The translations under genes and the position numbers were made by a program. Positions 1 through 64,000 of a stretch of DNA of 64,000 nucleotides are shown here, one piece after another. The notes beneath the pieces were generated by a model. The model worked only from the letters and a program-made list of their open reading frames with translations, ran no database searches and was not told the DNA's origin. The number at the start of each line of letters is the position of its first letter. The stretch's first letter is position 1. This stretch comes from an uncultured Ignavibacteriota bacterium. Lineage in GTDB: Bacteria; Bacteroidota; Ignavibacteria; Palsa-1295. The stretch spans positions 124,001-188,000 of the forward strand of contig CAIUMP010000060.1 of the NCBI GenBank assembly GCA_903900335.1, read 5' to 3'.

Positions 1-1279
1 GCTCTGGTTCTGATGGCTGTCCGGGTAATACTCCAAGCTGATCCGGGCAATAAAGTTTCTTGAACATGCATGCGTCGTCGCGTTGGATCGTCTGGGGTTG
101 ATTGAAAACCCCAATCCCTTGTTTGGACATGAGCATGGGATGATCCAGATGGTCAGGGCAAGCAGTTTGATTGTTGATACATTCAGAACTGTCGCTTGCA
201 AGACGCTCGGGATGATTCAGGCCAAGAAAATGTCCGATTTCGTGTGCAACCACCTGACGAAAGGTATAGTCCGAATACCCAGTGTAAACATTACCGACTG
301 GTGTCGAGGTGCCAGTGAAAAAGCCCCGCAAGGGTGCAGTCGGATGAAGTACGTAATCATTGTTGATCACCACTTTATCTGCAGAGTTGTTATAGAGGAA
401 GTTGTTCGTCGTGTTATAGATGATGTTCCTGTAATTAGTATCAGGGCAGCGAATTCCGTCCTGGCAATAAGTACCTGCACCGTTAGTGTAACCGAGTCCA
501 AAGTTCAAGGGGTGACCTGGCGAGGCTACGTAAGTTCCTGGCCAGTTATTGAGGTTATTGTCAGGCTTAATCTGAATGCAGCAACCTGGATCGCCCTGAA
601 AGCCACACAGCGCCAGCCAAGCATTCAGTCCATCCTGAGCGTCTGTGTGTGCTTGATCGTTGTTCCAGACTTGGTAGTAGGTGACATCGGTACCGTTGGC
701 ATGATCCTGAACCTCTTGGAGGTAGAGGACATAGTCCGCATCGTATCTTTCCTGATATCCCTGATCTTGCCCTCAAAGGAATTGGATGTACTGCCGATCA
801 CCCTCGGTTGGGTACAGGGAATGATCGTTTGTATCAGGTTCAATCAACGGATCGCCGCTCATAAAATTCGTGCTGTCGGATACCCATTGGTCATGTGCGA
901 GTTGCCACTGGTAATGTGAATCCCAGGCGTCCGCGATGTACGGCCCTGGATTGATATCGTCCCTAAAATAAATGGATCTATCGGATTTATCTGGGGGCGT
1001 AGGTGGACCTGGCACTGCTTCCGTCGGTTGAACTTGCAGGCTCGCGTCAACAGGGATAACGTTGACGCAACCGGGCATGTGTGTTTTTGCTGGTGTCAAA
1101 CCTATTTCGAGATTGGGATGAATGGAGCACTTCACTATTATGTGAGGCGAGGTGAGACCTTCGCAGAACCAATAGGGGAATGCTTCTGAGTCACAAGGTA
1201 TCGGACAATGGATTTGTGCAATCAAATCCATCGGCGACGCAATCAAGATTAGAAATAGGAAAAATAGTATCCTTTTCAT
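1..1279 (-). pseudogene. Secreted metzincin-type zinc metalloprotease, interrupted by in-frame TGA, 3' end beyond window
   Basis: The first part, 1279 to 773, encodes 168 residues opening with a clear signal peptide (KRILFFLFLILIASP, then an Ala-Gln cleavage-like site). The frame stops at a TGA at 775-773 (codon 169). Reading on in the same frame, translation stays open to the left edge and includes HEIGHFLGLNH (212-244, codons 346-356), the HExxHxxGxxH zinc site of metzincins, followed by HPMLMSK, a plausible Met-turn. The downstream part is Cys- and Asn/Tyr-rich and has no signal peptide of its own. The intact protein was therefore probably an exported matrixin- or pappalysin-like protease, and the TGA could be a CGA-to-TGA change. 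An AAGAGGAAAC ribosome site precedes the ATG. Readthrough or a sequencing error cannot be excluded. Other genes here use TGA as an ordinary stop (e.g. the gene ending at 12760), which argues against a changed code. Confidence 0.7.
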
Positions 1280-1302
1280 TGTGTTTCCTCTTGCTTATGC
1301 GC

Positions 1303-2358
1303 CTATGGGTTGACAATGGCGCTAATTCGGGCGCGAAGCCGAGTCTTCCACTCGGTAACGGTCAGATTCGTCCCGCCGAGTCCAAAATCGTCGTAGGGAT
1401 CGACCACTTTTCCATTCTTGACCCGATACATCGCGGCGCTATTCCCGAAAACTCCCCAGTAAGGCTGAACCGTAAAATAGGCATTAGCAGTATCGTTTCC
1501 GACACCAGCTAAGCGCAGAAATACAATGTATTCGCCTCCGGGTTTGATCCACGATCCTGAAGAATCGATTAGGAAATCACCCGGTCCTGGGGCATCATCA
1601 AACAGACCTTTTTGCCATTGCCGCGAATACTCAAAACGAATACAAGTACCAAGGGAAGCTGCCGTCACATTCGCTTCTACAATGAACGGTGTGGTGGTTT
1701 GAGGCGATTCTTTGGATCCTTTTCGCGATGGAATCATCATGGGGCACGAAGGGACTCGTTGGCCTTTTATTTCGTCCTGAATTGTTGCCGTAACGAGAAC
1801 CATATCCGTAATACCTTTCCCGGGCGGATATAACTTTACAGAGGTGTCCGTCACGGACACGTCGGAGATGATGTCGCAAGCCAAAAGAAATCCGGTTCTG
1901 CCCGTGTCACCGAATATCCCTCCAATGTGGTTCTGAATTGAGCCTCTCTCTTGATCCGGATCAGCCTTGTAATTCCAGCGATATGGATGCTCTCCTGCTC
2001 GTGGCCAACCCAGCACGTCATATTGATAAAGGGATAGGGGGTTATCGTCATCAATACGATAAACCATCTTTGCAAGAAACTTAAGTGTGTCCCCATAACC
2101 GATACATTCGATGTATCGGTCAATGTTCACTCCATTTGAAGCGCGAAGAAGCTGATCTAACCAGAGATAGCCGTTCGCGATATCACTTGGCTGCCCGATG
2201 TAGAGTGGTGGCACTGCTGAGAGCAGTGGCAAACTGTATTCCATGGTGCCGTCGTAGGTTGCCCACGAATTAAGTTGAGCGCTGGAAGGTGTTGCAAATG
2301 CGCTCAGAAGACAAAGGAATGTGATTCCCCTCAATAAGAATTCGGCGTATCGCTTCAT
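1303..2358 (-). CDS. Hypothetical secreted protein
   Basis: About 351 residues. The N-terminus has a basic start, a hydrophobic core (FLLRGITFLCLLSAFA) and SSAQ, so a Sec signal peptide is likely. I chose the ATG at 2358. A TTG four codons upstream is also open and neither has a strong ribosome site. I recognise no domain. The mature part is rich in aromatic residues and Asp/Gly, with short beta-strand-like stretches (GGEYIVFLRLAGV near the C-terminus). No type A sorting domain is visible. It lies 23 bases upstream of the broken protease gene on the same strand, so the two may be one transcript with related extracellular roles. It diverges from the small XRE regulator. Confidence 0.65.
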   Translation of the reverse strand: MKRYAEFLLRGITFLCLLSAFATPSSAQLNSWATYDGTMEYSLPLLSAVPPLYIGQPSDIANGYLWLDQLLRASNGVNIDRYIECIGYGDTLKFLAKMVYRIDDDNPLSLYQYDVLGWPRAGEHPYRWNYKADPDQERGSIQNHIGGIFGDTGRTGFLLACDIISDVSVTDTSVKLYPPGKGITDMVLVTATIQDEIKGQRVPSCPMMIPSRKGSKESPQTTTPFIVEANVTAASLGTCIRFEYSRQWQKGLFDDAPGPGDFLIDSSGSWIKPGGEYIVFLRLAGVGNDTANAYFTVQPYWGVFGNSAAMYRVKNGKVVDPYDDFGLGGTNLTVTEWKTRLRARISAIVNP

Positions 2359-2390
2359 GGCGTCAATCAAAAAAAGTTATTCTCAACTCG

Positions 2391-2447
2391 AATATTCACC
2401 AACTTGACTCATCGTCTATGGACTTATAAGCTATAATTGGTGATATT
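2391..2447. promoter_or_regulatory. Divergent promoter region with inverted repeat around a TATAAT box
   Basis: The spacer between the secreted protein gene (minus) and the XRE gene (plus) carries AATATTCACCAA at 2391-2402 and its near-perfect inverse TTGGTGATATT at 2437-2447. Between and overlapping the arms lie TTGACT (2404-2409), TATAAG (2425-2430) and TATAAT (2432-2437). The right arm overlaps the likely -10 element. This fits an operator for the adjacent regulator, but no binding data can be inferred from sequence. Confidence 0.4.
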
Positions 2448-2454
2448 TCTTCCG

Positions 2455-2706
2455 GTGTCAATTCTCAAAATCATCGGAATGAACGTTCGGCATTATCGCA
2501 AGATTCAGAAATGGAGTCAGGAGCGTCTTGCGGAAGAAGCTGATCTTCACCCAACTTACGTCAGCGGAGTCGAACGTGGGATACGCAACGTTTCTGGCCT
2601 AAACATTGAACGTCTTGCAAAAGCGTTGAACATTCCTCCCCATAAACTGCTTATGCCTCGCGAATTGTGTCATACTTTCTTGCCTGCCCTATCCCGCCTT
2701 CGATAG
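2455..2706 (+). CDS. Small XRE-family helix-turn-helix regulator
   Basis: A stand-alone HTH_3/Cro-C1 domain of about 83 residues. The two core helices are visible as KWSQERLAEEADLHPTYVSG and GIRNVSGLNIERLAKALNI, with the conserved Q of helix 2 and the VERG turn. The pattern (LHPTYVSGVERGIRNVS) is close to controller proteins of restriction-modification systems and to many solitary regulators, but no restriction or methylase gene is present here. The start is uncertain. A TTG at 2437 falls inside the likely -10 box, so I use GTG 2455; ATG 2479 is also possible and would still keep the domain. It probably regulates itself through the inverted repeat just upstream. The last ~12 residues lie outside the domain. 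Confidence 0.75.
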   Translation: MSILKIIGMNVRHYRKIQKWSQERLAEEADLHPTYVSGVERGIRNVSGLNIERLAKALNIPPHKLLMPRELCHTFLPALSRLR

Positions 2707-2863
2707 GCGTGGCTGTAGGGCTGGCAGCACCGGCACACGCGAGAAGCAGCAGTAACAGACACGCACGTTTCATTCTGCTACTAACTCAGGAATAGCAGAA
2801 TAATTGCAGGGGAAGCAGGTCAATTTCGCGTCCATCGAAGATATATGTAACGCAAACCGAGGC

Positions 2864-3037
2864 TGACAGCGCCGTAGGCGCGGCCCGTTTGTAGAATTGG
2901 TTCATCGAATTATGCGAATCAAGCTCCATCGGAGCGGCCCGTGCAACCGATTGGGAAACACGGGCCTCTCCGATGGAGCTTGAATTTCAAAATACAATCA
3001 TACCTTCTACAAACGGGCCGCGCCTCCGGCGCTGTCA
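2864..3037. repeat. Nested long inverted repeat
   Basis: Two inverted repeats sit one inside the other. The outer arms, 2864-2896 and 3005-3037, match at 32 of 33 positions. The inner arms, 2920-2943 and 2959-2982, match at 23 of 24. Both arm types share a core like GGCGCGGCCCGT or GGAGCGGCCCGT, so they look like two related palindromic units nested together. No open frame of credible coding character covers the element. It lies in the 526-base gene-free spacer 2707-3232, which also holds two shorter palindromes at 3086 and 3187. Confidence 0.8.
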
Positions 3038-3085
3038 CAACCGTGGCAACCGACAATGTGGAGCAGGCATCACGCCCGCTGTTTT

Positions 3086-3107
3086 GGACAGCCGTCCCCG
3101 GCTGTCC
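3086..3107. repeat. Short perfect palindrome
   Basis: GGACAGCCG, a TCCC loop, then CGGCTGTCC: a nine-base perfect stem. No T-run follows, so it is more likely an extragenic palindrome than an intrinsic terminator. Confidence 0.6.
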
Positions 3108-3186
3108 AAGCTGAAACAGCAATGCGGTACACGTCCCACGACACCCGGCGCAATTCCTCACAGTTTTTCGTTCATGTGCGGACTCT

Positions 3187-3205
3187 GGACGTGCGCAGCA
3201 CGTCC
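3187..3205. repeat. REP-like palindrome, copy 1 of the GGACGTGC family
   Basis: GGACGTGC-GCA-GCACGTCC, followed by CTAC. The same unit occurs twice more just beyond the downstream gene (4652-4670 and 4693-4711), so the phosphohexomutase gene is bracketed by this family. Confidence 0.7.
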
Positions 3206-3232
3206 CTACAACATTAAGCAGCAAGAATTTTC

Positions 3233-4651
3233 ATGCAAATCAAATTCGGTACCGACGGTTGGCGCGACGTTATCGCGGAAAATTATACATTCGAAAATGT
3301 TCATCGCGTGGCACGCGGAGCGGCGCTCTATTTCAAGAAGCATCCTCTCGCTGCTGCTGGCGTGATGGTCGGTTATGATGCGCGGTTTCTTAGCCGTGAG
3401 TTTGCCGAGCTATCTGCGCGCGTGCTGGCATCCGAAGGGTTGCAGGTCTTTATCGCGAAGTCTATCGTCTCCACACCGGCCACGTCGCTCGCGATCGTGA
3501 AGCGGAAGCTCGCCGGTGGCGTGATGATAACGGCCTCGCATAATCCAGCGAAGTATAACGGCTTTAAGATCAAGGGTCACTACGGCGGTGCCGCGCTTCC
3601 GGATGCTATTGCAGAGATCGAGAAGACCACCAACAGCAAAGCCAACACTGCTCAAACCACGAAGGACTTCGCGGCGAACACACTCCCGTCGTTCGCGTCG
3701 CTCGTAGCAGATGGCCGCGTTGTGGAGATAGACGCGAAAGCGATCTACATCAAGGAGCTTGCAAAGCTCGTGAATCTGGATCGTATCAAGCGCTCGAAGA
3801 TCCGGATCGCCTACGACCCCATGTATGGCGCAGGTTTCGGCAATCTCGAAACGCTGCTGCCGGAGGCCGCAATTCTGCATGATGTCTGGAATCCTGGCTT
3901 CGGCGGCACACCACCGGAGCCACTGCCACAGAATACGAAAGAACTATCGAAGTTCATCGTCGAGCAAGGCTACGATCTCGGCCTTGTCACGGATGGCGAT
4001 GCTGATCGCATCGGTGCCATAGATGAGAACGGTCAGTTCTTCTCCTCTCAGATGATCTTGTGCCTGCTGTTACAGTATCTTGTCGAAGTACGGAAGAAGA
4101 AGGGCATGGTCGTTGTGAGTCAGTCCGTCACCAGTATGATGGATAAGATGTGCAGAAAGTATGGGTTGACGCTCCAACGCACACCTGTTGGGTTCAAGTA
4201 CATCACGCAGTACATGCTCGATGGCGGTGTGTTGATCGGCGGCGAGGAGTCCGGCGGCATTGGCATTCCATCGGTGCATATTCCGGAGCGGGACGGCATC
4301 TTCAATGGGCTGTTGCTGGCCGAGATCTGTGCCCACCACAAGTCATCGCTCGGCAAACTCGTCGCACGATTGGAGAATGAGTATGGTCCGCACAAGTATG
4401 ACCGCTACGATTTCCACACAACGGATGAGCGGAAGAATCAGGTGCTCGCAAAAGCAAAAGCAGGATTCAGCACCATCGCTGGCAAGAAGGTAGTGAGTAC
4501 AAGTACGCTGGATGGCTTCAAATATCAACTCGAAGGCGGCGCATGGTTCATGCTTCGCACATCCGGCACGGAGCCGCTGCTACGCTACTATGCTGAAGCA
4601 CCCAATGCCGGGTTAGTGAAGAAGATACTGGCGTTCGCCAAGGCGTTGTAG
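3233..4651 (+). CDS. Phosphoglucomutase/phosphomannomutase (alpha-D-phosphohexomutase)
   Basis: 472 residues, the usual length. All four hallmark regions of the superfamily are visible: an N-terminal FGTDGWRD sugar-ring motif, the catalytic phosphoserine loop TASHNP (Ser at about residue 102), the metal-binding DGDADR, the sugar-specificity loop GGEESGG, and the C-terminal phosphate-binding RTSGTEP. The enzyme interconverts hexose-1- and hexose-6-phosphates in the cytoplasm, supplying precursors for glycogen, cell-wall and surface polysaccharides. Glucose versus mannose specificity cannot be settled by eye. The EESGG loop leans towards phosphoglucomutase. The gene stands alone: a palindrome-rich spacer lies upstream, and it converges with the DUF1501 gene downstream. 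Confidence 0.92.
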   Translation: MQIKFGTDGWRDVIAENYTFENVHRVARGAALYFKKHPLAAAGVMVGYDARFLSREFAELSARVLASEGLQVFIAKSIVSTPATSLAIVKRKLAGGVMITASHNPAKYNGFKIKGHYGGAALPDAIAEIEKTTNSKANTAQTTKDFAANTLPSFASLVADGRVVEIDAKAIYIKELAKLVNLDRIKRSKIRIAYDPMYGAGFGNLETLLPEAAILHDVWNPGFGGTPPEPLPQNTKELSKFIVEQGYDLGLVTDGDADRIGAIDENGQFFSSQMILCLLLQYLVEVRKKKGMVVVSQSVTSMMDKMCRKYGLTLQRTPVGFKYITQYMLDGGVLIGGEESGGIGIPSVHIPERDGIFNGLLLAEICAHHKSSLGKLVARLENEYGPHKYDRYDFHTTDERKNQVLAKAKAGFSTIAGKKVVSTSTLDGFKYQLEGGAWFMLRTSGTEPLLRYYAEAPNAGLVKKILAFAKAL

Positions 4652-4715
4652 GGACGTGCCGCGCACGTCCAAGTTGATTTTCAAAATGGGGAGGACGTGC
4701 GCAGCACGTCCCTAC
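4648..4715. repeat. Pair of inverted REP-like palindromes between convergent genes
   Basis: Two copies of the GGACGTGC-N3-GCACGTCC palindrome lie at 4652-4670 and 4693-4711, in opposite orientation as shown by flanking GTAGG and CCTAC, so the whole 68 bases can fold into one large hairpin. The left copy abuts the stop codon of the phosphohexomutase gene, and the right copy overlaps the stop codon of the converging DUF1501 gene. It may act as a bidirectional end-of-transcript structure, though no T-run is present. Confidence 0.7.
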
Positions 4716-6388
4716 CGCACCACCGTCATCTGCCGCACCAGCACCCCATCCCCCGCTTCGAGGCGGCAGATGTAAGTCCCATTCGCAAGCCCGTTCGCGC
4801 CGAAGACGAACTCGTGAGTCCCACGTCCAAGAGTTGCATTGGCTAACTCGGCAACACGCTCCCCTCTTTCGGAATACACTTCCAGCTTTACGGGCATTGT
4901 GCGGGCCAGTGCGAAGCTCACGGTTGTTGATGAGGTGAATGGATTGGGATAATTCGGATTAAGCACAAAATCCAACGGTTGCGGCGCGGAGGACACACTA
5001 CGCACCGCAGGCGTCTTGATCAACGATTGTACGGTCGATGTACCATTGACCGGAATGTTGAATGCGAATTGCTCACCACTCGTCGTCTTGTCCATCAGGA
5101 TCGCCTTCCGCATTTGCGGACTAACACCAAACCAATCACCTAACACCGATGTGTATAGCTGCCGGAAATCAACAGCCCATTTGAGGTCTGCATTGGAATC
5201 CAGATCAGTAAGATTCGGATGCGAGCTATAGACTTCGCCATTGATCTGCGTGCCAAAAAGGAATTGCGGCGCACTGGTGCCATGGTCTGTGCCGTTCGAT
5301 CCGTTCTCGTTCACGCGTCGGCCAAACTCGGAGTATGTCATCCCGATCACACGGTCGGCCATGCCTGCGTTTTCCATGTCGGTCTGGAATGCACCGATCG
5401 CCTGACTCAGCTGCATGAGTAGCTGTGCCTGACCGCTGACCGAGGGATCCGTTGCGTTCTGACTGATATGTGTATCGAACCCGGCAAGCTGTACGAAATA
5501 GACTTTCGTCTTCATCCCTGCCGCGATGCACCAGGCTACGCGCTGCAATTGCTGCGCGATATTCGTGCTGGGATAGTTGACCGTATTCTTCGGAGTCTGA
5601 CCCTTCGTGAAATATTTCGTAAATTGGTTTGCGTAAATATCCGATTGCTGGTAGATACCGCGCACATACGCAAGCTCAGCACCTGCGTTCGTAGAAGCTG
5701 TGCTCTCGGCTTGCGGAGCGCCTGCAGTGAGATAATTACTGGGATCCAGGACTGCGATCCCCATTCCAAAGGTAGTGCCCTGGAAGGCCGCGCTCGGTGC
5801 GCCACCGATCGTAATGGCAAGCGGGTCATCGCCTGTCTTCACGTCCGTTGGGTAGTTGGTGTCCACTGCCTCTTCCAGATAGCGGCCAAGCCATCCTGTC
5901 GTGAGCACCACATTCGAATCGCTGGCGGTGTTCCAGATATCCGTTGAACGGAAGTGAGATAAACTCGGTGATGGATAACCAACATTGTTGACGATAGCGA
6001 GCTTCTTCGTTGAGAAGAGTTCGAACATGGACTGCGTCGTTCCAGCGCGCATCGCCATTGCAGGGTTGAGTGCAAGGTCTTGTCTTGCGATGGATGTGCT
6101 AAGATTCGTCGTGGAAAGCGTCGCATGAGACGCCGGGCCGAACCCGATCGTCGGACGCGCCTTGGCATAGACCGGGTCAGTGAATGGGATCACGGTGTTG
6201 AGTCCGTCATTGCCTCCGGCAAGATTGATGAGCACGAGAACGCGATCGGAGCCATCGGAGCCGTTTAGAATACTGTCCAGCACAGGTGATCGCCCGAATG
6301 CTCGTCCAGCAAATCCACCAAGAGAGAAGGGCACACCAACCGCAGCAACGCCGAGCGGTAAGGCTTTGATAAAGTCACGTCGTTTCAT
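4712..6388 (-). CDS. DUF1501 family protein with type IX (type A) C-terminal sorting domain
   Basis: 558 residues. The ATG at 6388 is preferred over the TTG two codons upstream because AGGAGGG lies eight bases before it. The N-terminus MKRRDFIKALPLGVAAVG has a twin-arginine-like pattern. The body is the DUF1501 fold (sulfatase-like; NLAGGNDGLNTVIPF near the start, YSEFGRR and GTDHGTSAP later). The last ~80 residues begin with NPNYPNPFTSSTTVSF and end in VRQMTVVR, the classic type A sorting domain recognised by the type IX system, whose PorU sortase and PorV are encoded at 28.9-34.3 kb. The protein is therefore likely exported and fixed to the cell surface. The catalytic role of DUF1501 proteins is unproven. 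It forms an operon with the DUF1800 gene, ten bases upstream. Confidence 0.88.
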   Translation of the reverse strand: MKRRDFIKALPLGVAAVGVPFSLGGFAGRAFGRSPVLDSILNGSDGSDRVLVLINLAGGNDGLNTVIPFTDPVYAKARPTIGFGPASHATLSTTNLSTSIARQDLALNPAMAMRAGTTQSMFELFSTKKLAIVNNVGYPSPSLSHFRSTDIWNTASDSNVVLTTGWLGRYLEEAVDTNYPTDVKTGDDPLAITIGGAPSAAFQGTTFGMGIAVLDPSNYLTAGAPQAESTASTNAGAELAYVRGIYQQSDIYANQFTKYFTKGQTPKNTVNYPSTNIAQQLQRVAWCIAAGMKTKVYFVQLAGFDTHISQNATDPSVSGQAQLLMQLSQAIGAFQTDMENAGMADRVIGMTYSEFGRRVNENGSNGTDHGTSAPQFLFGTQINGEVYSSHPNLTDLDSNADLKWAVDFRQLYTSVLGDWFGVSPQMRKAILMDKTTSGEQFAFNIPVNGTSTVQSLIKTPAVRSVSSAPQPLDFVLNPNYPNPFTSSTTVSFALARTMPVKLEVYSERGERVAELANATLGRGTHEFVFGANGLANGTYICRLEAGDGVLVRQMTVVR

Positions 6389-6404
6389 AATCAAATCCCT
6401 CCTG

Positions 6405-8135
6405 TTACATTATTTGAAATTCCGGCAGGGTCGTGATGGCGGTAAGTATCGTCCGGATCTTAATGACCCTATCTGCGTCCGGCATTGTGGGCCACTCGTA
6501 GTCAGGGAAACTGAGCGGAGCAAAGACGTAGGTCGTCAGAAAGTCCGACGCAGGCGGCTGCGCGCACAGGAACGTTGCAACCTGGGAGATGAAATGATGC
6601 ACATCACCTTTGTATTCTCCAAATTGGGCAGCCCATTTCAATACATCCGCATCCGACCAGAGAATACCCGTGTAATTCTCGCCATATCCCGTAACGCCAT
6701 TCCACGCTGGAATGCCCGTGGTCCCACCGGTCATGGCCAGCGCAGAAGCGAGGTACTTGTTGCGAATCGGCAGTGTCGTCGTGCTGACCCATGATCGGTA
6801 TCCCGGCCAGCCTTTCACATTCGGTGGATCGAGCAGTGATTGGTTGAGGAGGGAAAGGCCGTACATCTCCAGTGTGCCGGTTTGGAATTCATCCAGCGGA
6901 ATATCAAATTGCCTCGCGAGCCCGATCATATATTCGAACGGTGACTTTATCGCCGCGCCGATATTGGCTTCATCGAAGAAGTGCTCGCTCTTCAAGAGTT
7001 GCTGAAGCACTGGCTTCAATTCCCAATTGGCGTTTTGGAAGGTTGTTGCAAGCTGCGAGATGATAGCCTGTTCCGTTGCGCCGCTGATGTCGTGGTACAC
7101 AAAATACTGATACAGCTTGCCGCAGATAAAGTAGGCAAGCTTATCTCCGCGATATTGAAATAGGCAATCAATGATGTCATCTGGCACCGAATGCAAGCTT
7201 GACGAAAGCCCATAGGAGCGGATCGGCGCGCCCAATGAACTGAACGGCTTCTTGAGCGAGCTGTCGTGATCACTGATGGTGTAGATCGCCGGGAAACCAT
7301 TCACTGTGGCGGTGCTAAAGTCGATGGAGTAGCCGGTAAGCGCAAGTGCTACAGCTTTGATGTCATCTTCGGTGTAATTGGGGTTGCCGTCTTTATCTGT
7401 AACGCCGAGCGTGAAGAGCTCCATCAACTCTCGCGCATAATTTTCGTTGGGGTTTCGTCCTTTGCTGTACCAACCATCGAGATAGTACAGCATTGCAGGA
7501 AGCACCGAGACATCCTTGACCATCTGCTTGAAATTCCCCCACGGATGCTTGCGGAAATAGGTCAGGTATGGAAGTAGCAGATGCGGATATTCCACCTTCT
7601 GTGCCTCGACCACGAAATGATTAGCCCAGAAATAGACCATCTTCTCCCGCAGCATCGTACTCGGCCTGGACATTTCCACGGCCCACGAGCGGCGAATGGC
7701 ATACCTCGCGTTGCTGTCGTCTATGTTTTGCTGAATCTGCCGCTGAAGATCGGTCCCCTGATAGGGCGGGAGAAGCATCCATGTCTGCGCATGCGACGGC
7801 GGCCCGGGCATGTTCGCATCGAGCGTCCATTTGTCATCAAGTAGAGCGTCGATCAGCGCACTGGGTGTCAGCGATGCAGCAGCTTTGAGTTCAGCGACTG
7901 TTCCGCCAAATCCAGCGCGGCGATAGACGTGGCCGGTAGTATGTGCATCCAGCGAGCCACCCCAGGGAGCCAATGTGCTCTGCACCATGTCGCGGTTGCG
8001 TTCAGTCCGTTTGATAATGGCCGCAACATCGGCCTGCGACGATTGCCTGGCTTGCAGCGGCGCGATTGGCGCATCCAGGAGCGCAGCAGCACCGGCGGCA
8101 CTTCCGGCCGTTCGAAGGAAAGATCGTCTATCCAT
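6405..8135 (-). CDS. DUF1800 family protein
   Basis: About 576 residues starting at MDRRSFLRTAGSAAGAA, a twin-arginine-like signal. The frame is open for 21 more codons upstream, but that extension would bury the signal. Family hallmarks visible are HVYRRAGFGGT near the N-terminus, EKMVYFWANHFVV, NENYARELMELFTLGV in the middle, and PPNVKGWPGYRSWV towards the end. DUF1800 and DUF1501 genes are a recurrent pair in Bacteroidota, Planctomycetota and others. Their joint function is unknown, though both look exported. The gene has no sorting domain, unlike its DUF1501 partner. It reads away from rmuC, with a divergent promoter region between them. Confidence 0.9.
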   Translation of the reverse strand: MDRRSFLRTAGSAAGAAALLDAPIAPLQARQSSQADVAAIIKRTERNRDMVQSTLAPWGGSLDAHTTGHVYRRAGFGGTVAELKAAASLTPSALIDALLDDKWTLDANMPGPPSHAQTWMLLPPYQGTDLQRQIQQNIDDSNARYAIRRSWAVEMSRPSTMLREKMVYFWANHFVVEAQKVEYPHLLLPYLTYFRKHPWGNFKQMVKDVSVLPAMLYYLDGWYSKGRNPNENYARELMELFTLGVTDKDGNPNYTEDDIKAVALALTGYSIDFSTATVNGFPAIYTISDHDSSLKKPFSSLGAPIRSYGLSSSLHSVPDDIIDCLFQYRGDKLAYFICGKLYQYFVYHDISGATEQAIISQLATTFQNANWELKPVLQQLLKSEHFFDEANIGAAIKSPFEYMIGLARQFDIPLDEFQTGTLEMYGLSLLNQSLLDPPNVKGWPGYRSWVSTTTLPIRNKYLASALAMTGGTTGIPAWNGVTGYGENYTGILWSDADVLKWAAQFGEYKGDVHHFISQVATFLCAQPPASDFLTTYVFAPLSFPDYEWPTMPDADRVIKIRTILTAITTLPEFQIM

Positions 8136-8327
8136 AATGGCGTTCAATAATAGCACAGTAATGGCGCTCAATAGTGGCATCTGCGCACGAATGCTCACCC
8201 ATCGAGGAGCAACAACACGTGCAATTCCTACAGCGTGGAGGACAATCTCGTTCCATATCGGATTTCGCGCATTTTGTCCGAACGTTTAGTATCCTTCTGC
8301 GCGTATGTAAAAACAAAATCACACTGC

Positions 8328-9821
8328 ATGTCACCTGAATCCCTACCATTCATTCTTCTTGCATTCATTCTCGGCATCGCACTCAGCGCGGTCCTGATGC
8401 GCGGACGGTTACGCGCCGCGGCTACAAGCCTTGCGGAGCAAAGCCGTCAATCGGAGGTCGCGCTTGGGCAGGAAAAGGAGCGACGAATTTCGCTGGAATC
8501 CGAGAATCGGCGTATCCCTCTGCTTGAAGAGCAGTTGGTGCGCGAGCGGGACAACGTGCGAATGCTCGAGGGCGACCGCGCCCGCTTCAGCAGCCTTGCC
8601 GGCCGCATTCCAGAGTTGGAAAAGACGATCGAAGCCCGCGAGCGAATACTCATGGCATCGCAAGACACGAATAATAACCTGAACGCTGAGCTGAAGCGCC
8701 TCGAAACCGAGTTGCGAAATGAACGTGACAATTTCGACAAGCTGAAAGAAGCCCGACAAGAGCTCGCTAATCAATTCCAAACGATCAGCGCTGCTGTGCT
8801 CGCTAGCAACGAGAAGCAATTCCTCTCGCTCGCTGAGACCAAGCTCGGGCAATACCAGGAGTCCGCAAAGGGTGATCTGGAGAAGCGCCAACAGGCGATT
8901 CAGGAAATGGTCGCGCCGTTGCAATCGAAGATCAAGGACTTCGAGATGAAGGTGGATGAGGTCTATCGCACCGAGGCCGCCGAGCGCAACACACTACGCG
9001 GGGAGATCAAGAGTCTGGTCGAACTGAACAAACAGATCAGCGCGGAAGCAAATAATCTTGCCAGTGCCCTCAAGGGTGATGCCAAGAAGCAGGGCAACTG
9101 GGGTGAGGTCATTCTGGAACGAGTGCTGGAGTTCTCCGGACTGCGGAAGGGCGAGGAGTACAAGCTGCAGGTGAGTTTGACCAACGAAGAAGGCAGACGC
9201 CAGCAACCAGACGCCATCATTTATCTACCGGATAAGAAGCACATCATCGTGGACTCCAAAGTCTCGCTTGTTGCCTACGATCGCTACGTCTCGGCACAAT
9301 CCGACGAGGAGCGCGAGGCAGCACTACTTGCACACATCGCGTCCGTAAAGAGCCATATTAAGGGGTTGGGTGAATCCAAATATCCGGATCTACTCGCGCT
9401 GGATTCCCCCGATTTCACCTTGCTCTTCATGCCCATCGAGTCCTCCTTCGGCCTTGCGGTGCAGGCCGACAACGAACTCTTCGCATTCGCGTGGGACAGA
9501 AAGATCATCATCGTAAGTCCGTCCACCCTGCTGGCAACGCTGCGAACCATCGCCTCCATTTGGAAGCAGGAGCGCCAGACCAAGAACGCGATCGAGATCG
9601 CCGAACGCGCCGGGAAGCTCTACGACAAGTTCGTCGGGTTTGTCGAAGACCTGGTGAGCATCGGCAAGAAAATGGATGACACCAAGAAAGAGTACGAAGG
9701 AGCGATGAACAAGCTCTCGAAAGGCACAGGAAATCTGGTGCGGCAGTCGGAGCAACTCAAGGAGATGGGCGCGAAGGCATCAAAGCAGTTGCCGGGGTTG
9801 CTGTTGGATAGGGCGGAGTGA
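8328..9821 (+). CDS. rmuC: DNA recombination protein RmuC homolog
   Basis: 497 residues from the ATG at 8328. The layout is that of RmuC: one N-terminal membrane helix (LPFILLAFILGIALSAVLM), a coiled coil of about 180 residues rich in Glu, Arg and Leu, then the conserved nuclease-like domain (GNWGEVILERVLEFSGL, PDAIIYLPDKKHIIVDSKVSL, LLFMPIESSFGLA). In E. coli rmuC mutants show more inversion at short inverted repeats, so the protein is thought to limit recombination at such sites. That is suggestive in a window so rich in palindromes, but no direct link can be drawn. The gene is monocistronic. A longer start at 8235 is open but would place ~30 polar residues before the membrane helix. Confidence 0.92.
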   Translation: MSPESLPFILLAFILGIALSAVLMRGRLRAAATSLAEQSRQSEVALGQEKERRISLESENRRIPLLEEQLVRERDNVRMLEGDRARFSSLAGRIPELEKTIEARERILMASQDTNNNLNAELKRLETELRNERDNFDKLKEARQELANQFQTISAAVLASNEKQFLSLAETKLGQYQESAKGDLEKRQQAIQEMVAPLQSKIKDFEMKVDEVYRTEAAERNTLRGEIKSLVELNKQISAEANNLASALKGDAKKQGNWGEVILERVLEFSGLRKGEEYKLQVSLTNEEGRRQQPDAIIYLPDKKHIIVDSKVSLVAYDRYVSAQSDEEREAALLAHIASVKSHIKGLGESKYPDLLALDSPDFTLLFMPIESSFGLAVQADNELFAFAWDRKIIIVSPSTLLATLRTIASIWKQERQTKNAIEIAERAGKLYDKFVGFVEDLVSIGKKMDDTKKEYEGAMNKLSKGTGNLVRQSEQLKEMGAKASKQLPGLLLDRAE

Positions 9822-9846
9822 GCTCAGAATACAATACCCATTTTTT

Positions 9847-9948
9847 CGTCATTGCGAGGAGTGCGAAGCACGACGAAGCAATCCGTTGACAATGAGCCGC
9901 TCTGCAAAGGGATTGCTTCGTCGTCCCTCCGGAACTCCTCGCAATGAC
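9847..9948. repeat. Dispersed palindromic repeat (CGTCATTGCGAGGAG type)
   Basis: The left arm, starting CGTCATTGCGAGGAG at 9847 and reaching GAAGCAATCC at 9884, pairs with the right arm, from GGATTGCTTCGTCG at 9910 to CTCGCAATGAC at 9948. Elements of this sequence type are common between genes in many bacterial phyla. It lies in the otherwise gene-free stretch between rmuC and tRNA-Val. A decayed relative lies at 14942-15074. Confidence 0.75.
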
Positions 9949-10030
9949 AGGTGTGGGTTGCCACCACTTCTTCGAAACTGCCGGAACCACCCGCGTGCCT
10001 TGAACGGTTGACACCCCGCACAAGAAATCC

Positions 10031-10105
10031 GGGCATTTAGCTCAGTTGGTCCAGAGCGTTCGCCTCACACGCGAAAGGTCACAGGTTCGAACCCCGTAAT
10101 GCCCA
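10031..10105 (+). tRNA. tRNA-Val (anticodon CAC)
   Basis: The cloverleaf can be folded by eye: acceptor GGGCATT/AATGCCC, D stem GCTC/GAGC, anticodon stem TTCGC/GCGAA around loop CTCACAC (anticodon CAC, reading GTG), and a T arm with TTCGAAC and one A-C mismatch in the stem. The discriminator is A and CCA is not encoded. A strong intrinsic terminator follows 25 bases later. Confidence 0.9.
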
Positions 10106-10129
10106 CGTTGTTTGTTAGTTGTTAAGAGA

Positions 10130-10160
10130 TAGCGCCGTTTTTGCGGCGCTATTTTTGTTT
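10130..10160 (+). terminator. Intrinsic terminator after tRNA-Val
   Basis: TAGCGCCG, a short T-rich loop, CGGCGCTA, then TTTTTGTTTT: an eight-base GC-rich perfect stem followed by a T-run. Confidence 0.85.
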
Positions 10161-10229
10161 TCCGGGGTGTTCCTCCAGAACGAACTTTCGCCCGAATGTT
10201 CGGTGATGTACTCTGTTTGGAGGAATCTA

Positions 10230-11144
10230 ATGAAACTCTCGACGTGTCTCCCTTTCGCATTACTACTCTCCGTTGGCTCCGCCCCGGCCCAGCAGCTCGC
10301 CCCCGCGCCGGTGGATTTGACCTATCGCTTTCATCCGGGGCAGAAGCTGCATTATCAAAAACGATTAGAGCTACGAAACCCGGATAACATCCCGGGGCGC
10401 TGGGCAGCATCCGATGAAGTAACGGAGACATTCATCACCGTTGAAAGCGTGAATGCTGATGGTTCGGCGACTCTGATTGTGAGAAATTACGAACCACCCG
10501 CGGGCCAGACCAAGGAGGATGCGAAGGAAGAGGGGTCGCTGGTGACGGTTGTGCGTGGACAAGACATACCGATTTATTCCATCACGGTCGATTCTTACGG
10601 TCGCTTCTTGAGTGGCACGATCATCAAACGGAATTTGGATGATAGTCAATTCGTCGAGAAGATGAAGGACCCAAAATTTGTGGGACATCGGCTGCCGGAC
10701 ACCTCTCTGATAAAATTGTGGGCGAAAGACTTGCTGCCTACTCGACCGCGAATGAAGAGTTCTTTGCCAGGAGCACGTTATCACGACTCCGTCTATAAAG
10801 CGGGTAAAGTAGAGCATTTCCCTCTCGGAGGACCGACTGCGTCCGGCGCACCGAAAGTTGAGCCACCTCCTCAGCCTACTTACGATCTCGACTTGGACGA
10901 TTACAGCATTGTACTTGGGCCAGAAGAGAAGCAACAGTCCGAATTCAGGTTGATAGACAACAATGGTCATGACCAGGTGTGGAACGGCAAATTGATGTCG
11001 CACGGCGTACACTCTTCCGATACGCACATACGTACCGCCGATGGGCTCATTACAAAGCGTACCGAAATTGGCCGCAGAGTCAACGACGGAAAACCAGAAT
11101 CGGCATACATGAAGCGAACTTTAACTCTGATCTCCGTTCAATAA
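10230..11144 (+). CDS. Secreted protein of unknown function, first of a tandem paralog pair
   Basis: 304 residues from the ATG at 10230, which has GGAGGA nine bases upstream. It has a signal peptide (KLSTCLPFALLLSVGSAPA, then QQ). The mature part opens QQLAPAPVDLTYRFHPGQKL, shared almost letter for letter with the next gene. Both proteins also share LPG-R-HDS, LGGPT-SG and DYSIV-G-EE blocks, so they are true paralogs despite many differences. I recognise no named family. The pattern of a signal peptide and a beta-rich body, with no sorting domain, suggests a periplasmic or outer-membrane-associated protein. The two genes are 17 bases apart and probably co-transcribed, possibly with the rhomboid gene that follows. 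Confidence 0.8.
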   Translation: MKLSTCLPFALLLSVGSAPAQQLAPAPVDLTYRFHPGQKLHYQKRLELRNPDNIPGRWAASDEVTETFITVESVNADGSATLIVRNYEPPAGQTKEDAKEEGSLVTVVRGQDIPIYSITVDSYGRFLSGTIIKRNLDDSQFVEKMKDPKFVGHRLPDTSLIKLWAKDLLPTRPRMKSSLPGARYHDSVYKAGKVEHFPLGGPTASGAPKVEPPPQPTYDLDLDDYSIVLGPEEKQQSEFRLIDNNGHDQVWNGKLMSHGVHSSDTHIRTADGLITKRTEIGRRVNDGKPESAYMKRTLTLISVQ

Positions 11145-11161
11145 TCAGTCATCCTACCGCC

Positions 11162-12070
11162 ATGACCTCACGACCATTCGTGCTAACGATTCTCACGGCG
11201 ATGCTCGTGGCAAGCTCCGCCCACGCCCAGCAGCTCGCCCCCGCGCCGGTGGATTTGACCTATCGCTTTCATCCGGGGCAGAAACTGCATTATCATCGCG
11301 TCTTCGAAACGCGAAACGCCGAGAAGCCGGATGGCTTCGAGAACGACAACTACGATTACATGGAGGATTACTATGTAACTGTGGATCGTGTCGAGCCGAA
11401 CGGCGGTGCGACGCTGACGGTCAGGATTCAGGATTCCTACGACTGGCACGGCGCCGAAGATGGCTCGAAGAAGAGCATGGGTGGCCGCGCTTCGGACATC
11501 CCGCTGTTCTCGGTCACCCTTGACAGACGAGGAAATTATATGAATGGCACGATCCTCCGCCGCACACCGCATGATAGCGAGATGGTGGAGAAGATGAAAG
11601 ATCCGAAATTTCAGGGATGGAAGCGGCCGGATTCATCGAGCATCAAGTTCACGATCGGTAATCTCTTCGCGCCGCGACCGGAGATGAAGAGTACTCTGCC
11701 GGGTGACCGCGGTCACGACTCGACATTCCAAACCTCGCAGATGCAAGGCCACCATCTCGGCGGACCAACGCCTTCGGGCACGAAGGCGCCCCCAGCTCCG
11801 CCATCGGGCTACAATGCGTTGGTACATGATTACAGCATTGTGCAAGGCACTGAGGAACACACGAATTCGGAGTTCCGCCTCATCACGAACAGCACAAAGT
11901 ACGATCTCTTTGGCAAGGCGCTCTTCGTCATTCACTCCGATGAAGATCAGCACATCCGCACCACCGATGGAATACTCAAGCAGCGAACGTACATCTCCTA
12001 CAGCACGAAGGACGGTGTGCCGGAGCAGACGAAGTTTAAGAATACGATCACGCTTGTTTCCGAGGAATAG
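11162..12070 (+). CDS. Secreted protein of unknown function, second of a tandem paralog pair
   Basis: 302 residues from the ATG at 11162, which starts a clear signal peptide (RPFVLTILTAMLVASSAHA). Longer starts in the same frame run back over the end of the upstream paralog and are unlikely. It aligns with the upstream paralog along its length (GQKLHY, VEKMKDPKF, HDSxxxxxxxxHxLGGPT, DYSIVxGxEExxxSEFRLI, HIRTxDGxxxxRT). A 71-base block encoding the start of the mature protein (11225-11295) differs from the upstream copy (10287-10357) by one base, far above the level elsewhere. It ends six bases before the rhomboid start, so an operon is likely. The function is unknown. Confidence 0.8.
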   Translation: MTSRPFVLTILTAMLVASSAHAQQLAPAPVDLTYRFHPGQKLHYHRVFETRNAEKPDGFENDNYDYMEDYYVTVDRVEPNGGATLTVRIQDSYDWHGAEDGSKKSMGGRASDIPLFSVTLDRRGNYMNGTILRRTPHDSEMVEKMKDPKFQGWKRPDSSSIKFTIGNLFAPRPEMKSTLPGDRGHDSTFQTSQMQGHHLGGPTPSGTKAPPAPPSGYNALVHDYSIVQGTEEHTNSEFRLITNSTKYDLFGKALFVIHSDEDQHIRTTDGILKQRTYISYSTKDGVPEQTKFKNTITLVSEE

Positions 12071-12076
12071 TCCGAC

Positions 12077-12760
12077 ATGCTTCTCCCCCTCGGCGACGAC
12101 AACACCAAGCGCACATCCTTCCCGATCATCACGCTCGGGCTGATCGTCGCGAACCTTGTAGCCTTCTTTTACGAGCAGCAGGATGCCGATGCTGTGATCG
12201 CGCAGTACTCTATCATCCCCTCGCTTTTCTTTAGTGGTGGCCAGCCCATCACAAACATTTTCACCTCGATGTTCCTGCATGGCGGCTGGGCGCATCTGCT
12301 GGGGAACATGCTGTATCTCTACATCTTCGGTGATAATGTCGAGGACAATCTCGGCAAGGGCAAATTCCTGATCTTCTACCTGCTCTGCGGTGTTGCGGCG
12401 ATGTTCGCGCAGACACTCACCTCACAGGAGTCCACTATTCCGTTCATCGGTGCTTCTGGTGCGATTGCCGGTGTGCTGGCCGGCTACATCATACTCTTTC
12501 CTCGTAATCGCGTGCGGGTGTTGGTCTTCTTCCCGTTCATCCTGACCGTCCGCGCGTGGCTGGTGCTGGGCTTCTGGATCCTCCTGCAACTCCTCTCCGA
12601 GTGGACGTTGGAACACAATGTTAAGGCCGGAATGCAGTCTGGCGGCATTGCATACATGGCACACATTGGCGGCTTCTTTGCAGGCGTAGTTCTAACGCTT
12701 CTGCTGCGTCGCAGATCAACGCCGAGCGGTGACACCGATGCGTTTGGAATGACGCATTGA
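12077..12760 (+). CDS. Rhomboid family intramembrane serine protease
   Basis: 227 residues with six to seven hydrophobic segments. The catalytic Ser lies in GASGAIAG and its His partner in MAHIGGFFAG. The conserved HLLGNMLYLYIFGDNVED, which supplies the oxyanion-site His and Asn, is also present. The N-terminal LPLGDDNTKRTSFPIITLGL is typical of the bacterial membrane rhomboids that begin without a cytoplasmic domain. It would cleave substrates within the inner membrane. GAGGAAT lies just upstream of the ATG, inside the end of the preceding gene, pointing to translational coupling with the secreted paralog pair. Whether those proteins relate to rhomboid function is unknown. Confidence 0.92.
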   Translation: MLLPLGDDNTKRTSFPIITLGLIVANLVAFFYEQQDADAVIAQYSIIPSLFFSGGQPITNIFTSMFLHGGWAHLLGNMLYLYIFGDNVEDNLGKGKFLIFYLLCGVAAMFAQTLTSQESTIPFIGASGAIAGVLAGYIILFPRNRVRVLVFFPFILTVRAWLVLGFWILLQLLSEWTLEHNVKAGMQSGGIAYMAHIGGFFAGVVLTLLLRRRSTPSGDTDAFGMTH

Positions 12761-12897
12761 CCGCCGCGCGTTCTTCAACAGGAACTGCAAAGCGCAAAGC
12801 GAGGTATTCAGTATCCCCGAATGCGGCACAAGGCGTGCTGAAGTAGGGCGATGCATCACATCTCGGGAATATCCCGACCAAGCTACAACGCATTATC

Positions 12898-13533
12898 ATG
12901 GACTTACAAATTAAGACCTTCCGGATCCAGAGCGAAGCCGATGAGCGCGCGCTTAACGAATTCCTTGTCGGCAAGATCGTACGACATTGGGATACCACTC
13001 TTTCAGCATCGTCGGGTGAGGACTCCGCAAGCGCGTGGAATGTCTTCCTCGCATACGAAATTCGGATGAATGGCGATGACCGGCAATCCGGCGCGCGGAA
13101 TTCACGTCAGGATCACGCGGCAGCGCCGCAGGCACGCCGCACACGGGACGCGCGCCGTAACGATGCACCGCAGGAGCGCCGCGAAGCACGGCCCGTTCGT
13201 GAGAAGGCACCGCGTGAAGAGTATCAGCCACAGATTCCGGAGAAGGATCTTCCGCTCTACGAGGCCGTTCGCAAGTGGCGCAACGCCCGCGCACGCGACG
13301 AGCGCGTGAAGCCATTCGAGCTCTTCAACAACAAGACGCTCGAAACGCTGATCACCACAAAGCCCAATAACGCAACGGACCTGAAGGCTTCCGTCCCCGA
13401 GATGGAGCCGCGCCTGTGGGAGCGTTATGGCAACGAACTGCTCGGCTTCATGGAAGCTGCCGGTACAGCCGGCGGTCAGAGCGATGCCGCCTTACCGACG
13501 CCGAGCCCGGAGTCGGTCGCAGCAACGAACTAA
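12898..13533 (+). CDS. Stand-alone HRDC domain protein
   Basis: 211 residues in three parts. The N-terminal ~60 residues (MDLQIKTFRIQSEADERALN...FLVGKIVRHWDTTL) form a small unrecognised domain. A central ~60-residue linker is very rich in Arg, Ala, Glu and Asp and looks disordered. The C-terminal ~80 residues match HRDC, the nucleic-acid-binding helical domain of RecQ and RNase D (LYEAVRKWRNARARDERVKP, LETLITTKPNNATDL, WERYGNELLGFMEA). No helicase or exonuclease domain is attached. It could be a DNA- or RNA-binding accessory protein, but the role is not known. The gene is monocistronic, with a hairpin terminator 17 bases after the stop. Confidence 0.8.
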   Translation: MDLQIKTFRIQSEADERALNEFLVGKIVRHWDTTLSASSGEDSASAWNVFLAYEIRMNGDDRQSGARNSRQDHAAAPQARRTRDARRNDAPQERREARPVREKAPREEYQPQIPEKDLPLYEAVRKWRNARARDERVKPFELFNNKTLETLITTKPNNATDLKASVPEMEPRLWERYGNELLGFMEAAGTAGGQSDAALPTPSPESVAATN

Positions 13534-13549
13534 AACGTAGAAATCAAAA

Positions 13550-13602
13550 GGCTGCCCGCGAACTGGAGTGATCCATTCCGCGTGGCAGCCCTTGAGTGTT
13601 TT
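13550..13602 (+). terminator. Probable intrinsic terminator
   Basis: GGCTGCC-CGCG pairs with CGCG-TGGCAGCC (one bulged base) around an 18-base loop, followed by a modest T-rich tail (TTGAGTGTTTT). It directly follows the HRDC gene. Confidence 0.5.
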
Positions 13603-13705
13603 AAGGTGAGAGGATGTTGTGCGTCTTATTTCGATGCAAAATTACCGCTCCGGCATTTCCTCCGTATTACCCCGTTCTTAACTCTGCGTAATTCCATTTA
13701 CATTT

Positions 13706-14110
13706 GTGACCGAACGAACACTCTCCATCAACATCGTTGAACTCTGGAACGCCGAGCTTCAGGATAGCCTCAGCCACCCTGCTCCTGTCCGCTCCCTGTT
13801 CCAATCTTTGGAGGCAGACCCTTCAGCAACTTACGACATACTTTTCTACGGCGCATTTACAGATAAACTCCTCTCGATCATGCGTCGTGAGGGCAAAGAC
13901 ACTGACGGATTCGAGCGAATGCAACAAAGTTTTCGTGAAACCGTAGAGAAGGTGAGAAATTTGGTGGTGCTGGCCGGAGAATTGGGCTTTTCGCAAGCGA
14001 AGAGCTACAGCGAGCTTTCACCAGATGGAATGAAGAAGCTACTCGAACTCACGCATGAACTTGCCATTGTTAAGCAATGGAGCGTGCGGCTAACGGAATC
14101 GCAGAATTAA
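13706..14110 (+). CDS. Hypothetical protein upstream of anti-sigma kinase
   Basis: 134 residues from GTG 13706; no in-frame ATG lies near. It has no signal peptide or membrane segment and is predicted mostly helical, with heptad-like stretches (FERMQQSFRETVEKVRNLVV, ELTHELAIVKQWSVRL). I recognise no family. It ends 15 bases before the RsbW-like gene, so the two are probably one transcript and this may be a regulatory partner of the kinase. That is inferred from position only. Confidence 0.65.
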   Translation: MTERTLSINIVELWNAELQDSLSHPAPVRSLFQSLEADPSATYDILFYGAFTDKLLSIMRREGKDTDGFERMQQSFRETVEKVRNLVVLAGELGFSQAKSYSELSPDGMKKLLELTHELAIVKQWSVRLTESQN

Positions 14111-14125
14111 CGAGATCGCGGCACC

Positions 14126-14527
14126 TTGGAGCACCTGTTAATACCCGGAACACTTGAAGAGCTGGAGCACGTCCACGAATGGACGCGCAGACAGCTTGAC
14201 AGTGCCCATGTTCCAGCGGATTTGCAGCACAATGTGCTACTAGCGCTTTCGGAGTGCGTGACGAACGCCATTCGACATGGCTGTCACGAGACACGCTCGC
14301 AAAAGGTGAAGCTGGAGTGTCGTCGGGATGACGGTGCCATCGCTTTTACCGTTCGGGATCGCGGGGCCGGTTTCTCGCCAGAAGCCGTGCCTGACCCAAC
14401 GATGGGCGCATTCCTTCACCGCGCCGGTGGCCGCGGGGTATTTCTGCTCAAGGCCCTTTCCAACGAATCCACCATCGAATCCTCCTGCGACGGCACCAGC
14501 GTGACCTTTCGCTTCCGCTGGAAATAA
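14126..14527 (+). CDS. Anti-sigma regulatory factor / RsbW-type serine kinase (HATPase_c_2)
   Basis: 133 residues, the full length for RsbW/SpoIIAB-type kinases. The N box is ALSECVTNAIRHG, the G1 box VRDRGAGFSP and the G2 box GGRGVFLLKAL, giving a complete ATP site. These proteins hold sigma factors or other partners and phosphorylate a STAS-domain antagonist on Ser/Thr. One candidate antagonist is the STAS protein at 38664-38972, though it is not linked. The start is taken as TTG 14126 because no ATG or GTG is available before the domain. It is likely co-transcribed with the hypothetical gene upstream. Confidence 0.85.
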   Translation: MEHLLIPGTLEELEHVHEWTRRQLDSAHVPADLQHNVLLALSECVTNAIRHGCHETRSQKVKLECRRDDGAIAFTVRDRGAGFSPEAVPDPTMGAFLHRAGGRGVFLLKALSNESTIESSCDGTSVTFRFRWK

Positions 14528-14605
14528 TTTCTTCAGTATAGATTAACTCTTCCGTAACGAGCCGCGGAAGTGAACCGAGTGCGTGCCAAATCGGTTAGGA
14601 GCCTC

Positions 14606-14878
14606 ATGAAGAAATCATCAACTCCCACAAAACGTAAAGCCGCGACCGTCACAGCCCCCAAAGCCAAGAAAGTCACCGCATCCACCATCATTGAGACTGT
14701 TGTAACACCGGCACCTGTCATGGAAGCCGCCCAGGTAGCTGACCCAGTTGTAGAGGCCACCGCTACAGAAGACAACCGCTATTTCGCGCCCGTCTTCAAC
14801 ACCCGCATCTCCGGCAGCCCCTTCAAGTTCGCCAAGCCATTCCAGCCCGTTTGGCTTCCTGCTGCGCGGAAGAACTAA
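14606..14878 (+). CDS. Small Lys/Ala/Thr-rich hypothetical protein
   Basis: 90 residues from ATG 14606, chosen because TAGGAG lies five bases upstream; a GTG at 14570 would add 12 residues. The N-terminal half is low complexity, rich in Lys, Thr, Ala and Val, and reminiscent of basic tails. The last ~30 residues are more ordered and aromatic (YFAPVFNTRISGSPFKF). No family is recognised. A good ribosome site and a following hairpin (14911-14931) support a real gene. Confidence 0.5.
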   Translation: MKKSSTPTKRKAATVTAPKAKKVTASTIIETVVTPAPVMEAAQVADPVVEATATEDNRYFAPVFNTRISGSPFKFAKPFQPVWLPAARKN

Positions 14879-14910
14879 GCAATTTCCACTTTCCTGATTC
14901 GGGATTGTTG

Positions 14911-14931
14911 CACGATAGCTTTGCTATCGTG
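14911..14931. repeat. Short hairpin after the Lys-rich gene
   Basis: CACGATAGC-TTT-GCTATCGTG, a perfect nine-base stem. No T-run follows, so it is either a weak terminator or an extragenic palindrome. Confidence 0.5.
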
Positions 14932-14941
14932 ATAGATTATT

Positions 14942-15074
14942 GTGTCACTGCGAGCCTAGGGCAGTGGAGCCCGGCCCCATTAGACTGCGAGCCGGAAGTA
15001 AGCCTTTGTTGATGGCAATACACCATATGTAGGAATTGCTTCGCTACCCCTTCACGGTTGCCTCGTAATGACGA
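14942..15074. repeat. Decayed copy of the CGTCATTGCGAG palindromic repeat
   Basis: GTGTCACTGCGAG at the left, GGAATTGCTTCGCTACC within, and CTCGTAATGACGA at the right correspond to the arms of the repeat at 9847-9948, with many substitutions and a longer centre. The gene-free stretch 14879-15091 holds nothing else that I can see. Confidence 0.5.
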
Positions 15075-15091
15075 GAAGAGGCCGGACTTGC

Positions 15092-15856
15092 TCACTTAAA
15101 GAACACATCCCACGCAAACCGAGCGATCGTCAAGCCAATCACACATAGGAAGAAGACGCGGATAAACGCATTTCCGCGAAGTATCGCAAGCCGCGCACCG
15201 AGGAAGCCGCCCAGTGCATTAAACGCAGCCATCGGCAAGGCGATGTGCCAGATAATTCTCCCGCTGGATGCAAACAGGATGATCGAGCCAATGTTAGTCG
15301 AGAGATTGACAAACTTCGCGGTCGCGCTTGCCTTCAGGAAGTTGAATCCCAACAGCGTGACAAATGCCAAGATGAGGAAACTGCCTGTGCCCGGGCCGAT
15401 GAAGCCATCATAAAATCCGAGGAAAAGGCTGATAAGGCAGATGAAGATGAGATGGGCTCGCTCGGAGTGATCCTTCTCTGAATGAATGCCGAAGTTCTTC
15501 TTCGAATAGGTATAGATCGCTACGCACGACAACACAACCAGCAGGAAGGGCTTCATAAAATCATTACTGACGAGCGTCAGCATTCGCGACCCAATGAATG
15601 CGCTGGGACCAGCGATACATGCCATTAGTGCGACATGTTTGTAATTGAGCTTGACCTTGCGAGCATATTGCGCCGCCGCGAAACTCGTCCCGCTGAAGGA
15701 GGGCAGTTTGGTTGTGCCAATGACCGTTGCGACCGGCACGCCCGGGAGCAGGATCAGAGCCGCGGGAATTTGCAGTAGCCCGCCGCCGCCCACCACGGCA
15801 TCAACAAAGCCGGCGGCAAAGGCGACAAGACAAAGAAGGAGAAGTTCTATCGGCAT
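15092..15856 (-). CDS. TauE/SafE (DUF81) family membrane transporter
   Basis: 254 residues from the ATG at 15856; a longer start at 15934 adds a polar stretch without a ribosome site. Seven to eight hydrophobic segments are seen. Family motifs are FAAGFVDAVVGGGGLLQIPA in the first repeat and LFLGFYDGFIGPGTGSFLIL in the second, the two-repeat glycine-rich pattern of TauE/SafE. Members export sulfite, sulfoacetate or other anions, or are sulfur-related permeases, and the substrate cannot be told from sequence. The gene diverges from gcvT. Confidence 0.9.
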   Translation of the reverse strand: MPIELLLLCLVAFAAGFVDAVVGGGGLLQIPAALILLPGVPVATVIGTTKLPSFSGTSFAAAQYARKVKLNYKHVALMACIAGPSAFIGSRMLTLVSNDFMKPFLLVVLSCVAIYTYSKKNFGIHSEKDHSERAHLIFICLISLFLGFYDGFIGPGTGSFLILAFVTLLGFNFLKASATAKFVNLSTNIGSIILFASSGRIIWHIALPMAAFNALGGFLGARLAILRGNAFIRVFFLCVIGLTIARFAWDVFFK

Positions 15857-15988
15857 GAAGTGGCGCGAATTTACGGCAAAAAAGTAACCTGTTAATGGAT
15901 GTCCGTTCGCATGAACCACCGATCGCGGCTGCAAAGTCCGTATATTTGTAAGATATTGTTCGCGTTACGATTTACCTAAACACCTCCC

Positions 15989-17104
15989 GTGAAGCACACA
16001 CCGTTCTACCAAAAGCATGTTGATCTAGGGGCCAAGATGGTCGAATTTGGCGGGTTTGAGATGCCCGTGCAGTACCCGAAGGGCATTATCGCCGAGCACA
16101 AAGCTGTGCGGCAAGGTGCCGGCGGCGTCTTCGATGTCTCCCACATGGGCGAGTTTTTCGCCAGCGGCCCGGATGCGCTCAAGTATTTGCAGACCATCAC
16201 CGCCAATGATGTCAGCACTTTGGTGCCGGGTCAGGCGCAGTATAGCTGTCTGCCGAATGAGAGTGGCACGTTGATCGACGATCTTATTGTCTATCTTCTC
16301 AGCACGGATTCCTACATGATCGTCGTCAACGGCGCGACGATGGAAAAAGACTGGGCCTGGTTTCAGAAGCAAGCCGCCGGGTTCGATATGAATTTGACCA
16401 ATAAGTCAGATGAGACTGCGCTGCTCGCGATTCAGGGCAAGGGTGCTTTGGATATCCTGCAGACGCTTACTGATGTCGATCTGAAGTCAATCGAGTACTA
16501 TCATTTTAAGACCGGAAAGTTCGCCGGAGTTGACATGATCATCTCCCGCACGGGCTATACCGGCGAACCGGGATTCGAGCTCTACATGCCAAGCGATATT
16601 CCAACAACCTCAATGGTGTGGGATAGGATCTTCGAAGCTGGAAAGCCTGCTGGGCTTGAACCGATCGGTCTCGGAGCTCGCGACACGCTTCGCCTGGAGA
16701 TGGGCTACTGCCTCTATGGCAATGACATTGACGACACGACGAATCCACTCGAAGCGGGTCTGGGCTGGATCACAAAGTTGAACAAGTCGCCAGAGTGCCT
16801 TGCCTTCCCTGCACTTCGTGCGATCAAGGAAAAGGGATTGACGCGCAAGCTTGTAGGATTTTCCACGGACGAGAAAGGCGCGATCATGCGGCATGGAAAT
16901 AAGATCGTGGATGGCAGCGGTAATCAGATCGGTGTTGTCACAAGCGGCAATATCTCGCCGATGCTGAACAAGGCCATCGCACTGGGCTATGTACCGACGG
17001 CGCTTTCGAAGGATGGGACGGAGATTCAGGTGGAGCTTCGTCCTGGCCGCGTTGTAAAGGCCACGGTGCAGAAGCCACCATTTGTCAAACCCGAAGTGAA
17101 GTAA
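15989..17104 (+). CDS. gcvT: Glycine cleavage system aminomethyltransferase (T protein)
   Basis: 371 residues, standard length. Visible marks are TPFYQKHVDLGAKMVEFGGF at the start, GVFDVSHMGEF with the conserved folate-site region, SRTGYTGEPGFELY, GLGARDTLRLEMGYCLYGND, and the C-terminal barrel TSGNISPMLNKAIALGYV. The enzyme transfers the methylene unit from the aminomethyl group on H protein to tetrahydrofolate. The H and P proteins are not in this window. The GTG start is the only good one before the conserved N-terminus. The stop codon overlaps the start of the ABC ATPase gene (TAATG), so these unlike genes are translationally coupled. Confidence 0.93.
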   Translation: MKHTPFYQKHVDLGAKMVEFGGFEMPVQYPKGIIAEHKAVRQGAGGVFDVSHMGEFFASGPDALKYLQTITANDVSTLVPGQAQYSCLPNESGTLIDDLIVYLLSTDSYMIVVNGATMEKDWAWFQKQAAGFDMNLTNKSDETALLAIQGKGALDILQTLTDVDLKSIEYYHFKTGKFAGVDMIISRTGYTGEPGFELYMPSDIPTTSMVWDRIFEAGKPAGLEPIGLGARDTLRLEMGYCLYGNDIDDTTNPLEAGLGWITKLNKSPECLAFPALRAIKEKGLTRKLVGFSTDEKGAIMRHGNKIVDGSGNQIGVVTSGNISPMLNKAIALGYVPTALSKDGTEIQVELRPGRVVKATVQKPPFVKPEVK

Positions 17105-17886
17105 TGGCCGAAGGACTTTCGCTAAAGAATGTTACGATGAAGTTCGGCGGCCTCACGGCCGTCGGGGAGCTTCATGCCGAGATCGGGCCGCACGACCTCG
17201 TCGGCCTCATCGGCCCAAATGGTGCTGGCAAGACGACCGTGTTCAATGTTATAACTGGTGTCTATGAGCCGACACTCGGGGAGGTCTCTTTCGGCGGCGA
17301 ACGACTCAACGGACTGAAGCCGAATGAGATCAGCCACAAAGGGGTGGCACGAACGTTTCAGAATATTCGGCTTTTTCGTGGCCTTTCCGTCTTTGATAAC
17401 ATTCGCGTTTCCTTCACGCCGCAGACAAAGTACGGCCTCTGGCGCTCGATGACACGAGCCGGTGGGTTTTATTCGAATGAAAAGCAGACCGCTCGAAAGA
17501 TAGAGGAGCTACTCGATCTTTTCAAGTTACGCCATGTGCGCGATGAACTCGCAACGTCACTCCCCTATGGCGATCAGCGCCGATTGGAGATCGTGCGTGC
17601 GCTGGCTACCAATCCAAAGCTGCTTCTGCTCGACGAACCCGCCGCTGGAATGAACCCTGCGGAGAAGCAGAGCCTGATGAAGCTCATACGCCAGTTGCGA
17701 GAGCAGTTCTCCATCGCTATCCTGCTCATCGAGCATGATATGTCGCTTGTTATGGGAATCTGCGAACGGATCTATGTATTGGATTACGGATTGAAGATCG
17801 CTGAGGGTTCGCCGCATGAGATCCGCGAAAATCCAAAAGTGATAGAAGCATATTTGGGTGCAGAAGCGCCTCAAACCCAGGCATAG
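17104..17886 (+). CDS. ABC transporter ATP-binding protein, LivG type
   Basis: 260 residues with Walker A GPNGAGKTT, a Q-loop in ARTFQNIRLF, signature LPYGDQRRLEI, Walker B LLLLDEPAAGMNP and a switch His in LLIEHDMSLVM. The NIRLFRGLSVFDNI and C-terminal EIRENPKVIEAYLG sequences are diagnostic for the LivG/BraF group of branched-chain amino acid importers. The Gly residue usual in the signature (SGGQ/SYGQ) is kept as YGDQ. It is followed at once by a LivF-type ATPase. The permeases LivH and LivM and a binding protein are absent from the window. Confidence 0.92.
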   Translation: MAEGLSLKNVTMKFGGLTAVGELHAEIGPHDLVGLIGPNGAGKTTVFNVITGVYEPTLGEVSFGGERLNGLKPNEISHKGVARTFQNIRLFRGLSVFDNIRVSFTPQTKYGLWRSMTRAGGFYSNEKQTARKIEELLDLFKLRHVRDELATSLPYGDQRRLEIVRALATNPKLLLLDEPAAGMNPAEKQSLMKLIRQLREQFSIAILLIEHDMSLVMGICERIYVLDYGLKIAEGSPHEIRENPKVIEAYLGAEAPQTQA

Positions 17887-17889
17887 CCG

Positions 17890-18600
17890 ATGCTGAAGAT
17901 CAACGACCTCCACGTCTCCTACGGTCAGATAAAGGCGCTCAAGGGCATCTCGCTCGAAGTGCAGGATAAGGCCATCGTTACGCTTATCGGAGCGAACGGC
18001 GCAGGTAAAACTACGTTGCTGCGCTCCATCTCTGGATTGCTCAAATCGAAGAGCGGAACCGTATCCTGGAACGAGCGTAACATCACGAATTGCGCAGCGC
18101 ATGATGTTGTAAAGTTGGGTATTGCACACGCGCCCGAGGGCCGTATGATCTTCGCGAATCTTTCGGTGCAGGAGAATCTGCGGATGGGCGCGTATCTCCG
18201 CAAGGACCCCGCAGGCATCAAACAAGATCTGGATTTCGCCTTTACCACCTTCCCACGATTGAAAGAGCGGCTCACGCAGGCCGGCGGCACACTTTCCGGA
18301 GGTGAGCAGCAAATGCTCGCCATCGCGCGCGCCTTGATGTCAAAGCCGAAGATGCTTTTGCTTGATGAACCTTCCCTCGGTATCGCACCGATCCTCGTGC
18401 GGACGATCTTCGAAAAGATCGTTGAGATCAATCGCGAACTGGGCGTTACTGTTCTATTAGTTGAACAGAATGCGAATCTGGCGCTGAGCATTGCACACAC
18501 CGCCTACGTCCTGGAAACAGGAAGCATCGTTCTTTCGGGTCCGGCACGTGAACTCGCAGAGAACGAGGAAGTCAAAAGAGCCTATCTCGGAACGGCGTAA
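17890..18600 (+). CDS. ABC transporter ATP-binding protein, LivF type
   Basis: 236 residues with Walker A GANGAGKTTLL, signature LSGGEQQMLAIARAL, Walker B MLLLDEPSLGIAP and VTVLLVEQNANLAL. The stretch GIAHAPEGRMIFANLSVQEN is typical of LivF/BraG. It partners the LivG-type protein three bases upstream. Together they would drive uptake of branched-chain amino acids or another substrate of the HAAT family (urea and amides are other known substrates). The transmembrane subunits must be encoded elsewhere. The MgtC-like gene begins one base after its stop. Confidence 0.92.
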   Translation: MLKINDLHVSYGQIKALKGISLEVQDKAIVTLIGANGAGKTTLLRSISGLLKSKSGTVSWNERNITNCAAHDVVKLGIAHAPEGRMIFANLSVQENLRMGAYLRKDPAGIKQDLDFAFTTFPRLKERLTQAGGTLSGGEQQMLAIARALMSKPKMLLLDEPSLGIAPILVRTIFEKIVEINRELGVTVLLVEQNANLALSIAHTAYVLETGSIVLSGPARELAENEEVKRAYLGTA

Positions 18601-18601
18601 G

Positions 18602-19177
18602 ATGCCCAATTACCATCACGCGAACGAGACGATCCAGGACTTTCTCTCCCTGGTGGATCTTTATTGGCCGCGGCTTGGTGCAGCGTTGCTGGGCGGGGCA
18701 TTCATCGGGGTCGAAAACCAGATATACGGAAAGGCCGCGGGTCTCCGTACCTGCCTTCTGGTTGCGCTTGGGTGTTGCGTGATCACCGTTGTCTCCATCG
18801 AGACGGCCTATCAGTATGGCGGCGAGCCGGGAAGAATTACCGCGCAACTTGTCACAGGAATTGGATTTCTTGGCGGCGGAGTGATCATGCAACAGAAAGG
18901 CCATATCCGTGGCATCACGACTGCGGCATCGATCCTTGTAGTTTCTGGAATTGGAATGGTTGCTGGCTCCGGATACATTGTGAGCGCCACCGCGATCGGT
19001 GCGCTTGGATTTGCGATCCTCCTATTGCTGCGACCTGTCGATTACACGATTGATAAGAATCGCATTGTCCGCCGTCTGCGGGAGATGGATCGTACCGAAT
19101 CGCTTGCTTGGCGGCGGGCCGGATTAAAGCTGGAACCCTCGGAATCTGATAAATCCGCGTCGCAAGATCTGCCCTGA
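18602..19177 (+). CDS. MgtC/SapB family membrane protein
   Basis: 191 residues from the ATG at 18602, right after the LivF stop. Four to five membrane segments carry the family motifs LLGGAFIGVENQ, GLRTCLLVALG, RITAQLVTGIGFLGGGVIM and IRGITTAASILVVSGIGM. These form the conserved MgtC domain with its GIGFLGGG signature. MgtC proteins act in low-magnesium or acid stress, partly by modulating ATP synthase or transporters. Members with a short soluble tail, as here, are poorly characterised. It is the fourth gene of the gcvT-livG-livF series. Confidence 0.9.
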   Translation: MPNYHHANETIQDFLSLVDLYWPRLGAALLGGAFIGVENQIYGKAAGLRTCLLVALGCCVITVVSIETAYQYGGEPGRITAQLVTGIGFLGGGVIMQQKGHIRGITTAASILVVSGIGMVAGSGYIVSATAIGALGFAILLLLRPVDYTIDKNRIVRRLREMDRTESLAWRRAGLKLEPSESDKSASQDLP

Positions 19178-19252
19178 CGCTGATTTCGGTGCTGCTCCCC
19201 GGCACCTCGCTCCCCTCTCTCTCGTTGTCCGGGTTCAATCTATAGAACATAC

Positions 19253-22072
19253 ATGGCAACCGAGTTAGCAAAAGCCTATACCCCGAACGCTGTTGAGAAA
19301 GAATGGTACAGCCGTTGGGAGCAGAATCAGCTATTTGACGCAAATCGCGCAGAGTTAAACCCGCAGGACCCCACGGGCCGCCGTGCCGTGGACAAACAAC
19401 CCTTCGTCGTCGCGATCCCTCCACCGAACGTGACCGGCATTCTGCACATGGGTCATGCCCTGAATAACACCATTCAGGATACCTACATCCGCTATCATCG
19501 GATGCTCGGGCACGAGGCGCTCTGGATGCCGGGCACTGATCACGCCGGAATCGCCACACAGACCAAGATCGAGCGCGAAATGCGTGCCGAGGGACTCACA
19601 CGTCACGACTTAGGTCGAGAGAAATTCATCGACCGCGTTTGGGAGTGGCGCAATAAGTACGGTGACATCATCATCAGCCAGCTCCGCGCACTCGGCTGCT
19701 CCTGCGATTGGCGGCGCACCCGCTTCACAATGGATGACGCATATTACAGTGCTGTCATTGAGTGCTTCGTGCGATTGCACGAGAAGGGACTGATCTATCG
19801 CGGAAAGCGCATCATCAATTGGTCCCCGCTAGCGCAGTCGGCCTTGTCCGACGAAGAGGTGATCCACAAGGTAACGGAAGGCAAACTGTATTTCTTCAAG
19901 TATCCGATCATGGGTACGAGCGGGAATGAGCCGCAGTATCTGACGATCGCCACGACGCGCCCGGAGACAATGCTTGGTGACGTTGCCGTCGCTGTCAATC
20001 CCGATGATGACCGCTACAAATCCCTCGTCGGTCGCACGCTGATTCTGCCGCTCATGAATCGCGAGATACCGATCATCGCAGATGCATACGTGGACAAGGA
20101 GTTTGGAACGGGTTGCGTGAAGATCACTCCCGCGCACGATCCAAACGACTTCGAGATCGGTATCCGTCACAATCTTCCTCAGATCAATGTGATGGATACA
20201 CACGGCGTCATCAATGATCTCGGCGGACGATTCGAGGGGCTTGACAGATTCGACGCGCGCAAGCGTGTGGTCGAAGAGATGCAGTTACTCGGGCTTGTGG
20301 AAAAGATCGAGAATTACACGCACTCCGTAGGATACTCCGAGCGCGGCGGCGAGATGGTTGAGCCGTATCTCTCCGACCAGTGGTTCGTCTCGATGAAGCC
20401 GCTGGCAGAGCCGGCGCTGAAAGTCGTAGAAGATGGTCTCATCAAATTCCATCCCGAGCGATGGGTGAATACCTATCGTCACTGGATGACGAACATCCGC
20501 GACTGGTGCATCTCGCGTCAGTTATGGTGGGGACATCGCATTCCTGCGTGGTACACGGAGTCAGGCGAGATATTCGTGGGCCGCAATGAAGCGGAAGCGC
20601 GAGCAAAGGCAACTGCCGCTGGGCACACCGGCCCGCTCGTGCAAGACCCTGATGTCGTGGACACGTGGTTCTCCTCGTGGCTGTGGCCGTTCGCAACATT
20701 TGGCTGGCCGGAGGCAACGCCCGACCTCATCGAGTTCTATCCGACGTCGCTGCTCTCTACCGCACCGGACATCGTCTTCTTCTGGGTGGCGCGCATGATC
20801 ATGGCTGGCATTGAATTCATGCCAACCATTCCTCTCATTGATGGATCGCCGCGAACAGAGATGAAGGACCTTATCCCCTTCCGCGATGTCTATTTCCACA
20901 ACATCATCCGCGACAAAGAAGGACGCAAGATGTCTAAGTCGCTCGGCAACTCACCGGACTTGCTTGGGCTGATCGACAAGTACGGCACCGACGCCGTTCG
21001 ATTCACCCTGCTCTATCTAGCGCCACTTGGTCAGGATGTGCGATTTGGTGAAGAGTCCTGCGAACAAGGCCGCAACTTCGCGAATAAGTTGTGGAATGCC
21101 ACGCGATTCGTACTCATGAAGCGCGATGAGTACGCGGCCAAAGCACAGACAGTCGAGTTCGAGAGTGAAGATACCGAACTCTTGAACAGCCAACGTCCGA
21201 CTACTGCTAAGCGCGGCCACATCACGGGCGCGCAATTCAACGCGCCTTCCACGCTTGCTGACAAGTGGATCCTCTCGCGTGCAAACCGGGCCGCACGTGA
21301 TGTGCGAGAGGCGTTCGATCACTACGAGATCAACGAAGCGACCAAAGTGCTCTATGATTTCATCTGGGGCGATTTCTGCGATTGGTATTTGGAGATCGTA
21401 AAGCTTCAACCGGATTCCACCCCGCTCGCTGTCGAGATCCTCGAAGGCATTCTGCGCATGCTGCATCCGATCATGCCGTTCGTTACGGAGGAGCTCTGGC
21501 ATGCTATCACGGATCAGCCGGTGGATGTCCTTCTCGGGCGTGATGATTACATCACACCAGATGCAGGCAAGATCGACGAAGCAACAGAAGCGGACTTCGC
21601 ATTCGTGCAGAAGACAGTAGAGGCCATCCGTCTCGTTCGCTCCACCTTGCAACTTGCTCCTTCGAAGCCTGCAAGCATTATCATCCAACTCAAAAATGCT
21701 ACGGATCAAACTTTGCTCGATTCTGCAAGGGCGATCCTGGAACGTATGGGCCGCGCCCAATCGCTGATCATCGAGGCAGAAGCAACAGAGTATTCTTCCA
21801 TGGAATACGCAAGCGAACTCATCGGCGGTCGAGGACGCGTTTTCATCCTATTGGAGAAGCGCTCTGGAGAAGATCAGGAGAAAGAGCGACAGCGTTTGGC
21901 GAAGGAGCTGGAGCGCGTTGAGTCACAATGCAATGCAACCAGATCAAAGCTCTCGGATGAAGGATTTGTTTCCCGCGCACCCGCGCAGGTGATTCAAAAA
22001 GAGCGCGAGAAGCTTGCAAACTATGAATCGCAGATAGAGAAATTGCGACTCAGCTTAACGCAGCTTACCTAA
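19253..22072 (+). CDS. valS: Valyl-tRNA synthetase
   Basis: 939 residues. It carries class I synthetase motifs: PPPNVTGILHMGHALNNTIQ (HIGH variant HMGH), the editing domain with TTRPETMLGDVAVAVNP and GTGCVKITPAHDPNDFEIG, KMSKSLGN for ATP binding, and the C-terminal coiled-coil arm of ~60 residues (EKERQRLAKELERVES...). It charges tRNA-Val in the cytoplasm. One cognate tRNA-Val(CAC) gene lies at 10031. The gene is probably monocistronic, 75 bases after the MgtC-like gene. Confidence 0.97.
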   Translation: MATELAKAYTPNAVEKEWYSRWEQNQLFDANRAELNPQDPTGRRAVDKQPFVVAIPPPNVTGILHMGHALNNTIQDTYIRYHRMLGHEALWMPGTDHAGIATQTKIEREMRAEGLTRHDLGREKFIDRVWEWRNKYGDIIISQLRALGCSCDWRRTRFTMDDAYYSAVIECFVRLHEKGLIYRGKRIINWSPLAQSALSDEEVIHKVTEGKLYFFKYPIMGTSGNEPQYLTIATTRPETMLGDVAVAVNPDDDRYKSLVGRTLILPLMNREIPIIADAYVDKEFGTGCVKITPAHDPNDFEIGIRHNLPQINVMDTHGVINDLGGRFEGLDRFDARKRVVEEMQLLGLVEKIENYTHSVGYSERGGEMVEPYLSDQWFVSMKPLAEPALKVVEDGLIKFHPERWVNTYRHWMTNIRDWCISRQLWWGHRIPAWYTESGEIFVGRNEAEARAKATAAGHTGPLVQDPDVVDTWFSSWLWPFATFGWPEATPDLIEFYPTSLLSTAPDIVFFWVARMIMAGIEFMPTIPLIDGSPRTEMKDLIPFRDVYFHNIIRDKEGRKMSKSLGNSPDLLGLIDKYGTDAVRFTLLYLAPLGQDVRFGEESCEQGRNFANKLWNATRFVLMKRDEYAAKAQTVEFESEDTELLNSQRPTTAKRGHITGAQFNAPSTLADKWILSRANRAARDVREAFDHYEINEATKVLYDFIWGDFCDWYLEIVKLQPDSTPLAVEILEGILRMLHPIMPFVTEELWHAITDQPVDVLLGRDDYITPDAGKIDEATEADFAFVQKTVEAIRLVRSTLQLAPSKPASIIIQLKNATDQTLLDSARAILERMGRAQSLIIEAEATEYSSMEYASELIGGRGRVFILLEKRSGEDQEKERQRLAKELERVESQCNATRSKLSDEGFVSRAPAQVIQKEREKLANYESQIEKLRLSLTQLT

Positions 22073-22087
22073 CCGCGATCCGACGTT

Positions 22088-22672
22088 TTACACGTGTTGT
22101 AAGACTCGCACACACTCAAATACCGCGATGCCGTAAGCCACGGCAACATTCAATGAGTGCTTTACTCCGAGCATCGGTATCTCGAGGGTGAAATCGCAGA
22201 GAGACAAAGCGGTGTCGCTTACGCCGGTGATCTCATTGCCGACGATCAAGGCAAGCGGGAAATCCGCTTGCCTCATTTCGAAGATGGATCGGCTATTGGA
22301 AGTGATCTCCAATGCCGCCAGCATCGTACTCCCCCGCCTGCGTAGCGCAGCGGAGCCGGAGGGGGCCGGGGGGTGGTAGTTGAGCGCGGCAGCCACGGCT
22401 TCTTCAATGGTGGAAAAATGCTGATGCGGCACCGTCCGATCCGCCCCCAGCGCCGTCTTCTCTATCTCCTTCCGCGGTGGATGGGGCGTATAGCCAACGG
22501 TATAGATCGCCTCCAGATGCGCCCCATCCGATGTCCGAAAAATCGAACCGACATTATACAGACTGCGAATATCTTCGAGTATCGCAATGATGGGCAGCCG
22601 CTTCTCGCTGCCGATCGCTTCCGCTTCGGTCTGCCGCTGCTGCTGGATTTCGTAAGAGGTGAGTTTGTGCAT
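22088..22672 (-). CDS. TrmH/SpoU family RNA 2'-O-methyltransferase with in-frame palindromic insert
   Basis: 194 residues. SpoU motif 1 is LYNVGSIFRTSDG, motif 2 LALIVGNEITGVS, and motif 3 IPMLGVKHSLNVAVAYGIA, so the knotted SAM-binding domain is complete. Between ~95 and ~115 is a stretch PPAPSGSAALRRRGS absent from the usual family pattern. The DNA under it (22330-22378) is a strong GC-rich palindrome, so a repeat element seems to have entered the gene without breaking the frame. The target could be tRNA or rRNA; short SpoU proteins without an N-terminal domain are often tRNA methyltransferases. It converges with valS, 15 bases apart. Confidence 0.88.
   Translation of the reverse strand: MHKLTSYEIQQQRQTEAEAIGSEKRLPIIAILEDIRSLYNVGSIFRTSDGAHLEAIYTVGYTPHPPRKEIEKTALGADRTVPHQHFSTIEEAVAAALNYHPPAPSGSAALRRRGSTMLAALEITSNSRSIFEMRQADFPLALIVGNEITGVSDTALSLCDFTLEIPMLGVKHSLNVAVAYGIAVFECVRVLQHV
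22330..22378. repeat. GC-rich palindrome inside the TrmH-family gene
   Basis: CCCCCGCCTGCGTAGCGCAG, then CGGAGCCGGAGGGGG and CCGGGGGG: a set of nested complementary blocks (CCCCC/GGGGG outer, TGCG/CGCA inner). Its length adds whole codons to the gene, and the peptide it encodes does not resemble the family. Confidence 0.6.
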
Positions 22673-22690
22673 TCGTCTGAACCGTGAAAT

Positions 22691-22796
22691 GTCTGAACCT
22701 TGATTTTAAGAGATTTCGAAGATTATGGAGATAAAGAGATAAAGCTCAAAATTCATCTCACAAATCGTCAAAATCGCTTAAAATCAAGGTTCAGAC
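22691..22796. repeat. Intergenic inverted repeat with 20-base perfect arms
   Basis: The arms at 22691-22710 and 22777-22796 (GTCTGAACCTTGATTTTAAG and its inverse) are perfectly complementary and frame 66 bases with A/G-rich, partly matching continuation of the stem (AGATTT/AAATCG). The right arm includes the stop codon of the secreted protein gene at 22796. Intergenic repeats of this flavour (TGAACCTTGATTTTAAG) are, to my knowledge, common in Bacteroidota-type genomes. Confidence 0.75.
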
Positions 22797-23713
22797 TAAT
22801 GCGCAATCACAACCTTCCGCACCTCCTCCATCCCCGCAGCAGAGACGCGAAGGAAATACACGCCGCTTGGGACATCGGCGACATTCAGATGCACCTGGCT
22901 CTCCCCCGCCGCGACATCGAGCGACCACGCCCGGATGGGGCGGGCGAGGGGATCGAGAAGCTGAATTGTGCATCGACACGCGAGTGAGTTAGGCAAATCG
23001 AGAGACACTATTCCGGCAATATCAGAAAGGGAGAATTGAGAGAATCTCCTTCCACCCTCCACGGAAGTCTCCACCTTGCTTTTGTTAGCTGTGTACCTTT
23101 TCGAATTGAATGTGCCTGTAAGAGAGAGAGAGCTGATCGAACTCAAATCTTCTGTTCTCGATCCTGTGGATGCCTGATAATTAAAGTGGTATCCCCCTGT
23201 GACAAAGTGATTTTCAAGGATTGAATCCGAAGTGAATATCTTCCGCTCGGTGTAACCCATATTCTTCAATTCAAGAGTCCAACTGAGGGATTGCGAAGAT
23301 GCCTTCGCCGTGTGAGTGTACTTGAACACTTTGATAGTGCGCGCGGAAGTGTCAAAGACCATGAGAATAGCACGTGATTCCTGAAACGAAGGCGATCCGG
23401 CCTTGCTGCTACTAATCGACAGCGAGTCACCAGAATAATTCACAACAAGAGTTGGATCACTAAAGCTAATAGGACACGTATCCTGTTGGCTACCAGGCCC
23501 GTCATATCTGGTTTCCCTGGGTTGCCCTTGACCCACATCCCATTGATCTGAGACGAGTCTACCCTCCCACCTCATCCCAAAAGTCATTGGGAACTTGAGG
23601 GGAAGCGCACTGTCGTCCCTAATCGATTGAGCGGAAGCACCAGAGACGAACAAGCACAGCACACCCACGAGTGGTACCGCCCGGCGCCGAACAAATGCGA
23701 TCAAGACTCTCAT
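22796..23713 (-). CDS. Secreted protein with C-terminal sorting-like domain
   Basis: 305 residues from the ATG at 23713, preceded by GAGGAGG eight bases away. A GTG three codons upstream overlaps that ribosome site and is rejected. The N-terminus is basic then hydrophobic (AVPLVGVLCLFVSGASAQ), a signal peptide. The last ~60 residues (CTIQLLDPLARPIRAWSLDV...VPSGVYFLRVSAAG, ending EEVRKVVIAH) follow the type A sorting domain pattern: a strand, then D-xxG-Y-xxR, then a basic end. Export by the type IX system is likely. The rest has no recognised domain. It is presumably monocistronic. Confidence 0.78.
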   Translation of the reverse strand: MRVLIAFVRRRAVPLVGVLCLFVSGASAQSIRDDSALPLKFPMTFGMRWEGRLVSDQWDVGQGQPRETRYDGPGSQQDTCPISFSDPTLVVNYSGDSLSISSSKAGSPSFQESRAILMVFDTSARTIKVFKYTHTAKASSQSLSWTLELKNMGYTERKIFTSDSILENHFVTGGYHFNYQASTGSRTEDLSSISSLSLTGTFNSKRYTANKSKVETSVEGGRRFSQFSLSDIAGIVSLDLPNSLACRCTIQLLDPLARPIRAWSLDVAAGESQVHLNVADVPSGVYFLRVSAAGMEEVRKVVIAH

Positions 23714-23840
23714 GACCTTCACCTCCTCAAAAATCAGGATTGATCGAAGAATTCACCCACCAATAGAACCAGCTTTCCGACAAAATGTTACATGGGGACG
23801 ACTTTTTGCATCTTTCTTCTTTTAGGGTTTTGGGGATTCA

Positions 23841-23862
23841 CCCGTGAGCTAACGCTCACGGG
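23841..23862. repeat. Short perfect palindrome upstream of glyS
   Basis: CCCGTGAGC-TAAC-GCTCACGGG, a nine-base perfect stem 25 bases before the glyS start. It is an extragenic palindrome. It could also affect the 5' end of the glyS message, but nothing shows that it does. Confidence 0.6.
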
Positions 23863-23886
23863 CTACACAATTTTGAGCTAATCAGC

Positions 23887-25392
23887 GTGGCACAACAGTC
23901 GCCTTCACAGGCATTGCAGGAAAAAATAGTATCACTCGCGAAGCGTCGTGGGTTTGTGTTTCAATCGTCCGAGATTTACGGCGGGCTGAACGGCTGCTGG
24001 GACTACGGTCCGCTTGGCGTCGAGATGCTGCGCAATCTTAAAGAGGCCTGGTGGCGCTCGATGACCGAACGCAGCGACATGGAAGGCATCGACGCCTCCA
24101 TCCTCATGCACCCGCGCGTGTGGGAGGCATCCGGTCACATCCAGAATTTCTCCGATCCGATGGTCGATTGCCGCGAGTGCAAATCGCGCTATCGTGTCGA
24201 TCATCTCTTCGCGGAGATGAACGAGAAACGCCTGCGCAATATCGCAAAGGCAGCGAACATCGAGAGTGCGCTGGCGAAGACGATGAACATGGAATCAAAA
24301 GATGTCACGAAGGAGCAACTCGCGGAGATCATCGTCGGCACTGTGGAGAAGAACGACGCTCTGTTTCAATCGCTCGTCGAGCAGGAGCTAATTCCCTGCC
24401 CCAATTGCGGACGATCGAAATCGCTGACGGCTCCGAAGAATTTCAATCTGATGTTCGAAACGCATATCGGCCCTGTCAAGGACGATTCGAACGCGGTCTA
24501 TCTTCGTCCCGAAACGGCGCAGGGAATTTTCGTCAATGTGCTGAACGTGATGCAGTCCTCGCGGCAGCGTGTGCCGTTTGGCATTTGCCAGATCGGTAAG
24601 TCCTTCCGTAACGAGATCAACACGAAGAATTTTCTCTTCCGCACACGTGAGTTCGAGCAAATGGAGATGCAGTTCTTCTGCAAGCCCGGCACCGACGACA
24701 AGTTCTTCGACGACTGGCGCGAGACCCGCTGGAATTGGTGGCTCTCACTTGGTATGCCCGAAAGCAAGTTGCGCTTCAAGCCGCACGAGAAACTTGCGCA
24801 TTATGCCAAGGCCGCTGGTGACATCGAATTCGAGTTTCCCTTCGGATTTGGAGAAGTCGAGGGCATTCACAACCGCACGGATTTCGATCTCTCGCGGCAT
24901 CAGGAGTTCTCCGGAAAGAACCTGCAAGTTCACGACGAAGAGACAAAGGAGAAATACACGCCGTTCGTTGTCGAGACAGCCGCCGGTGCCTCGCGTGGAT
25001 TTATGGCGTTCCTTTGCAATGGATATGAGGAAGAGACAGTCAACGGGGAAATGCGTGTCGTGATGCGTTTGCATCCCCATCTCGCGCCGGTGAAGGCAGC
25101 AGTGCTTCCGCTCGTCAACAAAGATGGAATGCCCGAGATCGCGGAGAAGCTGGAGCGCGATCTTCGCAAATCCATGAAGACATTCTACGATGACTCCGGC
25201 GCGGTCGGTCGCCGCTATCGCCGTCAGGATGAGATCGGCACACCGTTCTGCGTCACGATTGATTCGGACACTCTGACCGATCAAACCGTCACGATTCGCG
25301 AGCGCGATTCGATGCAGCAGATACGCTTGCCGCTCGATGGTGTCCGAAATTATATCTCCGAACGAATTCAGAATCCATCTCTTTCAGCGTGA
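23887..25392 (+). CDS. glyS: Glycyl-tRNA synthetase, homodimeric (class II) type
   Basis: 501 residues. It is the single-chain alpha2 type, as in Thermus, Gram-positives and eukaryotes, not the alpha2-beta2 type of E. coli. Visible marks are [36 protein letters not shown], motif 2 with [20 protein letters not shown], and motif 3 near [16 protein letters not shown]. The C-terminal anticodon domain follows ([34 protein letters not shown]). The start is GTG 23887. An internal CxxC pair near residue ~98 and another at ~177 suggest a zinc site. Confidence 0.96.
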
Positions 25393-25415
25393 AGAAGAGC
25401 GTATGGCGGTGACGA

Positions 25416-25829
25416 ATGCTTAAGGCGAAAACGCAGATCGCGGTTTGGATCAGCCTGTACGTATTCTGGCTCATCTTTTCTGTGCCGTACCATCCTACGA
25501 TGTCGATCGACATCATCGTTACGGCAATTCTACTCGTGGCGTATGTCTGCGCCGTCTATGTCAATCAGTTGGTGCTGATACCACGGCTGCTTCGTCAAAT
25601 GAAGTTCGGCGCATACTTTGGCGCGCTGATCGCTGTGATGGTCGTGATCACATTCGCGGCGTTCACCTCTGTTCGCGCGGTTTATCTCTCCCTTTGGCGA
25701 CCGGAAGAAATCGGCGATTACTGGTCGCATTTCTTCATTGACCTCTTCGGGATGGGTGTTCACGTGGCACTCGGAGCTGTCTATGTCGCCATCGCGCACC
25801 GATTCACCCGAAAGCCGGACGCAACCTAA
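25416..25829 (+). CDS. Hypothetical four-helix membrane protein
   Basis: 137 residues with four hydrophobic segments (IAVWISLYVFWLIFSV; IDIIVTAILLVAYVCAVYV; FGALIAVMVVITFAAF; FFIDLFGMGVHVALGAVYVA). The pattern VNQLVLIPRLLRQMKFGAYF resembles the N-terminal membrane part of LytS/YehU-type sensor kinases of Bacteroidota, but no kinase domain follows, so it is either a solitary sensor remnant or an independent small membrane protein. It begins 24 bases after glyS and lies 71 bases before the penicillin-binding protein gene on the same strand. Confidence 0.65.
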   Translation: MLKAKTQIAVWISLYVFWLIFSVPYHPTMSIDIIVTAILLVAYVCAVYVNQLVLIPRLLRQMKFGAYFGALIAVMVVITFAAFTSVRAVYLSLWRPEEIGDYWSHFFIDLFGMGVHVALGAVYVAIAHRFTRKPDAT

Positions 25830-25900
25830 TTCGCGGAAGCGCGTTATTGTAGCTTGCCCTCGCTATTGGGGGCACCACACCCTACGCCTGAACGACCGTG

Positions 25901-28009
25901 ATGAAACTCACGAAACCCAAACGCCTTTACATCCTCATCGGAGCGCTGCTCGCGTTCCTCGTCTTCATGTATTGGGATATTGCTCGTGGCCTGCCCAGCC
26001 TCGAACAACTTCAAACCCCGCATCCAGAGGTTGCCACGCGTATCATCTCCACTGATGGTGAGCCCATTGATCAGTTCTTCGTCAAGAACCGAACGAATAT
26101 CCATCTCCGCAACGTCCCGCCGTTTCTCATCAAGGCGCTCATCGCGACGGAAGATCGCAATTTCTATCATCACTGGGGTTTCGATATTTGGGGCAATGTT
26201 CGTGCCGCCCTGACAGACGTGCTCAGTCTTCATGCTCGACAAGGTGCGAGCACGCTCACACAGCAGCTTGCTCGCAATCTCTATCTCAATCAAGAGAAGA
26301 CAGCAATTCGCAAACTTCGCGAAGCAGTAACCGCTGTGCAGATCGAGCGGATGCACACGAAGAATGAGATTCTGGAGATGTATCTCAACGTTTCCTACTT
26401 CGGTCGCGGCACGTTTGGAATTCAGGCAGCGAGCCAAGCATATTTCGGACGTGATGTAAACAAGCTCACCCCCGCGCAAGCCGCCTATCTTGTAGGCATT
26501 CTCAAGGGACCAGAGAACTACGATCCGGATGACGATTACGACCGCGCCATCAATCGTCGTAACACTGTCATAGAAAATGCCGAGAGCGCGGGCTACATCC
26601 TTCATGCTGATGCGGAGGCGATGAAGAAGGAAGCGATCAAGGTGAAGGAGTATCAAGGCTATCAGGGGATTGCCCCGAACTTTGCCGAGATGGTACGCCA
26701 ACAGGTCCAGAAGATGCCGGAGCTGCAAGGCTATGATATGTACCGCGACGGCCTCATAATCTACACCACGCTGAATGCCGCAATGCAACGCGCCGCGAAC
26801 CGTGCGGTAACAGAGCACATCGAAGACTACCAAAAGAACGTTGTAGAGAAGGGATGGAATTGGAATCGGCATCGGGGCATCCTCGACACAGCGTTGATGA
26901 AAGCAGTTCGTAATACGGCCGATTACCGGGCTGCGTCCTCCGAATCCGATCGAGCCAAGGTTGCAAGAGCACATTACGCCGATAAGGACTTTGTCGATAG
27001 CGTAAAGAACGAGGAGTTGGTATTGCAGGCTGGGCTTGTGTGCATCAATCAATCCAATGGGCAGATCGTCGCGATGGTCGGGGCATCCAACTACAAAGAG
27101 GTCCGATACGGGTTGAACCATGCCACGCAGATCCAACGTCAGCCGGGTTCATCCTTCAAGCCCATCGTGTATGCATCGGCCTTTGAGCATGGTGCGACCC
27201 CGGAGACGAGCGTTTCAAACGAACTGATTCACATCGGCTCCTGGACGCCGCGCAATTTCGGCGGCTCTGCAGAAGAAGGCGGTACGGTGAGTGTGCGGTA
27301 CGCCATTCAGGAATCGCTGAATCTCTCCGCAGTCCACGCCATACAATCTCTGACATCCGTGGGTGACGTTGTGAAGATGGCGGCGCGGCTTGGCATTCGT
27401 TCAAAGATCCCGCCGTATCCATCGATCGCGCTTGGCACCGGCGAGGTCAGTCCGCTTGATCTGACCAGCGCATACTCTGTGTTTGCGAATGAAGGCGTTC
27501 GCGCGACTCCGTACTCGATCATCCGCATTGAAGATCGTAACGGGAAGATCCTCTATCAACAAAAGCCCAGTTTCGAAAATGTTCTCGAACCAAAGGTGTG
27601 CCACATGATCACCTCCGCTTTGCAGGATGTGGTTCAGCGAGGAACGGGTAGGCGTGTGTTGAATTTCTATCGCTATCCAGCGGCGGGTAAAACGGGTACA
27701 ACGCAAAACTATGCTGACGCCTGGTTCGTCGGATATACACCAGAATATACAGCAGGTGTGTGGGTCGGCTTCGATGACAAGCGCATAACGTTCAACAGCA
27801 GTAACGGACAAGGCGGACACGCTGCCGCGCCGATATGGGGGAAGTTCATGAGGTATACATACGACGCCGTCAGACCAAAGATCGAGTACTTCAACACTGG
27901 TTATCCCGGCGCACCAGTTGTTGCTACGGATTCAACAAAGAAGGATAGCGTTGGTACTGGTGTCATTACCCCGCTTGTTGACTCGGCGCGACGATCGCAC
28001 GAATACTGA
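25901..28009 (+). CDS. Class A penicillin-binding protein (PBP1A type)
   Basis: About 702 residues. One N-terminal membrane helix (LYILIGALLAFLVFMYW) is followed by a glycosyltransferase-51 domain with the catalytic Glu in ATEDRNFYHHWG (about residue 85), then GASTLTQQLARNLYL and YFGRGTFGIQAA. A linker and transpeptidase domain follow, with SSFK (Ser ~418), ESLN as the SxN-type motif, and KTGTT. It polymerises and cross-links peptidoglycan at the outer face of the inner membrane. A GTG immediately precedes the ATG used. It has no lipoprotein or outer-membrane partner domain. It may be co-transcribed with the small membrane protein upstream. Confidence 0.95.
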   Translation: MKLTKPKRLYILIGALLAFLVFMYWDIARGLPSLEQLQTPHPEVATRIISTDGEPIDQFFVKNRTNIHLRNVPPFLIKALIATEDRNFYHHWGFDIWGNVRAALTDVLSLHARQGASTLTQQLARNLYLNQEKTAIRKLREAVTAVQIERMHTKNEILEMYLNVSYFGRGTFGIQAASQAYFGRDVNKLTPAQAAYLVGILKGPENYDPDDDYDRAINRRNTVIENAESAGYILHADAEAMKKEAIKVKEYQGYQGIAPNFAEMVRQQVQKMPELQGYDMYRDGLIIYTTLNAAMQRAANRAVTEHIEDYQKNVVEKGWNWNRHRGILDTALMKAVRNTADYRAASSESDRAKVARAHYADKDFVDSVKNEELVLQAGLVCINQSNGQIVAMVGASNYKEVRYGLNHATQIQRQPGSSFKPIVYASAFEHGATPETSVSNELIHIGSWTPRNFGGSAEEGGTVSVRYAIQESLNLSAVHAIQSLTSVGDVVKMAARLGIRSKIPPYPSIALGTGEVSPLDLTSAYSVFANEGVRATPYSIIRIEDRNGKILYQQKPSFENVLEPKVCHMITSALQDVVQRGTGRRVLNFYRYPAAGKTGTTQNYADAWFVGYTPEYTAGVWVGFDDKRITFNSSNGQGGHAAAPIWGKFMRYTYDAVRPKIEYFNTGYPGAPVVATDSTKKDSVGTGVITPLVDSARRSHEY

Positions 28010-28028
28010 TCTCTGGTATGCTTCGCGG

Positions 28029-28055
28029 TTAGAAATTAGAAGTTAGAAGTTAGAA
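28029..28055. repeat. Short tandem repeat (TTAGAAG units)
   Basis: TTAGAAA TTAGAAG TTAGAAG TTAGAA: four near-identical seven-base units between two convergent genes, the last overlapping the stop of the minus-strand gene at 28050. Confidence 0.7.
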
Positions 28056-28949
28056 CTTCAATTCCAAACTTGCTTGCGGCGCATAGCCGAATACCCCACC
28101 GGGATAGGGGCGGCGAATGAGATCGCCGTGCAAATGAAGGCGAGAGTTGTGATCGACAGCAAGTATAGCCGCATCTATCGCAGAGAGAATGTGATTTGCG
28201 ATGATGCCGTAAAGGAATAGGCTTGCGTAGCCATCCTGATCGTTCATGTTCGCGCGCATGACGGCTGCGGTGTTGAACTGATCGGCTTGATCCCAACCCG
28301 GTACATACTGAAGATACTTCGAGACGAGTTCATAGTATTGCTGATCGCCAAAAACGTCGAGCCTGTGTGTCCAATTCTTGATGGTCGGATCACTGTAAAA
28401 GGTGGTGAGGCTGTCCAAGATCGCTTCGTGCTGGTTGATCGAGCCCCGATCGTTCGGATCGGTCGCTTTGATGCCGTGAATCGAGGTGTCCGTCGCGATT
28501 ATGGAGTCCATGAACGCGCCATATTTCGCGCGATGCCAGTGAGCATCGGTAAAGGCATAGAAGGCATTCATGGAATCTGTCTCGCGATTGAGATAGTGAT
28601 TACGCTCCAGCCACAACCCGACTTCCAATCCTGTGAAGATCATCCCGCGCCAGATCTGATCTCCGACGTAATACTCACCGAGTCCCGGGACCAGCAAAGA
28701 AAGCCCTGCAGCCAAATACGGACTCTTCTTTCCTGGCACATCCTCCACCGGCTGTTTGCTCCAGAGCCTCGCAAGATCGGGATTCTGCGTTGGTGCGTGG
28801 ATGCCGGAGATGAACGCGTACTCCTGAACGAGTGGTGAAACCGCTCCGGGTACATCGCCTGAGGTTAGCGGACTAGCGCTCGACTGCCGAAACTGCGCAG
28901 TGGCAGTTCCGGCAAACGTCAGCAGGAGAAGGAGGAGATATCCAGCCAT
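28050..28949 (-). CDS. Hypothetical envelope protein downstream of porV
   Basis: 299 residues from the ATG at 28949; a TTG two codons earlier is possible. The signal peptide is AGYLLLLLLTFAGTATA then Q. A motif SPYLAAGLSLLVPGLGEYYVGDQIWRG resembles the DUF5683-type segment, two short hydrophobic stretches around PGLGQxY, seen in many Bacteroidota envelope proteins. A second hydrophobic segment occurs near the C-terminus (LFLYGIIANHILSAIDAAIL). It follows porV by 26 bases on the same strand and so may belong to the type IX block, but it matches no known Por subunit that I can name. Confidence 0.72.
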   Translation of the reverse strand: MAGYLLLLLLTFAGTATAQFRQSSASPLTSGDVPGAVSPLVQEYAFISGIHAPTQNPDLARLWSKQPVEDVPGKKSPYLAAGLSLLVPGLGEYYVGDQIWRGMIFTGLEVGLWLERNHYLNRETDSMNAFYAFTDAHWHRAKYGAFMDSIIATDTSIHGIKATDPNDRGSINQHEAILDSLTTFYSDPTIKNWTHRLDVFGDQQYYELVSKYLQYVPGWDQADQFNTAAVMRANMNDQDGYASLFLYGIIANHILSAIDAAILAVDHNSRLHLHGDLIRRPYPGGVFGYAPQASLELKF

Positions 28950-28980
28950 GATCAACGAAGCTGTGTCCGCGTGCTTCGCG

Positions 28981-30093
28981 CTACCACTTTATCCCCAGTG
29001 TGAATCGTAAGGTATTCGCCAGCGGGTGATTCTGATCGAAGGTATCGATGTAGCTAAAATCGAATTGATAGGAATCGTAGCGCAAACCAGCACCGAAGGT
29101 GAGATAGCTGCGCCCGCCGACATGTGAACCTTCAGAATAGTATCCGGCACGCAACGCCATGAGCTGATCGTACCAGTACTCAATGCCATTGGACCACATG
29201 AACGAATGTGATGTGCTGTCATCCCACGCGGTGATGAAGGATTTCGGCACAGGGTCCGCGATTAGGCTTGCCGCATCGCGATGGACGAGCAGCTTCGCAA
29301 GGTCGGATGCGATGGTGAGCTCGTTGTATTCATCTTTGTACAATTTATAGGAAGCACCAACGCGAAGTTCGGTCGGAAGTGGATCGGCTTGCAGTGCATC
29401 GACGTATCGGATCTTCGGGCCGACGTCGGCAAGATTGAAGCCGATCTCGAGTGCGTTCGCAATTCCTTCGGGATAGGTCGAGTCTGGCTTCCACAAGGCG
29501 CTTAGGTCGAAGGCAACAGATCGTCCAACGCCACCAGAGCGTTCGTTCGCAACGTGCAGCGTAGAAAGTGTGGATTGAATGTACCGAAGGCTTGCGCCCA
29601 GGCTCCAATCATCGGCGAGCTTTGTCGCGTAAGCCATTGTGACGGCATATTCGAACGAGTGGAACGTGGTGATGGGGTTCGGGGAGCTCTCGGTGGTGTA
29701 AATGAACTCTCCGAGGTTGAGGAATACGATGCTCGCGCCGATCGTACCACCAAATTTCTCGTCGTCATTCCACTTGAAGTTGAGGTAATCGTAGAACAAA
29801 TCGTTCTGATTGAACTGCGGAAGCCACTGCGAGTGGGTGAGAGAAACCGACTTCCCCGTTTGGTAGGCAAGCCCGGATGGATTCCAATAGATCGCACCCA
29901 CATCTTCGGGCGTGCCTGTGCCAACATCACCCATACCGCTTGCGCGGGCATCGGGTGCAATGAGCATGAATGGCACGGCGGTGGATGTCGTTTGTGCGCG
30001 AAGGCCGTCGGCGCACAGCATGGAGCCCAGGCCGAGCGCAAGTGCAAGTGCTCCGAGGCAAATCTTCTTCGTTGTTATAGTAAGTTGTATCAT
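28981..30093 (-). CDS. porV: Type IX secretion outer-membrane protein PorV (PorV/PorQ family)
   Basis: 370 residues with a signal peptide (KKICLGALALALGLGSMLCADGLRA then Q). It shows the FadL-like beta-barrel pattern of the family: APDARASGMGDVGTGTPEDV then AIYWNPSGLAY at the start of the mature chain, repeated alternating strands, and a C-terminal aromatic strand ending in LGIKW. In Porphyromonas, PorV shuttles cargo from the translocon to the PorU sortase. Here porU lies immediately upstream in the same operon, which supports PorV rather than the related PorQ. AAGGAAAGAGAAGG precedes the ATG. Confidence 0.88.
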   Translation of the reverse strand: MIQLTITTKKICLGALALALGLGSMLCADGLRAQTTSTAVPFMLIAPDARASGMGDVGTGTPEDVGAIYWNPSGLAYQTGKSVSLTHSQWLPQFNQNDLFYDYLNFKWNDDEKFGGTIGASIVFLNLGEFIYTTESSPNPITTFHSFEYAVTMAYATKLADDWSLGASLRYIQSTLSTLHVANERSGGVGRSVAFDLSALWKPDSTYPEGIANALEIGFNLADVGPKIRYVDALQADPLPTELRVGASYKLYKDEYNELTIASDLAKLLVHRDAASLIADPVPKSFITAWDDSTSHSFMWSNGIEYWYDQLMALRAGYYSEGSHVGGRSYLTFGAGLRYDSYQFDFSYIDTFDQNHPLANTLRFTLGIKW

Positions 30094-30120
30094 CCTTCTC
30101 TTTCCTTCAAAAACTTTTTC

Positions 30121-33100
30121 TTATCGAGCTACAATGCACTTCCCCTGTGAGAGCGAGGTCGTTCCATCATCCAGATTGTGTGCAGTTACGGTAAAGACAT
30201 AGACTCCGTTGGCGACGGAATTCCCCACGTCATCACGGCCATCCCATAAAATATCAACGGCGCTCTCGCGCGTTTGCGTACTCAGTGTCCGCTCTCTTCT
30301 CCCATCGACCGTATAGACGGTGATCGTGATATCGACGAGGTTCCCAGCCTGCCCCGGCTGAACGAGGCTGAACAGTGTGTGGTCGAGCAGCGGATTTGGT
30401 GAGCTCGTTACGTTGTACAATTGGTACGGCGCTTCATTCTTCGCCACGAAATCCACGCTGGCGAACGATGGATTGTCAAAGACATCGAAGGCACGTACAT
30501 GCAATGTGTGATGCCCGGCTGGAAGCTCGATCGCATGTTCACTGGTACCGGAAGTGAAGTCACCTTGCTTTGCAACGAAGGTGCTTGCCATATCCACCGA
30601 GGCATCCTGCGCGTCATCCACCCATGCAATGAAGCTGTGACCAACACTTGCAGTGGATGTGTTAAGGCCATGCAAGTCACTGACATCCACGATCGCCGTT
30701 GAGTGCTTCGAGACAGCATCACCGCTGTGGAACGCCCGGCTGCCGAGATAGACAGAAAGACTTGGTCCGGTCGTATCAACGATCTGTTGATTCGGGTCGC
30801 TGCCGACCAGTTGCACACTGCGACAAGTGCCGGAGGCAGTGCGCGTGTCGTCGGCGAAGGCATACGCCATAATCTTCGCAGATGCGGTGTCGAGCTTAAC
30901 GTCCTTCGGCACAATGAAGTCGATGGTAAATCTCCCACCTCGAACGACCGCAGAGCCACGATAGAGGACAGGACCATCCACGACGTAGGCGTCCTGCACG
31001 GTATCACTCGGGAAGACCGTCGTCGCGGTAACGCGGGTTCGCGTGTCGTAAAGCGTAAGGGTCACCATTCCATTGAACGATTGTACCGCCTGGATCGCGC
31101 TACCAACGCCTTGTCCTACACTGCCACTGATCTGCACTTGTGAGAGTGCGGGCACCTTGACTCGTGCATCGGTGACGAGCTGGCCGTTGATAGAATCGAA
31201 GTTCACAAAGAGCTTCGGCACGAGTAACCGTTGGGCGGGGTCACCCAAAAGATAGAAGTACGGCAGATTTCCCGAGAGGCAATTCCGTTTGCCAGCCAGG
31301 AAGGCCGTACCGACGCTTGTTGTGCCGTATCCAATCGTTGGATCGACATTCAGCAAGGTACCGTAAAAGACTGCGGTAAGTTCTGGCTCTTCCGTCACGG
31401 ATCGAGAAGTACCGAGCATGCCGATGGCACCACCATCGGGCTTCAAAATGAACAGCTCACCACCGGAGACTTCGGCGAAATTGTCATAGACACTGAAATC
31501 GCACGTGGCGGTCGTTACGTACGCCAGCTTGTCGAAATTGTTGAATCGATTGATCGTCGAGGGGACGTTGAGAATGCTCTCATGTGTCCAAACGCTGGGG
31601 TTTCCGTGGCCGATAAACGAGAACAACACCGTTCCGTTGTTCATGGCGTCGATGATCGCCTTCTCGCAGGTCGGCTTCTTTCGACCAGAGGAGGTGAACA
31701 CGGTCGGGTAACTTACTTCGTAGATCTTCTTGACAAGCACCCAATCCGGAACTTGCCGGACTTCCCCTTCGGTCTCTCCTAAGTGATCAAGCTGATCCTC
31801 TGATTTTGCATCATCGCCGATACGGTCATCGGCAAGGAATGTTGAAACGGTGCGCCATGCACCGGTGTCGCTTGCGTGCTCGTATTCCTGCGTCTTCGCA
31901 ACGAACGCCTCTGCATCCTGAACGGACGTCGCAGAAACGCGGCCTACAGCAACATCGATCGAGCGCCCGCTACCGTCGGAAGTGGATTGCAGTCTTCCGA
32001 AATAGGAGTCATCGGGGAATGCGGTGGGAATATTCTCACGATACGTTCCGAGATACTCGGACTCCGGCCACTCGAATGGCGGAATGCGATTAGGGATAGT
32101 GGTCTGGCGATTCTGGAAATCGCAGTGTCCGCCACCAAGCAGCAACAGATAGAGCGGTCGGCGTGAGGGATCCTGCACATGGCGGAAGGTATAGGCCATG
32201 AAATCGCGGATAGCGCTGACATCGCGATTGCCATAACCGAACTCACGATAAATGTCCTCAATGTTCACAACGGCCGATGTGATCGGCTCCGTCGCCTGAC
32301 CACCCTTCTCGCGAATCTGCTTCAAATTATTCGCGGCATCGAGGAAATCCTGAGGAGCAATCATGATCTCCGTCGCACCGGTAGTGCAGATCGTGCTCCT
32401 CAGGCTAGGAGCAGTGGTGAGCGAAGTGATGCGCGCGGCGAGGGCGGTCTGTGGGGTGAATGCAACGAATCGGCGTAGATTCAAGGTGTCACCTTGCAGC
32501 GTGGTACTCATGTTCGATCCGAGCGCAGGAGCAGCCACATTCACAGGGTTTGCCTTTGTGACATCCCATACTTCCCCGCTACCGGCATTGGTAAAGTTGT
32601 ACTGAAAGGCTTGCTTTGTATCGAGCAGCATGAATGGTATAGAACCAGCGGCAAGGTCCGTAGTCCGCCGATACATTAATTCAGCAAAGTCGAGGAATGC
32701 GGTGGCGGTCACGTTGGAGCTGGTGAACGTAATGCCAACGGATAGCGGCGACGCACTTCCTACGCGCACGGGCAACGCATTATCCCAATTGCGCATCAGC
32801 GTACCAGGGGAATCTGCACGAGCTTTGATCGTCCCCACCAATTGGCCGCCGACTCGAACGGTGACAAAGCCGGAATCCGGATTCGAATAGTCTGAAGCGA
32901 TACTCGCGTCGTAACCAACGCGCAAGGTTGTAGAATCGGCGGTGTAACCTGGGGCGGGAAGGTTGAACGTGATCGGCCCGACATCTTCACGCGGGATACC
33001 AGACTCTACCATTTCGCGACCGAAATTGGACCCTTCGAGCGTTCGCTCAACCTCATGGACGACTGCCGTAAAAACACGGTTCGTCGCTGCCTGTGGAGTT

Positions 33101-34272
33101 GCAGTGATGGCATCTGGAATAGCTGGTACGCGAAGATGATGACCGATCTGGTCTCCGCCTACTTTGAGTAGAAAATGTCCGGTAGATGTGTACGGGTTGA
33201 TCCTGTGGAAGAGCCCGTCCACGCCAGCGGATTGGTGACTGTATTTCCAAACCACAACTCCACGAGCATAGAAATAAAGCTCACTGAAGCTGGCACCATT
33301 CATCTTGATCTCGATCGGCCGCTCGATCCATTCGCCGCTGGAATCTGTGATGCCTTCGTTGAGCAACTCTCCACCAATGCCGAAGAGCTCGATCGAATTC
33401 GGATCCACTGCGCCAGTGATACCCGCATCGGCAAGGTTCTGCGCGGTTAGGCGATAGACACCCTCATCATTCGTTTCGAGTTGGAGCCATGTGCCGTTTC
33501 CAGCAGAGCCTTGAATAAATTTCTGTGTTTGCAGTTTGCGATCAGCAGCGGCGAGACCATAGAACTGCGACTCCCCGCCATTGATGAACATTCCCCGATA
33601 CAGATCTGCCTCACTTGCGGAGACCGGGATATTTGCAACTCCGGCAAGCGCAGCGGCATGCGGAAGCCGGATGCGAAGTGTCATGGTTTTGACACGCACC
33701 ACGCTATGCGAGAACGCATCGTACTGTACGGGTGTGACGACGACCTGCCCAGAAAAAACCGTTCGGAAAGTAGTTGTCGGGCCAATGGTGATGGGTTGGG
33801 AATTCGCACTGGAGGTGTAGCGATCTGGATTGACCACATAGTGCTTTTGATAAGCTCCGTCCTTCATTTCGTATGTCGGGACGGGAGCAAGATCGGTGTT
33901 GGGAAGCACCTCAAGCAACTGCGAGACGACTTCGAAAGAGGCCGGCGAGCGATCGGGCGTCAAGAATGAGAGGATCATCCGCGGAAGATTCGGCGCACCG
34001 ACGGTGTCGAAAGTTGCAGAACCAGCAAATGTTATCGCTGACAATGCCTTCCCGGACGTGGCTTCGTGCACGATCTTGCTTTCATACTTGGGGGTGATGC
34101 GCACCAGCATCTCATCGGCCTTAACCGACAACACCTCGTAACCTCTGTCTCCGGCTTGGGGAGCAGTTTGCACTTGCGGAACAGCCTGAGCATGACCCAT
34201 GGAGGTCGTGCATGCGGTGGCAAGAATAGCTAATAGCGAGATTGATGCGAAATACTTCGAGAGATTGACCAT
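30121..34272 (-). CDS. porU: Type IX secretion system sortase PorU (gingipain-like C25 peptidase)
   Basis: About 1383 residues from the ATG at 34272, which opens a signal peptide (VNLSKYFASISLLAILATAC); the frame is open a further 48 codons upstream but those lack signal character. After an N-terminal beta region the C25 peptidase core carries LLLLGGGHCDF, the catalytic His in FSFIGHGNPSVW and the catalytic Cys in VTTATCDFSVYDN, then GGELFILKPDGGAIGMLGTS, the PorU pattern. The C-terminus has a FlgD/sorting-like domain (NPLLDHTLFSL, then WDGRDDVGNSVANGVYVF). PorU cuts off the sorting domain of cargo at the cell surface and attaches cargo to lipopolysaccharide. It heads an operon with porV and one more envelope gene. 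Confidence 0.9.
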   Translation of the reverse strand: MVNLSKYFASISLLAILATACTTSMGHAQAVPQVQTAPQAGDRGYEVLSVKADEMLVRITPKYESKIVHEATSGKALSAITFAGSATFDTVGAPNLPRMILSFLTPDRSPASFEVVSQLLEVLPNTDLAPVPTYEMKDGAYQKHYVVNPDRYTSSANSQPITIGPTTTFRTVFSGQVVVTPVQYDAFSHSVVRVKTMTLRIRLPHAAALAGVANIPVSASEADLYRGMFINGGESQFYGLAAADRKLQTQKFIQGSAGNGTWLQLETNDEGVYRLTAQNLADAGITGAVDPNSIELFGIGGELLNEGITDSSGEWIERPIEIKMNGASFSELYFYARGVVVWKYSHQSAGVDGLFHRINPYTSTGHFLLKVGGDQIGHHLRVPAIPDAITATPQAATNRVFTAVVHEVERTLEGSNFGREMVESGIPREDVGPITFNLPAPGYTADSTTLRVGYDASIASDYSNPDSGFVTVRVGGQLVGTIKARADSPGTLMRNWDNALPVRVGSASPLSVGITFTSSNVTATAFLDFAELMYRRTTDLAAGSIPFMLLDTKQAFQYNFTNAGSGEVWDVTKANPVNVAAPALGSNMSTTLQGDTLNLRRFVAFTPQTALAARITSLTTAPSLRSTICTTGATEIMIAPQDFLDAANNLKQIREKGGQATEPITSAVVNIEDIYREFGYGNRDVSAIRDFMAYTFRHVQDPSRRPLYLLLLGGGHCDFQNRQTTIPNRIPPFEWPESEYLGTYRENIPTAFPDDSYFGRLQSTSDGSGRSIDVAVGRVSATSVQDAEAFVAKTQEYEHASDTGAWRTVSTFLADDRIGDDAKSEDQLDHLGETEGEVRQVPDWVLVKKIYEVSYPTVFTSSGRKKPTCEKAIIDAMNNGTVLFSFIGHGNPSVWTHESILNVPSTINRFNNFDKLAYVTTATCDFSVYDNFAEVSGGELFILKPDGGAIGMLGTSRSVTEEPELTAVFYGTLLNVDPTIGYGTTSVGTAFLAGKRNCLSGNLPYFYLLGDPAQRLLVPKLFVNFDSINGQLVTDARVKVPALSQVQISGSVGQGVGSAIQAVQSFNGMVTLTLYDTRTRVTATTVFPSDTVQDAYVVDGPVLYRGSAVVRGGRFTIDFIVPKDVKLDTASAKIMAYAFADDTRTASGTCRSVQLVGSDPNQQIVDTTGPSLSVYLGSRAFHSGDAVSKHSTAIVDVSDLHGLNTSTASVGHSFIAWVDDAQDASVDMASTFVAKQGDFTSGTSEHAIELPAGHHTLHVRAFDVFDNPSFASVDFVAKNEAPYQLYNVTSSPNPLLDHTLFSLVQPGQAGNLVDITITVYTVDGRRERTLSTQTRESAVDILWDGRDDVGNSVANGVYVFTVTAHNLDDGTTSLSQGKCIVAR

Positions 34273-34742
34273 GGTGACCCTCACGACTTGCGATGCGGGA
34301 TGATTGAACGGACCGAAAACGGAACGATCACTCTGGCGCTGTACGGACGAGCGACCATCCACCGGCACCGGAGTCTCTGACGAATAACCTGTTGAAGAAA
34401 ACGAATGATTTGGCATTCGGACGATATTCTATTCTGACGTATAACTCACTCTACCCGGCCTTGATAACAACCGGGCGGAAGAAGTTTACTGACCTTATCG
34501 GTGAATCATTGCTCATCCCATGAGCTACTTTTCGCCGGGGCAGAAGAACATCCGTCCTCTTGCCGCATTACTCAGAAATCGTAGAAAATCGTCTATAGGC
34601 TTTAATTCTGTTGCAAATCAACCCCAAAGTGGGGAAACATAGTACCGAGACTCAAGAAGAAACGTGAGGAATCCCAAAGAGTTTCGTTTCAAAAGCTTCA
34701 CATTCTGATATTTCGGCGCGATCCTTGCGTATTATTGCCACA
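34273..34742. other. Divergent spacer between porU and the Nramp-like gene
   Basis: 470 bases, counting the open but probably untranslated 5' extension of porU (34273-34416). It must hold the divergent promoters. I see no convincing small gene, RNA gene or strong palindrome in it, apart from a GTGAGGG ribosome site just upstream of the porU ATG. Confidence 0.5.
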
Positions 34743-36029
34743 ATGGCATTGAAACGAAGAAATAAACTTGATTTAGGAAAACGCTCCACCACGTTCTGGG
34801 AGACGCTCGGACCCGGTATAGTTACCGGGGCGGCTGACGACGACCCAAGCGGAGTCGCGACGTACTCCCAGGCCGGCGCCCAGATCGGCACTCCGATCCT
34901 ATGGACGATGCTGCTCACCTGGCCGCTCATGTCCGGGATACAGTATGTGAGTGCGCAGATTGGGCGGGTCACCGGTAGGGGGCTCGCTGCAAACATCCGG
35001 AAGTACTACGGCGCAAAACTGGCGTACCCGATCATGATCCTTCTGTTCGCAGCCAATATCTTCAATTTGGGAGCGGACATTGGGGCGATGGGGGCGGCGG
35101 CGAACCTCGTCACCGGGGGAATCGCCCACTTCTGGGCGATCGCGTTCACGCTATTATCCGTCGGGCTCCAGATCTTCATCCCCTATCATCGCTATGCGCG
35201 GATATTGAAGTGGCTGACGTTCGTGCTCTTTGCGTATGTTGGAGTGATCTTCTTTGTGCGTATTCCGTGGCAGGAGGTGCTTCGAGGGACGCTCATCCCC
35301 GACGTTCAATGGAACAAGAGCTACGTTACCACCTTCGTGGCACTGCTCGGTACAACGATCAGCCCCTACCTCTTCTTCTGGCAATCGTCACAAGAGGTAG
35401 AGGAGATTCGCACCCACGACGACGAACACGCACTCCGAGGTGCACCGGGCGAGGCGCCCGCTGCGCTCAAACGGATCCGCCGTGACACCATCGTGGGAAT
35501 GGCATTCTCGAATCTTATTGCCTACTTCATCATCCTCGCGACCGCAGCGACGCTCCATCAGCACGGCATCACGAACATCGCAACCTCTTCGGAGGCCGCG
35601 GAGGCCTTGCGTCCGATCGCTGGTGAACTCTGCTTCGTTCTCTTCACCATTGGGATTCTCGGCACAGGCATGCTGGCTTTGCCAGTACTGGCAGGCTCGG
35701 CAGCGTATGCTGCTGGCGAGACGCTTCGCTTTCGCGGGAGCCTTGAAGACACTCCCTCCCATGCGAAGAGATTCTACTTCGTCCTTGCCCTTGCGACCCT
35801 TACCGGCCTTCTGCTCATCTACACGAAGATCAACCCCATTCAGGCGCTCTATTGGTCAGCGGTGTTCAACGGCATACTTTCAGCGCCGATCATGATAGTG
35901 GTGATGGTGATGGCCTCTCAGAGCAAGATCATGGGGAAATTCACCATTTCGCGCACGTGGTGGATCTTAGGTTGGGCGGCGACACTGCTGATGTCGATTG
36001 CGGTGGTTGTCTTCTTTATCACATTATAG
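34743..36029 (+). CDS. Nramp-like divalent metal transporter, divergent metal-site motifs
   Basis: 428 residues with about eleven membrane segments. The first helix reads GPGIVTGAADDDPSGVATYS and the sixth GTTISPYLFFWQSSQE, the positions of the metal-binding DPGN and MPH motifs of classical Nramp proteins. The fold is thus clearly Nramp, but the binding Asn and Met are replaced (Gly and Ser). This matches a widespread bacterial subgroup with DDDPSG, annotated as Nramp-family but of uncertain substrate. Related proteins lacking the Met are thought to favour hard ions such as magnesium over manganese or iron. A start six codons upstream is also open. It is monocistronic. Confidence 0.88.
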   Translation: MALKRRNKLDLGKRSTTFWETLGPGIVTGAADDDPSGVATYSQAGAQIGTPILWTMLLTWPLMSGIQYVSAQIGRVTGRGLAANIRKYYGAKLAYPIMILLFAANIFNLGADIGAMGAAANLVTGGIAHFWAIAFTLLSVGLQIFIPYHRYARILKWLTFVLFAYVGVIFFVRIPWQEVLRGTLIPDVQWNKSYVTTFVALLGTTISPYLFFWQSSQEVEEIRTHDDEHALRGAPGEAPAALKRIRRDTIVGMAFSNLIAYFIILATAATLHQHGITNIATSSEAAEALRPIAGELCFVLFTIGILGTGMLALPVLAGSAAYAAGETLRFRGSLEDTPSHAKRFYFVLALATLTGLLLIYTKINPIQALYWSAVFNGILSAPIMIVVMVMASQSKIMGKFTISRTWWILGWAATLLMSIAVVVFFITL

Positions 36030-36306
36030 TGGAGCATCACTTTGCGAGTGTGATCGGCATTAACACGGCCAACCGCAACGTGGCATTCTCTTACTTTGGT
36101 GAGTTTGGCTTCATTCGGGGAAGAAAATAGCTGGAATTCAAGCCGCAGACTCAGAATATGAGTATCTTTGTGCCCGTACTTTCAGATAGCCTTCCGCAAG
36201 GTTGGCTCCCCGAGTGCGGCGGTTGCCAGCGGCCAATATCAGCCCTTCACAGGGATGCGTGGTCCCCCTCCTCCACTCCTCCAACTCACATTTCTAAAGA
36301 GAATAG

Positions 36307-38046
<1,740 letters not shown>

Positions 38047-38061
38047 TGCATATGGGTGCTG

Positions 38062-38286
38062 TTAGGCTGCAACTGCCTCCCCATCCACGTGGTGCAATAC
38101 GAGAAATTGCTCTGCCCTCAGGGTGGGCATTGCAAAGGTTTGTCCGCACCGATCGGAGAACTCCACCAGGTAGAGCCCCGTACCCGGATCGTCAACGATC
38201 GTACCAACATCGCCACGAATCAATTGCTCCGATGGAATATCTTCTAAGATTGCGACTACGTCCAACTCGCGAATTAATATGTTCAT
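38062..38286 (-). CDS. DUF4926-like small protein
   Basis: 74 residues beginning ILIRELDVVAILEDIP, with GDVGTIVDDPGTGLYLVEF in the middle, which is the SH3-like beta pattern of DUF4926. There is no signal peptide or membrane helix. The start codon overlaps the end of the upstream DUF6883-like gene by four bases, so the two are translationally coupled. Small pairs of this sort are frequent in accessory regions and may form a complex. An immunity- or antitoxin-like role is conceivable but unproven. Confidence 0.72.
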   Translation of the reverse strand: MNILIRELDVVAILEDIPSEQLIRGDVGTIVDDPGTGLYLVEFSDRCGQTFAMPTLRAEQFLVLHHVDGEAVAA

Positions 38287-38645
38287 GGTGTTCCTCGTTC
38301 TGCCGGTCTTCGACGTTTTAGATAACAGCTTACAAAACGCGGGAAATCTTCGTTCTCTCGAACGATCCAGATCGTTCGGATTCTAAATGTGCGTTCTGGC
38401 CTGGTGATCATTGAATCGATATAGTAGAGCATCCCATACTCATTCGGTCGATGAAAGGCAACCTGTTCCGTATCGTTGATCCCTCGGAGAATCTCTCTGA
38501 GTTCTTCCGAATTGTTTTGGCTGATCCCGAGCAGTTTCGAGAACAGATAGGCTTTATGCGACCCCTCACTGTGACCAGGATTCAGACAGTATTGGTGCAG
38601 CTTATCGTCACCAATAATCGCACGATCAGCGTTAGGTAATTTCAT
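38283..38645 (-). CDS. DUF6883-like small protein
   Basis: 120 residues: MKLPNADRAIIGDDKLHQYC, then HSEGSHKAYLFSKLLGI and RTIWIVRENEDFPRFVSCYL. This matches my recollection of DUF6883, a domain found alone and at the ends of some polymorphic toxins. The last ~10 residues are basic. It overlaps the start of the DUF4926-like gene downstream by four bases. The conserved pattern (D-K-HxYCLNPxHxxGxHKA) has several His/Asp/Lys residues that could be catalytic, but the function is not established. Confidence 0.7.
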   Translation of the reverse strand: MKLPNADRAIIGDDKLHQYCLNPGHSEGSHKAYLFSKLLGISQNNSEELREILRGINDTEQVAFHRPNEYGMLYYIDSMITRPERTFRIRTIWIVRENEDFPRFVSCYLKRRRPAERGTP

Positions 38646-38663
38646 CTACCGCACCTGCCCAGG

Positions 38664-38972
38664 CTAAGCCGCGCCCAGTATCTCCGTCAGTTTCGTAACA
38701 CTCAGAAGGTTGCGCAGCTGCTCTCCCGGCTGCTCCAAACGGAACTCCGCCCCGTGCTCTTGCACGGTTTGACGGGCTGCGATCAACATCCCCAATCCAG
38801 AGCTATTGACAAATCCGACGCCCGCAGCGTTAAGCCCTACGCTCTTCACCGCTTGCGCGTTCAGTGTCTCTCGCAGGTCGGTAGCGAACTTCATGGCGTC
38901 AGCACCACCGATAAGGTCGCCTGTGAGTGTGATGGAAAGCGTGTCAGAAGATGCGTTAAAGTTTGAGTTCAT
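38664..38972 (-). CDS. STAS-domain anti-sigma factor antagonist
   Basis: 102 residues, a single STAS domain. The phosphorylatable Ser lies in GVGFVNSSGLGMLIAARQ, where RsbV/SpoIIAA carry the target Ser (D/N-S-S-GLG). The N-terminal TLSITLTGDLIGG and C-terminal VTKLTEILG fit. It would bind an RsbW-type kinase and free a sigma factor or other client when dephosphorylated. The only such kinase here is at 14126-14527, unlinked. It may be co-transcribed with the two small DUF genes downstream (18-base gap), though the functional link is unclear. Confidence 0.88.
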   Translation of the reverse strand: MNSNFNASSDTLSITLTGDLIGGADAMKFATDLRETLNAQAVKSVGLNAAGVGFVNSSGLGMLIAARQTVQEHGAEFRLEQPGEQLRNLLSVTKLTEILGAA

Positions 38973-39068
38973 GCCAAGCGAAACGCCGCTTTCGGGAAGA
39001 TAGATTCTTCCAAAGAACTACTTTTGTCCCATCGCACTTACTTAAGAGATACCAAATTGCGTAAATTC

Positions 39069-39638
39069 ATGCGAATACCTCAACCACCGAAACTTCTCTC
39101 CCCGCACCGAGCGATCATCCTCAGCGCCGACAAGTTCGAGGACATGGAGTTGTTCTTTCCCTACTTCCGGCTTATCGAAGCGGGTATTCGAGTAGACGTT
39201 GCCGCGCCACGTGTCGAAAAGCTCACGGGCGAAAACGGCTACTGGTTCGAGAATGTCGATCTGAGAATAGACGACGTGGAGCCGGACAAGTATGACCTAT
39301 TGATCCTGCCTGGCGGAAGACCCGATGGTGCACCCCAAACTGTGCGGCGGAACGCACATGCATTAGAAATTACGCAGCATTTCTTCGCTGCTAATAAGCC
39401 GGTTGGCGCGATCTGCCACGGACCCTATACTCTCGTTTCAGCGGATTGTGTGCGCGGCAGGAAGCTGACCTGCTTCTTTGGCGATGGAGTGCCGGAGGAA
39501 GTTCAGGCGGCAGGGGGACTCTATGAAGATGCGGAGGTTGTCGTGGACGGCAACTTAGTCACTTCCCGATGGCAACCGGACCTCCCGGCCTTTATGCGGG
39601 AGGTCATGCGAATGATGGAATCGTACGTGAAGCGCTAG
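39069..39638 (+). CDS. DJ-1/PfpI family protein (possible deglycase)
   Basis: 189 residues from ATG 39069; a TTG at 39024 would add 15 polar residues. The nucleophile elbow is GAICHGPYTL (Cys followed by His-Gly, as in PfpI and YhbO), with the conserved Glu in SADKFEDMELFFP and DLLILPGGRPDG. The family includes intracellular peptidase-like and methylglyoxal- or Maillard-deglycase proteins, and which activity applies here is not decidable by sequence. It is monocistronic and converges with secF. Confidence 0.88.
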   Translation: MRIPQPPKLLSPHRAIILSADKFEDMELFFPYFRLIEAGIRVDVAAPRVEKLTGENGYWFENVDLRIDDVEPDKYDLLILPGGRPDGAPQTVRRNAHALEITQHFFAANKPVGAICHGPYTLVSADCVRGRKLTCFFGDGVPEEVQAAGGLYEDAEVVVDGNLVTSRWQPDLPAFMREVMRMMESYVKR

Positions 39639-39649
39639 CCCTGCGTTGA

Positions 39650-40633
39650 TTAGGCAGTCGCCGTGGCGCGCTTCGACATAGAGCGCTGGCCGACTGGCAA
39701 CGATGCCGTCTTGTTCTTGTCCTTCTCAAGCCAATCAAAGGCGATGGCGGAAGCAACGAAGATCGAGGAGTATGTTCCGGTGATAACACCGATGAGCATC
39801 GTAAATGCAAATCCGCGAAGCACCTCACCACCCCAGATGAAGAGGACGAGCAGCGTCAGGAACACCGTGCCGGATGTGATGATCGTACGGGGGAGCGTCT
39901 CGTTGATAGCGCGATTCATGATCTCCTTAAGCGTCTGACCCTTATACTTCTTCTGATCCTCACGGATTCTGTCGAAGATGATAACGGTGTCGTTGACGGA
40001 GAATCCGACGATCGTCAGGAATGCAGCCAACAACGTCGAGTTCATTTCGAGGTTCAACCACGGCACAAACCCATTGCAAATGACCGCGAAAGCGAACGCG
40101 ACGAGCACGTCATGCAAGATAGCGATAACTGCGCCGAGACCATAGACGAATCGGAATCGGAAAGCAAGATAGATAAGGATGACAACGCATGTAAAGAACA
40201 CTGCCTCGAACGCCTTTACACGCAGCTCTGCACCGATCTTTGGTCCGATGTGCTGCTCCTGCAACAGCTGGGACTTGTTATTCGGGAAGCCCTTTTCCAC
40301 CGCGGCAAGCACCTTCTTGGTGGCTTCGGCACCCGCTGCGGCACCCTGGGCACCCTCGCGAACACGGATGAGCACACCGGCTTCGTCCTTACCATAGTAC
40401 TTCACTTCCGCGCCCCGGATGGCAGCTGCGTCAAGCGCCTGGCGCATGTCGTCGATCTTCACATCCTTTTGAAACTGAAGCTGTACCTCGGTACCACCGG
40501 CGAAGTCGATACCGTATTCCACACCACGGATCATGGCGAAGAGGATACCTGCGACCGTCACCGTGATAGAGACGATGTACCATGTCCGGCGCTTGCCGAT
40601 AAAATCAATATTTGTCTTGCGAAAGAACCGCAT
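39650..40633 (-). CDS. secF: Protein translocase subunit SecF
   Basis: 327 residues with six membrane helices. Marks are GIDFAGGTEVQLQF near the start, a periplasmic domain after helix 1, then ILHDVLVAFAF, VGFSVNDTVIIFDRIRE and GEVLRGFAFTMLIGVITGTY. With SecD it forms the proton-driven accessory complex of the Sec translocon that helps release exported proteins. The C-terminal ~20 residues are basic and cytoplasmic. It lies 64 bases downstream of secD, with a short tandem repeat in between. Confidence 0.96.
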   Translation of the reverse strand: MRFFRKTNIDFIGKRRTWYIVSITVTVAGILFAMIRGVEYGIDFAGGTEVQLQFQKDVKIDDMRQALDAAAIRGAEVKYYGKDEAGVLIRVREGAQGAAAGAEATKKVLAAVEKGFPNNKSQLLQEQHIGPKIGAELRVKAFEAVFFTCVVILIYLAFRFRFVYGLGAVIAILHDVLVAFAFAVICNGFVPWLNLEMNSTLLAAFLTIVGFSVNDTVIIFDRIREDQKKYKGQTLKEIMNRAINETLPRTIITSGTVFLTLLVLFIWGGEVLRGFAFTMLIGVITGTYSSIFVASAIAFDWLEKDKNKTASLPVGQRSMSKRATATA

Positions 40634-40642
40634 TGTGTAAAA

Positions 40643-40665
40643 GTGCTAAGTGCTGAGTGCTAAAA
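40643..40665. repeat. Short tandem repeat between secD and secF
   Basis: AAGTGCTAAGTGCTGAGTGC then TAAA: three near-identical seven-base AGTGCT(A/G) units, 10 bases from the start of secF. I see no terminator here, so the pair is probably still co-transcribed. Confidence 0.55.
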
Positions 40666-40697
40666 TCTTGAGTAGTAGAGTGCCGTTGTTGTTCGTC

Positions 40698-42695
40698 TTA
40701 TCCGAACTTGATCATTCCCTCGTTGCGATCCATCATCAGATCGAAGATCACACGAGTGATAACGATAGCAGTGAAGAGCGATGCTGCAATACCGATCATC
40801 AGCGTAACGGCGAAACCCTGGACGGTGCCTGTTCCAAACGAATAGAGAATAACGCCAGAGAAGAATGCTGTTAAGTGACCATCAAAGATCGGTGCAAAGG
40901 CTCGGCGATACCCGTCGTCCATGGCTAGTTTGAGCGATTTGCCAAGCGCCAATTCCTCACGGATGCGCTCATAAATAAGCACGTTCGCGTCAACAGCGAT
41001 ACCGACAGTTAGAACAAGTCCTGCCATACCCGGCAAAGTTAGTGTCGCGCCAAAGGTGGCGAGCACAGCTGCGGTGAAGAGCAAGTTGATCATCACGGCG
41101 AGATCTGCAACGACGCCGCCTGTAACGTAGTACATTCCCATGAAGAGAACGACTACGAGAAGACTCCAGATGATGGACCAGGTGCCCTTCGAGATCGAAT
41201 CGGCTCCAAGCGACGGACCGACAACCGACTCCTGAATGATCTTCACAGGCGCGGGCAATGCGCCCGCCTTAAGAACGATCTTGAGAAGGTTCGCTTCGGT
41301 GATGTCTCCAATGCCGGTGATCTGTGAATTACCGTTCGGAATTTCACCCTGCACCGTCGGTGCGGAGTAGATCACGCTGTCGAGGACGATAGCCACCTGC
41401 TTCTTCAGGTTCGACTTCGTCACGCGACGCCAGACGCGTGTACCATCGTCATCCATTTGCATGGTGACTTCTGGACGGCCATCCTGCTGCGAAATATCGG
41501 CGCGGGCGTCGGTGATCACTTTACCGGTCAACTCTGGTTGAGAGTTCAGGAAGTAGAGCTGGTAGTAATTTTCGGTCTTGCCTGGGAAGGGGCGGCTGAA
41601 CATGAAGCTCATCTCGTCCACATAAAGCGCCTTGATGTCTGGGCGGCTGACCATGCTCTTGATGAGGTTACGATCCGCCTCTGTGACGTAGAACTGGCTG
41701 TTCTTCTGGTCAAAGCCCTTGTAGAGTACTGCCGTAAACGGGTGCATCTTCAACTCGTGCGCCTGCTTCTGCTCTTTGGTCATTCCGATCGTCGCGATGG
41801 AATCGGCACGACGAGCAGAGTCCTCCGGAGTGAGCGCCGCCATCGCCTTTGCGGAGGAATCGGTGCCCTTGGCCTTTGCGGTATCCGCTGACTTAGCAGC
41901 GGCCAGTGCGGAGGAATCTACACGCTTTGCCATGCTGTCCAGAGTCTTGTTGAATGCAAGGCTCGTGTCGCCGGCAAGGTGCTTGTCAATGCGATCGAAG
42001 ACCTTCTGGACAAGCGCCGGATCCTTCAGGAGGCGGAATTCAAGTTGGGCCGTTCCCTGCAGCAGCTGATGTACCTGCGTCGGGTCGCCAACGCCTGGAA
42101 GTTCGATGATGATACGACGCGAGCCCTGCTTTTGGATCGTTGGCTCGGTGAGTCCGAATTGGTCAATACGATTTCGAATGATCTCGATAGCGCGATCAAC
42201 TGCCTCGTCCACGCCCTTTTGAAGGGACGCCTGGATGGCCTTGTCATCACCGGCACCAGCATCAGCGAAATAGAAGTAGTTCGCAAGCGACTTACCTTTT
42301 GGCTTCGCCAATTCGGTGAAATGCTGGACGAACATCGGGACGATCGGGTTCTCCGAAGTGGCCTCTTCCTTTTCGGTTGCCTTCAACACGGCATCGAAAA
42401 TGTCATCCTTTTGGAGTGCCTGCTCCTCGATGAACTTGAGTACGTCCACTTCCATCGTGACATAGATACCGCCACGGAGATCAAGGCCGAGCTTGATCGC
42501 CTTGGCATTGGCAGACTTGAGGTCATCCCCATTGTCGTGCAGCCACTTGACCTTCTTGAGCGAATCTGCGGGGCTATTGCCGAACGCATCGAGTTCGCCC
42601 TTCATCGTCTGCGACTGATAGGTCGGGATAAGGCCATAAATCGCTCCGACAATACAGAGCACAATAATGATGATCTTTGCGCGATTCTTTTTCAC
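40698..42695 (-). CDS. secD: Protein translocase subunit SecD
   Basis: About 665 residues from GTG 42695, which gives the usual SecD start (KKNRAKIIIIVLCIVGAIYG). The frame is open 39 codons upstream, but that stretch carries palindromes and no SecD-like sequence. Marks are GLDLRGGIYVTMEVD, IIRNRIDQFGLTEPTIQKQG, IIELPGVGDP, a Lys/Ala/Asp-rich insert of ~60 residues (about 245-315), and the C-terminal helices with VGIAVDANVLIYERIREE. The insert, low complexity and absent from short SecD proteins, lies in the periplasmic P1 region. It acts with SecF in Sec-dependent export. Confidence 0.95.
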   Translation of the reverse strand: MKKNRAKIIIIVLCIVGAIYGLIPTYQSQTMKGELDAFGNSPADSLKKVKWLHDNGDDLKSANAKAIKLGLDLRGGIYVTMEVDVLKFIEEQALQKDDIFDAVLKATEKEEATSENPIVPMFVQHFTELAKPKGKSLANYFYFADAGAGDDKAIQASLQKGVDEAVDRAIEIIRNRIDQFGLTEPTIQKQGSRRIIIELPGVGDPTQVHQLLQGTAQLEFRLLKDPALVQKVFDRIDKHLAGDTSLAFNKTLDSMAKRVDSSALAAAKSADTAKAKGTDSSAKAMAALTPEDSARRADSIATIGMTKEQKQAHELKMHPFTAVLYKGFDQKNSQFYVTEADRNLIKSMVSRPDIKALYVDEMSFMFSRPFPGKTENYYQLYFLNSQPELTGKVITDARADISQQDGRPEVTMQMDDDGTRVWRRVTKSNLKKQVAIVLDSVIYSAPTVQGEIPNGNSQITGIGDITEANLLKIVLKAGALPAPVKIIQESVVGPSLGADSISKGTWSIIWSLLVVVLFMGMYYVTGGVVADLAVMINLLFTAAVLATFGATLTLPGMAGLVLTVGIAVDANVLIYERIREELALGKSLKLAMDDGYRRAFAPIFDGHLTAFFSGVILYSFGTGTVQGFAVTLMIGIAASLFTAIVITRVIFDLMMDRNEGMIKFG

Positions 42696-42731
42696 GTATG
42701 GAATCCGTAAACTCTGAAAATTATGGGGAAA

Positions 42732-42778
42732 GTGGATGACCATCATCCGAGTGGAAGAGGCATCATCCACGTGGATGA
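42732..42778. promoter_or_regulatory. GGATGA/TCATCC palindromes upstream of secD
   Basis: TCATCCACGTGGATGA at 42763-42778 is a perfect 16-base palindrome. A second, looser pair GTGGATGA-CCA-TCATCC lies at 42732-42747. Both are upstream of the chosen secD start. The same half-sites occur upstream of the carboxy-terminal protease gene (45492-45628). Confidence 0.45.
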
Positions 42779-42969
42779 CCAAACCACCCACGGTGAACGA
42801 CCGGCGATTCAATGACCGCCAAAGCGGGCTACGGGAGGCCGTCCCCTCCGAGAATGCCCCACCGTAAAACTTTCGAGGGTGCTAATGTTCCCTAATAACT
42901 ACGATTTGAACCGGATGCTACTATAATAGCCCCGATTTCGGGTATCCTTAAAGCAGAACGCGAGCGAGC

Positions 42970-43701
42970 TCAGCTCCGCCCCAGGAATTCGACAACTGGC
43001 AAGGCAGCTTTGAATTTCGCTCCGAGAAGCTGCGGCAGCTCTTCGCGAAGGAGGTCCTCACCAGTTAGATTGGTATTGAAGATAAAGCTCTTGAGCTTGA
43101 GCAGCTCAGCTGCCGGGTGATCCTCGCTGTACCCGACGGGTATGCGCTTTAGGGACTCGCCGGTGAGTCCGGTGGGATAAAGGGCGGAGAAGCTTTTGGC
43201 GGTGAGCAGTTTCGTAACTGTTTTGTGCTCCGCGGCGATCTTCGCTCGAATTCGCTTCAGGAAGGGCGGCATCGGCATATAGACGCCTCCACCCGCAAAA
43301 ACGCTCACATCCTTCCCTGTTTTCGCAGGTTCAAAGCCGATGTAAAATCCACTCCATTCCTCTTTTTTGGTGCCATCGAGCGGAAAGGAGAGCCCAACGT
43401 GCGTTTTGTAAGGCGACTTGTCCTTGCTGAATCGAATATCCCGGTTGATGCGGAAGAGAGACGTCTTCGCATTGCCGATGATCGGCATGTTGTGCGCGCG
43501 GAAGTACTCCCCCATCGCGTATGCCAGCGCCTTCGATGGGTTGCGTAAGTGCATTTCGTACTCCTCCCGGTGAGCCTCAAACCATTCCTTATTGTTGTTC
43601 TTCTTGAGTCCATGAAGAAACTTAAAGGTCTCTTTTGAGAATCCCTCAAAGATGGGAGCGGCTTCGTCGGGGAAAGAAAATGATTTTACTCGTGTCGCCA
43701 T
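42970..43701 (-). CDS. DUF2461 family protein
   Basis: 243 residues, a full-length member. Marks are FEGFSKETFKFLHGLKKNNN followed by KEWFEAHREEYE, then FRINRDIRFSKDKSPYKTHV and GFYIGFEP. The family is common in bacteria, soluble and of unknown function. It begins with a short Ser/Pro-bearing tail before the domain. It stands alone between the secD promoter region and the protease gene. The 274 bases from 42696 to 42969 hold only the palindromes and no other gene. Confidence 0.88.
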   Translation of the reverse strand: MATRVKSFSFPDEAAPIFEGFSKETFKFLHGLKKNNNKEWFEAHREEYEMHLRNPSKALAYAMGEYFRAHNMPIIGNAKTSLFRINRDIRFSKDKSPYKTHVGLSFPLDGTKKEEWSGFYIGFEPAKTGKDVSVFAGGGVYMPMPPFLKRIRAKIAAEHKTVTKLLTAKSFSALYPTGLTGESLKRIPVGYSEDHPAAELLKLKSFIFNTNLTGEDLLREELPQLLGAKFKAALPVVEFLGRS

Positions 43702-43831
43702 GGTGCTTCTAAGATGCCGATCGTGTCACCGAGATCCCCGTCGCCCTTCGTGGGGCACAGACTGGGCTTGTCCAAATAAAACAGCCGATGCTAAAAGCAC
43801 CGGCTGCAAAAATACGCTCATTCGCGATTGC

Positions 43832-45457
43832 TTACCTGTAGTCCGCAGCGAGATGGCTTGCCTCATCGAGCACGCTATAGGCCTTCTGATACTGACGGTC
43901 GTTCTCCAACAGTACCTTGTAATAGACCTCATTGCCGAAGATGGAAAGTCCCATGCGTGCTCGGATCAGCGATGACAACCATGGCTTGTCAATGTTGAAC
44001 TCGTCCATCTTGACCTCGATCTTCTTGTCCTTTGCTGCCTGGAGGATCTGATCGAACATGGCGTCCGTCACACGGAAGGTCTTTGTATAGTGATCGGCAT
44101 CGCCGGCGGCTTTGATCTCCATCACGTGTCGCTCGACATAGTTCTCGACGAAATCGCCGATGATGCCTGCCGCGAAGATCTTGCGAGTGCTCAGTTGGCT
44201 CGTGTCGTTGCGGACGATGAAGTCTGGCGTTATCCCACCTCCACCATAAATGGTGCGGCCAGCGGCAGTCTTGAACTTCGGACGTGTGGTATCCTTCGAA
44301 TTTAGATCGTAGGAATGACTAAAGTTATCCTCGTCCTCATCCGTGACCGCAGCGGCGGTGGTGTTCTTCGCATAATGACCACCTTCATACGGCTTCTGAA
44401 TAGAACGTCCGCTCGGGGTGTAGTAGCGAGAGATCGTCAAACGGATCGCGCTGTTGTCCGGCAGATCGAACTGACGCTGAACAAGTCCCTTGCCGAAAGT
44501 CGTCTGCCCGACGATAAGCGCGCGATCGAGGTCCTGCAAAGCGCCGGAGACGATCTCGCTGGCGCTGGCAGAGCTATTATCCACGAGCACGACCAACGGG
44601 GTCTTCTCATACGCCTGACCGGGCTGAGATGTCTCCACGTTGTCAAACGATTGCACACGGCTCTTCGTATAGACAATCGTCTTTGTTCCGCCGATAAATT
44701 CATCCGCGATAGCGACAGCTTGTTCCAGGTAGCCACCCGGGTTTCCACGCAGATCGAGGATCAGGCGCTGCATTCCCTTGCTTTTCAAGTCAGACAATGC
44801 TGCCATCAATTCATTATGTGTCTCTGTGGCGAAGCGTCCGACGTTCACATATCCGGTACTCGGATCCACCATGAAGTGGGCCATTACAGAGTAGAGCGGA
44901 ATCACATCTCGCGTGATCGTGTAGGCGATCGGCTGCGGCTGACCGTATCGTACGATACCTACCGTGACTTTCGTCCCCTTTGGTCCGCGCAGTTTCTTCT
45001 TGACGTCATCCTCGTTCATCTTCAAGGCGCTCATCGTATCGATCGTAACGATCTTGTCACCAGCACGAATACCCAACAGATCGCTCGGTCCACCGGGGAC
45101 CGGGCCATCGACCGTGATCGTATCGCGGATGATGAGGAAGGTAACGCCAATGCCTTCGAACTTGCCACTGAAGGACTCCGCTTGTTCCTTCACGTTGCGG
45201 GGTGGCATATAGACGGAGTGTGGATCGAGCTTACCAAGCAATCCAACGATCGCCGCAGCATTGAGATCTTCCACGTTGACCTTGTCCACATAGTAGCTCT
45301 GTACCATTCGCAGAACATCGCTATACTTCTGGACCTGTTCCATGATGTTATCGTCGCTAAAGGCACGCTCGATGCGAGCACCCATCAGCGCACTTACAAC
45401 AACGAGGCCGACGCCGATCATGGCAAGGCGGCGACGATTATAGATAAATTTTTGCAT
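43832..45457 (-). CDS. Carboxy-terminal processing protease (S41 family, CtpA type)
   Basis: 541 residues. It has an N-terminal membrane anchor or signal (RRRLAMIGVGLVVVSALMGA), a PDZ domain at about 95-170 (GKFEGIGVTFLI, DLLGIRAGDKIVTID), and the S41 core with LILDLRGNPGGYLEQAV. The catalytic Ser is in NSSASASEIVSGAL (about 296) and the catalytic Lys in FGKGLVQ (about 323). It cleaves periplasmic proteins near their C-termini. The C-terminal ~120 residues are an extra, mostly helical extension common in Bacteroidota members. Palindromic half-sites like those before secD lie 35 to 170 bases upstream. Confidence 0.94.
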   Translation of the reverse strand: MQKFIYNRRRLAMIGVGLVVVSALMGARIERAFSDDNIMEQVQKYSDVLRMVQSYYVDKVNVEDLNAAAIVGLLGKLDPHSVYMPPRNVKEQAESFSGKFEGIGVTFLIIRDTITVDGPVPGGPSDLLGIRAGDKIVTIDTMSALKMNEDDVKKKLRGPKGTKVTVGIVRYGQPQPIAYTITRDVIPLYSVMAHFMVDPSTGYVNVGRFATETHNELMAALSDLKSKGMQRLILDLRGNPGGYLEQAVAIADEFIGGTKTIVYTKSRVQSFDNVETSQPGQAYEKTPLVVLVDNSSASASEIVSGALQDLDRALIVGQTTFGKGLVQRQFDLPDNSAIRLTISRYYTPSGRSIQKPYEGGHYAKNTTAAAVTDEDEDNFSHSYDLNSKDTTRPKFKTAAGRTIYGGGGITPDFIVRNDTSQLSTRKIFAAGIIGDFVENYVERHVMEIKAAGDADHYTKTFRVTDAMFDQILQAAKDKKIEVKMDEFNIDKPWLSSLIRARMGLSIFGNEVYYKVLLENDRQYQKAYSVLDEASHLAADYR

Positions 45458-45491
45458 TACTAAGAGGTTATGTCGGCTGCGAAAACAAACG

Positions 45492-45628
45492 CGGATGATC
45501 CGCCATCCGAATTCCGATGATGAAGTCGTGAGCTACGTAAAAGTTGGTACGATACCGATTGTATGGAAGTTTCGAACAAGGAGTGTGCCGACCGAAGGAA
45601 TCCGCCGACCTGGATGACGGATCATCCA
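45492..45628. promoter_or_regulatory. GGATGA/TCATCC inverted repeats upstream of the S41 protease gene
   Basis: CGGATG-N6-CATCCG at 45492-45509 and TGGATGA-CGGA-TCATCCA at 45611-45628, both in the spacer before the protease gene. They resemble the palindrome upstream of secD, suggesting a shared operator or a small dispersed repeat. Confidence 0.4.
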
Positions 45629-45779
45629 AATTACTCAACAGCGCGGCTTTTCCTGAAAGTTCGGATAGAATCGGTGGGACACGGAGAGTTGAGGTGAATT
45701 CTTCCTAACTCGGAAAAGTCCTGGGGCTCGCACCATGGGCATACAAGTTGCACGGCGATGAGTTCAAAACCATCTATAC

Positions 45780-45977
45780 ATGACAGCAACCAATCCCGAC
45801 CTACCAACGACGCCGATGCAACCACATCCTGCTCCGTCCATTCCTGGCTCGCCAAGCACGGAACCGGCACCCATCCAAACACCGCAACCGGGATCGATCC
45901 CTGATCCAACCCCCTCCCCCGGTCCGGCGAACCCAATGCCACAGCCACAGCCGAGCCAGCAGCCGATGCAGGGGTAG
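45780..45977 (+). CDS. Small proline-rich protein (tentative)
   Basis: 65 residues from the ATG at 45780, about one third Pro with many Gln, Thr and Ser (PQPGSIPDPTPSPGPANP). It has no signal peptide or membrane helix. The composition looks disordered. Short Pro-rich proteins of this kind are often predicted in Bacteroidota, but a frame of this composition can also be chance in GC-skewed DNA, and an opposite-strand frame of 119 codons covers the same place without better features. No clear ribosome site precedes it. The spacer 45458-46066 otherwise contains only the palindromes. Confidence 0.35.
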   Translation: MTATNPDLPTTPMQPHPAPSIPGSPSTEPAPIQTPQPGSIPDPTPSPGPANPMPQPQPSQQPMQG

Positions 45978-46066
45978 GTGTGGCCTTCACCTTCCTTTAG
46001 AGCAATTGGTTACTCGCTCCGACTGTACCACTGGCGGCATTTCTCCTACTTTTGTGTTAGGCTGGA

Positions 46067-47416
46067 ATGGCAACTATACTCTTCGTTGACGACGAAGCCT
46101 CCGCGCGCGATAATTACCGGACTATTCTGGAGCACTACGGTCACGCCGTGACGCTCGCCACGAATGTTCGCGAAGCCGTTCGCATTCTGGAGTCTCACAG
46201 CTTCGATCTTGTCATCACCGACATGCGCATGGGTGCCGAAAGCGGATTAGACATGCTCCGAGAAGCGCACAAGTTAGCGCCTGAGACGGAAGTTATCGTG
46301 TTGACAGGGCACGCAGAGCTTGAGAACGCCGTCGAAGCAATGAAGCTCGGTGCAGCGGATTACCTGACGAAAGACACCGAGTATAAAGAGATCATGCTCG
46401 TCGTCGAGAAGGCGCTGGAGAAGCATGGGCTTAAGCGAGAGATCGAACGGCTGAGGAAGCGCGTTGGCGAAGATTACGCCTACCATAGGATCGTGGGTTC
46501 AAGCCCAGCCATTGCACAATTGCACGAAGTTCTGCGCAGGGTTGCACCGACGGATTCCAGGGTGCTCATCACTGGTGAATCCGGCACAGGCAAGGAGTTG
46601 GTCGCCGAAACGCTGCATGTGAACAGCCCGCGACGCGATGCACGATTCGTGGCAATCAATTGCGGTGCAATACCGAAGGATTTACAAGAGAGCGAATTGT
46701 TCGGATACGTTCGCGGAGCATTCACTGGGGCGGATCGGGACAAGATCGGTCTGCTGGAGTCGGCAGATCGCGGCACGGTCTTTCTCGATGAGGTCGGCGA
46801 GATGTCCGCCGAGACGCAGGTTAAGCTTCTGCGCTTTTTGGAAAAAGGAGAGATCGCGCCGGTTGGAAGCCCGAAGGCCCGCGTAGTACATGTCCGAGTT
46901 ATTGCGGCGACAAATCGCGACCTCGCCGAGGCGGTTCGCGACCATAGCTTCCGGGAGGATCTGTATTATCGGTTGAAGGTGATTTCCATCCATCTACCTC
47001 CACTTCGTGAACGGCGCGAAGATATTCCGCTTCTTGCCGAGGCACTATTGAAGGAACTTGGTGCAAAGTTCAGCAGCGGCGTTAAGCGTATTTCAAAGGA
47101 TGCTATTCAAGCCCTATCATTATATGACTGGCCAGGCAATGTGCGTGAGCTGAAGAATGTGATTGAGCGCGCATTGATCTTCGCTGATGGCGATTCGATC
47201 GAGTTGGAGCATCTCCCCGAGGAGGTGTTCTCTCGCCGAAGCACTGCCTCTGACAACACATACCCAGATGGAACCCGCCCTCTCGATGAGATCGAAACGA
47301 ACTACATCATCGAAGTTCTCGAACGCAACGGTGGCAACAAACTTCTTACTGCGAAGCAGCTTAACATCGCCACGACGACGCTTTATCGCAAGCTGCGGAT
47401 GTACGGGATAGAGTAA
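46067..47416 (+). CDS. Sigma-54-dependent response regulator (NtrC family)
   Basis: 449 residues in the classic order. The receiver domain 1-120 has the phospho-Asp in ITDMRMG (about 52). The AAA+ domain ~140-375 has Walker A GESGTGKE (170-177) and the sigma-54 contact loop GAFTGAD (217-223), with Walker B near GTVFLDEVGE. The C-terminal Fis-type HTH is LNIATTTLYRKLRMYGIE. It activates transcription by sigma-54 polymerase. It sits at the head of the potassium cluster and its likely partner is the histidine kinase two genes on, in place of the KdpE-type regulator used in E. coli. I found no convincing -24/-12 promoter nearby. Confidence 0.93.
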   Translation: MATILFVDDEASARDNYRTILEHYGHAVTLATNVREAVRILESHSFDLVITDMRMGAESGLDMLREAHKLAPETEVIVLTGHAELENAVEAMKLGAADYLTKDTEYKEIMLVVEKALEKHGLKREIERLRKRVGEDYAYHRIVGSSPAIAQLHEVLRRVAPTDSRVLITGESGTGKELVAETLHVNSPRRDARFVAINCGAIPKDLQESELFGYVRGAFTGADRDKIGLLESADRGTVFLDEVGEMSAETQVKLLRFLEKGEIAPVGSPKARVVHVRVIAATNRDLAEAVRDHSFREDLYYRLKVISIHLPPLRERREDIPLLAEALLKELGAKFSSGVKRISKDAIQALSLYDWPGNVRELKNVIERALIFADGDSIELEHLPEEVFSRRSTASDNTYPDGTRPLDEIETNYIIEVLERNGGNKLLTAKQLNIATTTLYRKLRMYGIE

Positions 47417-47581
47417 TAAATCTTATCCGCCAGTAGCGATTCGCATCGAACACCTATAGCGAAACGCTATACTGGCATGCTTGCATACCTCGAATTTCGA
47501 TTGATTTGAGCAAGATTGCTCATAGGCACGTCGTTTCCATAGTGGATTCATGCTCGCGCACAATGGCGAGTTGTGATTCCA

Positions 47582-48265
47582 ATGAAAACTCTGCCTCTTA
47601 TTGCATGTGCCATTCTTCTTGGTACTGTTTGCACAGCCGCCGCACAGCAGACTATCTTTAACGTGCCGAGTCAAGACGTACTCTCACCCGGTACCGTCTA
47701 TGGCGAGATCGACGTACCATTCCGTATCGACGCACCAAAGTACGTGGCAATAACTCCGCGCGTGGTTGCTGGGCTTGGATACAATTTCGAGGGGGGCGTA
47801 AATCTTCCGGGCTACATCAACCAGGGCGATAAGCTTTGGACGGCGATGTTTACGATCAAACATAGCCAATCTCTCGACACTACTGCCCCGTGGACCCTCA
47901 CCGAAGGTGCCCATCTCTACCTGCCTCTAACAGCGGGCCGCAGCACCGGCGTATTTGGATATGTGATGACGGGCTACAAGTTGTTCGGCTCGCTGCGGCT
48001 TGATGCTGGTGGATATATTGCGACAGATGCGGTCTCCGGGACGGGCAAAAGCGAAGTTGGCGCTCTCGGTAGCATCGAATACACGCTTACGGATTGGCTG
48101 ACAATCGCGGTGGATGGTTACTCGGGTAATAATGCGCTTAGCTATATCACGCCGGGTCTTTTTGTAGGCCCATTCGGTAAGTGGATCTTCTATCCAGCAT
48201 ACCAGATCTCTAACGTATCGCGAGATGGCGACAGCTATTTGCTCGAAGCGGGATATACCTTCTAA
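47582..48265 (+). CDS. Secreted, probably outer-membrane beta-barrel-like protein in the kdp cluster
   Basis: 227 residues from the ATG at 47582. The signal peptide is KTLPLIACAILLGTVCTAAA then QQ. The mature start TIFNVPSQDVLSPGTVYGEI matches a pattern (TIFNVPSxDV..G..Y.E.D) that I associate with outer-membrane-type proteins found beside kdp genes in several phyla. The body alternates Gly/aromatic strands and ends in LLEAGYTF, a barrel-like C-terminus. It lies between the response regulator and the kinase, 15 bases before the longest kinase frame, so one transcript is plausible. A role as porin or sensor for potassium uptake is a guess. Confidence 0.72.
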   Translation: MKTLPLIACAILLGTVCTAAAQQTIFNVPSQDVLSPGTVYGEIDVPFRIDAPKYVAITPRVVAGLGYNFEGGVNLPGYINQGDKLWTAMFTIKHSQSLDTTAPWTLTEGAHLYLPLTAGRSTGVFGYVMTGYKLFGSLRLDAGGYIATDAVSGTGKSEVGALGSIEYTLTDWLTIAVDGYSGNNALSYITPGLFVGPFGKWIFYPAYQISNVSRDGDSYLLEAGYTF

Positions 48266-48516
48266 CTGGCTATATTTCGATGTCTGCAATGACATTCAGT
48301 GACGCTCTCTGGGGGAGTTCTCAATCATCGGTGCTGAGCGCAGGCTGGTTGGAGGATCCCGCGGTCAAGCAACGCGCCAAGGAGATGAGAATGCAGCCCG
48401 CGTTCGCTCGTTCAACGCGGTGGGTCGGCTCGGCATACGAAGGTATCACCGGCGACATCGAAACCGCGACGCAGGTTTTGCAAGGTCGTAGTTTTGGAGA
48501 AACTCCTAAACGACCT

Positions 48517-49806
48517 ATGGCTAATCGCATCATCGAACGCGGACTTCGTGTCCGCATCCTGACCGGATTTACGCTCGTCATCGCGCTGACGCTGCTTATT
48601 GCGGGGTGGTCGTACTACCACATCTCCACGCTCGGCACCGCTGCGGAGCACTTGTTTTTAGAGAATTATCGGAGCATCGAGTACATGCACAAGATGGAGC
48701 TGATCCTTCTTGAGACTGGGCAATCCGGTGCATCCGATTTTCAGACGCTGTCGGTAGCCGATGGAAAGATCGCCAATTTGCTTGCGCTGGAATATGCCAA
48801 CATTACCGAGCGCGGAGAACTCGCCGCGACGAAGAAGCTCGATAATGATTACCATGCGCTGCTGCGACTTCGAGCCGCAGTGGGCACATCAGTCGAGGCC
48901 ATCCGCACTGCCACTTCTCTCGTGCAGGAAGACTGCGAAGCCGTCCTTCGCATCAACGAGACCGCAATGCTTAGCAACGCCGAAGCGGTGAAGGGACAAG
49001 CACAGTTCGCTCGTTACTCAACCATTGGTATCACTGCGCTCCTTGTGAGCGTCGCAATCTTATTGTCGGCGGCTGTGTCGCGCCGGAGCCTGGCGGAATT
49101 TCAGGAATTGGATCGTGCCAAGAGCAACTTCGTAGCCACAGCGGCGCACGAACTCAAGAATCCTCTATCGAGCATCAAGACGACGAGCGGAATTCTCGCC
49201 GAGGGAATTGCCGGGCCACTCACGGAGAAGCAAAGCGACCTGATCAACAACATTCGGCGCGAATCGAACCGTGTGCTCAACCTTGTGCGCGAATTGCTCG
49301 ATCTCGCCAAACTCGAAACGGGCACGCTCCAACTCGCCCGCAGAGCGGTGGATGTTGAGACACTTATCGAAAGCGCGACACTACCGATCGCACTCCGTGC
49401 TGAAGAAGCTGGAGTAACCATCGACACAGCCGTGATGAAGAATGTACCGGATGTAATGGTTGATCCAAACAAGATGGCATGGGCAATAACGAACCTGCTT
49501 TCGAACGCGGTGCGGTATTCCGCCCGGGGCGGCTCGGTCGCAGTCAACGCAAGCGTGAACGAAGACCAAGTGTGGATTTCCGTGACGGACACAGGCAAAG
49601 GAATTGCCGAGAGTAATTTGACCCGCATCTTCGATAAATTCGCGCAAGTCGAAGAAGGTGCAATGGGAATGGGTTCTGGCTCGGGTCTCGGCCTCTCCAT
49701 CGCTCGCGAAATCACGCTGGCTCACGGAGGGCGTATTTGGGCAACCAGTACGCTCGGTCAAGGTTCGACCTTCACAATCGCACTTCCGATCAACGTAAAA
49801 GTGTAA
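48517..49806 (+). CDS. Membrane sensor histidine kinase of the kdp cluster
   Basis: 429 residues from the ATG at 48517, which puts a membrane helix (RVRILTGFTLVIALTLLIAG) at the N-terminus as usual. The frame is open back to 48280, adding 79 residues of no recognised type, and neither start has a ribosome site. A ~150-residue helical periplasmic region and a second helix (IGITALLVSVAILLSAAV) follow, with little or no HAMP. The HisKA box has the His in AAHELKNPLSSIKT. The ATPase has WAITNLLSNAVRYS, DTGKGIAE and GSGLGLSIA. It probably phosphorylates the sigma-54 activator at 46067. It supplies the kinase activity missing from the truncated KdpD at 54384. Confidence 0.9.
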   Translation: MANRIIERGLRVRILTGFTLVIALTLLIAGWSYYHISTLGTAAEHLFLENYRSIEYMHKMELILLETGQSGASDFQTLSVADGKIANLLALEYANITERGELAATKKLDNDYHALLRLRAAVGTSVEAIRTATSLVQEDCEAVLRINETAMLSNAEAVKGQAQFARYSTIGITALLVSVAILLSAAVSRRSLAEFQELDRAKSNFVATAAHELKNPLSSIKTTSGILAEGIAGPLTEKQSDLINNIRRESNRVLNLVRELLDLAKLETGTLQLARRAVDVETLIESATLPIALRAEEAGVTIDTAVMKNVPDVMVDPNKMAWAITNLLSNAVRYSARGGSVAVNASVNEDQVWISVTDTGKGIAESNLTRIFDKFAQVEEGAMGMGSGSGLGLSIAREITLAHGGRIWATSTLGQGSTFTIALPINVKV

Positions 49807-49821
49807 CACAATCACACTCCA

Positions 49822-49905
49822 ATGGACGACATACTGTATTTGGTGATCATGATTGCCTTCTTTGCGATTTCCATCGCATTCCAGGCATACTGTGATAAAG
49901 TCTAA
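49822..49905 (+). CDS. 27-residue membrane microprotein upstream of kdpF
   Basis: MDDILYLVIMIAFFAISIAF then QAYCDKV: one hydrophobic helix with an acidic N-terminus and a polar Cys-Asp-Lys end. It lies 15 bases after the kinase gene and 18 bases before kdpF. I recall similar microproteins (FFALSxAxxxxC-(E/D)-(R/K)) ahead of kdpF in other genomes, usually unannotated. It may associate with the Kdp pump or with the kinase, but its role is unknown. Confidence 0.6.
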   Translation: MDDILYLVIMIAFFAISIAFQAYCDKV

Positions 49906-49923
49906 CGAAAGGACACTACTATC

Positions 49924-50007
49924 ATGAATGGAATCTTCCTCCTCGCACTCGTCGTCGCGGTGATCGCGTATCTGATGTATGCGCTTCTCTATCCAGAGCG
50001 GTTCTAA
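49924..50007 (+). CDS. kdpF: Potassium-transporting ATPase small subunit KdpF
   Basis: 27 residues, MNGIFLLALVVAVIAYLMYA then LLYPERF. One helix with the typical KdpF end YxxxALLxPERF. KdpF stabilises the KdpFABC complex in the inner membrane. GAAAGGA lies upstream of the ATG. kdpA begins 12 bases after the stop. Confidence 0.85.
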   Translation: MNGIFLLALVVAVIAYLMYALLYPERF

Positions 50008-50019
50008 TTATTGACTACA

Positions 50020-51747
50020 ATGACTGCAAACGGTATTCTTCAACTCGTGGCGTACCTCGTCGTGCTCGTGCTGATCACGAAGCCGATGGGAGTATTCCTC
50101 ACGAAGGTCTTTCGAAACGAGAGAAACTTCCTCACGCCCGTCATGGGGCCGCTCGAACGGCTCATTTATCGTCTCTGCGGCATAAAGCCGGAGAGCGAAA
50201 TGAAGTGGACGGCCTACTCTGGCGCAGTGCTAATGTTTAGCGTCGTGAGCGCCGTGGTGCTGTATGGCATTATGCGGCTGCAAAACATTTTGCCGTGGAA
50301 TCCACAAGCATTCGGCGCCGTCGCACCCGATCTCAGCTTCAATACAGCCGTCAGCTTTACGACGAACACGAACTGGCAGGCGTACAGCGGTGAATCGACG
50401 ATGAGCTATTTCACCCAGATGGCGGGGCTCGCGTTTCACAACTTCGCATCTGCTGCGGTTGGGATTGCCATCGCGGTTGCTGTGGTGCGTGGACTCGTCC
50501 GAACCTCCGCACAGACCATCGGCAATTTCTGGGTTGATCTTGTTCGCTGCACACTCTATGTGCTGTTGCCACTCTCGATGCTTGCAACAATTGCGTTCGT
50601 GGCATCCGGCATGATTCAGAATCTCGCTCCGTATGTGACAGCTACGACGATTGAAGGTGCGAAGCAGATCATCCCAATGGGGCCGCTGGCGTCGCAAGAG
50701 GCGATCAAGATGCTCGGCACGAACGGTGGCGGCTTCTTCAATGCGAACTCCGCGCATCCGTTCGAGAACCCAACTGCACTTACAAGCTTCATTCAGGTCA
50801 TTCTCATTTTCTCCATCGGCTCCGGGCTCACCTACATGTTCGGTCGCATGGCGAAAGACCAGCGACAAGGCTGGGCGATCTGGGGCGCGATGACATTCCT
50901 ATTCCTTGCGGGTCTGGTTACATGCTATACAGCAGAACAATCGGGTAATCCAATCACCGAGAAGCTTGGCATCGAACGCACCGCAACCGCAACGCAATCC
51001 GGGGGCAACATGGAGGGCAAGGAAGTACGCTTTGGCATCGCACAGAGTGCGCTCTTTGCAACGATCACCACCGATGCTTCCTGTGGCGCGGTAAATTCGA
51101 TGCACGAGAGCTACACGCCCATTGGTGGCATGGTACCGATCTTCAACATCATGCTCGGTGAGGTTGTATTCGGAGGAGTTGGTGCGGGGCTTTACGGTAT
51201 GCTGGTCTTCGTGCTCATCTCGGTCTTCATCGCAGGATTGATGGTCGGACGAACGCCGGAGTATCTCGGCAAGAAGATAGAATCCAAAGAGGTGAAGCTC
51301 TCAATGATGGCATTGCTTTCGCTCGTCTTCTGCATACTCGGCTTCACGGCGTGGGCTATGGTGAATCCCGTTGCGCTGAAAAGCCTTGCGAACAATGGGC
51401 CGCACGGACTGACGGAGATTCTCTATGCCTACACTTCAGCGGCTGGTAATAATGGCTCCGCATTCGCAGGGCTAAACGCGAACACACAGTTCTTCAACAT
51501 TACACTCAGCATTGCAATGCTCTTCGGGCGATTCTTCGTCATCATTCCGATGCTCGCAGTAGCTGGTAGCATGGCGAAGAAGACTTCGGTCGCAGCATCG
51601 CCGGGGACATTCCTCACCAACAACGCTCTCTTCGGCACGCTGCTCGTGATGGTAATACTCATCGTCGGCGGACTTACATTCTTCCCCGCATTATCGCTCG
51701 GACCAATTCTCGAACACCTTTTGATGGGAGCAGGCAAGCTCTTTTAA
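50020..51747 (+). CDS. kdpA: Potassium-transporting ATPase subunit KdpA
   Basis: 575 residues from ATG 50020; a TTG three codons upstream is also open. It is a superfamily-of-K-transporters channel subunit with four selectivity-filter-like segments: [60 protein letters not shown] and [16 protein letters not shown]. It binds potassium from the periplasm and passes it to KdpB. About ten helices are seen. It is tightly packed in the order FABC, with the kdpB start one base after its stop. Confidence 0.97.
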
Positions 51748-51748
51748 T

Positions 51749-53788
51749 ATGGCAAAACACGAATTACATCAACAGAAGAAGCTCTTCGATGGAGCGATCG
51801 TCAAGAAGGCGAGCGTTGAAGCGCTGAAGAAACTCGACCCAAGGATTCTATGGAAGAACCCGGTCATGTTCGTCGTGGAGATCGGCGCGGTTCTCACTAC
51901 GTACTCTTGGGTGCGCGACATGATGTCTCCAACCGGAGGCGAAGCCCTCTTCTCCGGCCTCATCTCTGCGTGGCTGTGGTTCACGGTTCTCTTCGCAACG
52001 TTCGCAGAAGCGATGGCAGAAGGCCGGGGCAAAGCCCAGGCAGATGCGCTACGCAAGACGAAGACCGACACCGTCGCCAAGCAGATCGGCAAAGATGGCA
52101 ACGTCTCACACGTTAACGCAACGATGCTGCGAAAGGGCGACATCGTGCTCGTCGAAGCGGGTGACGCAATTCCTGGTGATGGCGATGCAATCGAAGGAAT
52201 CGCTTCGGTGGACGAGTCAGCAATAACAGGCGAATCTGCGCCGGTCATTCGCGAGAGCGGCGGAGATAGATGTGCAGTGACTGGCGGCACACGCGTGATC
52301 TCAGATTGGCTGAAGGTGAAGATCACTTCGAATCCCGGCGAGACTTTCATTGACAGGATGATCTCGCTCGTCGAAGGTGCGCAGCGTCAGAAGACGCCGA
52401 ACGAGATCGCCCTGACAATTCTGCTCGCTGGCATGACGATCATCTTCGTCGTGGCGCTCGTTGCATTGCAGTCGTTCGCGACGTACATGCAGAGCCCGGT
52501 TTCGATTGTCGTGCTCGTATCGCTATTGGTATGTCTTATTCCTACCACGATTGGCGGGCTTCTTTCTGCGATTGGTATTGCGGGAATTGATCGAGTGCTG
52601 CAACGCAATGTGCTTGCAATGTCCGGCCGCGCAGTCGAAGCAGCGGGAGATGTGAATACTCTGTTGCTTGATAAGACCGGCACGATCACCATCGGCAATC
52701 GCATGGCGACGGAATTCATCGCCGCGCCAGGAGTTACAATTGAGATGCTGGCACAGACTGCTCACCTTTCAAGTCTTAGTGACGAGACTCCAGAGGGACG
52801 CAGCATTGTTGCACTTGCGCAACAATCCGTGAAGGAGTTGCCGGAAGCACTGCGCACCGCTGAGAAGACGTTCATACCATTCTCTGCACACACCCGCATG
52901 AGCGGAGTTGATATTGGTGGACGATCCGTTCGCAAAGGCGCAGTGGATGCGATTGCTAAGCTTGCGGTCGGTGGTGTGCCAAGCGAGGTAACAATGGCCG
53001 TCGAGCGCATCGCGAAATCGGGCGGTACGCCGCTTGCCGTCTCCGAGGATGGTCGGATACTCGGTGTGATTCACTTGAAGGACATCGTCAAGAGTGGGAT
53101 GCGCGAACGCTTCGCTCAGTTGCGTGCGATGGGAATCAAGACCGTAATGATCACAGGCGACAACCCGCTTACCGCACGGGCAATTGCCGAGGAGGCCGGT
53201 GTTGATGACTTCCTCGCCGAGGCAACGCCTGAGGCAAAGATGGCCCTTATCCGGAAAGAGCAAGCGATGGGCAAACTCGTTGCGATGACGGGTGACGGTA
53301 CGAACGATGCACCCGCTCTTGCTCAAGCCGACGTTGGCGTGGCGATGAACACCGGTACGATGGCCGCGAAAGAGGCAGCAAACATGGTCGATCTCGACAG
53401 CAACCCGACGAAACTCATCGAAGTAGTCGAGATCGGCAAACAATTACTCATGACGCGCGGAGCTCTTACTACATTTAGCATTGCGAACGATGTGGCGAAG
53501 TACTTTGCGATCATCCCGGCAATGTTCATGGTGGCATTCCCTGAACTCAAGGCATTGAATGTGATGGATCTGCATTCGCCGCAGAGTGCAATCCTGTCTG
53601 CCGTCATTTTCAATGCACTCATCATCATCGCGCTTGTGCCGCTTGCGCTAAAGGGAATTAAGTATCGCCCTCTTGGTGCCGCCGCGGTATTGCGACGAAA
53701 CATTCTGATCTACGGCGTTGGTGGCGTCATCGTGCCGTTCATTGGTATCAAGGCCATCGATCTGATCGTGGCGGCGTTTGCTATATAG
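51749..53788 (+). CDS. kdpB: Potassium-transporting P-type ATPase subunit KdpB
   Basis: 679 residues. The phosphorylated Asp lies in [13 protein letters not shown], the TGES actuator motif in [10 protein letters not shown], and the hinge in [18 protein letters not shown]. The nucleotide-binding motif KGA lies in VRKGAVDAI. It hydrolyses ATP to drive potassium into the cell with KdpA. N-terminal cytoplasmic residues [20 protein letters not shown] are typical. It is translated immediately after kdpA and followed by kdpC after 13 bases. Confidence 0.97.
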
Positions 53789-53801
53789 GTTTGGAAAGAC
53801 T

Positions 53802-54374
53802 ATGAAAACAATTATCACATCACTCATCATGACGGTCGTGCTCACGGTGTTAGTGGGCATCATCTATCCGCTTGCGATGACGGGCATCGCGCAACTCTGC
53901 TTCCCGGATAAAGCGAATGGCAGCCTCATCACCCGAGATGGCAAAGTCATCGGCTCATCACTCATCGGGCAGAGCTTTGGCTCACCGCAGCTCTTTCATG
54001 GTCGTCCGTCGGCGGCTGGTGCTGGCTATGATGGCATGTCGTCCGGCGGCTCCAATCTCGGACCGACGAGCAAGGCCCTGATGGATCGCATCACACACGA
54101 CCGCGATTCGCTCCGCGCACTTTATCCTGAACTTGCTGGGACTTTCCCGGCTGATATGCTCACGACATCTGGCTCTGGCCTTGACCCCGACATAAGCGTA
54201 GCGAATGCGATGTTGCAAGCGAAGGTGATTTCACGAACTGATTCTCTGCCGCTTGAGACGGTTGAGACGTTGGTGCGCTCGCACGTTCAAGGTCGCGATC
54301 TTGGCTTCCTCGGTGAGGAGCATGTGAATGTGCTTGAACTTAATTTGGATTTGCTTGCACACACGAAGCACTGA
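53802..54374 (+). CDS. kdpC: Potassium-transporting ATPase subunit KdpC
   Basis: 190 residues from ATG 53802, with GGAAAGA upstream. One N-terminal helix (IITSLIMTVVLTVLVGIIYP) is followed by a periplasmic domain with the family blocks GSLITRDGKVIGSSLIGQSF, FHGRPSAAG, SGGSNLGPTSKAL, SGSGLDPDIS and the C-terminal LNLDLL. KdpC assists potassium binding and complex assembly. The kdpD-like gene starts nine bases downstream, so the whole set is one operon. Confidence 0.96.
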   Translation: MKTIITSLIMTVVLTVLVGIIYPLAMTGIAQLCFPDKANGSLITRDGKVIGSSLIGQSFGSPQLFHGRPSAAGAGYDGMSSGGSNLGPTSKALMDRITHDRDSLRALYPELAGTFPADMLTTSGSGLDPDISVANAMLQAKVISRTDSLPLETVETLVRSHVQGRDLGFLGEEHVNVLELNLDLLAHTKH

Positions 54375-54383
54375 CACCACTGC

Positions 54384-56051
54384 ATGACAGCATCTCTTTC
54401 CGTCGAAGATCTCCTCCACGAGATAAAGTACGCCAAGGAAAGCCCGCTCAGGATTTACCTTGGCGCTGCACCGGGTGTTGGCAAAACGTATCGAATGCTC
54501 GTAGATGGCAATGCGCTCCGTGCAAAGGGCGTCGATGTGGTAATCGGTTACGTCGAGCCGCACGACAGACCGGAGACACTCGCACAGCTGAAGGAGCTTG
54601 AAGTTGTAGCTCCGAAGAAGATCGAATACAAGGGCGTTGTTCTTCAAGAGTTGGATGTCGCGGCAGTCATAGCGCGAAAACCAGAAGTTGTTCTGGTCGA
54701 TGAGCTTGCGCACACAAACGCCCCATCGTCGAAGCACGAGAAACGATATCAGGACATAGAAGATCTTCTCGAAGCTGGAATCGCAGTTTTCAGCACGTGC
54801 AATATCCAGCATCTGGAGAGCGTCCACGATATGGTGGAGCGGATGACCGGCATTGAAGTGAAGGAGCGTGTGCCGGATACATTCTTCGGGCTTGCTCGGG
54901 AGATGATCATCGTTGACGTCACACCGGATGAGTTGCAGGACCGTATGCGGCAGGGCAAGATCTATCCGCTCGAACGCATCGAACGCTCGCTCAAGAATTA
55001 CTTTACCATCAGCAACATCAGCATGTTGCGGGAACTTGCGCTGCGAGAACTTGCCAATGATGTGGAGCAGAAGGACAAGGAGAAGCGGCACGAGACGAAC
55101 ACGCCTGGAACCGCGGGTTCAAGTGAGAAGGTGCTTGTCGCTATTCCCGCGAGCGGCACAGCCAAACGTCTGATCCGCGCCGGTTCGCGAATGGCGGGAC
55201 GAATGAATGCAAAGTGGATCGTGGCGTCTGTCGAATCGCCGGGCGAGAAGTGGACCGAAGAGGAAGCGGCTGTGCTTCACGAGTCGCTATCCTTGGCGCG
55301 AACGCTCGGCGCAACGGTCGTTCAGCTTCACGGGAAGGCCGTAGCCAAGACATTGGTCGCGTTCGCGAAAGAAGAAGGCATCACGCAGATCGTGATCGGT
55401 GCGACGCAGCGAGCGTGGTGGAAGCGCATTGTCTCCCGCTCGGTCGTTGCCGATCTGTTCAAACAGGTGGGAGAGATTGGTGTGTATGTCGTGCCGATTC
55501 GTCCTGATGAAGTCGGTGATGAGGACACCACGCTGCACGCAACATCCCCGCAGAAGCCAGCCGAGGCACGGGTGCGGTTAACCGATTACATCAAGCCCAA
55601 CAACATCCTTGCAAATGTTCGCGGCGTTCAAACGGTTGAGCAAACGATCGCACTTCTCATTGACAGATTGATCCAGGTGCATCCTGCTCTGGCCGTTCAT
55701 CGCTCAGAAATTTCGGAGCTGATACTAAAGCGCGAACGTCTGATGAGCACGTTTCTCGATACTGGCATTGCCATCCCACACTCTGCGGGGTTCGACGCTA
55801 TTACGGATATTCACGCAGTCATGGCGCTTGTTCCAGATGGTGTGGTCTCCCTCGGTCGGGACGACAAGGCATACATCGTGCTACTGTTTCTCTCACCGGA
55901 GGTAGGGCGCTCGAATCATCTCAAATTTCTCGCAGCGATTGCGCGGGTGTTTATTGATAAGACAACAACACGTGAAATAGCTGCGGCGCTGAGTGGTGAG
56001 GATGCGGCTGGAATGATCTTGAAGTTGGAATCGACTGGACGGACGACGTGA
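54384..56051 (+). CDS. KdpD sensor and Usp domains fused to a PtsN-type EIIA domain; no kinase domain
   Basis: 555 residues. Residues ~20-230 are the KdpD N-terminal domain: Walker A GAAPGVGKT (27-35), GYVEPHDRPET, Walker B-like VVLVDELAHTNAP and RERVP-type core. Residues ~248-373 form a universal-stress domain (KVLVAIPASG, QIVIGATQRAWWKR). Residues ~397-553 are a PTS EIIA type 2 domain of the PtsN/EIIA-Ntr group, with the phosphorylatable His in DTGIAIPHS (466) and the conserved LTDYIKPNNIL start. The four membrane helices and the HisKA/ATPase domains of full KdpD (about 890 residues) are absent. In E. coli, free EIIA-Ntr binds and stimulates KdpD, so this fusion joins two known partners. 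It follows kdpC by nine bases. Confidence 0.93.
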   Translation: MTASLSVEDLLHEIKYAKESPLRIYLGAAPGVGKTYRMLVDGNALRAKGVDVVIGYVEPHDRPETLAQLKELEVVAPKKIEYKGVVLQELDVAAVIARKPEVVLVDELAHTNAPSSKHEKRYQDIEDLLEAGIAVFSTCNIQHLESVHDMVERMTGIEVKERVPDTFFGLAREMIIVDVTPDELQDRMRQGKIYPLERIERSLKNYFTISNISMLRELALRELANDVEQKDKEKRHETNTPGTAGSSEKVLVAIPASGTAKRLIRAGSRMAGRMNAKWIVASVESPGEKWTEEEAAVLHESLSLARTLGATVVQLHGKAVAKTLVAFAKEEGITQIVIGATQRAWWKRIVSRSVVADLFKQVGEIGVYVVPIRPDEVGDEDTTLHATSPQKPAEARVRLTDYIKPNNILANVRGVQTVEQTIALLIDRLIQVHPALAVHRSEISELILKRERLMSTFLDTGIAIPHSAGFDAITDIHAVMALVPDGVVSLGRDDKAYIVLLFLSPEVGRSNHLKFLAAIARVFIDKTTTREIAAALSGEDAAGMILKLESTGRTT

Positions 56052-56191
56052 GTCTATGGACGACAAGTAGTGCAATTTCCCCAGTGGGTAGGTATCTTTC
56101 TATACGTGGAAGGCTAACCCTTCTTCCCTTTGTACCAACTGCCTACAGCCTAGTCAACAGAGGATAAAGGGTTAGGCGTGAAAATAATAAA

Positions 56192-56236
56192 GAGTTAATA
56201 TCGGTAGAGCCACAAGCCCGAGCCCGATATTAACTC
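56192..56236. terminator. Inverted repeat, likely bidirectional terminator
   Basis: GAGTTAATATCGG at 56192-56204 pairs perfectly with CCGATATTAACTC at 56224-56236. The stem is followed by TTATTTTTT on the plus strand and by TTTATTATTTT on the minus strand, so it could end both the kdp operon and the tRNA-Pro transcript. Confidence 0.6.
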
Positions 56237-56256
56237 CTTATTTTTTGAGTACTGTG

Positions 56257-56329
56257 TCGGGGCGACACGATTCGAACGTGCGACCCCCTGCTCCCAAAGC
56301 AGGTGCGCTACCAGCTGCGCCACGCCCCG
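56257..56329 (-). tRNA. tRNA-Pro (anticodon TGG)
   Basis: On the minus strand the cloverleaf reads acceptor CGGGGCG/CGCCCCG with discriminator A, D stem GCGC/GCGC, anticodon stem CCTGC/GCAGG around TTTGGGA (anticodon TGG), and T arm GCACG-TTCGAAT-CGTGT with one G-T wobble. A hairpin with a T-run lies just downstream. The 279 bases after it, up to the giant gene, contain its promoter region and no other gene that I can see; a small stem ACACCT/AGGTGT lies at 56539-56555. Confidence 0.92.
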
Positions 56330-56608
56330 ATTTCCCACTGAATTCCACTTGCAAACCCAGAAGGCGAGTGAAGAACGCAACCGGCTCAGAATCGTTTCGA
56401 AAACCTTCGGCCGACCCAAAGAAAGGAGCTACGAGCTAAATTTGTAGGGACATTTCACGCCAAAATCGCCAAGGATACCCCAGCGGAATTCCGTTCTCAC
56501 CGGGGGGCGACAGAATTATTGTATTTTCGTTTCAGCCAACACCTTTGTCAGGTGTCTGGCCAACCCAACTGTCCGTTCTTTATTACTCCTAACGAATCCC
56601 TTACAGCA

Positions 56609-59600
56609 ATGCGACACTCAATCTATGCTGGTGTTCTAACAATTGTCATCGTATGTGTTAGCCTGACTTCCCCGATCCGAGCGCAGCAATCCGGCGGCCC
56701 CGGTGATGTACCGCATACGATCAGTTATCAAGCAGCCATTGCGGATGCTGCTGGCAATCCGTTGAAGGATGACGACTATGTCGTTACGGTTCGTCTGTAT
56801 GATGACAAGAACGGTTCGCATAGTGTCTGGCAGGATACCTATACTGTGCACTCCGCGCGCGGCGTTGTGAATCTCAGCCTTGGCGGTGGAAGCACTCCAC
56901 TTCCAGACGTGAGCAAGTTATCGAGTTCACTGTGGCTCAGCCTTCAGATCAACGGGGGCGCAGAAATTCGTAATGCTGGCGAACTCTCCGCCGCACCTTA
57001 TGCGCTCAATGTTCCTAACGGCTCCATCACCTCGCAGAAGATGGGTACGGACTACGTTGGTTCGGTCTCCATCAATGGACAGAAGGTCTCTGGCCGCGGG
57101 CAGGATGTCAACCTCATTACTGGTGATGGCATCACGGCGGTTGCCGATCCCGGATCGAATTCCATCGTTTTGAAGTCGGCGCCAAGTGGAATTCAGTCCC
57201 AAAAGGGTGCGAATGGGCAGACTAATCTCTCGGTCTTCGGAACACTGACAGTAACCAGTTCCACATTCCTTAATACCACAGGCGGCACAACGACAGTCTC
57301 CAGCCTGGACCCGAGCAAGCCGGTGAAGACCGATGCGAACAGGGTGCTGGTCTCCGGCGCGATGAATCTGGCTTCCAGCAATGATGTCAGTGGCACACTA
57401 CCGATCGGCAATGGAGGCACCGGAATCACTTCGGCTCCGTCCACTCATCAATTCTTACGCGATGATGCAGCAGGCCATTGGATGGCTGGCGGCATCACAT
57501 CTGCGGATATCAATGGCTCTGGCTGGTCGCTCACCGGCAATTCTGGCTCTTCCTCGGGTTCGAATTTCGTGGGAACGACGGACAATCAGGCTTTGGAGCT
57601 TCACATCTTCAACGGTGACGCTGGAAACAAAGGCAGTAAACGAGTTATGCGCTTTGAACCCACGGCAGTAAGTCCGAATATTCTGGGTGGATATCAAGGT
57701 AATCTTGGCGGATCTGGCAAAGTTGGCATTACCATTTCTGGTGGTGGTTCCTCGGGCTTTGAGAACGCGGCGACCAATGATTATGCGACAGTTGGCGGCG
57801 GCGAGCTGAACACTGCCTCGGGTAACGCAAGCTTCGTAGGTGGTGGCTTCGATAACTGGTCTTACGGCGACCAATCTACCATCATGGGTGGACGGGATAA
57901 CAACTCCCATGGCGATGCCTCGACGATCGGTGGTGGTGCAAGTAATTTCGCGACCAACCAGCAGACAACCGTGTCCGGTGGCCGCAGCAACCAAGCCACA
58001 GGGAGTGTCGCAACAGTTTCCGGTGGCGCAAGCAACACCGCATCTGGAGATTACTCCGCTATTGCGGGTGGTCAGGGATTGACCCTCTCCGGCTCTGGAA
58101 GTTTTGGTTTCAACGCCAACTCCGGTGGTGCTAACTCGATGAGCGTCTCGGCTGCAAATACTGCCGTCTTCGGCAATACGGATGTCTGGATCGGCAACAA
58201 CGACGGGACCTTCGCTTCCTCTGCACGCCAACTGCGATTGTACTCAGTTTACGGAACGAGCGGAGCCTATCCAAACGGTACACACTTTACCGCATTTCGC
58301 GCGCCCCAGGTTCTCGGAAGCGATCTCATATATACACTACCGGCAACTGGCGGCACGAGTGGTCAGGTTCTAACGACGGATGGAACTGGCATTTTAAGCT
58401 GGACAACTGCGAGCGGCAGTGGGGCAGTCTCCAGTGTTTTTGGACGCACGGGCGCGGTGGTCGCGGCCAACGGAGATTACAGCTATAGCCAAATTTCTGG
58501 TTTGGGATCTATCGTCACGCACAATCAGGGTGATTACATCGCAAACGGAACGTCGCAGCAATCATCGTCCAACTTCAACATCAGCGGCAACGGTACGATC
58601 GGCAACACATTGTCGCTTGGCGGGCCAGTAGTTCTTTCAAATGTGGATCATACTATTGACTTTGGGTACGCGACAGGGTCCACCAAAGGGCATGACATCA
58701 CGATTCAGTCCGAGGCCGCAGGCGCGGCATCCGCAGGTGGTGACTTGTGGCTCATGTCCGGTTTGGGGGGTGACGCATCAGGCACGGCCGCGGGAGGCAC
58801 GGGTGGTCTAATTTATGTAGTGGCCAACGACGGCGGCAACGCGAACTCAGCGTTCGCAGCTGGTTCTGGGGGTCCGGTGATCGTTAACGGCGGAACCGGC
58901 GGAGCCTCGTTCGCGACTCGAAGTGCAGGTACTGGTGGTGTGGTCTCTGTTGCGGGCGGATCTGGCGGACTTGGAAATGGCGCTTCCGCTCCCTCTGGAA
59001 ATGGTGGCCAGTTGCTTCTTACAGGTGGAAATGCCACTTCCAATCCTGGCGGAAGCATGGGTAACGGGGGGAATGTCACTATCGGTGGCGGGCAAGGCAC
59101 CACGAACGGATCCGTCTCCATCCAGACCAACGGTGGTAGCCTGATGATGGGTGGCGCGGCAGTCCCACTCACGATCAACTCCACACACTTCGCAGTAAGC
59201 TCATCGGGTTCGGTCTCGGGAGTTACATCGCTCACGAATAACGGTCTGCTTACCCAGATAGGCACGGCGAGTTTTAGCGATCAGATCATCACTCCGCTCG
59301 CGGCAGGTGTCGTGCATAGCAATGGCACAGGTAATCCGCTGACCACCTCAGCAGTGACGTTGAATAGCGAGGTAACGGGAACGTTGCCCGTTGCTAATGG
59401 CGGAACCGGTTCGAGCACGGCATCCGGCGCACGCACGAACCTCGGGCTTGGTACGATCGCCACGCACGCTCAGGGCGACTATATTCTGAATGGAACAACC
59501 CCTCAAGCACCAGCCAGTTTCTCGATCGATGGCAATGGCACGATCGGCAATAATCTGGGACTCGGTAACTCTATCATTTTGGGAGAGGGAGACCATTTTA

Positions 59601-62600
59601 TCCACTATGCCGCCGCTTCGTCATTTACCAACACGTTGCTTATCGCCGCGCAGGATGGCACGACCGCCACACTTGGAGGATCCCTCGTGCTTGGCTCTGG
59701 AGTCGGTGGCCAGGCGGGCTCTGCTCTTCCTGGAGGAGCCGGTGGACATATCTACGTAACCGCTGGTGATGGCGGTGTTGCAAGCACGACTGCTGCAGCC
59801 GGAACCGGTGGACAAATGAATCTCAATGGCGGATCGGGTGGCGCGGCGGCTGGATCAACAGTTGGTGGCAATGGAGGTGTCGTCGCGATCGCAGGTGGAG
59901 CAAGCGGACAAGGTAACGGTTCTTCTGCTGCCTCTGGGAATGGCGGCGGGTTGTTCCTTACAGGTGGCAGTGCAGTTTCAAATCCCGGCGGTAGCATGGG
60001 CAACGGAGGTAATGTTACGATCGCAGGTGGTGATGGGACGACCAAAGGAACGGTGTCGATTCAGACGAACGGCGGCAGTCTTACCATGGGCAGCGCGGCA
60101 GTCCCACTCACGATCAGCTCAACACATTTCGCTGTAAGCGCCTCGGGTTCGGTCACTGGCGTGACGTCATTAACGAACACTGGGCTTCTGACCCAAAGCG
60201 GCACCGCAAGCTTCGGCGATCAGATCATCACTCCGCTTGCAGCAGGAATTGTTCATAGCAACGGCACTGGTACTCCCCTCTCCGCATCAGCCGTCGCGCT
60301 GGGAAGTGATGTCAGCGGCACGCTGCCCATCTCGAATGGTGGCACGGGTGCCACTACCGCTTCCGCCGCAGCAGCGAATCTCCTTCCCGACCAGACTGGG
60401 AATTCTGGTAAATTCCTGAAGACCAATGGCTCCGGCACGCTGAGTTGGGATTTTGCTGGTGCTGCCTCAGGCTGGGGCGTAACGGGCAATAGCGGGACCA
60501 CTCCTGGAACAAACTTTGTCGGCACGACCGACAATACTGCGTTTGAGATTCACGTCTATGATGGTGACGGTACTTCCAATGAGGGTTCGAAACGAGTGAT
60601 GCGGTATGAACCCAACTCTACGAGCGCAAACATCATTGGTGGTTATCAGGGGAATACCGTGGCGGCATCACAAGCTGGCGTGACCATCGCGGGCGGCGGC
60701 AAAGACCATTATCCCAATGTAGTTTCTGGCCAATTTGGGACCATCAGTGGAGGATATGGGAATACGATCTCTACTGGAGCTACGGGCGGCACGATTGGTG
60801 GAGGTTTCTCTAATACCGCTTCCTATCTTGCGGCTACAGTCGCTGGCGGTTATTCCAACACCGCGTCAACATTAGGTTCTACCGTTGGGGGCGGACATGA
60901 CAACACTGCCCTCGGAAACTCTGCGACGGTCGCGGGTGGTAGCGTGAATCAAGCGAACGGATTTTCGGCTGCAATTTTAGGTGGATCCAATAACACGGCG
61001 GCAGATGATGCTTTTGTGGGTGGTGGTTACACGAATACAGCAAACGGGCCGTTCTCGATGATCCCAGGCGGCGAAGGTTTGACCTTCACCAGTGCCGCTT
61101 CCTATAGCTTTGGAATCCTCGCCAACGAAGGATTCCTCACCTATGGCATGACTGTAGCTGCTCCGAAGACGGCCGTCTTCGGAAATATGGATGTGTGGAT
61201 CGGCAACAACGATAACACCGCTCAGAGCGCAGCGCGGCAGCTACGGTTCTATTCACCCTATGGTACGAATGGGGCCTACCCGAACGGTACGCACTACACC
61301 GCCTTCCGCGCTGCGACGGGCATGACGGCCGATCTTACATATACCCTTCCGGCCACCGCCCCGACAGCGGGCCAAGTCCTTTCATCCACTGCTGCTGGAG
61401 TGCTCAGTTGGGCAGACGCAGGTGGTGGATCTCTTTCGGGTGATGTCACCGGCACACTCAGTGCAACGCACGTTGCGCTGGTCGGCGGCTCAACGGCCGC
61501 GAATGTGCATAGCGCGGAACTGGCGGCAAATGCGGCGACGGACGTGAATGCCGCGAGCACCATTGTCAAACGAGATGCGAGTGGTGCATTCCACGCAGGT
61601 GCGATCACGGTTGGTGTCGTTACCTCTACTGGCATCCAGGTGGGCAACAATTCTGGTGGTAACGTTGGCGCAATTTCGTTTGGCGACGGGTTCAGTCATT
61701 TCGGTGCGATCGATGCCGATAATGGCTTTACCGCCGACCGTTCCTTCCACCTGCCAGATCAGACTGGGACGCTTGCGCTTACCTCCGATCTTGCGAATAC
61801 CGCCCTTCACGGAGATGTAACGGGTACCACAGGAGCTACTGTCGTTTCATTCGTTGGCACCTCCTCCGCCTCAAATGTGCATAGCGCAGAGCTGGCAGCA
61901 AATGCGGCAACCAGCGCGAACACACCGTCAACGATCGTTCGTCGAGGAGCAGACGGCACGATACACGCTGGCTACATTCAGGGCTCCTCGTTCGAGGCTG
62001 GAGATGCGAGCACACATGGATTCTACGTGCTCAACGACGGCGCGACACACACTGGCACAATCCAATTCAACGGCCCGATCTCGCAATCCCGCACCTACTG
62101 GTTGCCGGACAATGACGGGACGATCGCGCTGAGCTCGGATATTCCATCGGCCAGCAGCTTCATTCATAATGGAACGACGCTTCAATCGGCGGCGAACTTT
62201 AACATTGACGGCAACGGCTCGATCGGTGGCAACCTTAGCATCGCTTCCCTCTCACCCGCGATGCCGGTTCGCGTAGATGCCTCGAATAACCTGGTCTCGT
62301 TGCAGATCGACCTGAGCCGTCCGGATAACGTGACGAATGTGCTCGCCGTAAGCAACGGCGGAACCGGCGTGGTCAACACGGGGGCGCACAACGTGTTTGC
62401 TGGTCCAACGGGTGGAATCGCAGCACCATCGTGGAGACAACTTGATCCGACAGATATCCCCGATATAAGCGGCAGTTATATCAAGAATGGCTCCTCGACC
62501 CAGTCGGGCGCGAATTTCAATGTTGATGGTAATGGCTCGATCGGTGGAACATTGGCATTTCCTGGGACCGACGACAATGGCTCTGTATTCATGGGGCCGG

Positions 62601-64000
62601 ACGGATATGATGGCAATAACGCCCTCAATTTGGATGTGACTGGGGATGGAGATGGCATCATCAATCTCGATATTGAAGGTTCGATGGTTGCCTCCATTCA
62701 GAATAGCTACTTCGGGCATCCCGGCATCTCGCTGGCGCCTGGTGCGGCGTTCTACGGAGATGGAAGCGGTTTGACAAATATTCCAACGACCAACAATTAC
62801 ATTCAGAACGGCACTTCACTTCAATCCGGCTCCAACTTTAACATTTCGGGCAGCGGGTATATCGGTAGCCATCTCGGCGTTGGGACGGCGACACCCGCCT
62901 CCCAACTTGAGGTTCGCAACGATCAGGATGCAGGTACGGAGGTCTTTGTGACAAATAATTCCAACAGTGGGAATTCCTTCGCCGGCTTCCGGGCACGCTC
63001 GACAAGTGACGCATATTTTGGCGTCAATGCGACGAACGCCTCCTCCGGTGCACTCGGCGTCGATCGTGCGTTTGTGTATAATACCGCTAATGGTATTGCC
63101 TTGCGAGCGGCAGGTTCTTCGAGTGACATCGCGTTCTCGACTGGCGGCGATGCTACCAGCAACGTTCGTATGAAGATTACGAGCGGCGGGAACGTCGGTA
63201 TTGGTACGACAACCCCGACCGAGGCGCTCGACGTCGCAGGTAACATTCACGCTTCCGGTACGATCCATAGCGGGAATTCCGTCATCATTGATGGAACGAC
63301 CGCCACGCGCACGATCACATCGGATGCAACGATGAATGTCTCAACGACTTCGGGTAATTTGTCCTTGCTGCCAGCTGGCAATGTTGGAATCGGGACTTCA
63401 TCCCCAAGCTCGACACTCGATGTCGCTGGTACCTTGAATACAAGCGGCAATGCCTCGTTTGGCGGTACTGTTGGTGTCACGGGCACCGTGACGGCTTCCG
63501 CGTTCTCGGGCGACGGCAGCGGACTTAGCAATCTTACTATCCCTGCGGGCTCGGGTCACTACATTCAGAATGGATCGACGTTGCAAACCAGTGCTACATT
63601 CAATATCGATGGGAATGGCTATATCGGCGGCAGCGTCGGTATCGGCACGACGACACCCTCGGCATCGCTGGAAATCGCTGGCTCGCTCCTTGCGAGCGGT
63701 ACATCTGGGGCTACCCCCGTTTCTGGCGCGGGAACGCGTATGATGTGGGTACCCGCAAAAGCCGCGTTCCGGGCAGGTGAAGTTACTGGGACGCAGTGGG
63801 ACAATGCAAACATTGGCACGGCATCTTTTGCAGTGGGACATGGAGCTAAGGCAAGCGGCGACTACTCTTCGGCAACTGGTTACCTTACGCTTGCCTCTGG
63901 TCAGTACTCCACGGCAGCAGGTCACACGTCTGTGGCAAGCGGCGCGAATTCTACGGCGCTTGGGTACACCGCTCAAGCAACTGGCTACTCCTCGTCAGCT
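56609..64000 (+). CDS. Giant exported surface protein with YadA-type head repeats and tail-fibre-like motifs; 3' end beyond window
   Basis: The frame from ATG 56609 has no stop through the right edge: at least 2464 codons. The N-terminus is a signal peptide (YAGVLTIVIVCVSLTSPIRA then Q) and a domain opening HTISYQAAIADAAGNPLKDD and ending APYALNV, a form common on long cell-surface proteins of this phylum. Then come YadA-type head repeats (GG-x-x-N-x-A-x-G; 57730-58100, 60690-61080 and a classic run from 63800), VFGRTGAVVAANGDYSYSQI and NGGTGSSTASGARTNLGLG like tail fibres, two Gly-rich blocks, and four GIGT-x-x-P-x-x-x-L-(D/E)-V motifs. Six copies of YI-x-NG-(8)-NFNI-x-GNG-x-IG occur. It is probably an adhesin or long fibre; a type IX sorting or anchor domain may lie beyond the window. 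No ribosome site precedes the ATG. Confidence 0.88.
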   Translation, partial: MRHSIYAGVLTIVIVCVSLTSPIRAQQSGGPGDVPHTISYQAAIADAAGNPLKDDDYVVTVRLYDDKNGSHSVWQDTYTVHSARGVVNLSLGGGSTPLPDVSKLSSSLWLSLQINGGAEIRNAGELSAAPYALNVPNGSITSQKMGTDYVGSVSINGQKVSGRGQDVNLITGDGITAVADPGSNSIVLKSAPSGIQSQKGANGQTNLSVFGTLTVTSSTFLNTTGGTTTVSSLDPSKPVKTDANRVLVSGAMNLASSNDVSGTLPIGNGGTGITSAPSTHQFLRDDAAGHWMAGGITSADINGSGWSLTGNSGSSSGSNFVGTTDNQALELHIFNGDAGNKGSKRVMRFEPTAVSPNILGGYQGNLGGSGKVGITISGGGSSGFENAATNDYATVGGGELNTASGNASFVGGGFDNWSYGDQSTIMGGRDNNSHGDASTIGGGASNFATNQQTTVSGGRSNQATGSVATVSGGASNTASGDYSAIAGGQGLTLSGSGSFGFNANSGGANSMSVSAANTAVFGNTDVWIGNNDGTFASSARQLRLYSVYGTSGAYPNGTHFTAFRAPQVLGSDLIYTLPATGGTSGQVLTTDGTGILSWTTASGSGAVSSVFGRTGAVVAANGDYSYSQISGLGSIVTHNQGDYIANGTSQQSSSNFNISGNGTIGNTLSLGGPVVLSNVDHTIDFGYATGSTKGHDITIQSEAAGAASAGGDLWLMSGLGGDASGTAAGGTGGLIYVVANDGGNANSAFAAGSGGPVIVNGGTGGASFATRSAGTGGVVSVAGGSGGLGNGASAPSGNGGQLLLTGGNATSNPGGSMGNGGNVTIGGGQGTTNGSVSIQTNGGSLMMGGAAVPLTINSTHFAVSSSGSVSGVTSLTNNGLLTQIGTASFSDQIITPLAAGVVHSNGTGNPLTTSAVTLNSEVTGTLPVANGGTGSSTASGARTNLGLGTIATHAQGDYILNGTTPQAPASFSIDGNGTIGNNLGLGNSIILGEGDHFIHYAAASSFTNTLLIAAQDGTTATLGGSLVLGSGVGGQAGSALPGGAGGHIYVTAGDGGVASTTAAAGTGGQMNLNGGSGGAAAGSTVGGNGGVVAIAGGASGQGNGSSAASGNGGGLFLTGGSAVSNPGGSMGNGGNVTIAGGDGTTKGTVSIQTNGGSLTMGSAAVPLTISSTHFAVSASGSVTGVTSLTNTGLLTQSGTASFGDQIITPLAAGIVHSNGTGTPLSASAVALGSDVSGTLPISNGGTGATTASAAAANLLPDQTGNSGKFLKTNGSGTLSWDFAGAASGWGVTGNSGTTPGTNFVGTTDNTAFEIHVYDGDGTSNEGSKRVMRYEPNSTSANIIGGYQGNTVAASQAGVTIAGGGKDHYPNVVSGQFGTISGGYGNTISTGATGGTIGGGFSNTASYLAATVAGGYSNTASTLGSTVGGGHDNTALGNSATVAGGSVNQANGFSAAILGGSNNTAADDAFVGGGYTNTANGPFSMIPGGEGLTFTSAASYSFGILANEGFLTYGMTVAAPKTAVFGNMDVWIGNNDNTAQSAARQLRFYSPYGTNGAYPNGTHYTAFRAATGMTADLTYTLPATAPTAGQVLSSTAAGVLSWADAGGGSLSGDVTGTLSATHVALVGGSTAANVHSAELAANAATDVNAASTIVKRDASGAFHAGAITVGVVTSTGIQVGNNSGGNVGAISFGDGFSHFGAIDADNGFTADRSFHLPDQTGTLALTSDLANTALHGDVTGTTGATVVSFVGTSSASNVHSAELAANAATSANTPSTIVRRGADGTIHAGYIQGSSFEAGDASTHGFYVLNDGATHTGTIQFNGPISQSRTYWLPDNDGTIALSSDIPSASSFIHNGTTLQSAANFNIDGNGSIGGNLSIASLSPAMPVRVDASNNLVSLQIDLSRPDNVTNVLAVSNGGTGVVNTGAHNVFAGPTGGIAAPSWRQLDPTDIPDISGSYIKNGSSTQSGANFNVDGNGSIGGTLAFPGTDDNGSVFMGPDGYDGNNALNLDVTGDGDGIINLDIEGSMVASIQNSYFGHPGISLAPGAAFYGDGSGLTNIPTTNNYIQNGTSLQSGSNFNISGSGYIGSHLGVGTATPASQLEVRNDQDAGTEVFVTNNSNSGNSFAGFRARSTSDAYFGVNATNASSGALGVDRAFVYNTANGIALRAAGSSSDIAFSTGGDATSNVRMKITSGGNVGIGTTTPTEALDVAGNIHASGTIHSGNSVIIDGTTATRTITSDATMNVSTTSGNLSLLPAGNVGIGTSSPSSTLDVAGTLNTSGNASFGGTVGVTGTVTASAFSGDGSGLSNLTIPAGSGHYIQNGSTLQTSATFNIDGNGYIGGSVGIGTTTPSASLEIAGSLLASGTSGATPVSGAGTRMMWVPAKAAFRAGEVTGTQWDNANIGTASFAVGHGAKASGDYSSATGYLTLASGQYSTAAGHTSVASGANSTALGYTAQATGYSSSA
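57480..61400 (+). repeat. A-B-B'-A' internal duplication in the giant surface gene
   Basis: Module A (about 57480-58430) runs from GNSGSSSGSNFVGTTDN through GSKRVMRFEP, YadA-type repeats, TAVFGNTDVWIGNN and AYPNGTHFTAFRA to YTLPATGGTSGQ. Module A' (about 60440-61400) repeats the same series (GNSGTTPGTNFVGTTDN, GSKRVMRYEP, TAVFGNMDVWIGNN, AYPNGTHYTAFRA). Between them B (about 58470-59400) and B' (about 59430-60340) share QGDYI-x-NGT, a Gly/Ser-rich block, NPGGSMGNGGNVTI, AAVPLTI, QIITPLAAG and LP-x-x-NGGTG. The symmetric order suggests successive duplications of a tail-fibre-like unit. Confidence 0.8.
58535..63640 (+). repeat. Six copies of a YI-NG-NFNI-GNG-IG peptide repeat
   Basis: Copies begin at 58535, 59480, 62159, 62477, 62798 and 63560. 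The consensus is (Y/F)I-x-NG-(T/S)-x-x-Q-x-x-x-x-F-(N/S)-(I/V)-(D/S)-G-(N/S)-G-x-IG. The first two start modules B and B', and the last four are packed within 1.5 kb. Each introduces a new block ending in a GIGT-type or Gly-rich segment. Confidence 0.8.

What the first reader, a model, noticed from the sequence alone, without database searches (positions are those of the whole stretch)
54384..56051. KdpD-Usp-EIIA fusion: a potassium sensor protein with a built-in PtsN-like domain and no kinase
The sequence shows KdpD ATP-binding (20-230), Usp (248-373) and a full EIIA-type 2 domain with its His (466), but no membrane helices and no histidine kinase. It is known that free EIIA-Ntr binds E. coli KdpD and raises its kinase activity. 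Here the two interacting proteins are one chain and the kinase is a separate protein (48517-49806). I infer a soluble adaptor that integrates PTS phosphorylation state, ATP or c-di-AMP-type signals, and passes them to the separate membrane kinase or directly to the pump. Short KdpD proteins without the kinase are known; the EIIA fusion is the unusual part.
Basis: partly seen in the sequence, partly recalled or inferred. Interest (0 to 1): 0.78.

Follow-up and report, generated by a model that had tools for sequence, protein, structure and literature searches.

The report
Potassium regulator fused to PTS sensor
A soluble bacterial potassium-uptake regulator carries a built-in copy of the sugar-phosphotransferase signalling domain known elsewhere to touch its relatives as a separate protein; the same fusion recurs in several phyla beside a dedicated sensor kinase, even in genomes with no Kdp pump, so it probably reports cell energy state to potassium uptake.

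Summary
In detail: window 54384-56051 encodes a 555-aa soluble KdpD(20-227)-Usp(248-360)-EIIA(403-541) protein; His466 aligns with PtsN His73. It is no assembly join: all 7 sampled species of its genus carry it (72-77% identity). The architecture recurs in Chlorobiaceae, Syntrophaceae, Desulfobacteraceae, Aminicenantes and Phycisphaerales. Two corrections. First, it is not kinase-free: the KdpD domain is a known atypical serine kinase acting on KdpB (PMC11018627), and its catalytic residues are intact. Second, these genomes keep a free EIIA. A sensor kinase lies in the cluster in every locus with upstream sequence; four near-complete Chlorobiaceae genomes have the fusion but no KdpA, and in the three whose wider locus I read it sits beside a KimA-like K+ importer, a histidine kinase and a sigma54 regulator. 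Best reading: a PTS-responsive regulator working with a dedicated kinase/sigma54-regulator pair, plus pump inactivation where KdpB exists. A same-family genome has an unfused EIIA gene in its kdp operon. No paper in the held library describes the fusion. New variant of a known kind.

The parts
54384..56051 (+). KdpD-Usp-EIIA fusion, 555 aa
54441..55064 (+). KdpD domain (aa 20-227), atypical serine kinase type; Walker A G27-T35, Walker B D106/E107, R187
   Evidence: Pfam PF02702 1.3e-88; residue mapping on E. coli KdpD; 2r8r Z 28.2
55125..55463 (+). Usp domain (aa 248-360; fold match 247-373)
   Evidence: Pfam 1.3e-5; 7ji4 Z 18.5
55506..55571 (+). low-confidence, probably flexible linker (aa 375-396)
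   Evidence: pLDDT under 50 at 375-393
55572..56042 (+). EIIA (PtsN-like) domain, aa 397-553
   Evidence: Pfam PF00359; 1a6j Z 17.6
55779..55781 (+). His466 codon, equivalent of PtsN His73 (phosphoacceptor)
46067..47416 (+). NtrC-type sigma54 response regulator, 449 aa
   Evidence: Pfam Response_reg, Sigma54_activat, HTH_8
47573..48265 (+). 230-aa ORF without a Pfam match, probably secreted outer-membrane protein; a genus relative has a BBP2 porin in this slot
48280..49806 (+). separate membrane histidine kinase, 508 aa, TM about 88-112 and 243-272, H-box His290
48532..49104 (+). kinase TM plus periplasmic sensor domain (NYRS...NIT..GE), predicted four-helix bundle
49822..49905 (+). 27-aa hydrophobic small ORF
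49924..50007 (+). 27-aa KdpF-like small ORF directly before kdpA
50011..51747 (+). kdpA
   Evidence: PF03814 1.5e-241
51749..53788 (+). kdpB; TGES at aa 160-163, Ser163 = E. coli Ser162
53778..54374 (+). kdpC (mechanical ORF; true start probably a little downstream)
   Evidence: PF02669 2.2e-67

Best explanation
The protein is a soluble, PTS-responsive regulator of potassium uptake. Its N-terminal KdpD domain is an atypical serine kinase and Usp is its regulatory neighbour. The C-terminal EIIA domain accepts phosphate from PEP via EI and HPr on His466, so its phosphorylation state reports PEP/energy supply. It works with a dedicated membrane histidine kinase and an NtrC-type sigma54 response regulator encoded in the same cluster. 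I infer that the EIIA state is passed to that kinase, setting transcription of the K+ importer genes (kdpABC here, a KimA-like importer in some relatives), and that where KdpB is present the serine-kinase domain also inactivates the pump on Ser163. Shown: domains, intact active-site residues, PTS partners in the genome, conserved cluster, and existence of the fusion in genomes without KdpA. Inferred: His466 phosphorylation, contact with the kinase, sign of the effect, serine-kinase activity of this protein, and operon transcription.
For: Domains and folds. Serine-kinase residues G33/K34/T35/D106/E107/R187 match E. coli G36/K37/T38/D109/E110/R190, with Y36 for W39; E. coli and Deinococcus KdpD domains phosphorylate KdpB (PMC11018627); window KdpB keeps TGES. 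R450 and H466 are invariant in all 33 fusion sequences tabulated; H512 is H or Q. HPr and EI genes in 30/30 fusion genomes, HprK in 28/30. In 22 distinct fusion loci with 3 kb or more upstream, a histidine kinase is in the cluster in all and kdpA in about 17. Four genomes 98-100% complete have the fusion but no KdpA; in the three whose wider locus I read the fusion lies beside a KimA-like importer (KimA 6s3k, 6e-65), HK and sigma54 RR. Partner kinases share a sensor domain: hhalign 98.7% and 99.6% between groups, controls under 2%. In another genus of the same family an unfused EIIA gene sits between RR and kdpA. Literature: free PtsN binds KdpD in E. coli, Rhizobium, Sinorhizobium and Pseudomonas (PMC13104625, PMC9239096).
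Against: No experiment. EIIA contacts known elsewhere are with the transmitter or GAF domain of KdpD; neither is in this chain, so the target on the separate kinase is inferred. PTS presence is confounded with ancestry: 4 of 21 sampled short-KdpD genomes without EIIA also have HPr. Intact serine-kinase residues in Kdp-less genomes do not fit a pure EIIA-to-HK adaptor and ask for another substrate. No sigma54 -24/-12 site was found before the window operon.
Confidence: 0.6

Rival explanations
1. The EIIA domain acts in cis only: His466 phosphorylation gates the serine kinase, which phosphorylates KdpB Ser163 and shuts the pump. There is no contact with the histidine kinase.
For: The gene directly follows kdpC, the arrangement that PMC11018627 takes as giving enough serine kinase to inhibit the pump; catalytic residues and KdpB TGES are intact.
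Against: Four near-complete genomes keep the fusion without KdpA. Leu replaces the adenine-stacking aromatic in one HK/KimA-linked subgroup, yet its EIIA site stays intact.
Confidence: 0.22
2. The EIIA domain is a phosphate-independent binding or scaffold module, or a remnant, and does not respond to the PTS.
For: EIIA scores far below the PtsN equivalog cut-off (43.9 against 138.7); the H512 equivalent is Gln in some fusions.
Against: His466 and Arg450 are invariant although overall identity to the window is only 33-38% outside the genus; EI and HPr are in every fusion genome.
Confidence: 0.1
3. c-di-AMP through the Usp domain is the main input, as in short KdpD of Deinococcus; EIIA is secondary.
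For: The window genome has a diadenylate cyclase; the Usp fold matches the c-di-AMP-bound KdpD Usp 7ji4.
Against: SXS-X20-FTAXY is absent, although that motif was defined for S. aureus-type KdpD; the 7 Chlorobiaceae fusion genomes tested have no diadenylate cyclase.
Confidence: 0.08

Closest known systems
KdpD-like non-kinase potassium sensor (NF038185; short KdpD/Usp of Deinococcus, Anabaena, Bacteroidota)
   Same: KdpD + Usp, soluble, in a kdp operon, histidine kinase on a separate chain.
   Different: These have no EIIA; Deinococcus geothermalis KdpD is c-di-AMP stimulated (PMC11018627).
EIIA-Ntr / PtsN acting on KdpD (E. coli, Rhizobium, Sinorhizobium, Pseudomonas)
   Same: EIIA type-2 domain with phospho-His, tied to Kdp regulation.
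   Different: There it is a separate protein binding a full-length histidine kinase; here it is fused to a chain without transmitter or GAF domain.
ptsN2 in alphaproteobacterial kdp operons
   Same: An EIIA gene recruited to the kdp operon (PMC13104625).
   Different: Separate gene beside canonical KdpDE; here a fusion beside an NtrC-type regulator. The same-family locus L193 is closer to this state.
Serine kinase domain of E. coli KdpD
   Same: Same fold and catalytic residues; KdpB target serine conserved.
   Different: Y for W39; soluble chain; possible PTS input; some relatives have no KdpA.

Membership tests
KdpD sensor histidine kinase (full length) | N-terminal KdpD domain | tested here: met
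   PF02702 296 bits
KdpD sensor histidine kinase (full length) | transmembrane region and HisKA/HATPase transmitter | tested here: not met
   No TM-like segment, no HisKA/HATPase
NF038185 KdpD_non_kinase | full-length profile match | tested here: met
   Profile 5-370 of 373 matched by residues 6-370, 413 bits
NF038185 KdpD_non_kinase | curated score cut-off (550 bits) | tested here: not met
   413 bits; an EIIA-less Bacteroidota short KdpD also falls below (393)
KdpD atypical serine kinase | Walker A G-X5-GKT, Walker B D/E, adenine-binding W39/R190 | tested here: met
   G33 K34 T35, D106 E107, R187; Y36 in place of W39
KdpD atypical serine kinase | phosphorylates KdpB at the TGES serine | not testable with these tools
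   TGES present in window KdpB; activity needs an assay
PTS_EIIA_2 (PF00359) | profile above gathering cut-off, and fold | tested here: met
   52.2 against 27 bits; 1a6j Z 17.6
PTS_EIIA_2 (PF00359) | phosphoacceptor His with pocket Arg and His | tested here: met
   R450, H466, H512
PtsN equivalog (TIGR01419) | score above curated cut-off 138.7 | tested here: not met
   43.9 bits; the genome has another, free EIIA
c-di-AMP-binding KdpD (S. aureus type) | SXS-X20-FTAXY motif in Usp | tested here: not met
   Absent in the window and all compared fusions (motif from PMC4686210)

The most novel reading that the evidence does not exclude
A separate class of K+ signalling module: a KdpD-type serine kinase fused to a PTS EIIA receiver acts mainly as a soluble input unit for a dedicated histidine kinase with an unnamed periplasmic sensor and a sigma54 regulator. 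It serves different K+ importers (Kdp or KimA-like), is independent of the Kdp pump, and probably arose by two separate gene fusions plus at least one unfused EIIA recruitment. In Kdp-less species the serine kinase has a new substrate.
Probability: 0.3. Interest if true: 0.75.

Novelty: new variant of a known kind. Interest (0 to 1): 0.6.

Why it matters
PtsN-KdpD contact is known in proteobacteria, but the contact site and the active form of PtsN differ between species. Here the EIIA domain is covalently tied to the non-histidine-kinase part of KdpD, recurrently and in several phyla, which gives a natural construct for asking what EIIA does to the serine-kinase half. The genomes without KdpA let the pump-inactivating and transcription roles be tested apart.

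Tried and rejected
Assembly join: rejected by 7 of 7 genus genomes. Fusion replaces missing ptsN: rejected, free EIIA present in all 23 fusion genomes tested. Single versus double origin: both trees favour two origins (KdpD-Usp: no bootstrap tree in which the fusions form a single group; EIIA: separate clades), but AU tests do not reject one clade (p 0.30; p 0.41), so it stays open; long branches in the EIIA tree. A test of the fusions without L068 did not finish. Sigma54 -24/-12 scan: strong sites about 205-260 bp before kdpA in a few Bacteroidota short-KdpD loci, none in the window. Terminator after the fusion: none found. Literature: no paper found describing the fusion; supplements of PMC11018627 could not be read.

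Full report
Observation. The ORF at 54384-56051 encodes 555 aa with KdpD, Usp and PTS_EIIA_2 domains. A model built on 15 sequences (mean pLDDT 76.8) gives three domains with a low-confidence linker near 375-393; they match solved KdpD-N, KdpD-Usp and EIIA-Ntr structures at Z 28.2, 18.5 and 17.6. There is no TM-like segment and no histidine-kinase core. E. coli residues were read from the K-12 record: PtsN R57/H73/H120 align with R450/H466/H512, and KdpD G36/K37/T38/D109/E110/R190 with G33/K34/T35/D106/E107/R187, W39 being Y36.

Not kinase-free. PMC11018627 shows that the KdpD N-terminal domain is an atypical serine kinase that phosphorylates KdpB Ser162 and inactivates the pump at high K+, and that a short KdpD/Usp protein does this under c-di-AMP control. 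The window KdpB keeps the TGES serine (Ser163). That paper's main text does not mention EIIA.

Distribution. In the phylum sample, full-length matches occur in the window's genus and in about half of the family f20 genomes; a named Chlorobiaceae record groups with these in the tree. Other phyla have it too: Syntrophaceae, Desulfobacteraceae, Phycisphaerales, Aminicenantes and an unnamed bacterium. All seven sampled genomes of the window's genus have it; two other genera of the family have short KdpD only. Across 33 fusion sequences R450 and H466 are invariant; H512 is H or Q.

Cluster. The window order is sigma54 RR, porin-like ORF, HK, two small ORFs (one KdpF-like), kdpABC, fusion. Relatives show RR-HK-kdpABC-fusion, and in Chlorobiaceae also RR-KimA-like-HK-fusion without kdpABC. 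The 664-aa neighbour matches KimA 6s3k at 6e-65 and recurs in 11 loci. Of 22 distinct loci with 3 kb or more upstream, a histidine kinase is present in all; kdpA in about 17 (one search counts L033/L113 twice and misses L060, whose kdpA is hidden by an antisense ORF but found). Genomes G165, G048, G177 and G094 (98-100% complete) carry the fusion and no KdpA. For G165, G048 and G177 I read the wider locus; for G094 only a short stretch.

Partner kinase. The TM/periplasmic part of the window kinase has no Pfam match, but profile comparison links it to the kinases beside Chlorobiaceae/delta fusions (98.7%) and beside Bacteroidota short KdpD (99.6%), against under 2% for four control kinases. Eight sequences share N-Y, N-x-T and E positions; the model is a four-helix bundle (pLDDT 87).

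PTS. HPr and EI genes are in 30 of 30 fusion genomes and HprK in 28. Of sampled short-KdpD genomes without EIIA, 4 of 21 have HPr; of full-length-KdpD genomes 13 of 13. This fits a PTS input but is confounded with ancestry. Free EIIA exists in all 23 fusion genomes tested. Diadenylate cyclase is present in the genus but absent in the 7 Chlorobiaceae tested, so c-di-AMP is unlikely to be the general input.

Origin. KdpD-Usp and EIIA trees each place the window's fusion apart from the larger fusion clade; AU tests do not reject a single origin. In L193 (same family) a separate EIIA gene with its His lies between RR and kdpA and groups with the free EIIA of the window's genus.

Mechanism. I infer that PEP-derived phosphate on His466 tells the module about energy supply; the fusion passes this to the dedicated kinase and sigma54 regulator and, where the pump exists, to KdpB by serine phosphorylation. 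The sign is unknown: elsewhere unphosphorylated PtsN usually stimulates KdpD, but the phosphorylated form is active in P. putida (PMC13104625).

Noticed in passing
window 56519-64000 (+): Very long open ORF (at least 2494 aa, runs off the window) with internal repeats of 55-300 nt and no Pfam match, starting about 470 bp after the fusion.
   Followed up: partly
window 48532-49104 and partner kinases in related loci: Un-named periplasmic sensor domain (NYRS...NIT..GE, predicted four-helix bundle) shared by the kinases next to non-histidine-kinase KdpD proteins; no Pfam family.
   Followed up: partly
L193:1883-2362: Free-standing EIIA gene inside a kdp operon, between the sigma54 regulator and kdpA, in another genus of the window's family.
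   Followed up: yes
L128:12023-14017 and 10 other Chlorobiaceae loci: KimA-like potassium importer next to the HK/fusion pair.
   Followed up: partly
L068:7028-11564: HK, short KdpD without EIIA and a sigma54-type regulator in a row with no kdpABC beside them (Myxococcota MAG), nested in the fusion clade: a possible loss of EIIA.
   Followed up: no
window 49822-49905: 27-aa hydrophobic small ORF before the KdpF-like ORF.
   Followed up: no
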